From positions 1 to 64,000 of the forward strand of contig BJGQ01000008.1 in assembly GCA_014190575.1 (NCBI GenBank): DNA of 64,000 nucleotides. The letters are read 5' to 3'. The notes beneath the pieces are model-generated. The model was not told where the DNA came from. It worked only from the letters and a program-made list of their open reading frames with translations, and did not search any database. Of this stretch, positions 1 through 64,000 are shown in pieces. This DNA comes from Bacteroidota bacterium. GTDB lineage: Bacteria > Bacteroidota > Bacteroidia > Chitinophagales > UBA10324. The translations under genes were made by a program, and so were the position numbers. Each line of letters begins with the position of its first letter. Within the stretch, counting starts at the first letter, position 1.

Positions 1-21
1 TCCCAAAACAGAAATTCAATA

Positions 22-43
22 GCACCACAAAAATTTGCGGTGC
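22..43 (-). terminator. Weak hairpin downstream of the sigma-factor locus
   Basis: The sequence folds into a hairpin of about nine pairs with one wobble and a very short loop, 33 bases past the stop of the small protein on the minus strand. No T-run follows it in the minus direction, so a terminator role is only suggested by position. Confidence 0.3.
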
Positions 44-75
44 CGTTGAATCCAAAAAATAAAATGAAAAAAAAT

Positions 76-312
76 TTAGGAGTGACTTGTGCTTTTCACA
101 GTGCTGCGACTGTATTGCATGATGATGTCAATGCTGCTGTCGCTGGGATTTAATTTCCCTTGCTCGAGTTCTTCTTTGGCAGTGAGCATGCCCTGGTAAG
201 TTTTTGCTAAATCAAGATTTTCGAGAATCGCTTTCTTGATAGCAGAAGATTCATCTGCGGTTGTTTCGTTGTAAACGAAGCGAACTAAATCATCAGTTGT
301 AAAAGTTTTCAT
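76..312 (-). CDS. Small ECF-sigma-associated protein, possibly anti-sigma-like
   Basis: A 78-residue soluble acidic protein encoded directly downstream of an ECF sigma factor on the same strand. The frame is open up to 444, but the residues before M45 are not typical of this kind of protein, and the internal ATG at 312 gives the usual compact form starting MKTFTTDDLV. The body carries a YNETTADES stretch followed by charged helical segments and ends with a serine-rich tail. Small proteins of this pattern are common next to sigma-70 genes in Bacteroidota and resemble the helical part of anti-sigma factors, but no zinc ligands or membrane segment are visible. Regulation of the neighbouring sigma factor is therefore inference from position only. 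Confidence 0.6.
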   Translation of the reverse strand: MKTFTTDDLVRFVYNETTADESSAIKKAILENLDLAKTYQGMLTAKEELEQGKLNPSDSSIDIIMQYSRSTVKSTSHS

Positions 313-513
313 GTATTTGTTATTGATTTTAATTTTTAACGAAGCGATTATTGAATTATTGTGTTGCCCCACTTTAACTCTTCCCAAAGCGGGAAGAGTT
401 AAAACTGAAGCATCATTAAAAAAATTTCTAAGAGTAGTTTCCATTTAATTATTATGCTTAACGGCAAACACTTTTCGATTATTGTGTGTGCCTCAAACTA
501 ATTTTACTAAAGG

Positions 514-1101
514 TCACAATGCAATTTTCTTCTCTTCCATTAATCGGCGGATATTGATGAGTCCGTAGCGCATTCTTCCGAGTGCAGTATTAATGCTGAC
601 GCCGGTGAGTTCGGCAATTTCCTTAAAACTTAAATCGGCATAATGACGAAGTATGATTACTTCTTTCTGTTCTTCGGGAAGCATATCCACTAATTTGCGA
701 ACACGCACATACGCCTGCTCGCGCACCATTGCATCCTGCGCGTTGTCGCCTTCAAATTTTATGTACTTGAAAATATCTGTTCCGTCAGCAGTAGTGACTT
801 TCACTTTCGGGGTGCGTTTTACTTTCCGGTAATAATCAATGCACAGATTATTCGCAATGCGCAACACCCACGGAAGAAATTTTCCTTCCTCGTGATACTG
901 CCCTTGCCGGAGCTTGTCCACCACCTTAATAAATGTTTCCTGAAATAAATCTTCGGCGATATACCGGTCGCGCACAAACATGTAAATGGCTGAAAACACT
1001 CGCTGCTTGTGCATTTGCACGAGTGTGGTTAATGCCTGTTCGTTTCCACGCTGGTAAGCTTTAACCAGGGCATGGTCATTAAGGGTTTGGTTGGTTTGCA
1101 T
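514..1101 (-). CDS. RNA polymerase ECF-type sigma-70 factor
   Basis: An extracytoplasmic-function sigma factor of about 195 residues. Region 2 is seen in the AEDLFQETFIKV motif and the LRIANNLCIDYYRK helix that binds the -10 element. Region 4 at the C terminus has DMLPEEQKEVIILRHYADLS, followed by the helix-turn-helix with KEIAELTGVS and a recognition helix ending in RMRYGL. The start at 1101 (MQTNQTL) is preferred over a frame-open ATG eight codons upstream because the sigma fold begins shortly after it. The gene is followed by a small helical protein that may be its partner. The stimulus is unknown; no anti-sigma factor with a membrane helix is encoded nearby. Confidence 0.93.
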   Translation of the reverse strand: MQTNQTLNDHALVKAYQRGNEQALTTLVQMHKQRVFSAIYMFVRDRYIAEDLFQETFIKVVDKLRQGQYHEEGKFLPWVLRIANNLCIDYYRKVKRTPKVKVTTADGTDIFKYIKFEGDNAQDAMVREQAYVRVRKLVDMLPEEQKEVIILRHYADLSFKEIAELTGVSINTALGRMRYGLINIRRLMEEKKIAL

Positions 1102-1302
1102 AATTCTACAATTTTGGATGAACAAAGGGTTAAATGAATTGTAGAATTCAAGCCATGAATTTGAAGCAGGGGTTTAATGATTAACAACGATTAGTAATGT
1201 AGAACTTAACTTATAAAACTTCTTGAAATTGAGTGTAGAAGTGTTTCGTTGCTGTGTGAGTTTATCTTTTATTTGCTCCCTCTTACGAGAAGAGTTGTAA
1301 AA

Positions 1303-4182
1303 ATGTTGAGCCAAATATCAGATAAAATTCCGAACGACAAAATAAAATTTAAAAAAGACGAGAAAAATATTCTCATCAAAGGTGCGCGCGTTCACAATTT
1401 AAAGAATGTAGATTTAGAAATAGGTCGCAATAAATTAGTGGTAATTACGGGGGTGAGCGGCTCCGGAAAATCGTCGCTTGCCATTGACACTTTGTTCGCC
1501 GAAGGGCAGCGCCGGTATGTGGAAAGTCTGTCGGCTTATGCGCGGCAGTTTCTGGTGCGCATGAACAAGCCCGATGTAGATTATATCAAGGGATTGTGCC
1601 CTGCGATTGCGATTGAGCAGAAAGTTTCCACGCGGAGTTCGCGTTCTACGGTTGGTTCGCTCACTGAAATTTATGATTACCTGCGCCTGCTGTATGCGCG
1701 CATCGGAATAACCTATTCTCCCGTTTCAGGCAAGGAAGTGCAGAAACATGAAGTGAGTGATGTGGTTGATTTTATAAAATCACTGAAGGAAGGAGCAACT
1801 GTTTTTATTCTTTCGCCGCAGCGAACACCTGCTGATGATGCTCCGTTGAAATTAAAGAAAGCAAAAGCGGAAGCGAGTGTTACACCAGCGCGAACTTTAA
1901 AACAGGAATTGAATATTCTGAATCAGAAAGGGTTCGCAAGAATTATTTCGGAGAAAGAAGTTTACAAGATTGAAGAATTATTGGCTGATGAAGCACAATT
2001 GAAAACATTGAAAGGAAAAACTTTTCAGTTGGTGGTGGACAGAATTGTGTGGAAGAAGGATGATGAAGATTTACAGTCACGCATTTCTGATTCAGTGGGT
2101 GTTGCGTTTTTCGAAGGGCATGGCGACTGCATTATTTTTTATGACGGGAAAGAAAAAAAATTCAGCAACAAGTTTGAGCTGGATGGAATTTTATTTGAAG
2201 AACCCACTCCGCATTTGTTCAGTTTCAATAATCCGTATGGTGCGTGTCGCCATTGCGAAGGTTTCGGAAGTGTAATTGGTGTGGATGAAAATTTAGTGAT
2301 ACCGGATAAAAATAAATCGGTGTACGAAGGAGCGATTGCTCCCTGGAAAGGTGAGAAAATGGGTGAATGGTTATCGCTGTTAATCAAGAGCGCCCACAAA
2401 TTTGATTTCCCCGTTCATCGTTCGATTCGTGAATTGACTGCTGCTGAAAAAAAATTATTGTGGACAGGAAATAAATACTTCCACGGGTTGGATGAATTTT
2501 TTAAAGAGTTGGAAAAGCAGAGTTACAAAATTCAGTATCGTGTAATGCTTTCGCGCTATCGCGGAAAAACAACTTGTCCTGATTGTGGCGGCGCGAGAGT
2601 GCGCATTGAATCATCGTATGTAAAAATCGGTGGCAAGAGCATTGGCGATTTAGTGGTGATGCCGGTGAAAGTGTTACAGCAGTTTTTTCTGTCGCTCAAA
2701 TTATCGCCTTACGAAAAAGAAATTTCGAAAAGATTATTGCTCGAAATAAATAACCGTTTGGAATTTATGATGGAAGTTGGGTTAGGTTATTTAACACTCA
2801 ACCGCATTTCATCCACACTTTCAGGAGGAGAAACTCAGCGCATCAATCTCACCCGCACACTTGGAAGCAATCTCACCAGTTCGCTTTACATACTGGACGA
2901 ACCGAGTGTTGGACTTCATCCAAAGGATACAGGACAATTAGTGAAAGTGTTACACAAGCTGCGCGATTTAGGAAACACGGTGTTGGTGGTTGAGCATGAA
3001 GAAGAAATTATGAATCATGCCGACCAGATTATTGATATGGGTCCGCTTGCAGGCGCGCATGGTGGTGAAGTTATTTTCAGCGGAACATTCAAGGAAATTC
3101 TGAAGGACAAAAATTCACTCACCGGAAAATATTTAACAGGTGTAGAAAAAATTACGGTTCCATCCATTAGAAGAAACTGGGCAAAAAAAATTGAGTTCCT
3201 CGGTTGCGTCCAAAACAATTTGCAAAACATTGATGTTGCCATTCCACTGAATGTAATGGTGGTGGTTACTGGTGTGAGTGGTTCCGGCAAAACAACTCTG
3301 GTAAAACAGATTGCATTTCCTGCACTGTCGCGCGCACTTGGAAATTTTGGTGACAAGCCCGGTGAGTTCAGCGAAATGAAAGCAGTTGATTCTGGTCTTT
3401 CGCAAATTGAAATGGTGGACCAGAACCCAATTGGTAAATCATCGCGAAGCAATCCTGTCACCTATATTAAAGCGTATGACTTGATTCGTGATTTGTATGC
3501 GAAGCAACGCGGCTCACAACTCAAAGGATTTCAACCCAAGCATTTTTCTTTCAATGTGGATGGAGGGCGATGCGACAACTGCAAGGGCGAAGGAGAAATT
3601 GTGGTGGAGATGCAGTTCCTCAGCGATGTGCATTTGTTGTGTGAAGTATGCAAGGGCAAACGATTCAAGGATGAAGTGCTCGAAGTAAATTATAAGGATA
3701 AAAATATTGCTGATGTTTTAGACCTGACCGTTGAAGAAGCAATTGAATTTTTTATTGAAGAAAAAAATCTGCACGAAGCCATTCTTCCGCTTGCGCAGGT
3801 TGGATTGGGTTATGTAAAACTCGGTCAGTCATCCAGCACATTATCTGGCGGTGAAGCACAACGGGTGAAGCTCGCCTCGTTTCTCGGAAAAGGAAGTTCG
3901 CAAAATCCGGTGCTGTTTATTTTCGATGAACCCACAACCGGTTTGCACTTTCACGACATCAGCAAACTGTTACAGTCATTCAACGCACTTATTGAACAAG
4001 GTCACTCGGTACTCATCATCGAACACAATATGGAAGTGATAAAATGCGCCGACTACATCATTGACCTCGGTCCTGATGGTGGCGATGAGGGCGGACAACT
4101 TTTATTTCAGGGCACCCCGGAAGAAATGGTTGCAACTTGTAATTCGCATACTGCGAATTATTTGAGGGGGAAATTGAATTAA
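1303..4182 (+). CDS. uvrA: Excinuclease ABC subunit A (UvrA)
   Basis: The DNA-damage recognition ATPase of nucleotide excision repair, which loads UvrB onto lesions. Two ABC modules are complete: Walker A GVSGSGKSS near residue 50 with signature LSGGETQR near 505, and Walker A GVSGSGKTT near 657 with LSGGEAQR near 846. The zinc module CPDCGG near 424 and the C-terminal one starting CDNCKGEG near 756 are present. In the first insertion region only the ACRHCEG half is seen; the CxxC partner present in the E. coli protein is missing. Length is about 959 residues from the ATG at 1303, close to the family norm; the open frame further upstream (to 1249) is not needed. It is transcribed alone, divergent from the sigma gene. 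Confidence 0.97.
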   Translation: MLSQISDKIPNDKIKFKKDEKNILIKGARVHNLKNVDLEIGRNKLVVITGVSGSGKSSLAIDTLFAEGQRRYVESLSAYARQFLVRMNKPDVDYIKGLCPAIAIEQKVSTRSSRSTVGSLTEIYDYLRLLYARIGITYSPVSGKEVQKHEVSDVVDFIKSLKEGATVFILSPQRTPADDAPLKLKKAKAEASVTPARTLKQELNILNQKGFARIISEKEVYKIEELLADEAQLKTLKGKTFQLVVDRIVWKKDDEDLQSRISDSVGVAFFEGHGDCIIFYDGKEKKFSNKFELDGILFEEPTPHLFSFNNPYGACRHCEGFGSVIGVDENLVIPDKNKSVYEGAIAPWKGEKMGEWLSLLIKSAHKFDFPVHRSIRELTAAEKKLLWTGNKYFHGLDEFFKELEKQSYKIQYRVMLSRYRGKTTCPDCGGARVRIESSYVKIGGKSIGDLVVMPVKVLQQFFLSLKLSPYEKEISKRLLLEINNRLEFMMEVGLGYLTLNRISSTLSGGETQRINLTRTLGSNLTSSLYILDEPSVGLHPKDTGQLVKVLHKLRDLGNTVLVVEHEEEIMNHADQIIDMGPLAGAHGGEVIFSGTFKEILKDKNSLTGKYLTGVEKITVPSIRRNWAKKIEFLGCVQNNLQNIDVAIPLNVMVVVTGVSGSGKTTLVKQIAFPALSRALGNFGDKPGEFSEMKAVDSGLSQIEMVDQNPIGKSSRSNPVTYIKAYDLIRDLYAKQRGSQLKGFQPKHFSFNVDGGRCDNCKGEGEIVVEMQFLSDVHLLCEVCKGKRFKDEVLEVNYKDKNIADVLDLTVEEAIEFFIEEKNLHEAILPLAQVGLGYVKLGQSSSTLSGGEAQRVKLASFLGKGSSQNPVLFIFDEPTTGLHFHDISKLLQSFNALIEQGHSVLIIEHNMEVIKCADYIIDLGPDGGDEGGQLLFQGTPEEMVATCNSHTANYLRGKLN

Positions 4183-4183
4183 A

Positions 4184-4216
4184 AATATTTTTAAATTAAT
4201 ACTCTCGAAAAATATT
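4184..4216. terminator. AT-only inverted repeat between convergent genes
   Basis: Nine-base perfect arms (AATATTTTT and AAAAATATT) lie between the convergent ends of uvrA and the GldB-like gene. It could end transcription in both directions, but with no G-C pairs it would be a weak structure. Confidence 0.35.
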
Positions 4217-4229
4217 AACAAATAAGAAT

Positions 4230-5261
4230 CTAAGGTTTGTACTTCGACAGCGTCAAAATCTTTTGGGCATCTTCTTCGTGCATCAATCCCTGCAAAGTAT
4301 AATTCGGATTTTCACTCATGAATTTCTGAACGATTCTCCAACCAACCCAACTACCCGTATTGCCAGGCGCTTCCGGCGGCATGCCGCTTGTATTTGGGGC
4401 ATCATTTATAAAAATTTTAAAAACCATAGGGTCGCTTTCGTAAAGCAAATTATTTTTCAAATAAAATTTCCAGACTTCCGATTCATTATTATCAAGCCAT
4501 TTTAAATCTGTTTGTGAGAATCCGGTGAGCAGTGAATCGGGTGTCTGCGGAAGAATGTGTTGCAGCAAGTAAATAATTTTCCCTTTGTAAATCAGTTCGT
4601 CAATCAGTTTTTTCCCATCGTCAATGTATGGAAACAGATTGGTGCTCATCACTTCCATTGCATTCGGTACAATGTATTCTTTACGCAACCGGCGAATGAG
4701 AAATTGCGGAATGGGTGGTTGCACGGCATGATAAAACCAAAAATTTTCACCCATAAAATTATCTAATCCAATTGCCAATAGACTATCACCATAAGTAAAT
4801 GCACGCGGCCCGTTGAGGTAATATACAACTGTTGGGATGTGTGCCTGTGGGAAATAATAAACGAAGTGTTTAAACCCATTTGTGAGTTGTGCATTGATAT
4901 CATCCACATTATTATAAACCAGAACAGTAGTATCAAACACTCTCAGGTAGTATGGATTTTTTAAAAACACCACCATCGAATCAGCCATTGCATGCGAAGT
5001 ATCACTCATAAAATTCATCACAAGAATTTCCTGTACATAGAACCTGAAAAAATCTCCGTACTTGTTGTGCATGCTCATCATGGGAGTATGCGCATCAGCA
5101 TTGGTGAGGTGTGCAAGTGAGTCAAATTGTTTATCGAAGCGCTCGGTTTTTAAATCCACTTTTATGTTACTGACATCAACTTCATAATTTTTTTTTGAGT
5201 TGCAGGAGCAGGCTGAAATAAAAATTGCAAGAGTGAAAAGTGGAATAAAAATTTTGTTCAT
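4230..5261 (-). CDS. gldB: GldB-like gliding motility lipoprotein
   Basis: A 343-residue lipoprotein with signal peptide and lipobox ending ISAC, so it should be acylated and membrane-anchored. The segment VDLKTERFDKQFDSL after the signal and the C-terminal GSWVGWRIVQKFM followed by EEDAQKILTLSKYKP match what I recall of GldB, a protein needed for gliding in Flavobacterium and found widely in Bacteroidota, including non-gliders. It lies 18 bases downstream of the enoyl-CoA hydratase gene and is probably cotranscribed with it. No other gld gene is in the window, so gliding itself cannot be inferred, although two T9SS cargo genes nearby fit with a working secretion machine. Confidence 0.8.
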   Translation of the reverse strand: MNKIFIPLFTLAIFISACSCNSKKNYEVDVSNIKVDLKTERFDKQFDSLAHLTNADAHTPMMSMHNKYGDFFRFYVQEILVMNFMSDTSHAMADSMVVFLKNPYYLRVFDTTVLVYNNVDDINAQLTNGFKHFVYYFPQAHIPTVVYYLNGPRAFTYGDSLLAIGLDNFMGENFWFYHAVQPPIPQFLIRRLRKEYIVPNAMEVMSTNLFPYIDDGKKLIDELIYKGKIIYLLQHILPQTPDSLLTGFSQTDLKWLDNNESEVWKFYLKNNLLYESDPMVFKIFINDAPNTSGMPPEAPGNTGSWVGWRIVQKFMSENPNYTLQGLMHEEDAQKILTLSKYKP

Positions 5262-5279
5262 GAATTTGTTTGATTGATT

Positions 5280-6062
5280 TTACTCCCCCCTAAAAACCGG
5301 CTTCCTTTTTTCAATAAAAGCAGTTACACCTTCCTTGTTATCGGCACTATTACCTGCAATTTCCTGACAGTAACTTTCATATTCCAACATTGATTCTAAA
5401 TCAGAATTGTAAGAGCGGTTCAGCATTTTCTTTATCAGACCAATTGCTTTTGTTGGTGCGTTTGCATAATAGTCGGTGAATTTTTTTACCTCATTGTCTA
5501 ACTCTTCCAATTTCACTACACGGTTTACCATTCCCATTTGCATGGCTTCGGTTGCTGTAATTTTTGTTCCCATGGTACTGTATTCAAATGCTCTTGCCAG
5601 GCCAACCACTCTCGGTAAAAAAAACGATGAGCCCGAATCAGGAACCAAACCAACATTTATAAAAACTTCAATGAGTGTTGCATTTTCAGCTGCCACAATT
5701 ACATCACACGCAAGCGCAAGTGAACACCCTGCCCCCGCAGCCACACCATTCATGCGACAGATAATTGGCTTCGGCATATTTCGCATCGCGCGAATAATCG
5801 GGTTGTATCTTTTGTCGAGTGATTCTTTAAAACTTCTGTTACCTGCTGCTGCCGCAGCTTTCAAATCCTGACCGGAACAAAATGCTTTTCCGGCACCAGT
5901 GAGTACTACCACTCTTACTTCTTTATTTTTTTCTGCTTCCTTCAAAGCATCCTGCAATTCAAAACTCATTTCGTCATTGAACGCATTATATACATCAGGG
6001 CGATTGAGTGTGATGGTTCCCACTCCATCTTTTATTTCAAGTAGTATTGTGTTGAATGCCAT
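5280..6062 (-). CDS. paaG: Enoyl-CoA hydratase/isomerase, PaaG-like
   Basis: A 260-residue crotonase-fold enzyme acting on acyl-CoA thioesters. The oxyanion-hole segments FCSGQDL (near residue 63) and the glycine-rich GVAAGAGCSLALACD (near 106) are clear. The segment GLVPDSGSSFFLPR places an aspartate where PaaG enzymes have their catalytic acid, while ordinary hydratases have glutamate there; this supports a PaaG-type isomerase of phenylacetate or beta-oxidation metabolism. No other paa gene is nearby, so the pathway is open and the gene symbol is by resemblance. The sequence TATTTTCG at 6082-6089 (minus strand) is a possible -7 promoter element. The gldB-like gene follows directly. Confidence 0.88.
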   Translation of the reverse strand: MAFNTILLEIKDGVGTITLNRPDVYNAFNDEMSFELQDALKEAEKNKEVRVVVLTGAGKAFCSGQDLKAAAAAGNRSFKESLDKRYNPIIRAMRNMPKPIICRMNGVAAGAGCSLALACDVIVAAENATLIEVFINVGLVPDSGSSFFLPRVVGLARAFEYSTMGTKITATEAMQMGMVNRVVKLEELDNEVKKFTDYYANAPTKAIGLIKKMLNRSYNSDLESMLEYESYCQEIAGNSADNKEGVTAFIEKRKPVFRGE

Positions 6063-6170
6063 TGTAAAAATTTTTCGTGGTCGAAAATAAACTGAAAATG
6101 GTCACAACCTTTCTGAATAAAATATTTTCAATTTAAATTTCAGCAATTACATTCGTTTAAAATAAATCAA

Positions 6171-7088
6171 ATGAATATCTCACCATCATTAGCAAAAAAA
6201 ATTGCTGCCTATTCAACTTTAGCTACAGCATTCCTTGCCGGAAGAGAAGAAGCCAATGCACAAATAATTTATACTGATGTTTTTCCGGATGCCACATTTA
6301 TTCCAACCGGTAGTTCGTACGGTCTTGATTTGAATAACGATGGACAAAATGATTTTAAAATTAAACTTATAAATTATTCCGGTTCAAGTTCTAGCTCAGG
6401 CTCAAGTTCTGTAAAGGCGGTTGGAGCAGCCGGACCAGCCGGAAATTCAGTAATGGGGAATAGTTTTTCAGTTTCTGGTTCAAATATTTATCTGGCCAAC
6501 GCACTGGCAATGGGTGACACTATTGGTGCGAATCAACAATGGAAAGCTTGTTCCAATTCTTCTTTTTCCTCATCCAGTTCAAGTTCAAGCTTTAATGCCT
6601 CTATGATTATGGCAGCAAGTGTTCCTTATTATTCAATTGTGCTTGGTAACTGGTTAGGTGTTCAGGATAAATATCTTGGTTTGAAATTTAAAATTGGTGC
6701 ATCAAATTATTATGGCTGGGCTCGCTTAAATGTTGATACCGTCAATTGGTCTTTCACAATTAAAGATTATGCTTTTAATGCTGAACCTGATAGTCAGATT
6801 TTAGCAGGACAATTGTTTCCAACTTCCGCGTCCGAAATTATAACAGCTGATAAGGATTTGTATAAAATTAAAACCGTTAATAACTTACTTTATCTTTCAT
6901 TGAACAGCAATGAATTCATTGGAGCGAAACTTACTATTTATAATATGTCAGGGGCGGAGATCAGAACCCAAGAGTTATTGGATATTGAAACCCCATTGAA
7001 ATTGAGAGATATTGGCAAAGGTGTTTATTTAGTTAAAGTTGTGAGAGGAGAAAAGCAACAGGTAAAAAAAGTGGTTGTGAATTATTGA
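6171..7088 (+). CDS. Secreted protein with T9SS C-terminal sorting domain
   Basis: A 305-residue exported protein. The N terminus has a short hydrophobic stretch (STLATAFLAG) ending around the cleavage-like ANAQ. The middle is rich in serine runs and has the YYGWARLNVD segment seen in many Bacteroidota secreted proteins. The last 80 residues form a T9SS type-A sorting domain: LTIYNMSGAEI, then LRDIGKGVYLVKV, ending KKVVVNY. The protein should cross the outer membrane by T9SS and lose this tail. No catalytic domain is recognised. Its stop lies two bases from the end of the convergent PAP2-like gene. Confidence 0.85.
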   Translation: MNISPSLAKKIAAYSTLATAFLAGREEANAQIIYTDVFPDATFIPTGSSYGLDLNNDGQNDFKIKLINYSGSSSSSGSSSVKAVGAAGPAGNSVMGNSFSVSGSNIYLANALAMGDTIGANQQWKACSNSSFSSSSSSSSFNASMIMAASVPYYSIVLGNWLGVQDKYLGLKFKIGASNYYGWARLNVDTVNWSFTIKDYAFNAEPDSQILAGQLFPTSASEIITADKDLYKIKTVNNLLYLSLNSNEFIGAKLTIYNMSGAEIRTQELLDIETPLKLRDIGKGVYLVKVVRGEKQQVKKVVVNY

Positions 7089-7090
7089 TA

Positions 7091-7699
7091 TCAGAACGAC
7101 AACCTGAAAGCAACAACCTGCAGCATAAAACCAACAAAGTATCCGAGATATACATCGGCATCTTTGTGTGCATTAAGTATTAAGCGACTGGTGCCAACAA
7201 CACCCGCAATAATTGCAACAAGCATTAATGATAAAATAAGATTGTGTGCTGAAAAAAAAGCATTGCCGAATGCAAGGCCAAGTAATGCACCCATACCTGT
7301 TGTGTGCAAACTTATTTTTCGAAAAAGATTAATTACGAATGCTGCGCTTGCTGATAAACATGCACCGAGCATTATTACACTCAATAATAATGGATCGCCG
7401 CTATTGCGGAAAACTGAAAAAGCCCAGATGTAAAAAACCAATGTGCTGATGTAAGGAATGATTCGCTCCTTCGCATCGTCCATGATAAATGATTTAATAA
7501 ATCCGAGTTGATACATCATCAATAAACTGAAAACCGGAAACAGAAAAGTGTTCAGAAAAACTTTGAGTATTGGAATCCAGGTATAAGAACCATAGTTGCC
7601 AAACAAAAACGGATTGGTATAAATAACCAATGCAAACGAATAAGTTGGAAGCAACAGCGGATGAAAAATATAAGTAACAAATTTAGCTGCAGTCTTCAT
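7091..7699 (-). CDS. PAP2-like integral membrane protein, degenerate
   Basis: A 202-residue protein with about five to six hydrophobic helices. The segment SRLILNAHKDADVYLGYFVG resembles the third motif of PAP2 lipid phosphatases, keeping the arginine, histidine and aspartate. The second motif, normally SGH, reads SLHTTGMGA, and no clear first KxxxxxxRP motif is seen, so activity is doubtful. The start codon overlaps the rpoN stop as ATGA, implying translational coupling. A role in lipid head-group or undecaprenyl phosphate metabolism is only suggested by the family. Confidence 0.7.
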   Translation of the reverse strand: MKTAAKFVTYIFHPLLLPTYSFALVIYTNPFLFGNYGSYTWIPILKVFLNTFLFPVFSLLMMYQLGFIKSFIMDDAKERIIPYISTLVFYIWAFSVFRNSGDPLLLSVIMLGACLSASAAFVINLFRKISLHTTGMGALLGLAFGNAFFSAHNLILSLMLVAIIAGVVGTSRLILNAHKDADVYLGYFVGFMLQVVAFRLSF

Positions 7700-9246
7700 C
7701 AGAGTTCTCTGCGCAATCTTGCAACTGGAATGTTTAACTGCTCACGGTATTTTGCAACAGTGCGTCGAGCAATGTTGTATCCTTTTTCTCTCAACAATTC
7801 AGTCAATCGTTCGTCAGCCAATGGTTTCTTTTTATCTTCCAAATCAATAAGGTCGCTCAGAATTTTTTTCACTTCGCGTGTGCTTACTTCTTCGCCACTA
7901 TCAGTGCTTAATGATTCGCTGAAAAAGAATTTCAGTTTGTATGTAGCAAATTCGGTTTGCACATACTTGCTGTTCGCTACGCGACTGATAGTTGAAATGT
8001 CCATTCCGATTCGTTCAGCAATATCTTTCAATATCATTGGCCGCATTTGTGTTTCATCGCCAGTAAGGAAAAATTCATACTGATATTCCATAATGGTATG
8101 CATCACCGAATAAAGTGTATTGTATCGTTGTGTGATGGCATCAATAAACCATTTTGCCGAATCCATTTTCTGCTTAATGAAGATGAGTGCCTCCTTCGAT
8201 TTTTTATCGCCACTCTTTTTATAATCCTTCATCATTGCTTTAAATCCATTGCTGATTCGCAGTTCAGGAATGTTCATGTTGTGCAATGTGATTTCCAGTT
8301 TACCATCGTTGTTCGTAATAAAAAAATCAGGAACAATAAACGATTGTGTGTTGATGCTTTCTGCAAAAGCACTTCCCGGTTTCGGATTCAGGTGAATGAT
8401 TTCATTCATCACCAGTTTAAATTTCTTATCGTCTATATCTAAATGTTTTTGAAGTTTGTCATAATGTTTTTTTACAAACTCATCAAAATAATCGGTGACC
8501 ACATGAATAGCGAGCGTATCAATTTCAGTATGCGTTTCTGCTTGCTTTCTTTTCAGTTGCAGTAATAAACATTCTTTCAAATCACGCGCACCCACCCCCG
8601 GTGGGTCGAGCAGATGAATAATTTTTAACAGCGCATATAACTTTTCGTAAGTAGTAGAAATGTTTTGCGAGAAACTTAAATCATCCACCATTGCATCTAT
8701 CGGGCGGCGCAGGTATCCATCTTCATCAATGCTTCCAATAATGTAATGCACTAACTCTAAATCTTCATCATGTAATTCAAGCATGCCTGCTTGTTCTTCT
8801 AAGTATTCATGAAAACTCCGCTGAACAGGAATGGGCACGCCTTGTTTTTCTTCGTCTTCAGAATAGGCATCACCACGAGTGCTGTAATCAGCCACTTCAT
8901 CTTCATCCATGTAATCTGTGATATCTACATCATTGTCGTCAACCGATGTATCAGTTATATCTTCGGTTGAATCATCATCTATGGTATCGTCCTTCTCTGC
9001 TTTTTCTTCATTTACAATTTCCGAAATTTCATCTGCTGGTTCTTCGGGCACATCATCTTCACTGTTCACCGATTCCTTTTCATCAGCTTCTTCAGCCACA
9101 CCTTCTTCCAATGCAGGATTCGCTTCCAGTTCTTCTTTAATTCGTTCTTCCAGATTAGCCGCAGGAATCTGCAACAGTTTCATTAATTGAATCTGTTGTG
9201 GCGACATTTTCAAAAACATCTTTTGATGCATTCCTTGTTTAAGCAT
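7699..9246 (-). CDS. rpoN: RNA polymerase sigma-54 factor (RpoN)
   Basis: The alternative sigma factor that needs AAA+ activators. Region I is glutamine and leucine rich at the N terminus (MSPQQIQLMKLLQIP). It is followed by a long acidic region II, roughly residues 50-140, rich in D and E. The core-binding domain includes LDPPGVGARDLKECLLLQ, and the C terminus ends with the RpoN box ARRTVAKYREQL near residue 493. At 515 residues it is slightly long, explained by the acidic linker. It heads a two-gene unit with the PAP2-like gene. No sigma-54 activator is encoded in this window. Confidence 0.97.
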   Translation of the reverse strand: MLKQGMHQKMFLKMSPQQIQLMKLLQIPAANLEERIKEELEANPALEEGVAEEADEKESVNSEDDVPEEPADEISEIVNEEKAEKDDTIDDDSTEDITDTSVDDNDVDITDYMDEDEVADYSTRGDAYSEDEEKQGVPIPVQRSFHEYLEEQAGMLELHDEDLELVHYIIGSIDEDGYLRRPIDAMVDDLSFSQNISTTYEKLYALLKIIHLLDPPGVGARDLKECLLLQLKRKQAETHTEIDTLAIHVVTDYFDEFVKKHYDKLQKHLDIDDKKFKLVMNEIIHLNPKPGSAFAESINTQSFIVPDFFITNNDGKLEITLHNMNIPELRISNGFKAMMKDYKKSGDKKSKEALIFIKQKMDSAKWFIDAITQRYNTLYSVMHTIMEYQYEFFLTGDETQMRPMILKDIAERIGMDISTISRVANSKYVQTEFATYKLKFFFSESLSTDSGEEVSTREVKKILSDLIDLEDKKKPLADERLTELLREKGYNIARRTVAKYREQLNIPVARLRREL

Positions 9247-9361
9247 ACTGTCGTTTAATAACCCGACAAAAATATAAAGCAGAAGCCAACCATTTATGCT
9301 TTGGTAATAATGTTAGCAGAAAGAATTGGAAATCATTTTGCAATTCTTTCTTTTGCAAAAC

Positions 9362-11218
9362 ATGAAGAGATGGTTATCGCTTGCAATTAACTGGCTGACA
9401 GTTTTAGTACTTCTTTTCATTCTGGAGAAAGGAATATTTCTACTCTATTTTTTTCACAAGACTTTACAACTTTCGGGTGGTGATATCACAGGTGTTTTCA
9501 CCCATGGTTTGTGGTTGGATGTTTCTTTAACATCCTATTTGATAACACTGCCTCTCATTTTCTTTTTAATTCAGTTTATGATTGAAAAGAGAATGATGAA
9601 TATGTTTTTTAAAATTTATTTGCCGGTCATTTTTTTCATCATCGGATTATTGTTCGTTGGCGATTTAGGCATATATGAAAACTGGAGCACCAAGTTAAAT
9701 GTTCGTGCTATTCAAAACATTTTTCATCCCTCTGAAATGATTGCCTCAGCAGGTGCATCGCCCGTTTGGTTGTATATATTAATAATTATTGCGCATGTAA
9801 TTTATGGTTGGTATGCAGCGAAATATTTAAGCAAGAAAAAATTTGCATCAGCAATTGGCGGAATCAGATGGTTGAATATTCCATACTTCATATTGATGAG
9901 CGGATTTGCTTTTCTTGGAATTCGTGGTGGATGGCAAGTGGCTCCAATGAATGAGAGCAGCGCTTACTTTTCTCAAAACGCTTTTGTAAATCATGCGGCA
10001 ATTAATACAACATGGTATGCGATTCAATCCATCATCAACATAAAAAAATACGATGAACACAATCCATATAAATTCATTAGTGATGAAAAAGCAAAATCAT
10101 TGGTGACAGATTTATATCAAACGAAAAATGATTCTTCATTAAAAATATTTAAAACTGAAAAGCCAAATATTGTTTTTATTCAGATAGAAAGTTATGGTGC
10201 TGATGTGGTGAAGGAGTTGGGTGGAATGGAAGGACTCACGCCTAATCTTTCAAAAATTATCAGCGAGGGATTGCTGTTCGAAAATATTTATGCAAGTGGT
10301 TTTCGCACTGACCAAGGATTGGTTTCAATGCTTTCAGGTTTTCCGGCGCAGCCGAATGTGTCTATTATCTGGAATACAGAGAAGCAGGAAAAATTACCAA
10401 CCATCACTCAAAAAATAAAACAGAATGGTTACAACACCCAACTGATTTATGCCGGCGATATTTTATTCAGCAACATGAAAGCATTTGTGGTTCACAATGG
10501 TTTTGAAAAAGTAATTACCGAAAATGATTTTGCAATTTCTGATAGAACTTCAAAATGGGGTGTATATGATGGTGTGATGTTTCAACGGGCGTTAAAAGAA
10601 ATCAATGAAATAAAACAACCATTCTTCACTTACATCATCACGCTCACCAGTCACGAACCATACGATATTCCAACCCAACCAAAATTTCCGGGTGATGATG
10701 CGAAAGAAAAATTTATGAGCGCTTGTTATTATACCGATCAAACACTTGGCAAATTTTTTAATGAAGCAAAACAACAATCGTGGTATGCCAACACCATTTT
10801 TGTTTTGTGTGCTGATCATGGGCATCGTTTTCCGTTTAACCGAGAAGCTTACATGCCAGCAGTTCATCACATTCCATTAATAGTAGTTGGTGGTGCGTTG
10901 AATGATAGTTTAGTTGGAAAAAGAATTTCATTAATCGGTTCTCAAACTGATATTACTTCAACATTGCTTCACCAATTAGGTATCAATGCGGATGATTTTA
11001 TCTGGAGTACTGATCTATTGAATCAATCAAGAAAAAATTTCGCTTACTATTCTTTTGATGATGGTTTTGGGTGGGTGAGCCGGAAGGATACCATTGCATA
11101 CAGCAACACTTTTAAAAATTTATCGTGGCCATATAATTCAACTGATTCGCTACACTCTTCCCTTGATACAGCTAAAGCTTATCTGCAAACTTTGTTTAAT
11201 GCTTATCTGAAGTATTGA
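9362..11218 (+). CDS. LTA synthase-like sulfatase-fold membrane protein
   Basis: A 618-residue inner-membrane protein with about five N-terminal helices (residues 1-200) and a periplasmic alkaline-phosphatase-superfamily domain from about residue 260. Motifs include PNIVFIQIESYGADV with the metal-binding glutamate, FRTDQGLVSML carrying the likely catalytic threonine, and CADHGHRFP with metal-binding Asp and His. This is the LtaS/MdoB/OpgB family, which transfers phosphoglycerol or phosphoethanolamine groups to lipids or glycans; the substrate in Bacteroidota is not known from sequence. The ATG at 9362 (MKRWLSL) gives a normal first helix; the frame is open back to 9326. Confidence 0.9.
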   Translation: MKRWLSLAINWLTVLVLLFILEKGIFLLYFFHKTLQLSGGDITGVFTHGLWLDVSLTSYLITLPLIFFLIQFMIEKRMMNMFFKIYLPVIFFIIGLLFVGDLGIYENWSTKLNVRAIQNIFHPSEMIASAGASPVWLYILIIIAHVIYGWYAAKYLSKKKFASAIGGIRWLNIPYFILMSGFAFLGIRGGWQVAPMNESSAYFSQNAFVNHAAINTTWYAIQSIINIKKYDEHNPYKFISDEKAKSLVTDLYQTKNDSSLKIFKTEKPNIVFIQIESYGADVVKELGGMEGLTPNLSKIISEGLLFENIYASGFRTDQGLVSMLSGFPAQPNVSIIWNTEKQEKLPTITQKIKQNGYNTQLIYAGDILFSNMKAFVVHNGFEKVITENDFAISDRTSKWGVYDGVMFQRALKEINEIKQPFFTYIITLTSHEPYDIPTQPKFPGDDAKEKFMSACYYTDQTLGKFFNEAKQQSWYANTIFVLCADHGHRFPFNREAYMPAVHHIPLIVVGGALNDSLVGKRISLIGSQTDITSTLLHQLGINADDFIWSTDLLNQSRKNFAYYSFDDGFGWVSRKDTIAYSNTFKNLSWPYNSTDSLHSSLDTAKAYLQTLFNAYLKY

Positions 11219-11242
11219 AATAAATTCAACTCCGATTTATTC

Positions 11243-11755
11243 TCAATTGGTTTCAGTTACTTTTTTCTTTATCAGTTCAGTGAACTCAGCAAATTCATTT
11301 CCTTTAAAATTTTCTTTCGGAAAAATATAGAATGACATTTTACTGATGTAAAGCAGAGTGATGTTTTCGTTCATGGTTGCTTTTAATATTTCATTCCATT
11401 TTACGGTTGCTGTTTTATCATCAGCAGTGAGTCGAATAAAATTTTCGGTAACTTCAATATCAATCGGCAGCACATGATTTTTATGTTTTTTGAAAAGCCG
11501 TTTTCCCAAGGTGTTCATGATATAAAAATGAATTCCAATTACAAGAATTCCATAAGCAACGAAAGTGTAAATCATGAGTTCATGTCCTTCAATTCCTTTC
11601 ATCATCATGAAAAGAACACCGGTCCATATCAGCAATATTCCGAACCATAATAAAATGCGACCACGGAACGGATAATTTTTTTTGTAGTGCAATTTGTTTG
11701 CCGCCTGCAAATTTTCTGCTGAGTAAGTAAACTGAATGTTAATGGGTAATGCCAT
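11243..11755 (-). CDS. YcxB-like membrane protein
   Basis: A 170-residue protein with an N-terminal cytoplasmic stretch, two adjacent transmembrane helices (about residues 34-52 and 60-82) and a soluble C-terminal half with alternating beta-like segments. The layout and the C-terminal pattern resemble the YcxB-like family, whose function is unknown. It stands alone between convergent and divergent neighbours; a heptad-repeat inverted element lies just upstream of its start. Confidence 0.65.
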   Translation of the reverse strand: MALPINIQFTYSAENLQAANKLHYKKNYPFRGRILLWFGILLIWTGVLFMMMKGIEGHELMIYTFVAYGILVIGIHFYIMNTLGKRLFKKHKNHVLPIDIEVTENFIRLTADDKTATVKWNEILKATMNENITLLYISKMSFYIFPKENFKGNEFAEFTELIKKKVTETN

Positions 11756-11771
11756 GCGGCGAATATAAAAC

Positions 11772-11853
11772 CAGTAGGCAGTTTACAGTACGCAGCAGGC
11801 AGATTTGCTGCGCAGGTTTTAACTGCGTACTGTCAACTGCATACTGCCTACTG
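11772..11853. repeat. Inverted repeat built from CAGTNNG-like heptads
   Basis: Two arms of about 24 and 31 bases face each other across a 27-base centre. Read on the minus strand, the right arm is a series of seven-base units starting CAGT (CAGTAGG, CAGTATG, CAGTTGA, CAGTACG). The left arm carries the same series with one unit missing. A related single arm occurs at 21515-21545. Confidence 0.85.
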
Positions 11854-11858
11854 ATTAT

Positions 11859-11866
11859 TATTTTCG
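11859..11866 (+). promoter_or_regulatory. Possible -7 promoter element of thiL
   Basis: TATTTTCG lies four bases before the thiL ATG, similar to the Bacteroidota TAnnTTTG element. If used, transcription would start at or next to the start codon. A -33 TTTG is not evident. Confidence 0.4.
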
Positions 11867-11870
11867 CACC

Positions 11871-12917
11871 ATGGAAGAAACACAAGGCAGAACAGAAATA
11901 AGTGAACTCGGCGAATTCGGTTTAATAAAATACCTGACAAAGAATTTTGAATTGCAAAATGTAACCAGCAAAGTTGGAGTGGGTGACGATGCCGCAGTGC
12001 TCGAGCTTTCTGGTAAGCAAACAGTAGTGACTACTGATTTATTGATGGAAGGAATTCATTTCGATTTAACTTATGTTCCGTTGCGGCATCTTGGTTATAA
12101 AGCCATTGTTGTGAATTTATCTGATGTGTATGCAATGAACGCCGAACCACAACAGGTAACAGTTTCAATTGGAATCAGTAACCGGTTTTCATTGGAGGCA
12201 TTGCACGAATTATACGAAGGCATTCATCATGCATGTGAGCATTACAAAGTTGATTTGGTTGGAGGCGATACCAGCAGCAGCATTTCGGGATTAGTGATTT
12301 CTATTACTGCAATTGGTTTGGTTGATGAAAATAAAATTACTTTACGAAGCACTGCGAAAGAACATGATTTGATTTGTGTGAGCGGCGATTTAGGCGGCGC
12401 GTATCTTGGTTTGCAAATTTTGGAAAGAGAGAAAAGACTTTTTTTAGAAGACCCGAATATTCAACCCAACCTCGAAGATCAGCAATACATTATTGGTCGC
12501 CAATTGAAACCAGAAGCAAGAAATGATGTAATTGAATTGCTCGAGAAATTGGATGTGCTGCCAACTTCAATGATTGATATATCGGATGGATTGTCGTCGG
12601 ACTTATTGCATATATGTACTCAATCGAATGTTGGTTGTGCAGTATATGAAGAAAAAATTCCAATCTCAGAAGAAGCATACCAGCAGGCGATAAAATTTAA
12701 TCTGGACCCTGTAACAAGTGCGCTCAATGGCGGCGAAGATTATGAATTGCTTTTCACCATAAAACAATCTGACTTTGATAAAATAAAAGACCATCCTGAT
12801 TTTTCGGTTATCGGTCACATTACTGATGCATCACTTGGCACTAAATTGATTACCAAAGAAAATAATATTCATGATCTGACTGCACAGGGTTGGAATGCTT
12901 TTAAGAAAAATCAGTAA
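11871..12917 (+). CDS. thiL: Thiamine-monophosphate kinase
   Basis: Phosphorylates thiamine monophosphate to the active cofactor thiamine diphosphate using ATP. The protein has 348 residues. GVGDDAAVL near residue 38 is the Mg/ATP-binding motif, followed by TTDLLMEGIHFDL, the glycine/aspartate segment DLVGGDTSSS near 127, and the C-terminal MIDISDGLSSDLLHI and NGGEDYELLFT motifs. All expected family blocks are present, so it should be active. No thiamine biosynthesis gene or TPP riboswitch is adjacent. The start is fixed by family length, with the -7-like element just upstream. Confidence 0.95.
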   Translation: MEETQGRTEISELGEFGLIKYLTKNFELQNVTSKVGVGDDAAVLELSGKQTVVTTDLLMEGIHFDLTYVPLRHLGYKAIVVNLSDVYAMNAEPQQVTVSIGISNRFSLEALHELYEGIHHACEHYKVDLVGGDTSSSISGLVISITAIGLVDENKITLRSTAKEHDLICVSGDLGGAYLGLQILEREKRLFLEDPNIQPNLEDQQYIIGRQLKPEARNDVIELLEKLDVLPTSMIDISDGLSSDLLHICTQSNVGCAVYEEKIPISEEAYQQAIKFNLDPVTSALNGGEDYELLFTIKQSDFDKIKDHPDFSVIGHITDASLGTKLITKENNIHDLTAQGWNAFKKNQ

Positions 12918-13016
12918 GCCAATATTTTATTTCATTTTAAAATGTTGAAACACTTTTTATTCATCACCACCATTTCTGTTAATCATCATTTTACTTTGTA
13001 AAGAAGAAAGTAATGC

Positions 13017-15131
13017 ATGTCCGGCCAATATAATTTACTAGAAACACCAATTGAATATCTGAAAGGAGTTGGGCCTTCACGCGCCGAAACATTAAAGAAG
13101 GAACTGGAAATATTCACATTCGGTGATTTGCTCATGCACATGCCGTTTCGATATGTTGACCGTACAAAAATTTATAAAGTGCGCGAGGTGAATCCGCTTT
13201 CGCAATATGTGCAGTTAAAGGGAATATTAAAAGACATTGATGTAGCCGGCGATAAACACAAGAAGCGAATGATTGCAAATCTGGTGGATGAAACTGGTAC
13301 CATTGAATTGGTTTGGTTTGCGGGAGTGAAGTGGATGAAGGAATTGTTGTTGGAAGGAAAAGAATACATCGTGTTTGGAAAGCCATCGGTGTTCGGAAAA
13401 AAAATGAACATTGTTCATCCTGATATCACTTCAACTGAAGATGAAAAAAAATCTCCTGCCGGAATATTGCAGCCATTTTATCCTTCCACCGAAAAACTAA
13501 AAGCAAAAAGTTTAGACAGCAGAGGAATTTCACGACTCACCCGAACACTCTTTCAACAAGTAGCAGCATCTGACCTTAAAGAAATTATTCCGAAAAATAT
13601 ATTAGAGAAATTTCGTTTGCCTTCACGCTACAATTCATTTCAGCAAGTGCACTTTCCATCAAACGAATATGAACTGGAACGCGCTCGTCAACGATTGAAG
13701 TTTGAAGAATTATTTTTCATTCAACTGAAATTATTACAGGTAAAAATCGGTCGTAAGGAAAGTTCGGTTGGTTTTGTATTTAATAAAGTCGGCGATTTTT
13801 TCAATCGGTTTTATAAAGAGAAACTTCCATTCGCACTCACTGATGCACAGAAGAAAGTGATTAAAGAAATAAGAGCCGACTTGGTTTCAGGTAAGCAAAT
13901 GAATCGGTTGTTGCAAGGTGATGTTGGCAGCGGAAAAACAGTTGTTGCACTCAGTGTTATTCTTCTTGCGCTCGATAACGGAATGCAATCGTGCTTCATG
14001 GTGCCGACAGAAATTTTAGCGCAACAACATTTTCAATCCATTAAAGAATTGGTGGAAGGATTGGGAATAAATATTTCACTGCTCACCTCATCAACAAAAA
14101 CAAAGGAGCGGAAAAATATTCATGAAGGAATTTTATCAGGAGAAATTCATTTACTCATCGGCACGCATTCGTTAATTGAAGATACTGTTCAATTTAAAAA
14201 TCTTGGGTTAGTAATTATTGATGAACAGCATCGGTTCGGTGTGGAGCAGCGCGGAAAAATGTGGACGAAGAATAATAATCCACCGCATATTTTAGTGATG
14301 ACCGCCACACCAATTCCGCGAACACTTGCCATGACATTGTATGGAGATTTGGATGTGTCAGTCATTGATGAATTACCGCCAGGACGAAAGCCAATTAAAA
14401 CTGTTCACTACGATGATAGTGCACGCATGCGCGTATTCGGTTTCATGCGCGAACAGATAATGAAGGACCGACAGGTTTATGTGGTGTATCCATTGATTGA
14501 TGAATCAGAGAAATTAGATTATAAATATCTTATGGATGGCTTTGAAAGTATATCGCGCGAATTTCCATTGCCGCAATTTGCGGTGAGCATTGTGCACGGG
14601 AAAATGAAAAGCGAAGATCGTGATTTTGAAATGCGCAGGTTTATAAAACGCGAAACACAAATCATGATTGCAACTACAGTGATAGAAGTGGGAGTGAATA
14701 TTCCGAATGCAAGTGTGATGGTGATTGAAAGTGCAGAGCGATTTGGTTTATCACAACTGCATCAATTGAGAGGAAGAGTGGGACGAGGCGCCGACCAATC
14801 CTATTGTATTTTAATGACCGAACGGAAATTAAATCCGGTTGCACGCAAGCGAATGCAAACAATGGTGGAAACCAATGATGGATTTAAAATAGCTGAAGTA
14901 GATATGGAACTTCGCGGCCCCGGCGATATGGAAGGAACACAACAAAGCGGAATATTGAATTTGCGGATTGCAGATTTGGTGCACGATAAAAAAATATTAT
15001 TAGCTGCAAGAACAGAAGCAGAAATTATTTTAGAAAAAGATGACCACCTGCAATTACCCGAACATCAATCGCTCGCAACATTTCTGTTGCACCAACAACA
15101 ACGAAAGGGTGGGTGGAGTAAAATCTCCTGA
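13017..15131 (+). CDS. recG: ATP-dependent DNA helicase RecG
   Basis: The branch-migration helicase that regresses stalled forks and processes recombination intermediates. It has 704 residues. The N-terminal wedge/OB domain starts TPIEYLKGVGPSRAE and covers roughly the first 200 residues. Helicase motifs follow: QGDVGSGKTVVA (Walker A near 301), IIDEQHRFGVEQR (motif II), TATPIPRTLAM (motif III), TTVIEVGVNIPNA (motif V) and QLRGRVGRG (motif VI). The C-terminal block GPGDMEGTQQSG is typical of RecG. It lies 99 bases after thiL on the same strand. Confidence 0.97.
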   Translation: MSGQYNLLETPIEYLKGVGPSRAETLKKELEIFTFGDLLMHMPFRYVDRTKIYKVREVNPLSQYVQLKGILKDIDVAGDKHKKRMIANLVDETGTIELVWFAGVKWMKELLLEGKEYIVFGKPSVFGKKMNIVHPDITSTEDEKKSPAGILQPFYPSTEKLKAKSLDSRGISRLTRTLFQQVAASDLKEIIPKNILEKFRLPSRYNSFQQVHFPSNEYELERARQRLKFEELFFIQLKLLQVKIGRKESSVGFVFNKVGDFFNRFYKEKLPFALTDAQKKVIKEIRADLVSGKQMNRLLQGDVGSGKTVVALSVILLALDNGMQSCFMVPTEILAQQHFQSIKELVEGLGINISLLTSSTKTKERKNIHEGILSGEIHLLIGTHSLIEDTVQFKNLGLVIIDEQHRFGVEQRGKMWTKNNNPPHILVMTATPIPRTLAMTLYGDLDVSVIDELPPGRKPIKTVHYDDSARMRVFGFMREQIMKDRQVYVVYPLIDESEKLDYKYLMDGFESISREFPLPQFAVSIVHGKMKSEDRDFEMRRFIKRETQIMIATTVIEVGVNIPNASVMVIESAERFGLSQLHQLRGRVGRGADQSYCILMTERKLNPVARKRMQTMVETNDGFKIAEVDMELRGPGDMEGTQQSGILNLRIADLVHDKKILLAARTEAEIILEKDDHLQLPEHQSLATFLLHQQQRKGGWSKIS

Positions 15132-15181
15132 GAAAATATTTTCCTGAAAAATAAAAGTTTGAAAAAAGCAGTTTGAAATTA

Positions 15182-15370
15182 CTACTTCTGCTTTTTCATA
15201 TTCTTTGGCCAAAGTGGTTTTCCTTTTGATGAAGAACCACTGGTTCCGGTTACTGCTCCATTCATATAAGCAGGGCAAGTAGTCTTTGGGCTGCATGCAA
15301 TAAATTCTGAACTCATGAATATGATAATGAGCAACCAAAAAATCTTGCGCTGTTTTTTAAGAATGGGCAT
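15182..15370 (-). CDS. Small lipoprotein of 62 residues
   Basis: A short protein with a basic start, a hydrophobic segment and a lipobox ending FIAC, leaving a mature peptide of about 38 residues. The tail begins CSPKTTCPAY and ends with a glycine/serine stretch and PLWPKNMKKQK. I recall similar tiny lipoproteins with CPAY and a lysine-rich tail in other Bacteroidota, but the function is unknown. It is convergent with recG. Confidence 0.55.
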   Translation of the reverse strand: MPILKKQRKIFWLLIIIFMSSEFIACSPKTTCPAYMNGAVTGTSGSSSKGKPLWPKNMKKQK

Positions 15371-15641
15371 GCTGTTTTTTTTATTCTGTTACGATTCAAA
15401 AGTAGAAAGTTTCTGTTCTTAAAAAATTCCTGTTGAGAACGCTGCACATTGTTAATGTATTGCAATCAATTATAGTTCCAGATAAATAGTTCAGTTGCAA
15501 TTTCCAAAGAGAAAAAATTTATACTTCTTTGAAACCACCGCAGGCATTGAACCTTAAATGATGAATCGATATTTAATTTCTCACTTCTTATTTTTAATTT
15601 ATTTGAATCAAGACCGATAGTACAAACCAAAAAAAAAGCAT

Positions 15642-15678
15642 TTCGCTGTTATCCACAGCCAGAGCGGTTTACAGCGAA
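15642..15678. promoter_or_regulatory. DnaA-box consensus within a stem-loop
   Basis: Perfect eight-base arms TTCGCTGT and ACAGCGAA enclose TTATCCACA (15649-15657), the E. coli DnaA-box consensus. A single box is not an origin; it may mark DnaA control of the HU gene or be a chance match. Confidence 0.4.
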
Positions 15679-15695
15679 TGAATTAAAAATAATCA

Positions 15696-15726
15696 TTTGA
15701 AAAATTGAAAAACACTTTTACATTTA
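15696..15726 (+). promoter_or_regulatory. Bacteroidota-type promoter of the HU gene
   Basis: TTTG at 15696-15699, 19 bases of spacer, then TACATTTA at 15719-15726. This matches the -33 TTTG and -7 TAnnTTTG pattern except for the last base, and lies 36 bases before the ATG. Confidence 0.6.
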
Positions 15727-15761
15727 AAGGGTAAATTTTTAATCACCCAAAATTTTTAATC

Positions 15762-16034
15762 ATGAACAAAGGAGATTTAATTAACAAGATCAGCGCAGAA
15801 GCGAAGATCAACAAGACACAGGCAGGTGCTGCATTGAATGCATTCATCGGCACTACCATGACTTCATTAAAGAAAGGCGATAAGCTGACCTTGGTTGGCT
15901 TCGGCACTTTCTCAGTGAACAAACGCTCGGCTCGCATGGGTCGCAATCCGCAAACCGGAAAGGCAATAAAAATTGCAGCGAAAAAAGTGGTGAAATTTAA
16001 AGCCGGAAAAGAGTTCGCTACCAAAGTGAGATAA
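15762..16034 (+). CDS. hup: DNA-binding protein HU
   Basis: A 90-residue histone-like nucleoid protein that bends and compacts DNA as a dimer. The N-terminal helix pair starts [20 protein letters not shown], the core has [14 protein letters not shown], and the DNA-binding arm carries the classic [14 protein letters not shown] loop with its proline. Length and all landmarks match HU. A strong promoter precedes it and a T-tailed hairpin follows, so it is monocistronic. A second, divergent HU-like protein is encoded at 47885. Confidence 0.97.
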
Positions 16035-16060
16035 TAAATACCAAACCAAAACCCGGAGAG

Positions 16061-16094
16061 GAAGCAAGGCATTTTGTCTTGCTTCTTTTCTTTT
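16061..16094 (+). terminator. Rho-independent terminator of HU
   Basis: GAAGCAAG at 16061-16068 pairs with CTTGCTTC at 16078-16085, followed directly by a T-rich tract. It lies 26 bases past the HU stop. Confidence 0.85.
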
Positions 16095-16120
16095 ATAGCA
16101 ATCTGATTTTATGAATGACT

Positions 16121-16150
16121 TTTGAGAGTGCTTTATTTCAGTTAAGTTTG
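16121..16150 (+). promoter_or_regulatory. Bacteroidota-type promoter of the THX gene
   Basis: TTTG at 16121-16124, an 18-base spacer, and TAAGTTTG at 16143-16150, a full match to TAnnTTTG. It lies 35 bases before the THX start codon. Confidence 0.75.
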
Positions 16151-16185
16151 CGCACCAATAAAAAAAACAAACTAAAAAAATAATT

Positions 16186-16398
16186 ATGGGAAGAGGAGAT
16201 AAAAGAACCGCAAAAGGGAAACGCTTTAAAGGTTCGTACGGAATAAGCCGACCACAAAAAGCAGTGAAATCTGCCGCTGTAAAAACTGCTGCACCTGCTG
16301 CTGCTAAGAAAACTGCCGCGCCTGCTGCTGCTAAGAAAGTTGCTGCTCCTAAAAAAGCTGCTCCTAAAAAAGCTGCTGCAAAAAAGAAAGCTGAATAA
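16186..16398 (+). CDS. 30S ribosomal protein THX with Ala/Lys-rich tail
   Basis: The first 25 residues, MGRGDKRTAKGKRFKGSYG and what follows, match the small ribosomal protein THX, which sits in the head of the 30S subunit. THX is usually about 25-30 residues long; here a 45-residue tail of repeated AAPAAAKK-like and APKKA units follows, resembling histone H1 or HU tails. The tail is coded by near-tandem DNA repeats. The gene has its own full-consensus promoter and a shared bidirectional terminator. The ribosomal assignment is firm for the N terminus; a role for the tail in RNA or DNA binding is inference. Confidence 0.85.
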   Translation: MGRGDKRTAKGKRFKGSYGISRPQKAVKSAAVKTAAPAAAKKTAAPAAAKKVAAPKKAAPKKAAAKKKAE

Positions 16399-16407
16399 TA
16401 TCAGTTG

Positions 16408-16436
16408 AAACCCCTTCGAATTATCGGAGGGGTTTT
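16408..16436. terminator. Bidirectional terminator between THX and pdxH
   Basis: AAACCCCTTCG pairs with CGGAGGGGTTT (one wobble) around a short loop, with T-runs on both strands. It sits ten bases past the THX stop and next to the pdxH stop. Confidence 0.85.
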
Positions 16437-16440
16437 TATT

Positions 16441-17073
16441 TTATGGAGATAAACGCTCCAGTTTCCAATCACCTTCATTCATAAAAGTATATCGCAGGCG
16501 ATCGTGCAGGCGCGATGTTCTGCCTTGCCAGAATTCTATCACATGCGGCATAACTTTAAAGCCACCCCAGTAGGGTGGTTTCGGAATATCTTTTCCTTCA
16601 TATTTTTTTTCCAACTCAGCATATTTATTATCCAGTTCACTTCTATTTTCCAATACTGAACTTTGTGCGGAACACCATGCACCTAATTGACTTTCGCGGG
16701 GGCGCGATTGAAAATAATTTTCTGATTCTTCAGTCGGAATTTTTTCTACTCTTCCTTCAACTCTTATTTGTCGTTGCATCGGCAACCATAAAAAAACCAT
16801 TGCTGCATATGGATTCCAGGTGAGTTCTTTTCCCTTGCGGCTTTCGTAGTTCGTGAAAAAAACGAACGAATTATTTTCTACTCCTTTCAATAACATCACC
16901 CGTGCGGAAGGTTTAAAATCCACCATCGAAGTAGCCAGAATAAATGCATTGGGTTCCTGAATTTTTTCTTTCACTGCTTCGTCAAACCACAACTGAAACT
17001 GAACGATTGGATTTTTGTCAATCATTGTTTCCAGCAATTCTCCTTTCGAATAATTTTCTCTTAAATCTTTCAT
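16441..17073 (-). CDS. pdxH: Pyridoxamine 5'-phosphate oxidase
   Basis: An FMN-dependent oxidase that makes pyridoxal 5'-phosphate from pyridoxine or pyridoxamine phosphate. The 210 residues carry the FMN-binding blocks (PSARVMLLKGVENNSFVFFTNYESRKG, cited here only by its first part ARVMLLKG), the QIRVEGRVEKI strand, SRPRESQLGAWCSAQSS and the C-terminal PYWGGFKVMP and dimer-interface segment FWQGRTSRLHDRL. All are typical of PdxH and the length is normal. A possible -7 element TACTTTTG lies at 17100-17107. It is a single-gene unit. Confidence 0.95.
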   Translation of the reverse strand: MKDLRENYSKGELLETMIDKNPIVQFQLWFDEAVKEKIQEPNAFILATSMVDFKPSARVMLLKGVENNSFVFFTNYESRKGKELTWNPYAAMVFLWLPMQRQIRVEGRVEKIPTEESENYFQSRPRESQLGAWCSAQSSVLENRSELDNKYAELEKKYEGKDIPKPPYWGGFKVMPHVIEFWQGRTSRLHDRLRYTFMNEGDWKLERLSP

Positions 17074-17099
17074 GAATATTTTTATTTCTATTGGCAGGT

Positions 17100-17107
17100 C
17101 AAAAGTA
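17100..17107 (-). promoter_or_regulatory. Possible -7 promoter element of pdxH
   Basis: TACTTTTG on the minus strand fits TAnnTTTG and lies 26 bases before the pdxH ATG. No good TTTG is seen at the expected -33 position. Confidence 0.4.
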
Positions 17108-17152
17108 ATTCTGATATCAGAAATTATTTCTAATGAAAAATCAACTCATCTT

Positions 17153-17890
17153 TTAATTCAACTGGCGCATAATATTTTTTGAATCAACCATAAATCTAAA
17201 AACAAAACTTATTGGTGTATTCTGAATGTATTGCGGATAGTAAGCCGACAAATGAAAACACACTCCGGCCCAAACGGTTTCTTTTTTATTTAATGCACTT
17301 GTAAAGCAAGGTTCAAAAATAAAATCGCGTGTGTAGGGTTGTTTGTAATCAAGAAAGGGATAGTTGTATGCGTTTTGAACGAATGTAACCTTGCAGGCAA
17401 ATGCAATTGCTCCTTCTTTTCCTTTTGAATAAACTGTTGGCTGAATAAAACAGGAGTAATATGAATTTGTCGAATGAGAAATGTACCCTCCGTAATTCGA
17501 ATTATCGTGTACCAATAAATTTAAATTCATTGAAGAATATCCGGCGCCTCCAAATACATCCCAACTGAAATCATTTTTAACTTTTGAGTAATAACCGCAA
17601 CCCAAATTGAAACCACCTCCGCGACTACTACTTAAACCGTATGTTATTCCCGGACTCCATCCAATGGTGCCTTTTGCATAACCGCTAAGCGTAGCCGCAA
17701 AGTGATTAGTAATGCTGAAACCAAAACCTGTTCGCATACTTGCTAAACCCAAATCAATTGTGCTTTTAAACTGATGGCATGTATCAAACCCAAACATGAT
17801 TGGTGTCTGGGTATAAAATCTTGAAACTCCACATGAAGAAAAAAGAAAACACAACAAAGAAATAAAAATGCAAATCGCTTTTTGTTTCAT
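17153..17890 (-). CDS. Predicted outer-membrane lipoprotein of unknown function
   Basis: A 245-residue protein with a signal peptide and lipobox ending LFSSC. The mature part is rich in aromatic residues, glycine and alternating hydrophobic positions with phrases such as AATLSGYAKG, NLGCGYYSKV and VFGGAGYSSMNL, which suggest a small beta-barrel or beta-sandwich. No family is recognised. The start is set by the signal peptide. It stands alone and diverges from the first toxin-antitoxin pair; TAACTTTC seven or so bases before the ATG resembles a -7 element. Confidence 0.65.
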   Translation of the reverse strand: MKQKAICIFISLLCFLFSSCGVSRFYTQTPIMFGFDTCHQFKSTIDLGLASMRTGFGFSITNHFAATLSGYAKGTIGWSPGITYGLSSSRGGGFNLGCGYYSKVKNDFSWDVFGGAGYSSMNLNLLVHDNSNYGGYISHSTNSYYSCFIQPTVYSKGKEGAIAFACKVTFVQNAYNYPFLDYKQPYTRDFIFEPCFTSALNKKETVWAGVCFHLSAYYPQYIQNTPISFVFRFMVDSKNIMRQLN

Positions 17891-17916
17891 GAGTGAAAGT
17901 TAACAAGAAGAAATTA

Positions 17917-17946
17917 TTTAGTAAGCACACTTTCATTTTATCTTTG
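17917..17946 (+). promoter_or_regulatory. Promoter of the first toxin-antitoxin pair
   Basis: TTTA at 17917-17920, an 18-base spacer and TATCTTTG at 17939-17946, a full match to TAnnTTTG, end 14 bases before the antitoxin ATG. Confidence 0.65.
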
Positions 17947-17960
17947 AGAAAAATTTTGTT

Positions 17961-18197
17961 ATGGATTTACCACTCATTAAGAAAAAACTGATTGAGAAAA
18001 TTCAATCGAGCAATGACGAAATATTAATTGTTGAATTATTGGATATGGTTGAACAACACAATGTGGTAGCAGGTTTATCTGCAGAACAACGGCAAGCATT
18101 GAGTGAGCGTATCAGCAGAGTGGAAGAAGGCAATGCAGTTTATCTGAATGCAAAAGAGGAAGCAGAAAAACTCAGAAAGAAACTGAATGATTTATAA
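17961..18197 (+). CDS. Antitoxin of a RelE/ParE-type pair
   Basis: A 78-residue acidic, mostly helical protein that ends with a charged segment EEAEKLRKKLNDL, the kind of tail that wraps around RelE/ParE toxins. Its C-terminal codons overlap the start of the toxin by 11 bases, the usual antitoxin-first order. There is no obvious ribbon-helix-helix at the N terminus, so whether it binds its own promoter is not shown. Assignment rests on size, position and the downstream toxin. Confidence 0.8.
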   Translation: MDLPLIKKKLIEKIQSSNDEILIVELLDMVEQHNVVAGLSAEQRQALSERISRVEEGNAVYLNAKEEAEKLRKKLNDL

Positions 18198-18477
18198 TAT
18201 CATCATTGAAAAAGAAGCGCAGCAAGATTTGGATGAATCTGCGCTTTGGTATGAAGAACACAGCACAGGATTAGGATTCAGATTTCTTGAAGTATATCTC
18301 GGAGTGATTGACTATCTTGAATTACATGCTGCATCATTTCCATTTATTGAAGGTGATTACCGGCAGGCAATTATGAAATCATTTCCATTTGTAATTGTCT
18401 ATAAAATTTCAGGAAGCGATGTGAAAATTATTTCTGTGTTTCATACAGGAAGAAATCCAGAGAAGAAAATTAAATAG
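18187..18477 (+). CDS. ParE/RelE-family toxin
   Basis: A 96-residue protein of the ParE/RelE fold: an N-terminal strand NIIIEKEAQQDLDESALWYEE, cited by its start NIIIEKEAQQDL, a helix LGFRFLEVYLGVIDYLE, then antiparallel strands including YRQAIMKSFPFVIVYKI and VKIISVFHTGRNP. The RxxxxxxFPF-VIVY and VFHTGR patterns are typical of the ParE plasmid-stabilisation group. Members poison gyrase or cleave mRNA on ribosomes; which applies here cannot be told. It overlaps the antitoxin gene by 11 bases. Confidence 0.9.
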   Translation: MIYNIIIEKEAQQDLDESALWYEEHSTGLGFRFLEVYLGVIDYLELHAASFPFIEGDYRQAIMKSFPFVIVYKISGSDVKIISVFHTGRNPEKKIK

Positions 18478-18503
18478 AGAAATTATTTCTCAAAATGCTT
18501 TGC

Positions 18504-18536
18504 AACTTTTCCAAAGTTCAAAACTTTGGAAAAGTT
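18504..18536. repeat. Perfect 15-base-arm palindromic repeat
   Basis: AACTTTTCCAAAGTT and its exact complement AACTTTGGAAAAGTT are separated by three bases. It lies between the convergent toxin and polA genes, where it could also act as a terminator. A pair of AACTTCCAAC direct repeats lies just to the right, 18550-18580. Confidence 0.85.
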
Positions 18537-18587
18537 TATCTACGCAAAAAACTTCCAACATCCAAAATCAAACTTCCAACTTCCTCG

Positions 18588-21458
18588 TCAATGCGCATCC
18601 AACCAATTAGTCCCAACACCAACACCCACTTCAATCGGTACATTCAATTCAATGGCGTGAATCATTTTGTCTTTGATGATGGGTGTGATAATATCCACTT
18701 CTGATTTGTGTGCATCGAAAACCAATTCATCGTGCACCTGCAAAGTCATTTTTGATTTGAAGTTTTGCTTGTGAAATTCTTTCTGAATATTAATCATCGC
18801 CACTTTAATCATGTCGGCCGCTGAACCTTGAATGGGAGCGTTAATGGCATTTCGCTCTGCAAAGCCGCGCACGGTTTGGTTTGCAGAATTTATATCGCGC
18901 AGTTTTCTTCTTCTTCCTAAAACAGTTTGTACATATCCATGCTCACGAGCGAACTGAATGTTATCGCTCATCAGTTGTCGCACACCCGGAAATTTCAGGT
19001 TGTAGTTATCAATAATTTCTTTGGCTTCGGTGCGCGAAATTTTTAATCCTTGTGAAAGTCCGAATGCAGTTTGTCCGTATGCGATTCCGAAGTTCACTGC
19101 TTTTGCACGACCGCGCATTTCGCGTGTTACTTCTTTTATGTCAACATTAAAAACCTGCGATGCAGTTGCGGTATGTATATCCAATCCATCTTCAAATGCT
19201 TTCAACATGTTTGCATCACGACTCAGTCCTGCAATGATGCGCAACTCAATTTGCGAATAATCGGCAGAGAGAATTACATACTCTTCGTTGCGTGGAATAA
19301 ATGCTTTACGGATTTCACGACCACGCTCAGTTCTAATCGGAATGTTTTGAATATTCGGGTCTGTACTACTCAATCTTCCTGTTGCAGCAACGGCCTGATT
19401 GAAGGAAGTGTGAACTCGTCCGGTCTTCGGATTTATCAATGATGGAATGGCATCAACATAAGTTGATTTCAGTTTTGTGAATTCGCGATAATCAAGAAGG
19501 TCATTCACAATCGGATAATCGCCGGTGATGCGTGAGAGGGTATCTTCATCAGTAGAGTACTGACCTGTTTTTGTTTTTTTAACATCATACGGAATTTTCA
19601 TTCGCTCAAATAAAACTTCACCCAATTGTTTTGGTGAAGCGAGATTAAAACGAACTCCTGCATCTTTATAAACTTTTTCTTCTGTGATTTTTATTTCTTC
19701 TTCTAATTTTTTTGAATAGTCATTCAGGAAATTTTTATCAATTGCCACTCCTTCAAATTCCATATCGCACAACACATGCATCAATGGCATTTCAACTTCT
19801 TCAAATAATTTCTCTACTTCATTTTCTTTCAACTTCGGAAGAAAAATATTTTCCAACTGCAGGGTCACATCCGCATCTTCGGCTGCATAGTCGGCAACTT
19901 TCTGCACATCAATGTCGCGCATGCTGAGTTGTTTTTTTCCAACGCCAATTAATTCTTTAATGGAAACAGGTTTGTAATTCAGATAAGTTTCAGAGAGGTA
20001 ATCCATGCCGTGTCGCATATCAGGTTCAAGCAGATAATGCGCGAGCATGGTATCAAATAATTTTCCGTTCACCTTTATGTTGTACCATTTCAACAGCAAC
20101 AAATCATATTTTAAATTTTGTCCGCTCTTACCAATGTTTTCATTTTCTAAAACACCACGAAATTTTTCCAGCAATTTTTTCGCTTCAATTTTATCAGCAG
20201 CAACCGGAACATAAAATGCTTCCTTCGGTTTTACTGCGAATGATAAACCAACCACTTCAGCATTGTTTGCATCTACGCCAGTTGTTTCTGTATCGAAACA
20301 AAATTCTTTTGATGATGAAAGTAGTTGCAATAAATTGTTCAGTTTTTTTTCATCATCAACTAAAATATAATTGTGTTCTGTATCGGAAATGGAATTGAGG
20401 TTCTTCGGAATATTTTCTTCAGCATCATCTAAAGCTGAGGCAACTGAATTTCCGAACAAATCTTTTTGTCCGCCACTGCGCAGGGTGTCCTCGTTCCTGC
20501 GGTCACCCTGCTGGGACCCGACTGTACCAATCTGACTAGCTGCAATAATTTCTGCCTGACCGACAGAAAATTTTTCCCCGAGAATTCTTTTTCCAAGTGT
20601 CCGGAATTCCAGTTCATTGAAAATCTCCGCAAGTTTTTCGCGATTGGGTTCTTCCATATCAAAATTGTGCTCATCCCAATTAACCGGCACATCTAAAATT
20701 ATAGTCGCGAGTTTTTTGGAGAGAATGGCTTTGTCTTTATGCTCCTCCACTTTCTCTTTCAACTTCCCTTTCAGTTTATCAGTATTGATAATCAGGTTTT
20801 CTATTGAATCAAATTCCTTGATTAATTTTTTTGCTGTCACTTCTCCCACACCTGGAATACCAGGAATATTATCTACAGCATCGCCCATCAAACCCAAAAT
20901 ATCTTTCACTTGGTCAATGCGATCAATTTCCCACTTCGCTTTTATTTCATGCACACCAAGAATCTGTTCAGCATTTCCGAATGCCGGTGGTTTCCAAATA
21001 AAAATATTTTCGCTCACCAACTGACCATAATCTTTATCAGGAGTTACCATGTAAACTTTAAATCCTTTTTGCTCAGCAAGTTTTGCGAGTGTACCAATCA
21101 CATCATCAGCTTCGTATCCATCACACTCAATAAGTGGAATGTTGAATGCACGAATAACATCCTTGATGTACGGAATGTTCGAAACCAAATCTTCGGGTGC
21201 TTCTTGTCTGTTTGCTTTGTAATCAGCAAAGTCGGTGTGCCGCTCGGTTGGTGCAGCAGTATCAAAACATACTGCAATGTGTGAGGGTTTTTCTTTCTTC
21301 AATAAATCCAGCAGTGTGTTTGTGAAACCTTGAATGGCTGAAGTGTTCATGCCTTTCGAGTTGATTAGCGGATTTTTTGCAAATGCATAGTATGCGCGAA
21401 AGATGAGCGCGAATGCATCCAACAGAAATAATCTTTTGTCTTCGGGGTTTCCGTTCAT
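18588..21458 (-). CDS. polA: DNA polymerase I
   Basis: Replication and repair polymerase of 956 residues. The N-terminal 5'-3' exonuclease domain (about 1-290) has ALIFRAYYAF, CFDTAAPTERH and the helix-hairpin-helix GIPGVGEVTAKKL. The 3'-5' exonuclease domain (about 350-550) keeps its acidic residues in CFDTETTG, GQNLKYDLLLL and AAEDADVTLQ, so proofreading is expected. The polymerase domain has ILSADYSQIELRIIAG near 731 and the C-terminal LQVHDELVFDAH. The linker between the first two domains, about residues 308-330, holds a GC-rich palindromic stretch that reads like an in-frame insertion. A heptad repeat lies just upstream of the gene. Confidence 0.97.
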   Translation of the reverse strand: MNGNPEDKRLFLLDAFALIFRAYYAFAKNPLINSKGMNTSAIQGFTNTLLDLLKKEKPSHIAVCFDTAAPTERHTDFADYKANRQEAPEDLVSNIPYIKDVIRAFNIPLIECDGYEADDVIGTLAKLAEQKGFKVYMVTPDKDYGQLVSENIFIWKPPAFGNAEQILGVHEIKAKWEIDRIDQVKDILGLMGDAVDNIPGIPGVGEVTAKKLIKEFDSIENLIINTDKLKGKLKEKVEEHKDKAILSKKLATIILDVPVNWDEHNFDMEEPNREKLAEIFNELEFRTLGKRILGEKFSVGQAEIIAASQIGTVGSQQGDRRNEDTLRSGGQKDLFGNSVASALDDAEENIPKNLNSISDTEHNYILVDDEKKLNNLLQLLSSSKEFCFDTETTGVDANNAEVVGLSFAVKPKEAFYVPVAADKIEAKKLLEKFRGVLENENIGKSGQNLKYDLLLLKWYNIKVNGKLFDTMLAHYLLEPDMRHGMDYLSETYLNYKPVSIKELIGVGKKQLSMRDIDVQKVADYAAEDADVTLQLENIFLPKLKENEVEKLFEEVEMPLMHVLCDMEFEGVAIDKNFLNDYSKKLEEEIKITEEKVYKDAGVRFNLASPKQLGEVLFERMKIPYDVKKTKTGQYSTDEDTLSRITGDYPIVNDLLDYREFTKLKSTYVDAIPSLINPKTGRVHTSFNQAVAATGRLSSTDPNIQNIPIRTERGREIRKAFIPRNEEYVILSADYSQIELRIIAGLSRDANMLKAFEDGLDIHTATASQVFNVDIKEVTREMRGRAKAVNFGIAYGQTAFGLSQGLKISRTEAKEIIDNYNLKFPGVRQLMSDNIQFAREHGYVQTVLGRRRKLRDINSANQTVRGFAERNAINAPIQGSAADMIKVAMINIQKEFHKQNFKSKMTLQVHDELVFDAHKSEVDIITPIIKDKMIHAIELNVPIEVGVGVGTNWLDAH
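20480..20511. repeat. Palindromic element inside the polA linker
   Basis: GCAGGGTG (20480-20487) and CACCCTGC (20504-20511) are perfect eight-base arms, with two further pairs inside after one mismatch. The element is GC-rich compared with the surrounding polA sequence and is read in frame as a GDRRNEDTLRSG-like peptide. Confidence 0.75.
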
Positions 21459-21514
21459 TTTTGATTCATTAGTTTATTAGTTCAATCGTTCATTGGTGAT
21501 TCGGGTATTAGGTT

Positions 21515-21545
21515 CTGCCGACTGCATACTGCCAACTGCCTACTG
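21515..21545. repeat. CAGTNNG heptad repeat, single arm
   Basis: On the minus strand the units are CAGTAGG, CAGTTGG, CAGTATG and CAGTCGG followed by CAG. They match the arms at 11772-11853. The last two codons of the AhpD-like gene (CAG TAG) are part of the first unit. Confidence 0.85.
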
Positions 21546-21881
21546 ATTCACAGCTTCCCAATATTCAACTGCTCTTCTTGTGTGCGGAATCACGATGGTG
21601 CCGCCAACAATATTGGCAATGGCGAACACTTCAAAAATTTCATCTTGTGTTACACCTTCGTCCTTGCATTTTCCAACATGGTATTTTATGCAATCGTCGC
21701 AACGCAAAACCATGGAAGCGACTAATCCGAGCATCTCTTTTGTTTTTACATTGAGCGCGCCTTCCATGTAAGTGTTGGTGTCAAGATTGAAAAGGCGATT
21801 CAACACCTTGTTATTTGCGCCGGTGATTTTGTCATTCATGCGCGCGCGGTAATCATTAAAGTCTTTTACTAAATCACTCAT
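21540..21881 (-). CDS. Carboxymuconolactone decarboxylase (AhpD-like) family protein
   Basis: A 113-residue all-helical protein of the CMD/AhpD superfamily. The redox pair and proton relay are seen in LRCDDCIKYHVGKC, where the CxxC and the following histidine match the AhpD-type motif, and VFAIANIVGGTIVIPH forms the trimer-packing helix. Such proteins act as peroxide-related thiol oxidoreductases. Its terminal glutamine and stop codon lie inside a dispersed heptad repeat, suggesting the repeat replaced the original 3' end. It is preceded by a terminator for the gene upstream, so it likely has its own promoter. Confidence 0.88.
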   Translation of the reverse strand: MSDLVKDFNDYRARMNDKITGANNKVLNRLFNLDTNTYMEGALNVKTKEMLGLVASMVLRCDDCIKYHVGKCKDEGVTQDEIFEVFAIANIVGGTIVIPHTRRAVEYWEAVNQ

Positions 21882-21943
21882 GTAAATATTATTTTGAAGT
21901 TGAAGGTAAATGAAATCAGAAATCAGGAAAGAATAAAATAAAA

Positions 21944-21971
21944 AACCCCTGCTGAATCACTTCTGCAGGGG
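21944..21971 (-). terminator. Strong minus-strand terminator
   Basis: GCCCCTGC-type arms: CCCCTGC pairs with GCAGGGG, and the minus strand continues with a run of six T. It lies 141 bases past the EamA gene and before the AhpD-like gene. A short duplicated TCCGGA/TAGTGTT motif lies immediately ahead of it (about 21975-22012). Confidence 0.8.
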
Positions 21972-22112
21972 CGCCTAAACACTATCCGGAATCGAACACT
22001 AATCAAGTCCGGATACTTTAGTAATATTTTTAGTTATTCATTTTTAATATTTGAAATTAATTGTTGCTTTAAAATTAACTACTTTTTAATTGTATCAAAA
22101 TTTCAACATAAA

Positions 22113-23027
22113 TTATTTGTCAGAATTCAGTTTCTGAATAGGAAATTTTATTGATTGAATGCTCACCAGATATACTCCTGTAAAGATTAATATCATGGCC
22201 AATATTTTTATGCCGCTTAAATCATCTTTGCCTAAAAGCATGGCAAAAATTGTTGCCAATGCAGGTTGTATATAAATATAAATTCCGGCCAATGACGGGT
22301 CAGCGTTTTTTAAAGCAAGAATATTAAACAGGTAAGCAAAAAAAGTAGTGGCGATAACTATGAATGAAAGTTCGTACCAAATGGATGGTGAAAATGAATT
22401 CCAATTGATAGAATGAAACTGATTCCAGCCAACAGGCATCACAAAAATCCATCCAAATAAAAACACCCACTTAATAATTGTAATTGGATGATACTTGTGC
22501 ATCAATGGTTTTACAATAACCAGATAAACTGCATACGATGCAGCATTAATCATTACATAGATATCTCCTTCGGCAGTTGTTGTGCTAAATGAAATTTCTT
22601 TTCCGAAAACTGTAATGACCAATGCACCGCAAATGCCAATGAGTATTCCAATGATCTTGAGTGGAGTAATTCTTTCATCTTTTAATAAACCCGACAATAC
22701 CAAAACAATGATTGGTGTTGTGGTCATAATTAATGCGGCATGGATTGGAGTTGTAATGGACAGCCCTTTGAAAAATAAAAGTTGATTGATTGCTACACCA
22801 AAAAACCCACATGCAATTAAAAGTGGAATGTCTTTTCGTTTAATTTTTTCACGAATAAAAAAAGTATGAACAACCAGAAACAAAACCAATGACACACTAA
22901 CCCTGATAACTATTGCTCCAAATGGTTGAATGTAATGTGGCACTACATCTTTGGCAATGGTAAAACTGATTCCATAAATAAGATTGGCTAGAAATAAAAA
23001 CAAATGCGCTTGAAAGGTTTTGCTCAT
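22113..23027 (-). CDS. EamA/DMT-family transporter
   Basis: A 304-residue inner-membrane protein with ten predicted helices arranged as two five-helix EamA repeats. The first repeat contains NLIYGISFTIAKDV and LFFKGLSITTPIHAALIMTTTPI; the second contains AASYAVYLVIVKPLM and FAYLFNILALKNADPSLAGIYIYIQP, ending with a lysine-rich tail. The drug/metabolite transporter family moves amino acids, nucleosides or other small solutes; the substrate cannot be told. A full TAnnTTTG element lies five bases before the ATG. Confidence 0.9.
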   Translation of the reverse strand: MSKTFQAHLFLFLANLIYGISFTIAKDVVPHYIQPFGAIVIRVSVSLVLFLVVHTFFIREKIKRKDIPLLIACGFFGVAINQLLFFKGLSITTPIHAALIMTTTPIIVLVLSGLLKDERITPLKIIGILIGICGALVITVFGKEISFSTTTAEGDIYVMINAASYAVYLVIVKPLMHKYHPITIIKWVFLFGWIFVMPVGWNQFHSINWNSFSPSIWYELSFIVIATTFFAYLFNILALKNADPSLAGIYIYIQPALATIFAMLLGKDDLSGIKILAMILIFTGVYLVSIQSIKFPIQKLNSDK

Positions 23028-23032
23028 TCACA

Positions 23033-23040
23033 CAAATGTA
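23033..23040 (-). promoter_or_regulatory. -7 promoter element of the EamA gene
   Basis: TACATTTG on the minus strand, with TTTC 19 bases upstream. Only five bases separate it from the start codon, which points to a leaderless or nearly leaderless mRNA. Confidence 0.6.
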
Positions 23041-23088
23041 GATTCATTAAAATGCTATTGAAATTAATTAGCTCCTATTTCCTAACTA

Positions 23089-26000
23089 TTAAAAGTCTGT
23101 TCCAATTGAGAAATACCATAATCCTTTATTCAAAACACCACTGTCCCAACCTCTTGCATAATCAAGCTTTACAAAATATCCGAAAAGATTTGTTCTTGCA
23201 CCTACACCAAAGCCTGCAACCAATGGTTCGCGGAAATAATTTACCTGAACAGTTATAGGGCCTTCGTTTATGGTTGTTGTGTTGAAAGGATTGTTTTCGC
23301 TGTAAGGTGAAAAACCCTGCCAGGCGGTACCGGCATCAAAAAATCCAACCAACTGAAAATTGCGAATGAATTCTGAACGAATAGGTGAATTAAATAAATA
23401 ACTGAAAACCGGAAAACGAATTTCGGTATTCACCAATGCGAATGAATTTCCATTTCGAATATTCTGTTCAAAACCACGAAGATTTGTTGCCAACGACTGA
23501 AATGCATAATTAGCAGTTTGACTCACCGCTGTATTTGTATTGAACTTGGGAATAAACCAACCATCAATACCTCCAACATAGTAAACAACTTTTCCATCGC
23601 CCCACGATGAAGCACCTGAAATTCTTGTTGCCCAGATAATGTTGCGATGAATTTTTTGATAGTGTCGATAATCAACTCCGGCAACAAAAAGAAACGGTCC
23701 GTTCTTTTTTGCTAACCCCATTACATCAGTAAAAAATTTATATCGTGTGCCATCTAAAATATTTGTTTGAAGTTTTAAAGTGTTATCAAAAACATATTCA
23801 CCTCTTACCGAAATCCAGTTCTCGGTGTAATTATCTAATCCTAAACTAAAAATATCAGAACTTAAAAATACCAGTTGTTCCATGCGGTAAGATGCAATTG
23901 CTCTGATGCTTTTTGTGTAATCAAGCGGATAGCGATAGGCTGCTTCGAAATAATTTGTTTTTGATTTTCCATAAACCGGATAAGCCCATAATGGTGCGGC
24001 ATCGTATTGCTTAGCATCAGTTCTGCGATAGAAAGTATATTTTTTATCCAATCGTTTTTTGAGATCTTCAAACGAAAAGAAATATTCGTTGCCGCCTAAA
24101 CTTGTTGGAATCCGAAATCCTCCGGTGAAATGATAATCTTCAAACAAATCAGTAGTGCTGAGTTTTATCAAACCATTCAAACCCGGATTAACAAACTGCC
24201 CGCCATTGGGTGCATAACTCTGGTAGCGACTGATAATTAAATTATTATCAAGTTGCGACACCACATAATCAGTGGAGAAACGGGGAGCATATGGAAGAAT
24301 TTTACTGAACTTAATTCGCCAGTCTTTCTTCAAAGTGGTTTCAGTTTTCTCTTCTTTACTTTTTATTTCTGTAATTGGTTTTTGCGAAAACTCACTCTGG
24401 AAAATATAATTATTAATATCAATCTTACTTGTGTCACTTTTTGTTTTTGAAGAGTCAACTGCAATTGCAGGAGACATTTTCTTTTTCTTATCTTCTAAAA
24501 TTTGCTTGTCAACTAATTGCTGAATGTATCCTGTGTTTGGAAGAGCAGTATGTTTAGTTGTATCAATCTCTTTTAAGTTTTTTGTTTCAACGAAAAAATA
24601 TTTTCCATTATCGAAATACAATTCTGCGATCTTTCCTGCCTTCAAAGCATTCTCTTGTTCAAGAATGCTGTTGTCGTAATTTGTATTGTTAAACGAGTGC
24701 GCCACATCACAATACATCGGAATTTTTTTGGTGGAATCAGGATGAATATTTCCGGATGCGATTAATGAATCCATATTGTATTTCGGATTCAGAATTACTG
24801 AATCAGCGAAATAATAAAAGTAATTGTAGTGGTCGAACACCGAATCTATGTATGCTACATAGCGATTATTGATTCCGTTTTTATCGCTGGTATAGGAGAA
24901 AAAATTATCGTTGTAACCGGTTGCATTTCTTTCATCTGCATTCGGAGTTTTGGTCACACGGGTTAAAAGTTTATCTTTTGTTTTCAGGTTGAAATAAAAT
25001 AAATCGAAACTACCCAAGGGCATTATGGTATCTAATTGGCCGGTGCGAAGTGTATCATCCAATCGGTTTGAACTCCACAGCACAATAGTTCTGTTCGTTA
25101 ATTTTACAAAGTGGGGATCCAAATCATCATAAAAATCATTGGTTATCTGATCAATTTTTCCGGAGAGATAATTCATTATATAAATATCACTCTGACTTTT
25201 ATTTACTGCGCTCATCACAATGGTTTTCGGATCGACGCCAAATGAAATGCTCAGTATTTTTTGAAAGTTGGTTACAACATGTTCCGTTTTTTTCTTCTTC
25301 TCAAAATCATAAACATCAATAAATACTTTTCCTTTTTTCTCAACAATCATTGCGAGTTTATTTCCGGTTGGATCCCAAGCTGTAAGCGGATAAGAATAAT
25401 CAATCGGCTGTGTAATATTTTTAAATCCACCGCGCAAATAAGTGCGACGATGTTTTTTTTCTATGTCATAAACTTTCACTTTATATTTTCCTAATTCATT
25501 TTCGCAATAAGCAACCCGCTCAAAAGTTGGGTCAGGTTTAAACTGATAATATTTCCGCCCCTTCCTTGTTTTCAACGAAACTTTATTCAATGTAGTTGGA
25601 TCAGTTTTTACTGATTGTTCTAACGCATATTGATTTCCGTAATAATTATTGAAATCTGCAATTAATTGTTTCAAGGTTTTGCCAATCACGAAATTAAATC
25701 CACTCTCCACGCTTCGGTTAATTCTTGTGAGGTACAAAATGTTGGGGATGGAAGTGGCTCCATAATTCCGTGCTATGTAATACCAAAGTGCTTGACCGGC
25801 AAATTTTGCTCCTTCACCTGTGAGGCGATTAAAATTTTTATACTTGCCCGACAGAACTCCAATACGCAAGCGGTTATCCAGTTCAGTGCTCCAGTCTTTT
25901 CCAATGTAAGAAGCTAATCCTTCGGTGTACCATGAGGGCAAATTCAACAACACAGCATTCTGTAATACTTCCTGAATGTTTCCACCGAACATCATATTAT

Positions 26001-26568
26001 CCAAACAAATTTTTGCAATACCTTCTCGTATCTGAATTAATAAATCGTTGTGATTGCCATTGAAGTATACAAACATTTTGTTGCCTATAATTTTGGTTGT
26101 GCCTCCGGTATTATTCTGCTCCACACCATAACCAATATTCGATTGTTTAAGGTCGCTCAGGTTATTATAAATGAGAATGTCAATGTTGTCGTTTACTTTA
26201 TATTCCAATGCATCTTCCACACTTTCAATTTGTCGTTCTCCCTCGGTGATTACAAATTTTCCGAGGTCTTGCCCACCTAAATAAAAATAAACGGCAAAGC
26301 GATCTGATTTATAAAACGACCAGATGAAATCACTGTACTGAACACGATTTTGACCGAACTCTTCTTGCGTGGTTTGAGCAAATAGCGGTGAACAGAAAAA
26401 AGAAATGATAAATAGAAAAAATAATGAATTCAATATTTTTTCGCCTCGTCGAGTATATTCACTTCTACCTCGGCGCAAGTCTTCATGCGCCAAAACTTTC
26501 GGTTCGTGGGGACACGAACCGAAGCGGTATTGTGGGATAAGAAAAAATAATGACCTCAGAAATTTCAT
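23089..26568 (-). CDS. Peptidase-MA-like / TolB-like propeller / Omp85-type barrel protein
   Basis: A 1159-residue envelope protein in three parts. After the signal region, residues about 60-300 resemble a gluzincin fold (LPSWYTEGLASYIGKDW), but the HExxH helix is replaced by QIREGIAKICL, so it is probably not a protease. The middle has TolB-like propeller strands such as SDIYIMNYLSGKIDQIT and TIVLWSSNR. The last 350 residues look like a surface-antigen (D15/Omp85-type) barrel: RFPVFSYLFNSPIRSEF, GFFDAGTAWQG, ending in phenylalanine. The ATG at 26568 is chosen because TATATTTG lies seven bases before it. A 33-residue charged stretch coded by palindromic repeats interrupts the signal-peptide region; a TTG at the second hydrophobic segment is an alternative start. 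Confidence 0.75.
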   Translation of the reverse strand: MKFLRSLFFLIPQYRFGSCPHEPKVLAHEDLRRGRSEYTRRGEKILNSLFFLFIISFFCSPLFAQTTQEEFGQNRVQYSDFIWSFYKSDRFAVYFYLGGQDLGKFVITEGERQIESVEDALEYKVNDNIDILIYNNLSDLKQSNIGYGVEQNNTGGTTKIIGNKMFVYFNGNHNDLLIQIREGIAKICLDNMMFGGNIQEVLQNAVLLNLPSWYTEGLASYIGKDWSTELDNRLRIGVLSGKYKNFNRLTGEGAKFAGQALWYYIARNYGATSIPNILYLTRINRSVESGFNFVIGKTLKQLIADFNNYYGNQYALEQSVKTDPTTLNKVSLKTRKGRKYYQFKPDPTFERVAYCENELGKYKVKVYDIEKKHRRTYLRGGFKNITQPIDYSYPLTAWDPTGNKLAMIVEKKGKVFIDVYDFEKKKKTEHVVTNFQKILSISFGVDPKTIVMSAVNKSQSDIYIMNYLSGKIDQITNDFYDDLDPHFVKLTNRTIVLWSSNRLDDTLRTGQLDTIMPLGSFDLFYFNLKTKDKLLTRVTKTPNADERNATGYNDNFFSYTSDKNGINNRYVAYIDSVFDHYNYFYYFADSVILNPKYNMDSLIASGNIHPDSTKKIPMYCDVAHSFNNTNYDNSILEQENALKAGKIAELYFDNGKYFFVETKNLKEIDTTKHTALPNTGYIQQLVDKQILEDKKKKMSPAIAVDSSKTKSDTSKIDINNYIFQSEFSQKPITEIKSKEEKTETTLKKDWRIKFSKILPYAPRFSTDYVVSQLDNNLIISRYQSYAPNGGQFVNPGLNGLIKLSTTDLFEDYHFTGGFRIPTSLGGNEYFFSFEDLKKRLDKKYTFYRRTDAKQYDAAPLWAYPVYGKSKTNYFEAAYRYPLDYTKSIRAIASYRMEQLVFLSSDIFSLGLDNYTENWISVRGEYVFDNTLKLQTNILDGTRYKFFTDVMGLAKKNGPFLFVAGVDYRHYQKIHRNIIWATRISGASSWGDGKVVYYVGGIDGWFIPKFNTNTAVSQTANYAFQSLATNLRGFEQNIRNGNSFALVNTEIRFPVFSYLFNSPIRSEFIRNFQLVGFFDAGTAWQGFSPYSENNPFNTTTINEGPITVQVNYFREPLVAGFGVGARTNLFGYFVKLDYARGWDSGVLNKGLWYFSIGTDF
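26473..26524. repeat. Palindromic element pair in a signal-peptide region
   Basis: Two stem-loops in tandem: GCGCA/TGCGC (26473-26490) and TTCGGTTCGTG/CACGAACCGAA (26498-26523), the second with 11-base perfect arms and a four-base loop. The block is GC-richer than its surroundings and lies inside the reading frame. Confidence 0.75.
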
Positions 26569-26575
26569 TGCTGCA

Positions 26576-26583
26576 CAAATATA
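26576..26583 (-). promoter_or_regulatory. -7 promoter element of the barrel-protein gene
   Basis: TATATTTG on the minus strand, a full match to TAnnTTTG, seven bases before the ATG at 26568. It argues against any start further upstream. No TTTG is seen at the -33 position. Confidence 0.5.
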
Positions 26584-26665
26584 ATCACTCTGCATTGATG
26601 AACGGATTTGAAAAAAGATATTGTCCTTTGTTATAGAAATAAAATTTACAACTCATTTTTGCACC

Positions 26666-27325
26666 ATGCTTCAAACTCATTTATTCACTTTCAATCCTTT
26701 TCAGGAAAACACTTATATATTATTTGATGAGACACATGAATGTGTAATCATTGATCCGGGATGCAGTAACGATGCTGAACGAAATGAACTCACTCAATTT
26801 ATTTCAACCAACAAACTGAAACCGGCTTTATTGCTCAACACGCATTCGCATTTAGATCACATGCTTGGTAATAGTTTTATTAAACAGACTTACAACATTC
26901 CATTTCTGCTGCATAAAAATGAATTACCAATTTTGAATTTTGCAGTTGAAACCGGTCGCAAGTATGGTGTTGTTATTACTCCATCTCCTGAACCCGATCG
27001 TTTTATAGAAGATGAAGAAGTTGTTCGATTCGGAAACACAGCATTAAAAACTTTATACACTCCGGGTCACGCACCGGGTGAAGTTTCTTTTTATCATATC
27101 GAATCAAAAACCCTGATTGCAGGTGATGTGCTTTTCAATGGAAGCATTGGGCGATATGATTTTCCATTAAGTGATTACGAAAGTTTGATGCAAAGTATAT
27201 TTAATAAGTTATTGGTGCTGCCAGATGATGTGAAAGTTTATTCAGGTCATGGTTCGCCAACCACTATTGGAAAAGAGAAAAGAAGCAATCCATATTTATT
27301 GGAATATGCTGATGGATTGAAATAA
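26666..27325 (+). CDS. MBL-fold metallohydrolase (glyoxalase II-like)
   Basis: A 219-residue metallo-beta-lactamase-fold hydrolase. Zinc ligands are visible in THSHLDH near residue 71, GHAPGEV, GDVLFNGSIGR and the C-terminal GHGSPTTIG. The short form with this motif set resembles the glyoxalase II-like or YcbL-type hydrolases that act on thioesters. The start at 26666 (MLQTHLFTFNPFQENTY) is typical of the family; it follows the promoter-like CATTTTTG by four bases, and the open frame back to 26621 is not needed. It diverges from the barrel-protein gene. Confidence 0.9.
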   Translation: MLQTHLFTFNPFQENTYILFDETHECVIIDPGCSNDAERNELTQFISTNKLKPALLLNTHSHLDHMLGNSFIKQTYNIPFLLHKNELPILNFAVETGRKYGVVITPSPEPDRFIEDEEVVRFGNTALKTLYTPGHAPGEVSFYHIESKTLIAGDVLFNGSIGRYDFPLSDYESLMQSIFNKLLVLPDDVKVYSGHGSPTTIGKEKRSNPYLLEYADGLK

Positions 27326-27342
27326 AAATTTATCCAAAAAAA

Positions 27343-27377
27343 AAGAAAGTCCACTTCTTACTGAAGTGGACTTTCTT
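27343..27377. terminator. Bidirectional terminator
   Basis: Perfect 15-base arms AAGAAAGTCCACTTC and GAAGTGGACTTTCTT with a five-base loop lie between the convergent MBL hydrolase and DUF3127 genes. Confidence 0.9.
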
Positions 27378-27405
27378 AAGCATAAAAATTTAAAATCTTA
27401 TTGAA

Positions 27406-27804
27406 TTAAAACGGCAAATCGTCGTTGCCATTTGATGCTGCCGGCATTGCCGATGGCGCTGCTTGATTGCTGTATGAAGGAGCAACTTGATTGTAACTGT
27501 TATTATTTGAGTTGCTGTTTGATGATGCTCCGCTGCTGATATCAATTTTCCATGCTTTGATATCGGAGTACCACTTGCTGTTAAACTCTCTTGATTCTAG
27601 ATTGAAAGCAATGCGCAATTCAGTACCGGGTTGGTAATTTGCTACCTGATCAGCTTTATCACCAAAGCAACTGATACATACTTTCTTGGGAAATTGTTCA
27701 ATTGTTTCAACAATCATGTCGCGTTTTTTCCAATCTCCACGCGCGCTTTTACCAGCTACTTCCTGATTTACCTGAATGAGTTTTCCAATTAATTCGAGTG
27801 CCAT
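27406..27804 (-). CDS. DUF3127 protein with SSB-like C-terminal tip
   Basis: A 132-residue protein. Residues 1-88 match the DUF3127 family, an OB-fold-like domain of Bacteroidota (IGKLIQVNQEVAGKS, WKKRDMIVET, FPKKVCISCFGDKAD, SREFNSKWYSDIKAW). A low-complexity Ser/Asn/Gln/Pro linker of about 35 residues follows, and the chain ends GNDDLPF. This layout, an OB-like domain, a disordered linker and an acidic tip ending in PF, is that of single-stranded DNA-binding protein, whose tip recruits repair enzymes. An SSB-like role is inference. A promoter with TACATTTG lies 19 bases upstream. Confidence 0.85.
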   Translation of the reverse strand: MALELIGKLIQVNQEVAGKSARGDWKKRDMIVETIEQFPKKVCISCFGDKADQVANYQPGTELRIAFNLESREFNSKWYSDIKAWKIDISSGASSNSNSNNNSYNQVAPSYSNQAAPSAMPAASNGNDDLPF

Positions 27805-27823
27805 ATTATTTTTTTTTAGAAGT

Positions 27824-27831
27824 CAAATGTA
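27824..27831 (-). promoter_or_regulatory. -7 promoter element of the DUF3127 gene
   Basis: TACATTTG on the minus strand with TTTT 18 bases upstream, ending 19 bases before the ATG. CTATCCACA at 27885-27893, one base off a DnaA box, lies further upstream. Confidence 0.6.
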
Positions 27832-27927
27832 AGTTTTGGTTTTAGAGTAAAAAGATTCTGGTATTAAAATATTTAGTCACAAACTATCCACAGAAATAGA
27901 GTATTTACCAACACTTTGAAAATGAGG

Positions 27928-29895
27928 TTATCGTCCGAGATTGCGATAGGCCTTTAGAATAATTTCTAAATCTTTTGCTGATGAATAATTTCTTGCATAT
28001 AAAAGATTCAAACGATTGAGCGCATCGGCAGATGGAATTTTAGAAAGCACATCGGATGAATTCAAAATTCCTTTTTTGATTTTAGGGAGAGAAGAAAATT
28101 GTGAGCCCGAATATCCAACCCAGGTTTTTTTTCCGAACAAGACTGAGAATAAATTTCCAATCAAACCAAAAATATTTTTTACAAAAATGACTTGAAACGG
28201 AAGAGTGATGAGCAGAAAAAAACTTACCACTACATCGAGCAATCTTTTATTACGGCGGTTGTTCGGCAAATCAATTTCCATGCTGATGTCAATGGTGTAG
28301 AGTTCACCATTCGTGTCTTTCGAGCTGGAACCAATCACACTCAAGCTTTCTTCAGGAACAATTTTGTAATCCACCTTGCTGCCAATCGCCGCCATCTGAC
28401 TGATGATTTGCTGCGACGAAATATCTTTCGAACAAAAAATAATTTCATCAGGGCGATACAACTCAACCAAATCAGTCAGTTGATTCAAATGACCGAGCCG
28501 CTCTTCTTCGCGCAATTCATTCGGATAGGATTCTGCATCGGGCAACACAAAGCCGAGATGCTGAAAATTTATCCGCGCATTGTTCAGCAACTGATAAACT
28601 CTTTTTCCTTCTACATAACTTCCTGCAATCACAATCTTGCGCTGAAACTCTTCACCCCAACTAAAATTTCCGAAACGGAAATAATGCCGGATGAATCTCC
28701 AACCTGTTAAAAAGAAAACTCCGAAAACAAATCCGAGTAAAATCATTCCGCGTGAGAAGCGAAGTGAGTCATCCAGGAAACCATAAACAGCCGCAATGAT
28801 TAAAGTACCAATCACTAATCCACGAATAATTTTTCCGGGTTTCGAATTGCGGTCGTAACCACCGCTGAAAAAAATACTGAGCAACCACACTGCGATGTAT
28901 GCGGGCACAATGATGAAAATATATTGCGGCGGATAACTCACGCCTTCTGTTGCTTTCACTTTTGTCTCCCACAATTCTTTGAAGAATAGCATGGCGGCAT
29001 ACAATCCAATCGCATCGAGGGCAGGTGCTGCAATTGCATTGAGCAATCTGTTTATGAGTGCAAGAGCTGCGCGGAAATAAATGGCCACATTCAGCATCAG
29101 AATTAATCCGCTCGCGCTGCCTTTCGAAAAATGTTTGCGTGCAAAAATTATCATTGCCATGTAAAACATGCGCACATAATTGAGCGAACCTTTCTTTGTG
29201 CTCTCGCCTTTATAATGAATGATGCGGGTGTCGGCGAGGAAATAATTTTTATATCCAGACTTGATTACTCGATAGGAGAGATCAATGTCTTCGCCGTACA
29301 TGAAAAAAGTTTCGTCGAGCAAACCAATTTCATCCAATACTTTTTTTCTGAGCAACATAAATGCACCGGCTAAAACTTCAACTTCATTATTTTCATCGGG
29401 AGAAAGATTTCCGAGATAGTAGTGCGCAAAAGTTTTTGACTTCGGAAAAAATTTAGTGAATCCAAATGCTTTGAAGAAAGCCACCATCGGAGTTGGAAAT
29501 CCACGCTTCGATTCGGGTAAAAAATTTCCTGAACCATCCAACATTTTTACTCCGAGCGCACCTGCATCAACATGTGCATCCATGAACGAAACACATTTTT
29601 CAAAAGTATCTTCTTCAACAACCGTATCAGGATTCAGCAGTAAAACATATTCGCCTTTTGCTAATCGAATCGCTTGATTATTTGCTTTTGCAAAACCGGT
29701 GTTGTCTTTATTTTCAATCAGAATTATTTCCGGAAATTTTTCTTTCACCATCTGCACCGAGCCATCCACAGAATGATTATCAACCACAAAAATTTCTACA
29801 GCCAGATTGCGCGAAGCTTTGCGCACCGACAGCAATGCCTGCTCTAAAAAGAACTTGACATTGTAGTTGACAATGATGACCGAGAGTTTAATCAT
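27928..29895 (-). CDS. GT2 glycosyltransferase fused to a degenerate sugar-phosphate transferase
   Basis: A 655-residue two-part membrane protein. Residues 1-240 are a family-2 glycosyltransferase: LSVIIVNYNVKFFLEQAL, VDNHSVDGSV, the nucleotide-sugar segment LLLNPDTVV and FMYGEDIDLSYR. About five helices follow (250-410). The rest resembles polyprenyl-phosphate sugar transferases: a Rossmann-like nucleotide-binding segment starting KIVIAGSYVEGKRVY near 420, and NKRLLDVVVSFFLL near 547. The catalytic Asp-Glu core of that family is missing and only TWVGYSG remains where LVGPRP is usual. It probably glycosylates a lipid-linked or surface glycan; the second half may serve only as a scaffold. Its start overlaps the recR stop as ATGA. 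Confidence 0.85.
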   Translation of the reverse strand: MIKLSVIIVNYNVKFFLEQALLSVRKASRNLAVEIFVVDNHSVDGSVQMVKEKFPEIILIENKDNTGFAKANNQAIRLAKGEYVLLLNPDTVVEEDTFEKCVSFMDAHVDAGALGVKMLDGSGNFLPESKRGFPTPMVAFFKAFGFTKFFPKSKTFAHYYLGNLSPDENNEVEVLAGAFMLLRKKVLDEIGLLDETFFMYGEDIDLSYRVIKSGYKNYFLADTRIIHYKGESTKKGSLNYVRMFYMAMIIFARKHFSKGSASGLILMLNVAIYFRAALALINRLLNAIAAPALDAIGLYAAMLFFKELWETKVKATEGVSYPPQYIFIIVPAYIAVWLLSIFFSGGYDRNSKPGKIIRGLVIGTLIIAAVYGFLDDSLRFSRGMILLGFVFGVFFLTGWRFIRHYFRFGNFSWGEEFQRKIVIAGSYVEGKRVYQLLNNARINFQHLGFVLPDAESYPNELREEERLGHLNQLTDLVELYRPDEIIFCSKDISSQQIISQMAAIGSKVDYKIVPEESLSVIGSSSKDTNGELYTIDISMEIDLPNNRRNKRLLDVVVSFFLLITLPFQVIFVKNIFGLIGNLFSVLFGKKTWVGYSGSQFSSLPKIKKGILNSSDVLSKIPSADALNRLNLLYARNYSSAKDLEIILKAYRNLGR

Positions 29896-30518
29896 TCGCG
29901 GTTCACAAGATAATTTTCATACGGTAAGCGCGTAGCAATGGAGCGCGCAAGTGTTAAATCATCCACATATTCCAGCTCACCGCCGAAAGCCACTCCGCGT
30001 GCAAGCGTGGTGATTTTCACATTCGGAAACTGATGCAATTTTCTTGAGAGATAAAAAATAGTAGTGTCACCTTCCATCGTTGCATTCAACGCCATAATCA
30101 CCTCTTCTATTTCATTGTTCGCAGAGCGATGAATAAGCGATTCGATATTCAACTGGTCGGGACCGATTCCTTCGAGGGGAGAAATCACTCCGCCGAGCAC
30201 ATGATACAAACCATTGTATTGATTCACTGATTCGATGGCAATGACATCACGGAAATTTTCGACCACACACACAAGCGAACGATTACGCGCATGACTGTTA
30301 CAGATGTTGCACTGCTCGCCATCAGAAATATTGTGACAGGTTTTACAAAATTTTATTTCGTTACGCATCTTGGCAATGCGGTTCGAAAACTGATTCACCG
30401 ATTCAGGATTCTGGCGCAGCAGGTGCAGCACCAGGCGCAATGCACTTCGTCGTCCGATGCCCGGTAGTTTTTCAAATTCGCTTACAGCATCTTCAATCAA
30501 TCGCGATGGAAAGTTCAT
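29892..30518 (-). CDS. recR: Recombination protein RecR
   Basis: Part of the RecFOR pathway that loads RecA onto gapped DNA. The 208 residues carry the helix-hairpin-helix KLPGIGRRSALRLVLHLL near residue 17, the four-cysteine zinc module CKTCHNISDGEQCNIC, the Toprim segment VCVVENFRDVIAIES and the GVISPLEGIGPDQLN motif, all as in RecR. TATTTTCG at 30523-30530, four bases before the ATG, is a likely -7 element. The glycosyltransferase fusion is translationally coupled behind it, though with no functional link. Confidence 0.97.
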   Translation of the reverse strand: MNFPSRLIEDAVSEFEKLPGIGRRSALRLVLHLLRQNPESVNQFSNRIAKMRNEIKFCKTCHNISDGEQCNICNSHARNRSLVCVVENFRDVIAIESVNQYNGLYHVLGGVISPLEGIGPDQLNIESLIHRSANNEIEEVIMALNATMEGDTTIFYLSRKLHQFPNVKITTLARGVAFGGELEYVDDLTLARSIATRLPYENYLVNRE

Positions 30519-30522
30519 GCGA

Positions 30523-30530
30523 CGAAAATA
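30523..30530 (-). promoter_or_regulatory. Possible -7 promoter element of recR
   Basis: TATTTTCG on the minus strand, the same octamer as ahead of thiL and the PaaG-like gene, four bases before the recR ATG. Confidence 0.45.
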
Positions 30531-30650
30531 GTTGATGATTTAGTTCGTAATTATTTTTTTTGTTTTAATTGTACTCATAAATGGTTCGAATTCAGAAATG
30601 AGATTTTAGAATTAAGAAGTGAAAACAGAATTTTTTCGATAAAAAATTTT

Positions 30651-31112
30651 TTACAGCTTCACTCCCGTTCCAAAACAGGTAAGACTATTATAGCTATAAG
30701 AAAGTCTTAGTTTGTTTCCGTTAACGGTTCCTTCACCTTCAGTTAATGTTCGTTGAGCCGGAATAATAAAGTTATTTCCATTAAGTGTTGCTTTAAAACT
30801 TACCCCTGAGTTTCCAAGGTTTTGCAATTCAATTTCATTCACAATTCCATTGTAAGAAATGAGGAGGTCATAATTTTTTATTGCCGTTATTCCATTCCAG
30901 TCAATAGTTGTATCAATTAGCTGGTAATTTCCAATATAGGCTGTGTACGAATAATTGCAAGAGCCATTATCTTTTTTTGCTTTAGAATCAAAATTATTAG
31001 CAGCTGTATCAGTGCATCCGGTTTTAGAACAGGAGGAAAATAAAATTGAAATAAAAAACACATGAATCGAGAGGAGAAAACAAAAAGATTTATTCATAAA
31101 TAAGATTTTCAT
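30651..31112 (-). CDS. Predicted lipoprotein of unknown function
   Basis: A 153-residue protein with signal peptide and lipobox ending LFSSC. The mature N terminus has the segment GCTDTAANNFDSKAKKDNGSC, cited in part as CTDTAANNF, a calcium-loop-like motif common in Bacteroidota surface proteins. The remainder is a single beta-rich domain with no recognised family. ATG codons at residues 1 and 6 are both possible starts. It is a single-gene unit upstream of recR. Confidence 0.65.
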   Translation of the reverse strand: MKILFMNKSFCFLLSIHVFFISILFSSCSKTGCTDTAANNFDSKAKKDNGSCNYSYTAYIGNYQLIDTTIDWNGITAIKNYDLLISYNGIVNEIELQNLGNSGVSFKATLNGNNFIIPAQRTLTEGEGTVNGNKLRLSYSYNSLTCFGTGVKL

Positions 31113-31171
31113 TTTCTAAATATAAAACAGATTCTATTTCAATACATCACAACTGATGTTTGAATTTTTAT

Positions 31172-33292
31172 TTACCTCAATAACTGATAAGTGATAAAAC
31201 TTGCCAGATAAGCAATTCCGGTCATGTAGAAAAGTTGAATCATTGGCCACTTCCAGCTTTTTGTTTCGCGCCGCACTACTGCAATAGTGCTCATGCATTG
31301 CATGGCGAGTGCAAAAAATATCATAAGCGAAACCACAGTCGCGAAAGAAAAAACCTGCTGCCCTGTACTTGGATTTACTTCGCTATGCATTCGGGCTTTC
31401 AGTTTATTCATGTCCATGTCACCGGTTGAACCCACACTGTAAATAGTTGCAATTGTTCCCACAAAAACTTCGCGCGCTGCAAATGCGGTGATGAGTGAGA
31501 TGCCGATCTTCCAATCAAAACCCAACGGCATAGTTGCGGGTTCAATAAAATGACCAATGTGTCCGGCATACGAATGAGTTAGTTTTTCACTCTGCCGCAT
31601 GGCATCTAAATCAACTGAAGAATAATGCGAGGTGAATGAAGTGTCTTCAAATTTTTTCTCAACTGTTTTTATTTCATCTCCCGGTCCATAGCTCGCAAGA
31701 AACCAAAGCACTACTGAAATGGCAACAATAATTTTTCCGGCATCGGTCACAAACACTTTTGCTTTTTCAAACATGGTGACACCAACATTTCCCCAACGCG
31801 GCCAGCGATAAATCGGCAACTCCATCAGGAATAAACTTTTCTCCTTTGTTTTTACAATCAGTTTCATAATGAATGCTGCAACGATGGCGGAAAGAAAACC
31901 GAACAGATATAAACCAAGCATCCACATGCCGCGCATATTAAAAATTCCGAAAACAGTTTGACTCGGAACGGCAAAACTTACAAGCAATGTATAAACTGGT
32001 AACCGCGCTGAGCAACTCATAAACGGAACTACCATGATAGTGATGATGCGGTCTTTCCAGCTTTCAATATTCCGTGTGCTCATGATGGCGGGAATTGCAC
32101 AGGCCATTCCGCTGATTAGTGGCACTGTTGATTTTCCGCTGAGTCCTGTAGTGCGCATTAATTTATCCATCAGAAAACTTACGCGCGCCATGTAACCTGT
32201 ATCTTCCAGAATCGTGATGAAGCCGAACAACAACATGATTTGCGGAATGAAAACCACAACACCTCCTGCTCCTGCCCACACGCCTTGAATCAATAAGTCA
32301 CTTATCATTCCGGTGGGTAATAAATCATGAAGGTAATTTCCTGCAGTAGAAAAACCTGAACTGATTAAATCCATCGGGTATTGTGCCCATGCGAAAATTG
32401 CCTGGAACACTAAAAAGAAAACGCCAAGAAAAATTAAGTACCCCCACAGCGGATGCAACAATATTTTATCAATTCGTGAAGTGGTTTCTAAACTTTTATT
32501 TTCTTTCTGTTCTTCATTTACACAATCCTTAACTACACGATTGATTGAATTGTATCGCTGCAAAACTTCTTCTCCCTGAAAACGAGCAACTACAAAATTT
32601 TTCGCAGCAACCCACTCATCAATCAGTTTATGTTTCTCCTCCGGAAATCCATTTAACTCTTTGTGAAGTACCGCAAGCAACGCAGCAACATATTCATTAG
32701 AGTACGGAATTTTAGTACTCAACTCTTTTGCATCGCCACACAATTTCTGCATGTCAATAAAACTGCGCTTCGGTTTTGCAACTTCACCGGATAACAACTT
32801 CAATAATTTGTCCACTCCTTTTCCTTCGCGTGCGTTCATTGGAATCACCGGCACACCCAACTCTTCTTCCAACTTTGCTACATCAATGCGGATATTATTT
32901 TTCTCCGCCAGATCCATCATGTTCAATGCAATCACGGTTGGAATGCCCATGTCAATTACCTGCGTGCAGAATAATAAATTTCGTTTCAGGTTCGATGCAT
33001 CGGCGAGCAACACAATCACATCGGGATGCGAAACATTATCGGGATTGGCGAGCACATCAAAGGTCACCATTTCATCTATGCGGCGCGGATAAATACTGTA
33101 AGTGCCGGGCAAATCAACCACGAGCGCTTCTGTTTTATTATTCAGAAAAAGCAGTCCCGTTTTTTTATCAACTGTTACACCCGGAAAATTTCCAACCTTT
33201 TGCCGCATGCCTGTGAGCGCATTGAACAGCGAAGTTTTTCCGCAGTTCGGATTTCCGGCGAGGGCAATTTTTATTTTCTTTGGTTCACTCAC
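31172..33292 (-). CDS. feoB: Ferrous iron transporter FeoB
   Basis: GTP-regulated inner-membrane ferrous iron permease of 706 residues. The N-terminal G domain has G1 GNPNCGKTSLFN, the G2 threonine in FPGVTVDKK, G3 VDLPGTYSIYP and G4 NMMD. The membrane half has Gate motifs including SGMACAIPAIMSTR with its cysteine, and VVPFMSCSARLPVY. The core is complete, so the transporter should work. Its start overlaps the feoA stop as ATGA; no FeoC is seen. It has no visible Fur box. Confidence 0.96.
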   Translation of the reverse strand: MSEPKKIKIALAGNPNCGKTSLFNALTGMRQKVGNFPGVTVDKKTGLLFLNNKTEALVVDLPGTYSIYPRRIDEMVTFDVLANPDNVSHPDVIVLLADASNLKRNLLFCTQVIDMGIPTVIALNMMDLAEKNNIRIDVAKLEEELGVPVIPMNAREGKGVDKLLKLLSGEVAKPKRSFIDMQKLCGDAKELSTKIPYSNEYVAALLAVLHKELNGFPEEKHKLIDEWVAAKNFVVARFQGEEVLQRYNSINRVVKDCVNEEQKENKSLETTSRIDKILLHPLWGYLIFLGVFFLVFQAIFAWAQYPMDLISSGFSTAGNYLHDLLPTGMISDLLIQGVWAGAGGVVVFIPQIMLLFGFITILEDTGYMARVSFLMDKLMRTTGLSGKSTVPLISGMACAIPAIMSTRNIESWKDRIITIMVVPFMSCSARLPVYTLLVSFAVPSQTVFGIFNMRGMWMLGLYLFGFLSAIVAAFIMKLIVKTKEKSLFLMELPIYRWPRWGNVGVTMFEKAKVFVTDAGKIIVAISVVLWFLASYGPGDEIKTVEKKFEDTSFTSHYSSVDLDAMRQSEKLTHSYAGHIGHFIEPATMPLGFDWKIGISLITAFAAREVFVGTIATIYSVGSTGDMDMNKLKARMHSEVNPSTGQQVFSFATVVSLMIFFALAMQCMSTIAVVRRETKSWKWPMIQLFYMTGIAYLASFITYQLLR

Positions 33293-33525
33293 TGCTTCAT
33301 TACTTTAATGGCCACTGCTTCATCTTTCCGTAATCCCAATAAATAATTTCCGATGCGAATGGATATCGGATCGCCGAGCGGAGCAATGTAATCTATTGCT
33401 AAATGTTCGCCGGGCATGCATCCCATTTCCATCAGTTTTATTCCTAGCGCCGAATTATCGAGCGAAACAATAATGGCTTTGTCGCCTTTTTTTAATAACG
33501 AAAGTGGAATAACGGTTTTGTTCAT
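33289..33525 (-). CDS. feoA: Ferrous iron transport protein FeoA
   Basis: A 78-residue SH3-like protein that supports FeoB. LSLLKKGDKAIIVSL, ALGIKLMEMGCMPGE and the C-terminal YLLGLRKDEAVAIKV are typical. The ATG at 33525 (MNKTVIPLS) gives the normal length; the frame is open eight codons further up. Translationally coupled to feoB. TATTTTG lies about 16 bases before this ATG and may be the promoter. Confidence 0.92.
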   Translation of the reverse strand: MNKTVIPLSLLKKGDKAIIVSLDNSALGIKLMEMGCMPGEHLAIDYIAPLGDPISIRIGNYLLGLRKDEAVAIKVMKQ

Positions 33526-33676
33526 TACGGGGCTGCAAAATACGCACAACCATTTGAGCTTACATACTTAAACAACTGATGTTTGTCAGCAGAAAATTTT
33601 TTGGAATCTAATCTACATATGCTAATTAGTGAATTTTTGAAAAGAGTACAATTTGTTTTTTGGTATAATAATTTTC

Positions 33677-34387
33677 CTATCTCAACAAAATAACATTTCC
33701 TTCTTTCTGCACCTGTTCACCATTCGTCATAGTTGCATTGAGTTTCCAAACATAAACTCCGATTGGTTGGTCCACATTTTTGAACTTGCCATTCCACTTA
33801 TCATAAAAATTACCGGAACTGTAAACCAGTTCACCCCAACGATTGTAAACCGACCACTCAATTGTTTTTACTCCTTTTCCCAATGGGTGTAAGTAATCGT
33901 TGCTTCCATCATTGTTGGGAGAAAAGGCAGAAGGCATTGTTACAACATAACAAGTCAGGTCAACATTAATTGTAGTGGAAAATGAATTCGTACATCCTGA
34001 AATATCAGTTGCTGTAACAGTGTAATTGATTTCAGAAGTTGGTGAAGTGGAAGGATTAAAAATTGTTGCATCATTCAATCCACCAGAAGGTTGCCAGTTA
34101 TAATTGCAAGTGCTACATCCATTCACAAATAGCTGAATGGTATTACCGGGACAAATGAGTGTATCAATAATTCCTGAAAGAATAAAATAATCGTAAGTGA
34201 CAATCACAGATGCAGTATCAGTACACCCAAAAGAAGTGGAAACTGTTACAGTATAAGAAGTTGTTTGAAAAGGCGAAGCAAGCGGATTGGAAATAGTAGA
34301 TGAAGAAAGGCTGGTTGATGGCGACCACAAATAGCTAATTGCACCACTTGCAGAAATTTGGGCAGGAAATAAATTAAAAGATAAACC
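33677..34387 (-). pseudogene. C-terminal fragment of a T9SS/CHU_C cargo protein
   Basis: The frame encodes immunoglobulin/PKD-like repeats (SASGAISYLWSPSTSLSSST, then a second starting LICPGNTIQLFVNG) and ends with a gliding-motility-associated C-terminal domain: PSAFSPNNDGSNDYLHP, VYNRWGELVYSS and VYVWKLNA. There is no ATG or signal peptide; only a TTG at 34330 lies inside the first repeat. The first repeat is cut just before AQISASG, exactly where the fragment at 36896-38212 stops after TADAGND. The two pieces therefore look like one gene interrupted by about 2.5 kb. If expressed alone it could not be exported. Confidence 0.7.
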
Positions 34388-34635
34388 TCATAAACTAATA
34401 TAAATGAAAATGGGGTATATATTGCAGCAATTGGGTTTTTCAATAAATTTGATGGTTCATTAATAGATATAATATCAAAGTATATCAAACCAATAATTGT
34501 TAAGTGAATAATAAAACTACCAAGAGCAATCCATAAGATGACCTTCTCGCTCTTTTCTTTTGTTTTATTTGAAAGAAGTTTTTGATAAAGGTTTTCACTG
34601 AGTTTTGATAATTCCATAATGATTTCTTTTTTCAA
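34246..34635 (-). pseudogene. Truncated membrane protein gene
   Basis: The frame starts MKKEIIMELSKLSENLYQ and has hydrophobic helices at about residues 32-52 and 68-90. It contains NPIAAIYTPFSFILVYEVY, which I recall as a conserved block in a Bacteroidota/cyanobacterial membrane family that normally runs on for a few hundred residues. After YFLPK (about 34364) the frame runs into the T9SS fragment in the wrong register and ends. So the real part is about 90 residues and the 3' portion is missing. The junction lies in a shared CCTGCCCAAA stretch. Confidence 0.6.
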
Positions 34636-34988
34636 AATATTTTATAGTTTTTAATCCAATCAAACTTAATAATAAAATCTTATTGATTCGAATCTTGTGA
34701 AGTTAAGTATATCAACGTACAAATTTGAAATAAAATACAAATATTTATTGAACTCATTAATGTTCAAATTTATCAATTCTGAGCTATTTTACAATAAGTT
34801 TGTTATCGGCTGTCCTTCTTTTTAGTAAATAGGTAAGCGGACTATAACAAAAAAGAGTTTAAAAGAAGTAAAAAACAAGATAGAAAATAACGCTCAAACT
34901 CTTTTACAATGTTCATTTTATAAAAAAACCATTTTAAAATTTTCTTAAATATTTTTAAATCTTATTTTTATACGATTTAGTATTTATA
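34636..34988. other. AT-rich non-coding stretch in the inserted segment
   Basis: About 350 bases without a convincing gene, very AT-rich. It holds a perfect ten-base inverted repeat AAAAGAGTTT/AAACTCTTTT (34851-34860 and 34896-34905) with a 35-base spacer. No T-run follows in the cyclase direction, so a terminator is not shown. Confidence 0.5.
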
Positions 34989-36794
34989 CTATGACTTTAT
35001 TTCTGCAAAATACATAGCTATTTCGCCTTTATTTTTAGCTTCTATTTTACCTCTGTAAAAGCAGTTGAAATCATTTTTAACTAATTCATAAGTGCTTTCG
35101 CTGATATTTATTTTCCCTGCCTCTGAATTTTGTTCTATACGAGAAGCAAGATTCACCGTATCACCCCAAATATCGTAAGCATATTTTCGAATGCCAACAA
35201 TGCCAGCAACTAAAGGTCCAGTATGAATGCCTATTCGAATTTCAAATGGAATTTCGCCGCGTGCTTCTTTTTCTTTTTTACGATTCATAATAAAGCTCCG
35301 AATTTCGAAGGCGGCATTTAGCATATCTACTGCATGTGTGTAGTTGCTTAATGGTAATCCACTCGCACAAAGGTATGCATCGCCAATTGTTTTTATTTTT
35401 TCAATTTTATGTTTCTGTAAAATGTGATCGAAAGCGCTGAAGCAAATATGTATTTCTTCCACCAATAATTCGGCACTTATTTTTTCACTTACTTGTGTAA
35501 AGTCTTTAAAATCGGTAAACATTACCGTTACCATTGTATATGCTTTGGCCTTTGCAGCACCTGTTAATTTTATTTCATCAGCAACTTCTACAGGAAGAAT
35601 GTTGAGTAGTAATTCTTCGCTGCGTTCTTTTTCTGCTTCACTTATTTTTTTTGCTTCACTGATCTTATTTCGCTGATGAAAAAATACTAATGCAAAAAGT
35701 AGCACTATAGCGAAGCCTCCAATTAATCCGTTGCGAACTAATTTTTGTTTCTGTAATTCTTTTTCATTTTCTAATTTGGTAAACAATTCTTTTTTATCAA
35801 AATTGTATTGCATATTTTGTTGAGTGATTTTTTTTGTGTTCTCATTGTTGATTAAAATTTCATGAGTAGTGATGAATAGTTTGTAATGTTCTAGCGCTTG
35901 TTTATAATCGCCCATGGCACTATCCAATGCAGCAAAATCTCGGTAAAATTCCACCATGTTTAGAAGGTTGCCATTTCCCTTTACAATAGACAATCCTTTT
36001 TTCAGATATTTAGCAGCATCGTTATATTTTTTTTGCCGCATATAAGTTTGGGCAATATTACCGAAAGAACTGGCGATGTCTGATTTTATACCTTTTTTCT
36101 CGAAAATTTTTAAAGCAGCAAACTCATAAACTAATGCTAACGAATAATTACCTTGTTTGGAGTAAACAGATCCCAAACATAGTTTGGCTCCGGCAATTCC
36201 TAAAGTGTCGCCCAACTCGTCAACTATTTTTAAGGATTCTAGGTAATTCTGAAGTGCCTCAGGATATTTTTTTTGATTGTCATAAAGATATCCAATATTG
36301 ATATAACATTTTGCTATGCTGCTCTTGTCACCGACCTCTTTAAATATTTTTAAGCTTTTATTGTAATTTATTACCGCTTCTGAATAATCTTTTTGTTCGT
36401 TATATATTAGTCCGATACTTAAATAACAACTAGCAATGCCGCGTTGATCTTTCATCTGTTCAAATATTTTTAAAGCAGCAATAAAATTATTTAATGCTTT
36501 TGAGGAATTGCCTTCATTTCTAAAAATAGCTCCGATACTTCGATGTGCATTGGCTATCCCTTTTTTGTATCCTATTTTTTCCGATAATGCTAAAGATTGT
36601 TTGGCATAATTTATTGCCTTTTCCGGATTGTTATCTTTATAACTTTTGAAGAGTTCATATAATAAGTTTACAGCTGTCGTATCTTCTGTCTGGTTTTTAA
36701 GTTTGTTGGTGAGAGAGTCAACGATGTGTTGATCTTGGGCTAAACAATTAAGCACAAAAAGTGAAGCTACTAAAAGTAAGAGAGTTTTTTTCAT
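34989..36794 (-). CDS. TPR-domain class III adenylate cyclase
   Basis: A 601-residue sensor enzyme. A signal peptide (MKKTLLLLVASLFVLNCLAQ) is followed by about seven tetratricopeptide repeats (roughly residues 45-300), which should lie in the periplasm. One transmembrane helix follows (NGLIGGFAIVLLFALVFFH), then a coiled linker and a cytoplasmic cyclase domain. The domain has both metal aspartates (FTDFKDFT, GDAYLC), the lysine in IKTIGD and aspartate in YDIWGDTVN that select ATP, and the Asn/Arg pair in VNLASR. It should therefore make cAMP. The ATG at 36794 is favoured by the signal peptide. It lies in a segment that seems to interrupt a T9SS cargo gene. Confidence 0.92.
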   Translation of the reverse strand: MKKTLLLLVASLFVLNCLAQDQHIVDSLTNKLKNQTEDTTAVNLLYELFKSYKDNNPEKAINYAKQSLALSEKIGYKKGIANAHRSIGAIFRNEGNSSKALNNFIAALKIFEQMKDQRGIASCYLSIGLIYNEQKDYSEAVINYNKSLKIFKEVGDKSSIAKCYINIGYLYDNQKKYPEALQNYLESLKIVDELGDTLGIAGAKLCLGSVYSKQGNYSLALVYEFAALKIFEKKGIKSDIASSFGNIAQTYMRQKKYNDAAKYLKKGLSIVKGNGNLLNMVEFYRDFAALDSAMGDYKQALEHYKLFITTHEILINNENTKKITQQNMQYNFDKKELFTKLENEKELQKQKLVRNGLIGGFAIVLLFALVFFHQRNKISEAKKISEAEKERSEELLLNILPVEVADEIKLTGAAKAKAYTMVTVMFTDFKDFTQVSEKISAELLVEEIHICFSAFDHILQKHKIEKIKTIGDAYLCASGLPLSNYTHAVDMLNAAFEIRSFIMNRKKEKEARGEIPFEIRIGIHTGPLVAGIVGIRKYAYDIWGDTVNLASRIEQNSEAGKINISESTYELVKNDFNCFYRGKIEAKNKGEIAMYFAEIKS

Positions 36795-36895
36795 ATTCTT
36801 TTTATTTCTTGCAGTTACCTTTAATTTACGAATATCTAACGCTATTATACTCAACTAAATGTTCCATACTTTACGACTATTGCACCGCTACTAAG

Positions 36896-38212
36896 CTAAT
36901 AAATATAATCATTTCCTGCATCAGCAGTCGGATTTGGATGAACAGCAACAACCACCTCGTCAGAACCAGTGCAATTGGATGAACCAGTTACTGTTAAAGT
37001 ATAAGTTGTAGTTTGTATTGGCGATGCAACCGGATTGAAAATATTTGTAGATGATAATCCTGAAGTTGGCAACCACGAATAATTTCCGCCACCGCTTGCA
37101 GACAGTTGAACTTGTCCGCCTTCGCAATATCCTACATCATTTCCGGCAAACACATTTGCTACCTGAGTAATTGTGACTACAACAGAATCAGAAGAAGTGC
37201 ATCCGAAAGAATTTGCAAGTGTAACGGTATAGGTCGTTGTAAGAGTTGGCGATGCATCTGGGTTTGCGTTGGTGGAGGAGGACAAACTTCCAGCAGGTGA
37301 CCATGAATAAGTTCCGCTACCAACTGCATGAATTTGTGTTTGTTCACCTGAACAAATACTGGTGTCACCACTTGCTGTAACAGTCGAACTTGGATGAACA
37401 GTTATAACAACCGAATCGATAGCCGGACAAAAACTCAGCGATGCATCAATCGTGTAAGTAGTCGTTGCTGTTGGAGATGCAATCGGGTTACTGCAATTCG
37501 TGCAACTCAATCCGGTTGAAGGAGTCCATGTATAGGTATTCGTATTATTGAATTGAAACTGGTAAGAACTTCCATTGCAAATGGATGTGTCAACTCCTGC
37601 ATCGAAAATAAAATTGCAGATGCAAGGACTGAATGTGATATCATCCAACCCGAAATCATTTCCGCCGAGATTGGTGTTTTGATTCACAATGCAAATAGTT
37701 GCCGAAGTGTTTACTCCGCTGTACCAGCTATCATTAAATTCCTGCCACAAAAAAGTCACAGCCGGCGCATTGAACGCACTTCCTATAGTAATTCCGTTAA
37801 TGCTGAATTGTAAAATAGCAGGACTGTTTGCCACCATCGAGCTCACCCAGGTGGAGAAAAGATATTGTGTATTAGGTGTAACGGTTATTGTTTGACACCA
37901 CACATTTGTGTTTGGTGTTCCTGCTCCATTCACTATCATGAGGTTTCCTGTACCCGTTGTATGATCATTCCCAACAAATGCTGAATGGAAGAAAGTCGGA
38001 TTAGCGCCAACAGCATAAAATGATTCAGGTTGAAGGCAGTTGCCGGTATTGCAGTAAGTATAATCACTTGTGAAACCTGTGTTACCGGCTTCAAAATCTC
38101 CATTCACCACCAGGTTTTGGGAACTGGTATCAGTTCCTGCAGGACACTGCGCAAAACTTAATTGAGAAAATAAAATGGAAACAGTAAATAAAAAAGCAAG
38201 GAAGAATTTCAT
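36896..38212 (-). pseudogene. N-terminal fragment of a T9SS cargo protein with Ig-like repeats
   Basis: A 438-residue exported protein fragment. The signal peptide ends SFAQ; residues about 30-200 form a carbohydrate-binding-like beta domain (LVVNGDFEAGNTGF to GGNDFGLDDITFSPC). Three or more Ig/PKD-like repeats follow, each with a CxG-xxxQ...YxWxPxxGLS...NPxASP pattern. The last repeat stops at TADAGND, followed by a three-residue YIY tail and TAG from unrelated sequence. A sorting domain is missing here but is present in the matching fragment at 33677-34387. If translated, the product could reach the periplasm but not the surface. Confidence 0.75.
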
Positions 38213-38289
38213 GGCACTTCAAATTAAATGAAATCAAAATTAAAATCTAGATTGAATCTGAAGCGAAATAAATTTTGCCGTTCTTACTC

Positions 38290-38322
38290 TTTGTGAAAAA
38301 TCAATGGATAGCTTTACCTTTG
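38290..38322 (+). promoter_or_regulatory. Promoter of the second toxin-antitoxin pair
   Basis: TTTG at 38290-38293, a 21-base spacer and TACCTTTG at 38315-38322, a full match to the Bacteroidota consensus, 19 bases before the antitoxin ATG. Confidence 0.65.
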
Positions 38323-38341
38323 AGTTTAGAAATAAATTGCA

Positions 38342-38548
38342 ATGCAACTATTGATAGAAATAAAAGACAACAAAGCTGAAGCATTACTGAAAGTGCTTCG
38401 CGATTTGCCGTATGTGAAAACAAAAACTATTTCTCCTGCTAAAGCGAAATTTCTTTCTGAGTTCAAAGAAGCAATCAAAGAACTGAATGCGGTGAAGGAA
38501 GGAAAATTGAAAGCGAGAAATGCAGAAGATTTTTTGAATGCCTTATAA
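38342..38548 (+). CDS. Antitoxin of a RelE-type pair
   Basis: A 68-residue protein starting with a short strand (QLLIEIKDNKAEALLKVL) followed by a lysine-rich helical half (FLSEFKEAIKELNAVKEGK). The small N-terminal ferredoxin-like/strand-helix pattern and the charged tail are common in Bacteroidota RelE partners. It overlaps the toxin start by 11 bases and has a good promoter. Assignment is by context and size. Confidence 0.8.
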   Translation: MQLLIEIKDNKAEALLKVLRDLPYVKTKTISPAKAKFLSEFKEAIKELNAVKEGKLKARNAEDFLNAL

Positions 38549-38870
38549 GATTAAATCGCTTCCGTTATTTGAGAAGCAATCAAAACGACTTATAAAAAAA
38601 TATCCTTCTCTCAAGCGAGAATTATTGGCCCTTATTGAATTGCTGAAAACTAATCCCGAAGCCGGAATAGCAATTGGAAAGAATTGTTTCAAAATCAGGA
38701 TTTCGATTGCTTCAAAAGGAAAGGGTAAATCAGGAGGAGCAAGAGTGATTACAAATATTGTTTTTCAAAATAAAATAGTTTTTTTGATTTCGATTTATGA
38801 TAAATCTGAAATCGGTTCACTGCCTCAGTCAGAATTGGATTTTTTGTTGAATCAAATCAAACTCAAATAA
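38538..38870 (+). CDS. RelE-family toxin
   Basis: A 110-residue RelE-type cytotoxin. LPLFEKQSKRLIKKYPSLK forms the first strand and helix; the segment FKIRISIASKGKGKSGGARVIT is a marker of this subgroup (cited in part as SKGKGKSGGAR), followed by VFLISIYDKSEIGS. Such toxins usually cleave mRNA at the ribosomal A site. The basic KGKGKSGGAR loop would contact RNA. It is followed by the PIF1-type helicase gene after 15 bases, possibly within the same transcript. Confidence 0.9.
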   Translation: MPYKIKSLPLFEKQSKRLIKKYPSLKRELLALIELLKTNPEAGIAIGKNCFKIRISIASKGKGKSGGARVITNIVFQNKIVFLISIYDKSEIGSLPQSELDFLLNQIKLK

Positions 38871-38885
38871 TTTTATCTTGCACGC

Positions 38886-41132
38886 ATGCACAAGCATGAT
38901 GAATCGAATGAGATATTTCAAATGGCTGCGCGGTTTGTTAATCATACCGGGCGCGATATTTTTTTAACCGGAAAAGCAGGAACCGGTAAAACCACTTTTT
39001 TAAAATTCATAAAAGAAAATACTTACAAGAAAACAGTGGTGGTTGCGCCAACAGGAGTTGCGGCAATTAATGCGGGAGGTGTTACCATGCATTCTTTTTT
39101 TCAATTGCCGTTTGGTCCGTTTCTTCCCGTGAAATCAAGAGCATGGAATGAAAATGTTTCCGACCAGTATTCATTGATAAAAAATATTCGGTTCAGTGCA
39201 GAGAAGCGCGAGTTGATTCGTGAACTGGAGTTACTGGTGATTGATGAAATATCAATGGTGCGCGTTGATATGTTGGATGCGGTCGATACGATACTTCGCC
39301 ACTTCAGGAATAAATTAACTCAACCATTTGGTGGTGTTCAGGTTTTATACATCGGCGATTTATTTCAATTGCCACCTGTTGCAAAACAAGATGAATGGAA
39401 TTTGTTGAGTGAATTTTATGAGAGCCCTTTCTTTTTTCATTCGCAGGTAATTCAGCAATCGCAACCGCTTTACATTGAACTAAAAAAAATTTACCGGCAA
39501 ACCGAAGGAAACTTCATTAGCATACTGAATAACATTCGCAACAACTCAGTAACAAATACTGACTTGGAAATACTGCATGAAAAATATCATCCGTCATTTG
39601 TATCCCGTGATGATGAACACTACATCACACTCACCACTCATAACTACAAAGCCGACGAAATCAATTCCACCCAATTAAATAAACTGCCGGGCAAACTGCA
39701 TTTGTTTCCGGGAAAAATTGATAAAGAATTCAGCGAGAAAGCGCTTCCGGTGGAAATGAATTTGCAATTGAAGGAAGGCGCGCAAATCATGTTCATCAAA
39801 AATGATAAAGGTGAAATCCGCCGATACTACAATGGAAAAATCGGCACGATAAAAAAAATTATCGGTGAGAAAATATTTGTTGAATTTCCGAATGAACCGG
39901 ATGAGTTGGAATTGGAAAAAGAAACCTGGAAAAATATCCGCTACTCATTCGACCGTGAGAAAAATCATTTGAATGAAGAAGAGATTGGAACTTATACGCA
40001 GTATCCCATTCGCTTGGCGTGGGCCATCACGATTCATAAAAGTCAGGGATTAACTTTTGAGAAAGCGATTATTGATGCCGGAGATTCATTTGCAGCGGGG
40101 CAGGTGTATGTCGCACTCAGTCGCTTAACAGGAATGGAGGGTTTGATTTTGTATTCTAAAATTTTACCGCAATCCATTTCCACTGATGAACGGGTTTTAG
40201 CTTTTTCAAAATCGGAATTGAATAAAGAATTGCTGAAAGAAAATTTACTGGTCGAGCAGAAAATATTTATCAGTCGCTCGTTATTGAAATTTTATGCCTG
40301 GGAAAAACTGGTAGAGACTTTCAATGAGTTCAATGAAGAATTATCTCACCGACAAGTGACCGATAAAAATTCTGTGAAAACCTGGGCGATTGCATTAGTC
40401 GAAAAAATATCGGAGCAAAACGAAGTGGCTAAAAAATTTGTGTTACAGTTGGAAGGTTTATTATCAACTGTGGAATTCGATAATTACCAGCACCTGCATC
40501 ACCGAATAGAATCTGCTTCCAACTTCTTTATCAAAGCATTGAATGAAATTATTGCGCTGATAAAAATGCATCTCGAAGAAAACAAACTGAAGAAGAAAAC
40601 AAAAAAATATTTGGCAGGACTGGAAACACTTCTGATTGTTTCTGAAAGAAAAAAAATTCAACTGAAACAATCCATTCAGTTTGCAGAAGCATTAATGAAG
40701 GGAAGCAATGCAAATGATTTATTGGAATTGGTGGAAAAGCAAAATGAAATTCCGATTGATACCTGTGAGTTGATTGAGAAAATAAAATCAACCAAGCCGA
40801 AGAAGGGCGATACCAATCGTGTGAGTTTTCAATTATTCAAAGAAGGAAAATCTATTGCTGAAATTGCGAAGCTTCGTGAATTGGCAGCGAGCACTATTGT
40901 TGGTCATCTTTTAACTTTTATACCAAGCGGAGAAATTGTGGTGACTGAAATTTTATCACTGCAAAAAATTGAAATCATTTTGAAAGTGATGGAAGAGCCA
41001 AACACTGAATCAAGTTCCGCTCTCAAAGAAAGGTTGGGTGATGAGTTTACTTATTCGGATATCCGCGCGGTGATGAATCATAAGAAATGGCTTGAATCAA
41101 AAAATATTTCCAATTCGAAAGAAGCGGTTTAA
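38886..41132 (+). CDS. PIF1-like helicase with C-terminal helix-turn-helix
   Basis: A 748-residue SF1B DNA helicase. Motif I is FLTGKAGTGKTTFLK near residue 29, Ia VVVAPTGVAAINAGGVT, II LLVIDEISMVRVDM, and III QVLYIGDLFQLPP. The C-terminal helicase motifs are AWAITIHKSQGLTF and GQVYVALSRLTGMEGL. Residues 440-640 are long helices of unknown role. The end carries a helix-turn-helix of the type attached to RecQ/PIF1 helicases (VSFQLFKEGKSIAEIAKLREL). PIF1 enzymes unwind G-quadruplexes and forks. TATCTTG lies five bases before the ATG, so it may have its own leaderless transcript. Confidence 0.92.
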   Translation: MHKHDESNEIFQMAARFVNHTGRDIFLTGKAGTGKTTFLKFIKENTYKKTVVVAPTGVAAINAGGVTMHSFFQLPFGPFLPVKSRAWNENVSDQYSLIKNIRFSAEKRELIRELELLVIDEISMVRVDMLDAVDTILRHFRNKLTQPFGGVQVLYIGDLFQLPPVAKQDEWNLLSEFYESPFFFHSQVIQQSQPLYIELKKIYRQTEGNFISILNNIRNNSVTNTDLEILHEKYHPSFVSRDDEHYITLTTHNYKADEINSTQLNKLPGKLHLFPGKIDKEFSEKALPVEMNLQLKEGAQIMFIKNDKGEIRRYYNGKIGTIKKIIGEKIFVEFPNEPDELELEKETWKNIRYSFDREKNHLNEEEIGTYTQYPIRLAWAITIHKSQGLTFEKAIIDAGDSFAAGQVYVALSRLTGMEGLILYSKILPQSISTDERVLAFSKSELNKELLKENLLVEQKIFISRSLLKFYAWEKLVETFNEFNEELSHRQVTDKNSVKTWAIALVEKISEQNEVAKKFVLQLEGLLSTVEFDNYQHLHHRIESASNFFIKALNEIIALIKMHLEENKLKKKTKKYLAGLETLLIVSERKKIQLKQSIQFAEALMKGSNANDLLELVEKQNEIPIDTCELIEKIKSTKPKKGDTNRVSFQLFKEGKSIAEIAKLRELAASTIVGHLLTFIPSGEIVVTEILSLQKIEIILKVMEEPNTESSSALKERLGDEFTYSDIRAVMNHKKWLESKNISNSKEAV

Positions 41133-41234
41133 GAAAGTAGACTTGGTTGGTCTGTACTTATCGAATACTAATTAAGAATTTCCAATGGAAACTTTCAATA
41201 AATGAAAGCGTAAAGGCATCAAATACCTTTTGCC

Positions 41235-41789
41235 ATGATGAAGCCCCACATAGAATTGCTTCCGAAAAATTTACTGAAACTTAAAACAAAAACAACACTT
41301 CGTTATTCAACTTACGGGTTGTGTTTTGCTTTACTTATTTGCAGTGGAATTTTTGCATATCAAATGATTGGCAACAGTGAAATTGCAAAGGCCGGACACA
41401 AAAAGAAATTTCACATTTCACTTTTTGGTGGCGGCAGTAAAGGAGAAATTGGGGCAGCAGTGGAAGCAGAGTTGACAACTACAGAAGATAGTTTGTACAT
41501 CGAATTCATGACCGTTGACCAAAACGAAATCAGAAGTGCTGTTTTAAACATCAGCGATTTTGGTAACGGAAAAGAACAGGAAATTCAGCAGGCAAAAACT
41601 TTTACTGTTCAATCGTCATCTGTTAACGGAGGTAATTATCGTGTTGCTCTTTCTTTAAAAAATATTCCGGAAAAAGTATTTCTGGTTGCGAAGGTGAGTT
41701 TATTAAACAAGGGCATTGAATCATCAACTGAAGTAAACGGCAGGTTCAGCTTAGACCAGAAAACAAATTCTGTTACTATTTACAAATAG
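41235..41789 (+). CDS. Membrane-anchored protein of unknown function
   Basis: A 184-residue protein with a short basic N terminus and a single hydrophobic segment (YGLCFALLICSGIFAYQMI, about residues 27-46), then a basic stretch HKKKFH and a beta-rich soluble domain. No cysteine lipobox is seen, so it is likely a signal anchor. No family is recognised. TACCTTTTG ends two bases before the first ATG (two consecutive ATG codons), suggesting a leaderless start. A strong terminator follows. Confidence 0.65.
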   Translation: MMKPHIELLPKNLLKLKTKTTLRYSTYGLCFALLICSGIFAYQMIGNSEIAKAGHKKKFHISLFGGGSKGEIGAAVEAELTTTEDSLYIEFMTVDQNEIRSAVLNISDFGNGKEQEIQQAKTFTVQSSSVNGGNYRVALSLKNIPEKVFLVAKVSLLNKGIESSTEVNGRFSLDQKTNSVTIYK

Positions 41790-41811
41790 AAACGAAAGAT
41801 AATAAATAACT

Positions 41812-41839
41812 AAGCCTGTTCGGTTGCTCGAACAGGCTT
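41812..41839. terminator. Bidirectional terminator hairpin
   Basis: AAGCCTGTTCG pairs with CGAACAGGCTT around a short loop. It follows the 41235 gene on the plus strand and, on the minus strand, lies just after the TAA at 41861 rather than after the amber codon of the opposing lipoprotein gene. Confidence 0.8.
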
Positions 41840-41860
41840 TGCTATTTATAATTCGAAATT

Positions 41861-42403
41861 TTATTGCGCCACCATTGCTGTAACTGAAAAACTAATACTC
41901 GCAGTTAATGTCATTGCAGGAATCGGAAGAGTATTATATCCTTTCAAAATAAAATTAAATTCAGATTGCTTAATCTACTCAGTCAAATCTGCAAATTGAC
42001 TATCCTGTGAAATGGTTGTCAAATGCGTTTGGGGTATCGGTGCTTTAAAAGCAACTTTAGTTTCACCTAAACTTGCAGCATTGATAAAAGAAACAAGATA
42101 CATAATGCTATCAAAGGTTTGCCCCGATGGAGAAGTGATGGTCAGGTCAATTGACTTCAAATCAATTTTTTTTATATTTTGAAGCGTAGCACCATTCTCA
42201 TTCAACTTTGCTTCAATTCCAGTTGTTATTACCTGTGATACAAATACTGTATCAGGTACGCTGCCGGGTTGAGCTGGACAGTTTAATACTATACCTGTGA
42301 GAGCAAGGTCAAATTTCTTTTCTAAATCTCCTTTCTTACAAGAGTTAAATATCATGCTTGAAGTTAGAATCATCAAGATGACAATTGAGTAGTTTTTTTT
42401 CAT
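41861..42403 (-). pseudogene. Lipoprotein gene with an in-frame amber codon
   Basis: A lipoprotein with lipobox ending FNSC. The frame meets TAG at 41975-41977 after QFADLTE, giving 142 residues, but continues in the same register for 37 more codons (IKQSEFNFILKGYNT, then PAMTLTASISFSV) to TAA at 41861, close to the terminator. The downstream part has the alternating hydrophobic pattern of beta strands and completes the domain naturally, so TAG probably replaces a sense codon such as TAT or TAC. It may be a recent nonsense mutation, a readthrough site or a sequencing error. No family is recognised. Confidence 0.65.
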
Positions 42404-42493
42404 GGTTACTGTTATTTGAAATCGAAAGTAATGATTAACAACAAATCATTTACGAATTTTCGATTAGTCGAAACAAAACAGGGTTGAAATGAG

Positions 42494-42525
42494 AAAAGGC
42501 AGCACCAAATCCGATGCTGCCTTTT
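42494..42525. terminator. Terminator of the ATP synthase operon
   Basis: AAAAGGCAGCA pairs perfectly with TGCTGCCTTTT around a ten-base loop, 23 bases past the atpG stop. Confidence 0.85.
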
Positions 42526-42548
42526 GAAATTTTTAATTGAAAAATAGT

Positions 42549-43436
42549 TTAAGCTTCAGCTAAAGCATTTGCACCGCTCACAATTTCATTCAGTTCAGTA
42601 GTGATGGCAGCCTGGCGTGCGCGGTTATATGTGATGCGCAAATCTTTCAGCATTTCGTTTGCGTTTTCTGATGCTTTATCCATTGCGGTCATTCGCGCTC
42701 CGTGTTCTGATGCATTGCTGTCGAGCAATACTTTAAAGAACTGTGTATTTAATATTTTAGGAATCAGGTAAGTCAGAATTTCTTCCTTGCCCGGTTCGAA
42801 TATGAAATCTTTGTTGGTCTTTTTTCCGGCTGTCGGTTTCACTTTTGCAACGGGAAGAAATGCTTCTTCAGTAAAAATTTGTGTAGCCGCATTTTTAAAC
42901 TGGCTGTAAAAAATTTCAATCTTGTCGTAAGTCTTATCGGAATATTTATCCATTAAGAATTTACTAACTTTCGATGCCTGTTCAAAATTCAGCGTGCTGA
43001 ATAGCTGGTAGTAATCTGAATTCACATTGTAATTCAACCGGCGGAAATATTCATTTGCTTTTTTTCCGATTGGAAGAATGGTGAGTTTACCGGCTTCTTT
43101 CTGTACTGAATATTTTTCAGCAATTGCTTTTCGAGCAACCTTAATAATATTTGAATTGAAACCACCGCACAATCCTCTGTCGGAAGTAACCACCACCAGC
43201 AATACATTTTTTATATCGCGGTCTTTTGCAAAGTCAATGCTTAAATCACCTGACGAACCCGAAACGATATTGGAAAGCATATCATTCAGTTTATTTGAGT
43301 ATGGTCTCATCTGAACAATACGGTCTTGTGCACGACGCAACTTTGCAGCACTCACCATTTTCATGGCCTTAGTAATCTGCTGAGTGTTCGTTACAGACTT
43401 AATTCTATTCCTGACTTCTTTAAGGTTCGCGCCCAT
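42549..43436 (-). CDS. atpG: ATP synthase gamma subunit
   Basis: The rotating central stalk of F1. The 295 residues begin with the helix ANLKEVRNRIKSVTNTQQITKAMKMV and end with the complementary helix MTAMDKASENANEMLKDLRI, both hallmarks of gamma; the central Rossmann-like part has VTSDRGLCGGFNSNI. It is the last gene of the operon, three bases after atpA. Confidence 0.97.
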   Translation of the reverse strand: MGANLKEVRNRIKSVTNTQQITKAMKMVSAAKLRRAQDRIVQMRPYSNKLNDMLSNIVSGSSGDLSIDFAKDRDIKNVLLVVVTSDRGLCGGFNSNIIKVARKAIAEKYSVQKEAGKLTILPIGKKANEYFRRLNYNVNSDYYQLFSTLNFEQASKVSKFLMDKYSDKTYDKIEIFYSQFKNAATQIFTEEAFLPVAKVKPTAGKKTNKDFIFEPGKEEILTYLIPKILNTQFFKVLLDSNASEHGARMTAMDKASENANEMLKDLRITYNRARQAAITTELNEIVSGANALAEA

Positions 43437-43439
43437 TTT

Positions 43440-45020
43440 TTACTTGTAATATCTTACTTCAACTTCTTTAGCTACTGTTTTCAAAACACTGGTTTCAGCG
43501 TCACCGATAATTCCATTGCGAAGATTATCTAAAACATTCTTATGTTTTGCTTCCAGTACATTCAACAAATCAGCTTCAAATTCTTTCACTCTTGCAACCG
43601 GAATGTTTTGTAACAAACCATTTGTTCCAAGATAAATTATAGCAACTTGTTTTTCAACTGAAAGTGGGGAGAATTGTTTTTGCTTCAACACTTCCACATT
43701 GCGCGCTCCTTTATCCAATACATTTTTTGTAGCAGCATCCAAATCAGAACCAAACTTTGAGAAAGCTTCCAACTCGCGATACTGCGCCTGGTCTAACTTT
43801 AAAGTACCTGCAACCTTTTTCATTGACTTAATCTGTGCATTTCCACCCACACGGGAAACAGAAATTCCCACATTAATAGCAGGGCGAATTCCTGCGTTAA
43901 ACAGATTTGATTCCAAAAATATTTGTCCGTCAGTAATAGAAATTACATTGGTAGGTATATAAGCACTCACATCACCTGCTTGTGTTTCAATAATTGGAAG
44001 AGCAGTTAATGAACCACCACCTTTCACCAAGTGACGAATACTTTCAGGCAAGTCATTCATCTGTTTAGCAATGCTATCATTACTGTTCACTTTCGCAGCA
44101 CGCTCTAATAGACGGGAGTGCAAGTAAAACACATCACCCGGATATGCTTCACGACCCGGAGGACGACGAAGTAACAATGAAACCTCTCGATACGAAACTG
44201 CTTGCTTCGATAAATCATCATAAATAATTAATGCAGGGCGACCAGTGTCACGGAAAAATTCTCCGATTGAACATCCTGCAAACGGCGCGAAGAATTGCAA
44301 CGGTGCAGGGTCAGATGCAGAAGCTGTAACAATAGTGGTGTAAGCCATTGCTCCATGTTCTTCCAATGTTTTTGCAACAGTGGCAACGGTAGAATTCTTT
44401 TGACCTGATGCAACATAAATACAATATACAGGTTGACCTTTATCGTAAAATTCTTTTTGATTGATAATTGTATCTAGTGCAATTGCAGTCTTTCCGGTTT
44501 GACGGTCGCCGATAATCAACTCACGCTGACCACGACCAATCGGAATCATTGCATCAATGGCTTTTATACCTGTTTGCAAAGGTTCTTTTACGGGCTCGCG
44601 ATAAATTACACCAGGAGCTTTGCGCTCCAATGGCATTTCATATAACTCACCTTTGATTGGACCTTTACCATCAATGGGATGACCGAGTGTATTCACTACG
44701 CGACCAACCATTCCTTCGCCCACCATAATGGAGGCAATTTTTCCAGTGCGGCGCACAGTGTCACCTTCTTTAATCGCATCACTTGAACCCATTAACACCG
44801 CACCCACATTGTCTTCTTCAAGGTTTAACACGATTGCTTTTATGCCATCTTCAAATTCAATCAACTCACCTGCGCGTGCTTTTGTTAAGCCATAGATGCG
44901 CGCAATACCGTCGCCCACCTGCAAAACGGTTCCCACTTCTTCCAGTTCAGCAGCAGATTTAAAATTTGAAAGCTGCTGGCGGAGTATCGCGGATATTTCA
45001 TCAGGTTTTACTTCTGCCAT
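43440..45020 (-). CDS. atpA: ATP synthase alpha subunit
   Basis: The non-catalytic nucleotide-binding subunit of F1, 526 residues. It has the P-loop [15 protein letters not shown] near residue 171, the DELSEED-like N-terminal region ([11 protein letters not shown]), [25 protein letters not shown] (cited as [15 protein letters not shown]) and the arginine finger in GISVSRVGG. It makes the hexamer with beta, which is not encoded here. Two bases separate it from atpH. Confidence 0.98.
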
Positions 45021-45022
45021 GT

Positions 45023-45583
45023 TTAGTATTTTTTAATGTATGAATTATCTAAGAAATTATCGTCTATTACTTCCAATGCTCGGGCAATACTGGTGTCGAA
45101 CATTTTATCACCGTACTGCAACACAAATCCGCCAATTAATTTTTCGTCCACCTTGGTTTTAAATTCAACATTCGATACCGATGAATCTGTTTTTAACAAT
45201 TCAAGTATGTTGGTTAAAATATAATTGTCAACCGGAACTGGAGTAGTAACCGTTACTACAGTGATTCCTTTCTTTCTATTGTACTGAGCAATAAACTCGG
45301 TTGCAAACTCAGGCAAAAATTCTTCGCGTCGTTTACTGATTACTAATTTAAAAAATTCTTTTGTGATGGTATTGAATCTTGCACCGAAAATCTGGTCAAC
45401 AATTTTTTGCTTCTTATCAGTATGTATTACCGGATTTCTTAAAAGCAATAATAACTCGCGAACATTTTTCAGCACCTCGTTAAAATAACTCACATCATTA
45501 AAAACCTCTGTTAACTGATTTTTCTCAATGGCTAAATCAAGAAGAGATTTTGCATAACGCGCCGATAAACGATACGATGACAT
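45023..45583 (-). CDS. atpH: ATP synthase delta subunit
   Basis: The stator cap joining F1 to the b subunit, 186 residues. The N-terminal helical domain begins [18 protein letters not shown] and the C-terminal part has [11 protein letters not shown] and the conserved [17 protein letters not shown], matching the OSCP/delta family. Two to four bases separate it from its neighbours. Confidence 0.96.
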
Positions 45584-45587
45584 TTGC

Positions 45588-46082
45588 TTAGTTCAGTTTT
45601 GATTGTTCAATCAATGTATTGATATACTTCACCTGCTCATCCTTGCTGTTCAATTCACGACGAAGAATTTTTTCAGAAACTTCCAACACCAAATTTCCTG
45701 CAGCGTTTTTTACTTCAATGATTGCCGCCATTTTCTGATTGTCAATTTCACGCTTCGCTTCTTCAATCATTTTTGCTCCTTCTGATTTTGCTTTGTCGCG
45801 CGCTTCACCAATAATTGCATCCTTCATGTCTTTTGCTTCCTTCAAAATCAAACTGCGTTCCTGCCGCGCTTCGTTCAACAATGCTTCGTGCTGACTTTTC
45901 ATTGCAGCCATTTCCAACTTAGTTTTCTCAGCAGTATTTAATGCTTCGGCAATAGTTTTTTCGCGGTCGTTCAATCCTTTCAAGATTGGTTTCCATGCAA
46001 ACTTTGTCAATATAAAAATCAACGACAACAAAATAATTGTTGTCCAGATGATGAGGCCGAGTTCGGGTTTTAAGAGTTCCAT
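45588..46082 (-). CDS. atpF: ATP synthase b subunit
   Basis: The peripheral stalk, 164 residues: one N-terminal transmembrane helix (LGLIIWTTIILLSLIFILTKF) and a long charged coiled coil typical of b. It is separated from atpE by 96 bases that carry a terminator-like hairpin. Confidence 0.96.
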   Translation of the reverse strand: MELLKPELGLIIWTTIILLSLIFILTKFAWKPILKGLNDREKTIAEALNTAEKTKLEMAAMKSQHEALLNEARQERSLILKEAKDMKDAIIGEARDKAKSEGAKMIEEAKREIDNQKMAAIIEVKNAAGNLVLEVSEKILRRELNSKDEQVKYINTLIEQSKLN

Positions 46083-46130
46083 TTTCTGTTCAAAAATTTA
46101 AAATCAAAAATCAAAATTGTTCAAATCAAA

Positions 46131-46168
46131 AAAACTGCTTCCTCCACCAACCGTGTAGGAAGCAGTTT
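46131..46168 (-). terminator. Intra-operon terminator between atpE and atpF
   Basis: AAACTGCTTCCT pairs perfectly with AGGAAGCAGTTT (12-base arms, 13-base loop), and in the direction of transcription a run of seven T follows. It is placed within the operon, ten bases after the atpE stop, so it would favour transcripts that end after atpE. Confidence 0.75.
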
Positions 46169-46178
46169 AATTTTTTGT

Positions 46179-46433
46179 TTAGAGGAACAAAACGAGTACG
46201 CAAACAACCACAGCAAACAACGCAACTCCTTCCACCAAAGCGGCAGTAAGAATCATGTTTGCGCGGATGTCACCCATCGCTTCAGGCTGGCGGGCAATGG
46301 ACTCAAGCGCGCTTGAACCAATTAATCCAACACCGATACCTGCACCGATTGCAGCAAGTCCTGCACCGATACCAGCTCCCATCTGTGCAAAGCCATCAAT
46401 GGCTAAAAACAGAATGCTTAACATGTGAACCAT
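46179..46433 (-). CDS. atpE: ATP synthase c subunit
   Basis: The proteolipid ring subunit, 84 residues, two helices. The first holds the glycine pattern GAGIGAGLAAIGAGIGVG; the loop is ARQPE; the second carries the ion-binding glutamate in TAALVEGVALFAVVV. There is no EST/ESS sodium motif after this glutamate, so proton coupling is likely. ATG codons at residues 1 and 4 are both possible starts. It lies 34 bases after atpB. Confidence 0.96.
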   Translation of the reverse strand: MVHMLSILFLAIDGFAQMGAGIGAGLAAIGAGIGVGLIGSSALESIARQPEAMGDIRANMILTAALVEGVALFAVVVCVLVLFL

Positions 46434-46467
46434 AATTGAAATTGATTTATTAAAGTGAAAAAATTAT

Positions 46468-47571
46468 TTAATGATGTTCTTCTGCTGCGTGTTCTTCGTG
46501 ATCATGACCGCCGGCAATTGCTTCTGAAATGAAAACGGATGACAACATGGTAAAAATGTAAGCTTGTAATGCACACACCAGCATTTCCAAAAGGTAAATG
46601 AAAGTGCTGAAAGCAATGGAGAAAATGGAAATTCCTCCCCCTGCTATCGGACTCATCTGACCAAAAATGAAAATCATAGATAAGAAGCTGAGTACGATTA
46701 AGTGCCCCGCAGTCATGTTTGCAAACAATCGAATGAGCAATGCAAATGGCTTTGTAACTATTCCAAGAATTTCAACAGGAACCAAAATCAATTTTACTCC
46801 GAATGGAATGCCAGGCGGATTGAGAATGTGCATCCAGTAATGCTTGCGCGAACCGGTGAGAATTAAAATGAAAGTGAAAAGTGCAAGCGTAGTTGTTACT
46901 GCAATGTTGCCTGTAACATTGGCGCCGCCGGGCAGCAAGCCAAGCATGTTATTTATCCAGATGAAAAAGAAAACAGTTAGTAAGTATGGCAAGTATTTAT
47001 CTGTCTTTTTTCCGAGAAAAGGTTTTGCTGCTTCATCGCGAACAAATGAAACCAACACTTCCATTAAATTTTGCATACCGGTTGGTGCCTGATTTGGTCG
47101 TGCTCCATATCCTTTCGCAGCGGTTCTGAATAACCAAATTAACAGAATGCTGCTTATCAGCATGGCTGCCACATTCTTGGTAATACTTAAATCATAAAAG
47201 CCAGCGCCATCAGCTCTTTCAATGTGGTGTTCAGCATTTAATTTATAACCATCAATCGCACCTTCTTCCAAATGATTGAACATAAAAAAACTGAAGCCAA
47301 CCGCCTTGCTATATAATATGCATGGCAATGGAAGTGCTACACTTTTATAACCATCGTCGCTCGGATAACTGAAGAAATGCCATTCGTGTGAATCACTTAT
47401 GTGTTCGAGAATTACTTTTTTAGCATTGAATTTTCCATCTTCTTTTTTCGGTTCGTTTGGAACTAAATTTTCTGATTGATTTGCGGAATTGTTCTCCTGT
47501 GCTATAGAAACTGCCGGAACAGAAAAAATAGAAAGCAGAAATATTGTTATGAAAAGTTTGAATTTCAACAC
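46468..47571 (-). CDS. atpB: ATP synthase a subunit
   Basis: The stator channel subunit of Fo. It has a signal-like N-terminal hydrophobic segment ending SIAQ, a periplasmic extension with HISDSHEWHFF usual in Bacteroidota, then five or so helices with the essential arginine in LIRLFANMTAGH. The C terminus ends in a His/Glu-rich tail. No ATG lies ahead of the signal segment; the GTG at 47571 is chosen because the likely -7 promoter element at 47603-47610 would put the TTG at 47619 upstream of transcription. It is the first gene of the six-gene operon. Confidence 0.93.
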   Translation of the reverse strand: MLKFKLFITIFLLSIFSVPAVSIAQENNSANQSENLVPNEPKKEDGKFNAKKVILEHISDSHEWHFFSYPSDDGYKSVALPLPCILYSKAVGFSFFMFNHLEEGAIDGYKLNAEHHIERADGAGFYDLSITKNVAAMLISSILLIWLFRTAAKGYGARPNQAPTGMQNLMEVLVSFVRDEAAKPFLGKKTDKYLPYLLTVFFFIWINNMLGLLPGGANVTGNIAVTTTLALFTFILILTGSRKHYWMHILNPPGIPFGVKLILVPVEILGIVTKPFALLIRLFANMTAGHLIVLSFLSMIFIFGQMSPIAGGGISIFSIAFSTFIYLLEMLVCALQAYIFTMLSSVFISEAIAGGHDHEEHAAEEHH

Positions 47572-47602
47572 TTTGAGAGCGATTACCCTTTTTTTGGTGG
47601 CG

Positions 47603-47610
47603 CAAAGATA
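47603..47610 (-). promoter_or_regulatory. -7 promoter element of the atp operon
   Basis: TATCTTTG on the minus strand, a full match to TAnnTTTG, with a weak TTTC at the -33 position. It lies about 31 bases ahead of the chosen atpB start. Confidence 0.55.
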
Positions 47611-47830
47611 TTCGCACAAGTAAAAAAAGAAAGTGATGAAGAAAATAAATTTATTTAGTTAGTCACAAGTAAATTTAAAATGAAAAATAATGATGTATTG
47701 CATTATTTTTTATCATAGAAAATAAAATATAAAGTTGAATTTATTTTCCAATTAGCAATTTGGAATTTCCATCTCTGATTTTTTATTTCAAATCATTTTC
47801 CTCTGAACCTTGAAAATTGAATTGTTCGAT

Positions 47831-47838
47831 TACATTTG
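47831..47838 (+). promoter_or_regulatory. -7 promoter element of the 47885 HU-like gene
   Basis: TACATTTG, a full match, with CTTG 18 bases upstream (47809-47812). It lies 46 bases before the ATG. Confidence 0.6.
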
Positions 47839-47884
47839 CACCCCTTCATAATTAAAAACCTAAAAGGCTGTAAATCATACTTGA

Positions 47885-48193
47885 ATGAGAAAAGCTGACC
47901 TGATAAATAAGATTTCTGAAAAAACCGGATTGCCAAAGAATGATGTTTTGATTTCGATGGAGGCATTTTTTAAAGAAGTAAAAGAATCGCTGAAGCAAGG
48001 TGATAATGTTTACATCAGAGGCTTCGGAAGTTTTGTGGTGAAGAAGCGCGCATCAAAAATTGGTCGCATCATTACCCGCAACGAAAGCATCGTGATACCT
48101 GAACATTACATTCCGGCTTTTAAACCTGCAAAGGTTTTTACTGACAGAGTGAAGAGTGCAAATGCCAAGAAAGCATTAGCGGAAAAAAAATAA
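47885..48193 (+). CDS. HU/IHF-family DNA-binding protein
   Basis: A 102-residue nucleoid protein of the HU/IHF family. The N terminus RKADLINKISEKTGLPKND and core NVYIRGFGSFVVKKRASKIGR fit the fold; the DNA-binding arm reads ITRNESIVIPEHYIPAFKPA, unlike the RNP arm of the HU at 15762. This variant is common in Bacteroidota and probably has different bending or sequence preferences. It leads a small unit with the TPR protein, six bases on. Confidence 0.94.
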   Translation: MRKADLINKISEKTGLPKNDVLISMEAFFKEVKESLKQGDNVYIRGFGSFVVKKRASKIGRIITRNESIVIPEHYIPAFKPAKVFTDRVKSANAKKALAEKK

Positions 48194-48199
48194 TTTGCA

Positions 48200-49054
48200 T
48201 TGAGTAAAACCGGAATTCAACAAGTTCTTTTAGTACTCACAGGAGTTGGAATTGTACTTGCGCTGTATTTTTTCGGTGATACAAAACCAAGACCTGTTGC
48301 AGAAACAAAAGGTCCGATGCAGGGAGGTGAAATGCCCAACAGAACAAGCACCATGTCGTTCGACAAATTGCTTGAACTGGCAAGCGGCACTTTAACAAAA
48401 GAGCAAAAAGATTCAGTTGCATTGCTTCAACAGTTGGTTGATAAATCATCAGCAACTGAAAAAGTAAAGTCGCTTGAAAACCTGGCGAATCTTTGGGCAC
48501 GCTCACAAAACTTAATTGTGAGTGCGCATTATTTTGAAGAGGCCGCTAAACTGGACTCAACAAAAGACAAATGGAAAACAGCTGGCGATTATTATTTCGT
48601 GGGTTTGCAAAACACAGGAGATACAGCAGCTAAACTGTTTGCAGGTCAGCGGTCGTTCGAGTGTTATGCTGCAGCATCGCGGTTTGATACTTCTGACACT
48701 AAATTGAAAGTTTTGGAAGCTGTGAGTTTGATAGATGGGGTTGGAAATGTGATGAGTGGTGTTTTACTTTTAAAAGAAGTAGAAAAAACAGACCCTGACA
48801 ATGAACTGATGAATGTGACTTTGGGTCACCTCGCCATTGTTTCAGGTCAGTATCCGAAAGCAATCACACGATTGGAGCGAACGATTAAGTTGTATCCGAA
48901 AAACACGGAAGCATACTTTCACCTCGGAGAAGCATACAGGGCAACAGGACAAAAAAATGAAGCAATAAAAATGTTTGAGAAGTGCAAGGAACTTGAAAAA
49001 TCACCTTCGTTTCAAAAACAGTTAGACGAATACATTAACCAAATAAAAAATTAA
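48200..49054 (+). CDS. Membrane-anchored TPR protein
   Basis: A 284-residue protein with an N-terminal anchor helix (VLLVLTGVGIVLALYFF) and tetratricopeptide repeats in the rest, most clearly AIVSGQYPKAITRLERTIKL and TEAYFHLGEAYRATGQKNEAIKMFEK. The start codon is TTG at 48200. TPR proteins mediate protein contacts; no partner can be named. It is just upstream of a small ribosomal protein and rng. Confidence 0.85.
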   Translation: MSKTGIQQVLLVLTGVGIVLALYFFGDTKPRPVAETKGPMQGGEMPNRTSTMSFDKLLELASGTLTKEQKDSVALLQQLVDKSSATEKVKSLENLANLWARSQNLIVSAHYFEEAAKLDSTKDKWKTAGDYYFVGLQNTGDTAAKLFAGQRSFECYAAASRFDTSDTKLKVLEAVSLIDGVGNVMSGVLLLKEVEKTDPDNELMNVTLGHLAIVSGQYPKAITRLERTIKLYPKNTEAYFHLGEAYRATGQKNEAIKMFEKCKELEKSPSFQKQLDEYINQIKN

Positions 49055-49060
49055 AAATCT

Positions 49061-49156
49061 ATGCCAAGCGGTAAGAAAAGAAAGCGTCATAAAATGGCGA
49101 CCCACAAGCGCAAAAAAAGATTACGCAAGAACAGACATAAAAAGAAAAACAAGTAG
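49061..49156 (+). CDS. COX24/AURKAIP1-domain small ribosomal protein
   Basis: A 31-residue, very basic protein starting MPSGKKRKRHKMATHKRKK. This matches the AURKAIP1/COX24 (mS38-like) family of tiny proteins that I recall as small ribosomal subunit components in Bacteroidota. It starts six bases after the TPR gene stop and is followed by about 200 bases before rng. It is short enough to be missed by usual gene callers. Confidence 0.85.
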   Translation: MPSGKKRKRHKMATHKRKKRLRKNRHKKKNK

Positions 49157-49287
49157 TCATTGTTTTTTTGAAGAGTATCTCTGCTACTTTTTCATCTTGC
49201 TTTTCTATTTGATTAGTGTATGTGAAAAAGAAATACTCATTAACAGAGTTGCTTTTTTAATAGAACATAAAATTTGAAAATCTTAAT

Positions 49288-49326
49288 GCCCGGCTGCCAT
49301 GTATTGTGGTCGGGTCTGTTTTATTT
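49288..49326 (+). terminator. Possible terminator upstream of rng
   Basis: CCCG and CGGG with a CCA/TGG inner stem form an imperfect hairpin followed by a T-rich tract. It lies about 130 bases past the COX24-type gene and before rng. Confidence 0.4.
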
Positions 49327-49355
49327 TTAAGGTATTTAAGTAGAACAAAAGTTTA

Positions 49356-50993
49356 ATGGCAGACGAGACCATCACCAACAAGCCGCCCGAATTAGTTGAC
49401 AAGACTGTAAAAAAACAGCCTACTCAGGTAACAAGGGAATTGTATGTGAACACCGCAACAGGTGGCGGAATAGAAATAGCTTTACTCGAAGACAAAAAAT
49501 TAGTTGAGATACAACAAGACCAACTCAACTCTTCATTTTCTATTGGTGATATTGTATTGGCACGATTACAAAAAGTATTGCCTGGTTTGAATGCCGCGTT
49601 CGTTGATATTGGTTTTCAGAAAAATGGTTTTCTGCACTACTCCGACCTCGGTTCGCAAATTCGTTCGGTGCAGAAATACACCAACATGGCAATTGCCGGT
49701 CAGGCAACAGGTGATTTAGCCAACTTTAAAATTGAACCTGAAACTTATAAAACCGGTCGCATCGGAAATGTATTCAGTAAGCGCGATCCTGTTCTAGTTC
49801 AAATTACCAAGGAACCCATCAGCACTAAAGGTCACAGACTCAGTTGCGATATTTCATTGGCAGGAAGATATGTGGTACTCCTTCCGTTCAAGAATGAAAT
49901 TAATATTTCGAAAAAAATTACTTCGGGCGACGAGCGCAAGCGGTTGTTGCGATTGGTGGAAAGTATTCGTCCGAAAAATTTTGGTGTGATCGTGCGAACA
50001 GTGGCTGAAGGAAAAACAGTTGCCGATTTGCATGAAGACATTGAAACCATGAGCAAGAAGTGGAACGAAATGTCAACCGCATTGAAAGACGCAACTGCTC
50101 CACGAAAAGTATTGAGTGAGATGGATAAAACTTCCACCATGCTTCGCGATATGTTGAATCCTTCGTTCAACAAAATTGTGGTTACGAGCAAGGAGATGTT
50201 TGATGACATTCGAACTTACATCAGTCGCATTGCACCCGATAAAGAAAGCATTGTTCAGTTATACTCCGGCAAAACTCCGCTCTTCGACCAGTTTGATATT
50301 ACTCGACAGATAAAATCAACTTTCGGAAAAACAGTAAACCTTGACAGTGGCGCTTACTTAATTATCGAACACACCGAAGCATTGCATGTAGTGGATGTGA
50401 ACAGTGGTCACAAAATGGGTAACGACGATAACATGGAAGGCAATGCCCTGAAGGTAAACATGGAAGCAGCGGAAGAAATTGCGCGGCAACTTCGCCTTCG
50501 TGATATCGGCGGAATTATCGTGATTGATTTTATTGATGTTCGAAATCCTGAAAACAAACGGATACTTAATAATGCGATGATGAATTTTATGAAGGCCGAT
50601 AAAGCCCGTCATACCATTTTACCATTGAGCAAATTCGGCATCATGCAAATCACACGGCAGCGCGTGAAGCCGCAGATAAATATTGTTACGAGTGAAACCT
50701 GTCCAACCTGTAACGGCACCGGATTAATTGGTCCTTCTATTTTATTATCCGATGATATTGAAAAGAAACTCGAGCATCTGATTACCAAACAGAATCAGAA
50801 AAAAATTACACTCTTCGTTCATCCGTATCTCGAATCATATTTCAAACAAGGAATTTTATTTTCATCCATTCAATGGAAGTGGCGCCGTAAGTATGGTCAG
50901 TGGGTTACCATTGACAGCAGTGAATCGAACCCGATAAACGAATATCATTTTTATGATAAGAATGGGGAAGAGATTGAAGTGGAAGCAAAGTAG
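49356..50993 (+). CDS. rng: Ribonuclease G/E
   Basis: Endoribonuclease of rRNA maturation and mRNA turnover, 545 residues. The S1 domain lies near the N terminus (IGDIVLARLQKVLPGLNAAFVDIG), followed by the RNase-H-like/DNase-I-like catalytic part with metal aspartates in LHVVDVNSGHK and GGIIVIDFIDVRN and the zinc-link CPTCNGTG near 450. No long C-terminal scaffold is present, so it is the RNase G form. The N terminus has an extra 35-residue charged segment. Confidence 0.96.
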   Translation: MADETITNKPPELVDKTVKKQPTQVTRELYVNTATGGGIEIALLEDKKLVEIQQDQLNSSFSIGDIVLARLQKVLPGLNAAFVDIGFQKNGFLHYSDLGSQIRSVQKYTNMAIAGQATGDLANFKIEPETYKTGRIGNVFSKRDPVLVQITKEPISTKGHRLSCDISLAGRYVVLLPFKNEINISKKITSGDERKRLLRLVESIRPKNFGVIVRTVAEGKTVADLHEDIETMSKKWNEMSTALKDATAPRKVLSEMDKTSTMLRDMLNPSFNKIVVTSKEMFDDIRTYISRIAPDKESIVQLYSGKTPLFDQFDITRQIKSTFGKTVNLDSGAYLIIEHTEALHVVDVNSGHKMGNDDNMEGNALKVNMEAAEEIARQLRLRDIGGIIVIDFIDVRNPENKRILNNAMMNFMKADKARHTILPLSKFGIMQITRQRVKPQINIVTSETCPTCNGTGLIGPSILLSDDIEKKLEHLITKQNQKKITLFVHPYLESYFKQGILFSSIQWKWRRKYGQWVTIDSSESNPINEYHFYDKNGEEIEVEAK

Positions 50994-51061
50994 TTGTAAC
51001 TTCAGGAAACTAGATTGTAATTCATACAACTATAACAGCTGAAAATATTGCAGTCCTGTAA

Positions 51062-51619
51062 TTATTGCTTATCAAAAGGATTGTCTTTCAAATGAATTGT
51101 GCCTCGTATTTTTTTTATTTTATAATTCGTTAAATCACTATTTGCCTCTAAACCATCGCCGTATATTATTTCGTCATGAGTTTGAATTTTTACAAACTTT
51201 GTGCTCGAAATCTTTTGTGTCTGATCATTCCAAATGAGTTCTTCCGTTTCTAATTTTTCTCCTTTCAGATTAATAACAACCACGCTGTCGCGAACAATCA
51301 TCTCATTCGATTTTTCATAGGTGATTCCATATTTCGCAGTCAATTTGCTTTCGCTCACCATTGAATCGTTGTAGAAATATAATTTCAATCCATTTGGCAT
51401 TTCTGTAAAAGGAATTTTAGTACGATGCCTTAAAAGCAAGGGTGCTATTAACCGAGCACGAACTTTTCCATTGGTACTGTAAAGCAGTTCTATTTTTTTA
51501 CCGATCTCAACATTTGCATCTTCCGAGGAAGATATTTTATTTATTTCGGCAAGGTCATTTTTACAGGAATAAAAAAAAGGAATACTGAAAAATAATATCA
51601 ATGCAATTTTTTGCATCAC
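51062..51619 (-). CDS. lptC: LPS export protein LptC
   Basis: A 185-residue periplasmic protein of the lipopolysaccharide transport bridge. It has a signal with a lipobox-like FFYSC, unusual compared with the transmembrane anchor of E. coli LptC but frequent in Bacteroidota. Beta-jellyroll strands such as SKLTAKYGITYEKSN and GEKLETEELIWNDQTQKISS and KIQTHDEIIYGDGLEAN match LptC. It follows the outer-membrane protein gene with no gap. Confidence 0.92.
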   Translation of the reverse strand: MMQKIALILFFSIPFFYSCKNDLAEINKISSSEDANVEIGKKIELLYSTNGKVRARLIAPLLLRHRTKIPFTEMPNGLKLYFYNDSMVSESKLTAKYGITYEKSNEMIVRDSVVVINLKGEKLETEELIWNDQTQKISSTKFVKIQTHDEIIYGDGLEANSDLTNYKIKKIRGTIHLKDNPFDKQ

Positions 51620-52915
51620 TTATTCAAACTTCCGTTTAACAAACCAAAAATCGCTGAGTGTAAAGGCAAATGTTCCTTTCACAAAAAACTGTTGTAAGTT
51701 GTTTTGTTTGATACTTCCCGTTGTGCCTATGTCAAAAGATAAACTCATTTCACTTGCACTTCTTCTAACAGGCAACCCAAATCCAAGTGTGATTGCTTTT
51801 TCTGAAACAGTATTTCCATTAAGCGATATATAATTTACTCCTGTATATCCGCCAAGTCGGTAGCTCACATTTCTGAAATATGAATCATAAAATCCTTTAC
51901 CCGGTGTCAATTCAACACCAATAGAAATTTTCATCTTATTAACTGATGAATCAGATTCGCCAAAAGATTTATAAGTAGTCCAGTTGCCATAATTGATTTG
52001 AGCACCTATTGACCAAGCAGCCCATTTTTCATTCTGTACTTCCTTCATTTTTGAAAAGATAAATCCCGCTCCAACTTGCATTGGCAACACAATATCTCCC
52101 TTCACATTTGATTGATTGTAAACTGTATCATTGGCAACCAACGAACTTCCGGAATAATATAATCTTTCAAATAACAAATCATGATTCGCTGATAAATTCG
52201 ATTGCAGATTTCCGGTTGCACCTAAACTCAAACGATACTTGCTTTTAAATTCATGTTGAAACTGAATTCCACCCTCCAGTAATATTGCACCAAAAGATTT
52301 TGATTCCTGACTGCGTGAGTAGTAAGCATTGATGGCAGAGTCGGTTAAGAAAAGCATGTTCACATATTTCAAAGTGCCGAACAAATAATTTGCTTTCACC
52401 CCGATTGAAAAGTCTTTAAATCGGATTCCGCTTGCCAAAAATACTTTATAAACTCCACCGCTTCCGGTGTATGTATTAAACGATTTACCAAGGTATTCAG
52501 TAGAATCATTTAATTGTCTGATGTCATAACTTACTCTACTCATGCTTTGTAAGCCCAATGCAAGTCCTGCTTTATTTTTTTTCAACGGAACAGCGAGTGA
52601 TAAATATTCAGGGGCAGAATATCCGAATTTTCCGTTTGCAGAATTTGTTTTCACAGATAAAAAATCGCCATAGGCTGCAAATTGAAAAGTTGAAAATTTA
52701 AGGTAACCTAGCGCGGCTGGGTTATCGTTATTGTAATTTTTATTGCTGTTATATGCAGCGCTCAACCCTCCCCAACTGCGCAGGTTTGCAGATACCGGAT
52801 TATTCAGAGCACCGATACCAAATCGGGTTAATACATTATTCTCCTGAGCATATGCAAACGAAGAAATTAAAACAATGGAAAATAAGAGAGTGAAACTTTT
52901 GAAGTTAATGTGCAT
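51620..52915 (-). CDS. FadL/OmpP1-like outer-membrane barrel protein
   Basis: A 431-residue outer-membrane protein with a signal peptide ending AYAQ and many amphipathic strands rich in glycine and tyrosine. The opening NVLTRFGIGALNNP and PAALGYL resemble FadL/OmpP1-type barrels of Bacteroidota. The last residues end KRKFE instead of the usual aromatic. It overlaps coaX by 11 bases and abuts lptC. A transport role is likely; the substrate is unknown. Confidence 0.8.
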   Translation of the reverse strand: MHINFKSFTLLFSIVLISSFAYAQENNVLTRFGIGALNNPVSANLRSWGGLSAAYNSNKNYNNDNPAALGYLKFSTFQFAAYGDFLSVKTNSANGKFGYSAPEYLSLAVPLKKNKAGLALGLQSMSRVSYDIRQLNDSTEYLGKSFNTYTGSGGVYKVFLASGIRFKDFSIGVKANYLFGTLKYVNMLFLTDSAINAYYSRSQESKSFGAILLEGGIQFQHEFKSKYRLSLGATGNLQSNLSANHDLLFERLYYSGSSLVANDTVYNQSNVKGDIVLPMQVGAGFIFSKMKEVQNEKWAAWSIGAQINYGNWTTYKSFGESDSSVNKMKISIGVELTPGKGFYDSYFRNVSYRLGGYTGVNYISLNGNTVSEKAITLGFGLPVRRSASEMSLSFDIGTTGSIKQNNLQQFFVKGTFAFTLSDFWFVKRKFE

Positions 52916-53636
52916 TAAACTTTAGTATTTGATAAAGACCTCTTAAAACAATTTGAGGGACGGCAAATATCTTGTTTTTAAGGTGGGGAACAAACATTGG
53001 AGCATCGCCCCCTGAAATTATCACTTTCAACCCCGAGAATTGTTTTTTGTATTCGTCAATCATTCCATCAATTTCTTTTGAAGCTCCGAATACTACTCCG
53101 CTCAATATGGATTCTTCAGTTGTGCTGCCAATAAATTTTTCGGGAACTGTTTTTTTTATTTTCGGAAGTTTGCTGGTGAAAGTGTGAAGCGCATTGAATC
53201 GCATTTCTAATCCAGGAGAAATACTTCCACCGAGGTATTCTGATTTCTCATTCACAAAATCATAAATGATACAAGTTCCGCAATTGATTACTAAAACATT
53301 TTCTTTCGGAAATATTTTGCTTCCGCCAACAGCACCAGCCAATCTATCTTTTCCTAATTTTTTTTTCTCTTTATATAAATTGATAACAGGAATTGAAATT
53401 TTTTCAGAGAGAATAATTGTAGGAATTATTTTTTTTATTTCTTCTTCAATTGGTTTTGACCTTTCTGTAACTGACGAAACAATGGCTGATTGAGTTTTGT
53501 TTTCAGCAATAATTTTTTTCAATCGCTTTGCCGACAAATCTTTCAACTCATAAAATTCAATTAATTCATCATTGACAAATACTCCAATTTTTATAAGTGT
53601 ATTTCCAAAATCAATGGCGAGGCAGTTTGCTTTCAT
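52905..53636 (-). CDS. coaX: Type III pantothenate kinase
   Basis: First enzyme of coenzyme A synthesis, 243 residues, ASKHA fold. The phosphate-binding LAIDFGNTLIKIGVF at the start, LGKDRLAGAVGG near 96 and the segment NCGTCIIYDFV with SPGLEMRFNALHTFT are typical of CoaX. It is complete and first in the unit coaX/OMP/lptC. Confidence 0.96.
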   Translation of the reverse strand: MKANCLAIDFGNTLIKIGVFVNDELIEFYELKDLSAKRLKKIIAENKTQSAIVSSVTERSKPIEEEIKKIIPTIILSEKISIPVINLYKEKKKLGKDRLAGAVGGSKIFPKENVLVINCGTCIIYDFVNEKSEYLGGSISPGLEMRFNALHTFTSKLPKIKKTVPEKFIGSTTEESILSGVVFGASKEIDGMIDEYKKQFSGLKVIISGGDAPMFVPHLKNKIFAVPQIVLRGLYQILKFNAH

Positions 53637-53677
53637 ATCAAATAAGGTTCAAAGAAAGAATGAAACTCGGGAATAAA

Positions 53678-53707
53678 AAAAGCCCTCCGATAATCCGGAG
53701 GGCTTTT
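53678..53707 (-). terminator. Terminator of the susC-susD unit
   Basis: AAAAGCCCTCCG pairs with CGGAGGGCTTTT, with T-rich flanks on both strands. It lies 28 bases past the susD stop and ahead of coaX. Confidence 0.9.
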
Positions 53708-53734
53708 GAAAAAAATTAATTTCTAAAATTCAAA

Positions 53735-55111
53735 TTACATGTCCCACCAAAGTGCAGGAGAAAGTAAAGTTGAACCCTGAGGACAATTAGGATTGTAAAC
53801 ATTTTCGTTTGTCGGATAAACAAATCGAACTGGTATGGAACTGATAACACCTTCAGGATTTGGTGTCAAGGCAGGATAACCGGTTCTTCTCCAATCAGTC
53901 CACGATTCAGTTTGCAGGTAAGTGCCTACATACTTTTCATAAATGATTTTAGCCAGCATATCTTGCTGTGTTCCGCCTCCTATTCCGTGAACAGTAATGT
54001 ATGCAGCAGCTTCAGTAGCATCAACACTCATTCTGTCCATGCTTGCCTGTATTCCTTCTGTATAAGCTGTTTGTGCACCTGTATTATCACCGGTCATTAA
54101 TTTACATTCAGCTTCAATAAATTTTTGTTCAGTGAAAGTGAAGTAAGGAATGGCAGCAGTATAATAACCAAAGAAATCAGTTAAGTAACCTGCTCCCCAC
54201 CAATTTGCATTAGCAGTATCAATATAAGTTGCTGAACGAGGATCACCGTTGGCTGCCATGTTATCCAAACAAAAACCTGCATAAGCAATATCATCTCTGT
54301 TTTCGATGTATTGTGCCCATGGGTTTGATGCTGCTTCAGTAAAAATGAACTGTGCATCATCACTATTGCCTGTTAAACCACCGGCTGCTAAATCATCCAA
54401 TGCATTTTGATAATTAGCATTATCCCGAAGTGATAAATGCAAGTGCAATCGGGCTTTAATACCAAAAGCAAACGATGTCCACAAATCTAAATCACCACCA
54501 TAAATAAAATCTTCAGCGAAATCACCGGGTAATTCCAAATCATCACCTGCAGTATTCACTTCATAATCTATTGAATCAATGGCTTCATTCAGCAATTTAA
54601 AACATGAATTATAAATGTCTTCCTGCGAATCAAACTTTGGTTTCAAATTATCGAATCCCTTAAAAGCTTCAGAGAATGGAACATTTCCCCACCAATCAGA
54701 ACTCTGACTCAATGAATAAGCAGAAAGAATTTTTGCTACTGCATCATAAGCAGTGTACTGCCCAGGATGATCTTTTGCAAAAACAATAATTGAATTCATG
54801 TCGTGCAGATTGTCGGCAAACATGTTATTCCAAAGATTGTTAAAATCTTCTTCGTTCATGCTGTATTTATTATAACTGTAAAACTGGCGCGAAGCACCGG
54901 TTACATACTGCATGAATGTGCTGATGTAGCGAGATGCATCGCCCCCCATAGAATAAGCAAGTGATGCCTCAGTAGATGGAAGCAAAACTTTAGGCGGAAC
55001 AACAGATGGTAAATCTTCATTTTGATTTACATCAAGGTATTTTTTACAGGAAGTAGCAGCAATCATTAGCATCACCGCCATTCCGAGTATGAAAATTTTA
55101 TTTGTTTTCAT
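53735..55111 (-). CDS. SusD/RagB-family outer-membrane lipoprotein
   Basis: Surface nutrient-binding lid that works with SusC. The 458 residues begin with a signal and lipobox ending AATSC, followed by KKYLDVNQNEDLPS and the SusD-like helical repeats (QSSDWWGNVPFSEAFKG, FIEAECKLMTGDNTGAQTAY). It belongs to the SusD-like 2 type. No polysaccharide-degrading enzyme or sensor is nearby, so the substrate may be a peptide or small glycan rather than a polysaccharide. Confidence 0.93.
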   Translation of the reverse strand: MKTNKIFILGMAVMLMIAATSCKKYLDVNQNEDLPSVVPPKVLLPSTEASLAYSMGGDASRYISTFMQYVTGASRQFYSYNKYSMNEEDFNNLWNNMFADNLHDMNSIIVFAKDHPGQYTAYDAVAKILSAYSLSQSSDWWGNVPFSEAFKGFDNLKPKFDSQEDIYNSCFKLLNEAIDSIDYEVNTAGDDLELPGDFAEDFIYGGDLDLWTSFAFGIKARLHLHLSLRDNANYQNALDDLAAGGLTGNSDDAQFIFTEAASNPWAQYIENRDDIAYAGFCLDNMAANGDPRSATYIDTANANWWGAGYLTDFFGYYTAAIPYFTFTEQKFIEAECKLMTGDNTGAQTAYTEGIQASMDRMSVDATEAAAYITVHGIGGGTQQDMLAKIIYEKYVGTYLQTESWTDWRRTGYPALTPNPEGVISSIPVRFVYPTNENVYNPNCPQGSTLLSPALWWDM

Positions 55112-55139
55112 GTGATTGTTTTTTTTAGATGATGAATGA

Positions 55140-58100
55140 TTAGAGTGTGAGTTTTAAACTGAAACCAAAACTCTTTGTATTCGGCATGTTGAAATAATCC
55201 ATACCCTGACTGTTACCTGAACCGGTTAAACTGGTTTCAGGATCAATGCCTGTGTACTTGGTATTCAACCACAAATTACGACCGATGAAAGAAATGTCTA
55301 ATCCGGCAACAGGTGTTCCTTTCAAACATTTTTTGCTGAAAGAATAAGTCAATGCCAATTCGCGCAATTTCATGTAAGAAGATTTTTCAATGAAGTCTTC
55401 AAACTGACTTCCGAATCCACCACCATTACCCTGGAACCAGCTTTGGTCTAAAGCAACTTTAGTATCATTGGTTCCATCACCTAACACCAAATTTCCATCC
55501 GCATCAACATGACCTTTCACTCCTTCAAATACATGTGCAGTATCGTAACGGAGGTAATTGTTTGAAGCACTCGGAGTTTCTAAAGCACTAATAGTTCCGG
55601 GAGTTCTTCCGAAGAAAGTAAGTGCTCCTCTTGTTCCGTTCCACATATCACCACCATGGCGAATGTCAACGGTTGCAGAAATAGTTAACATATCTTTCCA
55701 GGTGAAACCTGTATTTACTCCACCAATCCAATCGGGATTAATATTTCCAACAACACCAACCTGATTGTCAACAATCGGATAACCGAAGTTTCCTGAATTC
55801 GGATCATCATCAATAACCTTATTGCCATTCGCATCGCGCAACCAACGGCCACCGTACAATGAACCATATTGTTCGCCAACTACTGCATAAACTGCTGAAC
55901 CTTCAAATCCACCAAGGAACAAAGTTTTAATTGAAGTATCTCCAAGAGAAACAACCAAACTTGTGTTCTTGCTCCAGTTCAAATCCAATGTCCATTTAAA
56001 GTTTTTAGTTTTAATTGGAGTGGTAGTCAACATAATTTCCATTCCTTTATTAGAAAGTTCACCTGTATTCTGATACATATACTGGTAACCTGATGAACCC
56101 GGAACCGGAGTAGCTAAAATCTGATTTAAAGATTTAGAAGAATAATAAGTGAAATCTATTCCAATTCTATTGTTGATGAAACGAAGATCAGCACCAAATT
56201 CTAATGAATTTACTTTCTCAGGTTTCAATAATGGATTACCAAGAATGTAATAATTAGAATAACCTACAACACCTTCAATCGGGAATGCAACACCAGGGGT
56301 CCATCCATCAGTAAAGGTTGCCTGATCATAATAAGATTCCAAAGCATAAGGTGGAGCATCCTTACCTACACTCGCCCAAGAAGCACGAATTTTTCCGTAT
56401 GGAAACCATTTGTTGCTGCTCAATCCAAGTGATTCAGTAAACACATAAGCCAAACTTACTGAAGGATAGAAGAATGAATTTTTATCTTTTGGAAGAGTTG
56501 AAGTCATTTCATTTCTACCTGTAATGTTCAGGTACAACATGCTTTTGTATGATAAACTACCAGCTCCGTAAACAGCTGAAGTTCTGTAACGCGATGCAGA
56601 TTCTCTGGTTAAAACAGAACCGGCAACTGACAGATTTTGGAAATCAGAAAAAACTAAATCATCACCTTGTGAGTAAATTGATTTTGTTCTTTGGCTGTAC
56701 ATATTCTGACCTACTGTTAAACTACCATCTAAATTGTCAGAGAATTTTTTTGTTGCAGTTGCAATTACATCAGAGTTAACATGGAAGTAATTAAACTGAG
56801 AAACAAATATTTGTCCACCGTGGAAAGCAGCAGAATTAATGGCAAAAAATTGTTTTTTGTATTCAGAATAATTATCGGTTCCTAATCGGTAGGTTAAATT
56901 TAACCAACTTGCAGGTAAGTAATCAACCTGACCAAATCCATAAACACGATTTACTTTATCGTTGAATGGGCATTGGTTGATAGTCCAGTATGGATTATCA
57001 TAAAAAGCAGGATTGTATGAACCCCCACGATAATTTCTTTGCTGACCATCATCCAAAATATAAGAAGCAGGATCATCATATACACCTTCACCAACACCAT
57101 TTGAATTGTCAAATGAAATTGGAGTTCTTAATAAATCAAGCATTAAACCTGAAAGATTTGAACCTTGCTGAATACGGCGACCACCTGAGTTAGAATAAGT
57201 GGCAGAACCTGACGCACTTAATTTATCAGATAATTTTGTTTGTCCGCTCATCTTTGTTGTATAGCGTTTGAAATTGGCAAGTGGAACTATACCATCTTGT
57301 TTTAATGAAGAGAACGAAAAACGAAAAGCTGAAATATCAGACCCACCAGAAAGAGCTAAATTATTTTCCCATGTTTGACCTGTTTTGAAAAAAGTATTCA
57401 TATTGTCAAATGGCTTAAATGGAATCAGACCAGAAATAGTATCGCCTGTAATGTTTCCAATTAATTCACCATTTTTATTAAACTGTGTTTTTTGTGTAGG
57501 ATCCCATGAAATAGTATCACCGGCAGCTCCCCATGATCCTGAAGAACCGCTTTCATAACTTCTGATTGCACCACCAGAACCTTTTACATATTGATCTTGT
57601 AACTCGGGTAATTTATTTACTTTATCAAAAGTAAGATTGGTTGAATAAGTGACATTCACTCCACCGCCAACTTTTTTACTATTCAACCAATCACCTTTTT
57701 TAGTGGTAATAATTAATGCACCACTTGCAGCGCTGATACCATAAAGCGCTGTTGCAGCAGGGCCTTTTAAAACTGTTATTGATTCAATATCGTCGGGGTT
57801 AATATCAACACCGCGATTGGAATTGTTTACGCTTGATAAATAGTTGTTAGAAAGATCATCAGGATTACCTGAAAAATTTTCAGAGTTATCTAAAGGCACA
57901 CCATCCACAATAATGAGTGGTGAGTTTCCTCCAGAAAGAGAAGTTGCTCCTCTTATTTTAATATCAACAGATCCACCGGGCGATCCGCTTGATTGAATAA
58001 TGGAAAGTCCGGCGACTTTTCCACTTAATGCAGTCAATGCGTTTGACTGACCTGCTTGTGTCAGCGCATCACCGCCAACATCCTGCACTGAATAGCCGAG

Positions 58101-58460
58101 AGATTTTTTCTCCTTGCTTACACCAACTGCAGTTACTACTACTTCATCTAATCCGAGCACATCTTCTTCCATCTTGATGTCAAGAGAGTTGGAAGCACCC
58201 AGCGCAATTTCCTGAGTTTTCATTCCTAAATAACGAACGACAAGAATTTTTGCGTCCGGTGTTACTGCCAACGAAAAACCTCCGTTAACATCAGTGTAAG
58301 TGCCTATCGTGGTTCCTTTCACCAGGATAGAGGCACCTATAATGGCGTCGCCGTTTGAGTCTTTCGCGGTGCCCGTAAGAATGCGGGTTTGTGCGAAAAG
58401 GTCCATGCTGCCCATGACTATGAGCAAGACCGGGATAATGTGTAAAAAGACTTTTTTCAT
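55140..58460 (-). CDS. SusC/RagA-family TonB-linked outer-membrane transporter
   Basis: A 1106-residue TonB-dependent transporter. The signal peptide ends DLFAQ; an N-terminal carboxypeptidase-regulatory-like domain follows (LTGTAKDSNGDAIIGASI), then the TonB box region (LDEVVVTAVG), the plug (SGKVAGLSIIQSSGSPGGS, IRGATSLSGGNSPLIIVDG) and a 22-strand barrel ending SFGFSLKLTL. The ATG at 58460 precedes the signal peptide; earlier codons are in the leader. It is cotranscribed with susD 28 bases on. An imperfect inverted repeat lies at 58593-58615. Confidence 0.96.
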   Translation of the reverse strand: MKKVFLHIIPVLLIVMGSMDLFAQTRILTGTAKDSNGDAIIGASILVKGTTIGTYTDVNGGFSLAVTPDAKILVVRYLGMKTQEIALGASNSLDIKMEEDVLGLDEVVVTAVGVSKEKKSLGYSVQDVGGDALTQAGQSNALTALSGKVAGLSIIQSSGSPGGSVDIKIRGATSLSGGNSPLIIVDGVPLDNSENFSGNPDDLSNNYLSSVNNSNRGVDINPDDIESITVLKGPAATALYGISAASGALIITTKKGDWLNSKKVGGGVNVTYSTNLTFDKVNKLPELQDQYVKGSGGAIRSYESGSSGSWGAAGDTISWDPTQKTQFNKNGELIGNITGDTISGLIPFKPFDNMNTFFKTGQTWENNLALSGGSDISAFRFSFSSLKQDGIVPLANFKRYTTKMSGQTKLSDKLSASGSATYSNSGGRRIQQGSNLSGLMLDLLRTPISFDNSNGVGEGVYDDPASYILDDGQQRNYRGGSYNPAFYDNPYWTINQCPFNDKVNRVYGFGQVDYLPASWLNLTYRLGTDNYSEYKKQFFAINSAAFHGGQIFVSQFNYFHVNSDVIATATKKFSDNLDGSLTVGQNMYSQRTKSIYSQGDDLVFSDFQNLSVAGSVLTRESASRYRTSAVYGAGSLSYKSMLYLNITGRNEMTSTLPKDKNSFFYPSVSLAYVFTESLGLSSNKWFPYGKIRASWASVGKDAPPYALESYYDQATFTDGWTPGVAFPIEGVVGYSNYYILGNPLLKPEKVNSLEFGADLRFINNRIGIDFTYYSSKSLNQILATPVPGSSGYQYMYQNTGELSNKGMEIMLTTTPIKTKNFKWTLDLNWSKNTSLVVSLGDTSIKTLFLGGFEGSAVYAVVGEQYGSLYGGRWLRDANGNKVIDDDPNSGNFGYPIVDNQVGVVGNINPDWIGGVNTGFTWKDMLTISATVDIRHGGDMWNGTRGALTFFGRTPGTISALETPSASNNYLRYDTAHVFEGVKGHVDADGNLVLGDGTNDTKVALDQSWFQGNGGGFGSQFEDFIEKSSYMKLRELALTYSFSKKCLKGTPVAGLDISFIGRNLWLNTKYTGIDPETSLTGSGNSQGMDYFNMPNTKSFGFSLKLTL

Positions 58461-58592
58461 AAAAGGTGTTTTGGGTTTAGAAAAAATGTTGCGATGAAAG
58501 TAATTGGATTTTTTAGTGTTTACAATGATTTTTATTTTTATTTTACTTATGGTAGAATTCCTTTCAGACGAGAATTCAAAATAAAAAGTTGT

Positions 58593-58615
58593 ATTCACCT
58601 AACAACTGTTAGTGA
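58593..58615. promoter_or_regulatory. Inverted repeat upstream of susC
   Basis: TTCACCTAACA faces TGTTAGTGAA with one base missing in the second arm. It could be an operator of susC or the tail of dsbD transcription. TATTTTG 28 bases further on resembles a -7 element. Confidence 0.35.
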
Positions 58616-58647
58616 AATAATTGAAATAGAATAGAATAGATTTTTTT

Positions 58648-60705
58648 CTATTTACTAACGGTACGCCTTTTATATTCTTCCAAAGCTTTGTCAAGCCATT
58701 TTACATAGGCATCTATGTCTTCGTTGAATGATCGCGTTTCATTTAATAATTTTCCATCACTATCCATCAACACATAAAATGGTTGTGTGTTTGTGTTGTA
58801 TTTTGATGCTTGAATATCGCTGTACCAATTGCCGAGAGTTTTTATTTTATTTCCGCTGAAGGCAGAAACATATTGTTTGTCTTCGGGCAACATTGTTTTA
58901 TCATCAACGAACATGCTGATGAGTACATAATCTTCTTTCAATCTTTTTAAAACATTTGCATCGCTCCAAACTGCTGCTTCCATTTTTCTGCAATTAACAC
59001 AGGCCCATCCTGTGAAGTCGAGCATAACTGGTTTGCCGGATTCTTTTGCAGCTTGTATTCCTTCTTCGTAATCAAAGTAACCATCAATGCCATGTGGCAT
59101 GTGAAAAATATCTCCGTACTTTTTTGGTTTGGAAGAATGTGATGTAGAATTTGAAACTCCTTCAATTAACAATCTTGATAAATCAAAATCCTGTGTGGCT
59201 TGTGGTGGAAGATATCCGCTGATAGGTTTTAAAGGCGCACCAAAAATTCCGGGAAGAAGATAGAGTGTTACAGAAAAAGAAAGTATTGCCATTAATAATC
59301 GGCCGACAGAAATGTGTTGTATGTCCCCATCATGTGATAACCTGATTTTACCAATGAGATATAAACCAAGAACACCAAAAATGGTAATCCACAACACAAG
59401 AAAAATATCGCGCGATAAAATTTGCCAGTGATAAGCGAGGTCAACTTTTGAAAGATAAATTAAACACAACGCGAGTTCAACAAAACCAAGAGTCACTTTA
59501 ACTGTATTCATCCAACCACCTGATTTCGGAAGTGATTGTAAAAATCCGGGGAACCACGCGAAGAATCCAAATGGAATTGCTAGTGCTAAACCAAATGCGC
59601 CTAATCCAACTAACGGACGAATGGCATCGCCTTTTGTAATCAGCGGCAAAAGATTTCCAATGATTGGAACTGTACATGAAAATGAAATGAGCACCAATGA
59701 AAATGCCATAAAGAAAATTCCGACAAAGCCGCCACGGTCGGCAAACGATTCGGTTTTATTTATCCAACTTGATGGCAATGTGATTTCAAATACACCGAGA
59801 AATGAGAGTGAAAAAACAAACAGCAACACAAAAAATACAAGATTAAAAAGCCAACTGCTACTCCATGAATTCAACGCATCGGAACCAAAAATGAGAGAGA
59901 CTAAAAATCCGAACACCACAAAAATGATGAGTATGCTTGCTGCATAAACCATTGCATTAATTCTTCCTTTTGCTTTATCCTTACTGCGTTTTGTAAAAAA
60001 ACTTACAGTAAGTGGAATAATCGGAAACACACACGGTTGAATAAGCGCCAGCAATCCACTTCCAAATCCTAACAAAAATATTTTCCAGATAGAATCCGTT
60101 GCTGCATCGTTCTTTGATTCAAAAGATTTTACCAATGAAGAATCTGATTTTTCAGTTGATGTTTTATTAATTGCTGCATCAACTTTTGATGTATCAGTTT
60201 TAGTTTTTGAAGAATCAACAACAGTCGCTTCAACTTTTTCTACAACAGCATCTGAATGTAATTTCAATTCGAAGTCGTAAGTGGTTGGAGGCAAACAAAC
60301 TTCTTTGCAAGTCATATAATCAAGACCTCCTTTTACCAATACATCTTTCTTCAGCAATTTTATTTTTTGCGAAAACACAGCTTTGTTCTCATAATACTTT
60401 TCAGTTTCCTTCTCTCCTCCTAAATCTACTTCTTTCACAATGAGATTTCCTGCTTCTCTTAATTTTCCAACTTCAACAAAGTCTTTGTTTTTTTCAAGCG
60501 TGAGCGATGTGGCAACTGATATTCCAACATAATCTTTTGAAAATACATGCCAGCCCGGGTCAAGTGTAACAGTTATCACAATATCAAAATCTCCCTTACC
60601 TAAATCTTTTACGGTGTGTGACCAATGCGAAGGCACAACCATTTGCGCTGAAGAAATTCCGCTGAATGCAAAAAGAAAAAACAGGAGTAACTTGAATGAT
60701 TTCAT
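58648..60705 (-). CDS. dsbD: Thiol:disulfide interchange protein DsbD
   Basis: Moves electrons from cytoplasmic thioredoxin to the periplasm, 685 residues. The signal peptide ends SSAQ; the N-terminal alpha/beta domain (25-155) has the redox pair in YMTCKEVCLPP. A linker rich in K/S/T follows, then eight helices with paired cysteines in IQPCVFPIIPLT and SFSCTVPIIGNLL. The C-terminal thioredoxin domain has WACVNCRKME. All six cysteines are present. A free copy of the N-terminal domain is encoded at 61595, beyond purQ. Confidence 0.95.
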   Translation of the reverse strand: MKSFKLLLFFLFAFSGISSAQMVVPSHWSHTVKDLGKGDFDIVITVTLDPGWHVFSKDYVGISVATSLTLEKNKDFVEVGKLREAGNLIVKEVDLGGEKETEKYYENKAVFSQKIKLLKKDVLVKGGLDYMTCKEVCLPPTTYDFELKLHSDAVVEKVEATVVDSSKTKTDTSKVDAAINKTSTEKSDSSLVKSFESKNDAATDSIWKIFLLGFGSGLLALIQPCVFPIIPLTVSFFTKRSKDKAKGRINAMVYAASILIIFVVFGFLVSLIFGSDALNSWSSSWLFNLVFFVLLFVFSLSFLGVFEITLPSSWINKTESFADRGGFVGIFFMAFSLVLISFSCTVPIIGNLLPLITKGDAIRPLVGLGAFGLALAIPFGFFAWFPGFLQSLPKSGGWMNTVKVTLGFVELALCLIYLSKVDLAYHWQILSRDIFLVLWITIFGVLGLYLIGKIRLSHDGDIQHISVGRLLMAILSFSVTLYLLPGIFGAPLKPISGYLPPQATQDFDLSRLLIEGVSNSTSHSSKPKKYGDIFHMPHGIDGYFDYEEGIQAAKESGKPVMLDFTGWACVNCRKMEAAVWSDANVLKRLKEDYVLISMFVDDKTMLPEDKQYVSAFSGNKIKTLGNWYSDIQASKYNTNTQPFYVLMDSDGKLLNETRSFNEDIDAYVKWLDKALEEYKRRTVSK

Positions 60706-60736
60706 TCGTTAATGATAACAGTTTTTGAAAATTTAG

Positions 60737-61471
60737 TTAGCGCAGCAAATCATCCATCACATCCACTTCCATTTTTGCAACATAAGAAATGAGTGAACGG
60801 AAAAGTTCAATGCCATCAGTATTGCCCAACACATCTTCAGCAGCGCGTTCGGGATGTGGCATCATTCCAAAAACATTTTTGGAGGCATTTGTAATTCCTG
60901 CAATGTTTTCCAATGCGCCATTCGGATTCGCATCTTCATTCACATTTGCATTTTCATCGCAATAACGAAAAAGTATTTGCCCGTTTTCGTTCATGCGCAA
61001 AAGTTGTTTTGAATCAACAAAATAATTTCCTTCAGCATGAGCGATTGGAATTTTATATGCTTTGTTCAAATCCAGATCAGCAGTAATTGCTGAATCAGTA
61101 TGAACCGCTTTTATAAAAACATTTTTGCAAATAAAATTGCGATTAGTGTTACGCATCAATACTCCAGGCAATAAGCCTGCTTCACACAAAATCTGAAAGC
61201 CATTGCAAATTCCCAGAACATATCCGCCACTGTTCGAAAAAGAAATAACAGCTTCCATAATTGGAGAAAACCGTGCAATTGCACCTGAGCGAAGGTAATC
61301 GCCATACGAAAATCCACCGGGAAGAATAATACAATCACTTGTATCAAATCCATCCAACTCTTTGTCCTTGTGCCACAGAATTTTTACTTCCTGCTGCAAG
61401 ACATTTTCCAATACATGAATTACATCGTGGTCGCAATTGGAACCCGGAAAAATCACTACACCAAATTTCAT
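60737..61471 (-). CDS. purQ: Phosphoribosylformylglycinamidine synthase, glutaminase subunit PurQ
   Basis: Supplies ammonia from glutamine for the fourth step of purine synthesis. The 244 residues have the class-I glutaminase nucleophile in LGICNGFQIL, PGGFSYGDYLRSGAIARFSP (cited as GGFSYGDYLRSG) and the His/Glu pair in GMMPHPERA. The start MKFGVVIFPGSNCD is typical. A possible -7 element lies at 61515-61522. PurL and PurS must be elsewhere. It lies between two DsbD-related genes with no functional link. Confidence 0.96.
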   Translation of the reverse strand: MKFGVVIFPGSNCDHDVIHVLENVLQQEVKILWHKDKELDGFDTSDCIILPGGFSYGDYLRSGAIARFSPIMEAVISFSNSGGYVLGICNGFQILCEAGLLPGVLMRNTNRNFICKNVFIKAVHTDSAITADLDLNKAYKIPIAHAEGNYFVDSKQLLRMNENGQILFRYCDENANVNEDANPNGALENIAGITNASKNVFGMMPHPERAAEDVLGNTDGIELFRSLISYVAKMEVDVMDDLLR

Positions 61472-61514
61472 TTAATCAAAAAGAGTTTATTGGTTTTCAA
61501 TAATTGAGAGCAGG

Positions 61515-61522
61515 CAAAAGTA
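61515..61522 (-). promoter_or_regulatory. Possible -7 promoter element of purQ
   Basis: TACTTTTG on the minus strand fits TAnnTTTG and lies 43 bases before the purQ ATG. No TTTG is seen at -33. Confidence 0.4.
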
Positions 61523-61594
61523 AAATTTGTTTTCGGTTAGTATTGATACGAACCAAGGCAATAAATTATTGTTGATTTTCTGATTACTATAAAA

Positions 61595-62056
61595 TCAATT
61601 CGTATTCAATTTTATTTCAAAATTATAAGTGGCCGGCGGAATACAAACCTGCTTGCAGGTCATGTAATCCATGCTTCCTTTTACAACGACATCTTTCTTT
61701 AACAACTTAACAGTTTGCACAAATACGACTCTGTTTTTATAATACATGGCCATTTCTTTTTCGCCGCCAAGGTCAATTTCTTCTTTTATCATTTCTCCTT
61801 GCTCTTGAAGTTTTCCAACAACTTCGAAGTCATCGCTTTTTTCTAAAGTAAAAGTTGCAGGCACTGAAATACCAACATAATCTTTTGAAAAAATATGCCA
61901 GCCATCATCAAGTGTACACGAAATCATAATATTGAATTCACCGTTTCCTGCATCTTCAGTGATGTAACTCCAGTGAGCAGGATTTACAATTTGAGCTGAC
62001 GAATTTTTTGTAACAGCAAAACTCAGCAAAAGAATTAAAGCAAAAATTTTTTTCAT
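61595..62056 (-). CDS. Free-standing DsbD N-terminal (DsbC-like) domain protein
   Basis: A 153-residue exported protein that is closely similar over its full length to the N-terminal domain of the DsbD at 58648: signal, then PAHWSYITEDAGNGEFNIMI, WHIFSKDYVGISVPA, DLGGEKEMAMYYKNRVVF and YMTCKQVCIPPATYNF. The redox cysteine pair is conserved. It has no membrane or thioredoxin part. It may shuttle electrons between DsbD and periplasmic clients or handle a specific partner. It follows the DUF6427-like gene by 30 bases. Confidence 0.85.
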   Translation of the reverse strand: MKKIFALILLLSFAVTKNSSAQIVNPAHWSYITEDAGNGEFNIMISCTLDDGWHIFSKDYVGISVPATFTLEKSDDFEVVGKLQEQGEMIKEEIDLGGEKEMAMYYKNRVVFVQTVKLLKKDVVVKGSMDYMTCKQVCIPPATYNFEIKLNTN

Positions 62057-62086
62057 TTGTTTAAAATTTAGAAGTATGAAATTATG

Positions 62087-63091
62087 TTATTCGAAAAAAT
62101 TTAATTGGTTTTCAAATTGAAAATAGAGGATGATTAAAAGCATAGTTAAATGAAAAATTTCACCTATCCACCACTTTTTTAACATCGGTAATGAATAACT
62201 TAATGCAGTTGCAACCGGAATGACCAACCATATGAAATTCTCCACTCTGATATTCGATTGCAAAAACACCGAAAGAAATCCGAGCATAGAAAATAATAAC
62301 AAGACAGCAAAGTAATTTCTGATTTGCACCAGCGCTTTAAAATAGTTCTGTTGAATTTTCATCAAACTCCAAATCACTGCAATGAAAACCACCAATGAAA
62401 TAATAATTATTTGTGTGTTGGTCACGAAACCAAATTCTTCGTTCATCACTTTCCTGAATGTAATGTTGTTGAAAAATTCAGGTAACCGATCGAACCAGAA
62501 AAAATAAACTGATGAAAGAAAGTATGGAACAATGGCACCAATCAATATCACCATCCACTCACCAATTTTAAATGGGCGAAGTATCAGTACGCCGAAAAAA
62601 AGAAATAATAAAAATGCAAGTGATGGAAAATAAAAAAGGGAGGAAACTGAAATAACAAATCCCAAATCGAAAATCTGACTGCTGACTTTTTCTTTTTTAT
62701 AAATGGAAAAGAGCAAATCAATTTCTATCAATAAAAAAATATTTGCAATAAGTGCTGGCGATAGAAACAGAAAATTGCGAAACATACACGAAAGCAAAAT
62801 GAAAATATACGATCCAAGATAATTGCCGCGCTCTGTTACTTTATGTTTATCAAGAATGGAATTGAAATAAAGTGCCTGAGCAAATAATAATAAAACTGAA
62901 AAAATATTTTCGACCAGCAATTGGTTGAAGGGAATTAAATTCAATGACCATTTGAGTGCAATGCTTAATGGATTTATAAACTCATCGGTATAAGTACCCG
63001 ACTGATAAAATGCATATCCATGAAGAAGTGTAACTGACAGTAACACCAGCACAACTATAAGCGGATGATTGGATTTATAGAAGCGAAGCAA
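62087..63091 (-). CDS. DUF6427-like multi-span membrane protein
   Basis: A 334-residue inner-membrane protein with about nine to ten helices and few polar loops. It begins MLRFYKSNHPLIVVLVLLS and contains CMFRNFLFLSPALIANIFLL and FGVLILRPFKIGEWMVILIGAIVPYFL (cited as LRPFKIGEWMVILIG), patterns I associate with the DUF6427 family of Bacteroidota. The function is unknown. It starts six bases after the stop of the gene upstream, so the two are probably in one unit. Confidence 0.75.
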   Translation of the reverse strand: MLRFYKSNHPLIVVLVLLSVTLLHGYAFYQSGTYTDEFINPLSIALKWSLNLIPFNQLLVENIFSVLLLFAQALYFNSILDKHKVTERGNYLGSYIFILLSCMFRNFLFLSPALIANIFLLIEIDLLFSIYKKEKVSSQIFDLGFVISVSSLFYFPSLAFLLFLFFGVLILRPFKIGEWMVILIGAIVPYFLSSVYFFWFDRLPEFFNNITFRKVMNEEFGFVTNTQIIIISLVVFIAVIWSLMKIQQNYFKALVQIRNYFAVLLLFSMLGFLSVFLQSNIRVENFIWLVIPVATALSYSLPMLKKWWIGEIFHLTMLLIILYFQFENQLNFFE

Positions 63092-63097
63092 GAGTAT

Positions 63098-64000
63098 TTA
63101 AAATAAAAGTTTTAAGTATTGCAAATATCCTTTTTTCAAACTCGGCATTATAATTTCGTTTGGAGAAATTTGCTTACCCGCTATTGCAACAGGAAGCAAT
63201 CCTTTTTTATCAGCATTTAAAATTTCTATCCGTTCTGTTTTTCCATCTGCTTGTAAAGTAAACGCCGACAACACATTTGTTCCTCCTGCAAAATCATTGT
63301 AAACCAAAATCAATTTAGTTGGTGCAATCACCAATGCATAGGACGAAAACAGTCCACCATCGCTTTCGGTTTGTTGTTTTTTATGCAGCACCTGGCTCCA
63401 TTCCATTCCTCCTGTGTCAGATATACTGCAAGCAATTATTTCATCGTAGTGATAATAATTTACTGTGAGCGCGGAACTTCCGCCAAAATTTCCGTACCCC
63501 TGCGAATTAAAAGATTCGGTGGAAATTGCATGTGATTCAGCCAAAAAAATAACCCCTCCGTTTTTTTTCACAATCATTTCTGAAGGATGAAAAAAATAAA
63601 ATCCATCGTTTCGTTTTGGTGGATTATTTCCACTCAGATTTGAAAGCAGATCAGTTGAAAACGGAATTAATTTTTTTGAAAGCAAATTTCCATTTACAGA
63701 AAAACGATTTACATAAACTCCATCGGACTCAGAGCCAGGCGAATTTGCATATAAACCTGCAACCAGAATTTGATGGTTTGTCAGGTCACGCTTTAATATT
63801 GGCTCTGTAAAAATCATTCCGTACTCTTCGGTAATTGAAGTTGAAAAAGTATTTGTTGAGTCATTGTAACATACCATCATTATTTTGTTGAATGGAAAAT
63901 CATTATGAAAATTTTTTACTTGATTTTCACCGAATAAAAACCAGCAATGCAATGAATCATCAACCTCAGCTGAAATAATTTCGGGTTCAGTAAAGTCGGA
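63098..64000 (-). CDS. Partial gene, predicted secreted protein
   Basis: The frame is open to the window edge, so the 5' end is missing; the 300 residues visible are the C-terminal part. The sequence is beta-rich with repeated strand-turn segments (IFTEPILKRDLTNHQILVAGLY, VIFLAESHAIS, LILVYNDFAGG), suggesting a propeller-like extracytoplasmic protein. There is no T9SS sorting tail at its C terminus (ending YLQYLKLLF). No family is recognised. Confidence 0.7.
   Translation of the reverse strand, partial: SDFTEPEIISAEVDDSLHCWFLFGENQVKNFHNDFPFNKIMMVCYNDSTNTFSTSITEEYGMIFTEPILKRDLTNHQILVAGLYANSPGSESDGVYVNRFSVNGNLLSKKLIPFSTDLLSNLSGNNPPKRNDGFYFFHPSEMIVKKNGGVIFLAESHAISTESFNSQGYGNFGGSSALTVNYYHYDEIIACSISDTGGMEWSQVLHKKQQTESDGGLFSSYALVIAPTKLILVYNDFAGGTNVLSAFTLQADGKTERIEILNADKKGLLPVAIAGKQISPNEIIMPSLKKGYLQYLKLLF

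Follow-up and report, generated by a model that had tools for sequence, protein, structure and literature searches.

A T9SS cargo gene split by a horizontally acquired segment with a TPR-adenylate cyclase gene in a Bacteroidota bacterium

T9SS cargo proteins of type B (CHU_C / gliding) combine a signal peptide, Ig-like repeats and a CHU_C sorting domain. The locus described here encodes all three, but in a gene that lies in two non-functional pieces. TPR-class III adenylate cyclases of Bacteroidota have a signal or transmembrane segment, a TPR array, a coiled coil and a Guanylate_cyc domain with all catalytic motifs. The cyclase at this locus shares that layout and has relatives with 56–60% amino acid identity in related genomes, but it sits inside another gene and is matched by a near-identical copy from a distant genome. 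Integron gene cassettes, including those inserted at attG sites, are single-gene units, and close homologues of this cyclase lie beside attC-like palindromes; the copy considered here, however, lacks a complete attC at both ends, and its breakpoints lie elsewhere than at G^TTRRRY. Illegitimate or homology-facilitated insertion, as in natural transformation, involves a few identical bases at the join, a small target deletion and no element ends, all of which are seen here, but neither side was found to have a long homologous anchor.

The window is a 64,000-nt stretch of a Bacteroidota genome (G000; assembly GCA_014190575.1, contig BJGQ01000008.1, positions 1 to 64,000). On its minus strand lie, in order, a 438-aa ORF (38212–36896), a gene for a TPR-cyclase, a small hydrophobic ORF and a frame with a CHU_C domain at its end (33677). 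A preliminary description had taken the outer two for fragments of one T9SS cargo gene split by a segment of about 2.5 kb carrying the TPR-adenylate cyclase, and both fragments are as it described them. The 5′ fragment (36896–38212, minus strand) has a signal-peptide-like N-terminus, an N-terminal domain and Ig-like repeats (Ig_7-like by Pfam), and ends in TADAGNDYIY. Its native sequence covers 36908–38212, and its stop codon comes from the insert. The 3′ fragment (33677–34369, minus strand) resumes in native sequence at FPAQISASG (34369) and carries the remaining Ig repeats and a CHU_C / type B sorting domain (PF13585, E = 2e-14; TIGR04131, 40.6 bits against a cut-off of 35) up to its end at 33677. 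With 39 CHU_C matches in the genome, the broken gene belongs to a large set encoding such cargo proteins. Neither an intact nor a second copy of it was found in this genome, the next matches being Ig repeats of other proteins. Judged from its sequence, the gene would now be null: the 5′ piece could be secreted but lacks the sorting domain, and a signal peptide and a start are both missing from the 3′ piece. Both pieces have kept their frames and look constrained (dN/dS 0.09 and 0.15), so the break is recent relative to the divergence from a second genome of the genus, G003.

In G003 a single ORF of 671 aa (L022:459–2474) spans both halves, with amino acid identities of 84% to the 5′ fragment and, over its C-terminal half, 86.5% to the 3′ fragment. 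Signal peptide (judged by eye) and sorting domain are thus on one chain there, whereas the split separates them in the window. The gene order upstream is common to both genomes, with a helicase gene adjoining and an ATP-synthase gamma gene further on. Seven homologues from other genera among the matches listed (42–49% identity) are likewise each one open ORF, of 530–663 aa, so that no relative was seen with two separate genes having the ends of these fragments. It is confirmed that neither half is a separate gene. Between the conserved GAT and TTTCC, G003 has 18 nt, or 6 codons, and the window 2,538 nt; the preliminary estimate of about eight missing residues is therefore too high. The native edges are at 36908 (the end of GAAATGAT) and about 34369, which corrects the positions first proposed (36907 and 34364).

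Two further differences between the genomes lie around the cargo gene. Synteny ends exactly past it (window 33677, L022:459), where the window has FeoA and FeoB genes and G003 a recA-like gene. On the other side, in the gap of 673 bp that separates the cargo gene from the helicase gene, the window has two small overlapping plus-strand ORFs, of 68 aa (38342–38548) and 110 aa (38538–38870, RelE-like by a weak Pfam match). They look like an accessory toxin–antitoxin-type module and are missing from G003, whose gap measures 120 bp.

The inserted segment (34370–36907, minus strand, about 2.54 kb) replaces 18 nt of the ancestral gene and has no counterpart in the G003 ortholog. In GTDB contigs, a scan retrieved one near-identical copy, here called L037 (CALQOD010000116.1, from MAG HRS-HS6-bin-60, genome G040), with 98% protein identity. 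Window positions 34368–36914 align with L037:3695–6240 at 97.1% DNA identity over the full length, in coding and non-coding sequence alike. The left flank of L037 is unrelated to that of the window, and the rest of G040 shares only trivial matches of 25–31 nt with the cargo–helicase region. An insert 97% identical in a genome that has no real DNA match to the locus shows that it moved by horizontal transfer. The next nearest relatives reach 56–60% identity in protein or a partial 71% in DNA. Base composition, which the preliminary description had proposed to compare, fits a foreign origin as well: GC content is 33% in the cyclase gene and 25% in the small ORF, against 37–42% in the cargo gene. 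Based on the intact syntenic ortholog and on the second copy with its different flank, we consider it confirmed that a real insertion of horizontally acquired DNA disrupts the type B cargo gene; a rearrangement of another kind, which had been offered alongside insertion, finds no support.

No third copy of the insert was found in 396 genomes of the order, in viral contigs, phages or plasmids, or in the GTDB contig scan, and the window genome holds no further copy of it or of its right end. ORF and Pfam analysis of the insert revealed no recombinase or transposase gene, and an Rfam search gave chance matches only. The upstream part of the L037 contig (1–3694) is a mosaic: an OGT-like gene of 55% GC with plasmid-borne alphaproteobacterial homologues and a reversed HAMP-type cyclase gene with Rhizobium-like matches precede the insert twin of 31% GC. 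This contig is either a cassette-like island or reflects a binning or assembly problem of its MAG.

The cyclase gene (34989–36794, minus strand) encodes 601 aa from the ATG at 36794, with an N-terminal hydrophobic segment, TPRs (PF13424, 1.8e-35), a coiled coil and a Guanylate_cyc domain (PF00211, 4.4e-53). The catalytic domain can be aligned with solved class III cyclases, and its motifs FTDFKDF, KIEKIKTIGD and YDIWGDTVN (YDIWGDTVNLASRI) include the two metal Asp residues, the adenine-selecting Lys/Asp and the transition-state Asn/Arg. Differences from the L037 copy are mainly synonymous (dN/dS about 0.14), which indicates that the cyclase has been kept for its function by purifying selection since the two copies separated. 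Downstream, the small hydrophobic ORF (34371–34617, minus strand) has no Pfam match and no NCBIfam match above cut-off, and searches of the family's other 15 genomes, of relatives and of viral contigs did not find it. It had been taken for a truncated membrane gene. The ORF is there, but its truncation is uncertain, as the L037 copy ends at a stop codon of its own, 22 nt short of the contig end; in the window this stop is lost and the ORF runs on across the right junction, in a reading frame other than that of the cargo gene.

At the left junction (36908–36914, minus strand) the heptanucleotide AAATGAT is common to the host gene, including its G003 version (GGAAATGAT), and to L037, and from AAATGAT onward the window and L037 share their sequence. 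The chance of a match of at least 7 nt at a random junction is P = 6.4e-4 (0.064% of trials). At the right, the L037 contig ends at window position 34368, 0–3 nt from the point where the native TTTCC resumes. It is unlikely that this coincidence arose by chance. It suggests either defined element ends, or two contexts in the sample behind L037, with the assembler cutting at the branch. Searches for terminal repeats and for single-strand folds of the insert ends gave nothing above shuffled sequences, with no terminal inverted repeats, and instead of a target duplication there is a loss of 18 nt. Classical non-homologous end joining was not the route, as no Ku gene turned up in the genus. We also considered that the 3′ half might have been imported together with the insert, but rejected this: synonymous divergence from G003 drops gradually, with no step at the junction.

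The relatives of the cyclase bear on where the insert came from. Consensus pairs RYYYAAC...GTTRRRY occurred only in L037, so we used a scored scan instead (home-made scoring; scores of at least 18 occur in 1% of random windows); a covariance model of attC sites was dropped as six sites aligned poorly. One cyclase homologue (L040) has an attC-like palindrome 16 nt downstream (score 28.9) and more such sites in its contig, and another (L039) has one upstream (22.1). L037 itself has a site immediately upstream of score 18.8, which is marginal alone, at about the 1% level. Two relatives, and weakly a third, thus lie in attC arrays, which makes it plausible that integrons carry this cyclase subfamily as cassettes. 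The left breakpoint of the window falls within the L037 palindrome, upstream of GTTAGAT, so that only the 3′ arm is retained. Within the insert no attC-like site rises above background: a possible degenerate hairpin after the cyclase (34840–34935, minus strand; AACATT, a 10-bp stem, GTTATAG) scores 13.8, where 80 matches of at least 12 occur in 120 kb, and the right end has no site. The segment in the window is consequently not a whole integron cassette. Given the palindromes beside its close homologues and the position of the left breakpoint, its source was probably an integron-type cassette array. The shared upstream motifs TGCAAGAAAY and TTAGTAGCGG were set aside as too rare to interpret.

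An integron-like platform and further integrases occur in the genus. In G003 (L139, contig C6, 282–4407) the stretch up to the contig start contains a 382-aa IntI/XerA-like integrase, two ORFs and, after the integrase, a pair of strong attC-like palindromes. Related integrases lie at the edge of contig C57 in the window genome and in contig C356 of G002. In the latter (L142, 3551–6924) the integrase is directly followed by an 839-aa ORF that starts after a GTTAGCGGC site; this ORF is sacsin-like, possibly defence-related in appearance, and could be a cassette.

The preliminary description had named an assembly chimera as a possibility. The genome is a draft in 91 contigs, and an assembler could have joined unrelated sequence into the gene. 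This would take two false joins that nevertheless left both gene halves together on a single contig, exchanged no more than about 18 nt of the gene and also coincided with the end of the copy in L037, an independent assembly; moreover, divergence from G003 runs smoothly across the junction. A chimera is therefore very unlikely, and the split is almost certainly a real and fairly recent scar of gene transfer. Alternatively, an integron integrase could have used a secondary, attG-like site of the cargo gene to insert a cyclase cassette, given that the genus has IntI/XerA-like integrases and attC-like arrays and that attC-like sites adjoin close cyclase homologues. But such a cassette should run from G^TTRRRY to a whole attC, whereas the left end observed is inside a palindrome and the right end has no attC-like site, and none of the integrases in 10 genomes scored above the integron-integrase cut-off. 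Since the mapped ends do not fit cassette borders, we regard this as improbable.

As the main rival, the segment could be a non-autonomous mobile element whose ends are fixed at roughly AAATGATTATATTTATT...AATTTATT and which a recombinase or transposase from another locus moves in trans; both copies lie behind the same short target. Window and L037 have both boundaries in common within a few nucleotides (the left ends within 7 nt), although the right boundary of L037 is a contig end; their left flanks differ, each end has ATTTATT in the same orientation, and a small loss of target would be compatible. However, there are no terminal inverted repeats, no foldable ends and no target duplication; as the insert has no transposase gene either, it does not qualify as a transposon or IS-type element. 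The two known copies are single in their genomes, and none was added by the searches of the order, plasmids, phages and GTDB contigs. We consider this somewhat unlikely.

Our preferred explanation, held with moderate confidence, is that a fragment of a cassette array was captured by microhomology-assisted illegitimate recombination and knocked out the cargo gene. A 2.54-kb fragment of foreign Bacteroidota DNA with the TPR-adenylate cyclase gene and the small membrane ORF, derived most likely from an integron-type cassette region, would have entered the gene in one event at a cost of at most 18 nt of the target. The left end would have joined at the AAATGAT identity and the right end at little or no identity. 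The cyclase gene is co-directional with the cargo gene and may be transcribed from its promoter.

In other respects the case is ordinary. It is a clean case in which foreign DNA has inactivated one among many T9SS surface or secreted proteins, and both the unoccupied site and a second, near-identical copy of the segment are available. A broader and rather doubtful proposal is that the TPR-adenylate cyclase genes of this Bacteroidota group are integron-type cassettes whose hairpin attC sites act as break points, freeing cassette fragments into unrelated genes, and that one of these here silenced a T9SS cargo gene and placed a cAMP-signalling gene under its promoter. If the cassette link is true, second-messenger enzymes would be integron cargo in Bacteroidota, and attC sites would be sources of insertions outside the arrays.
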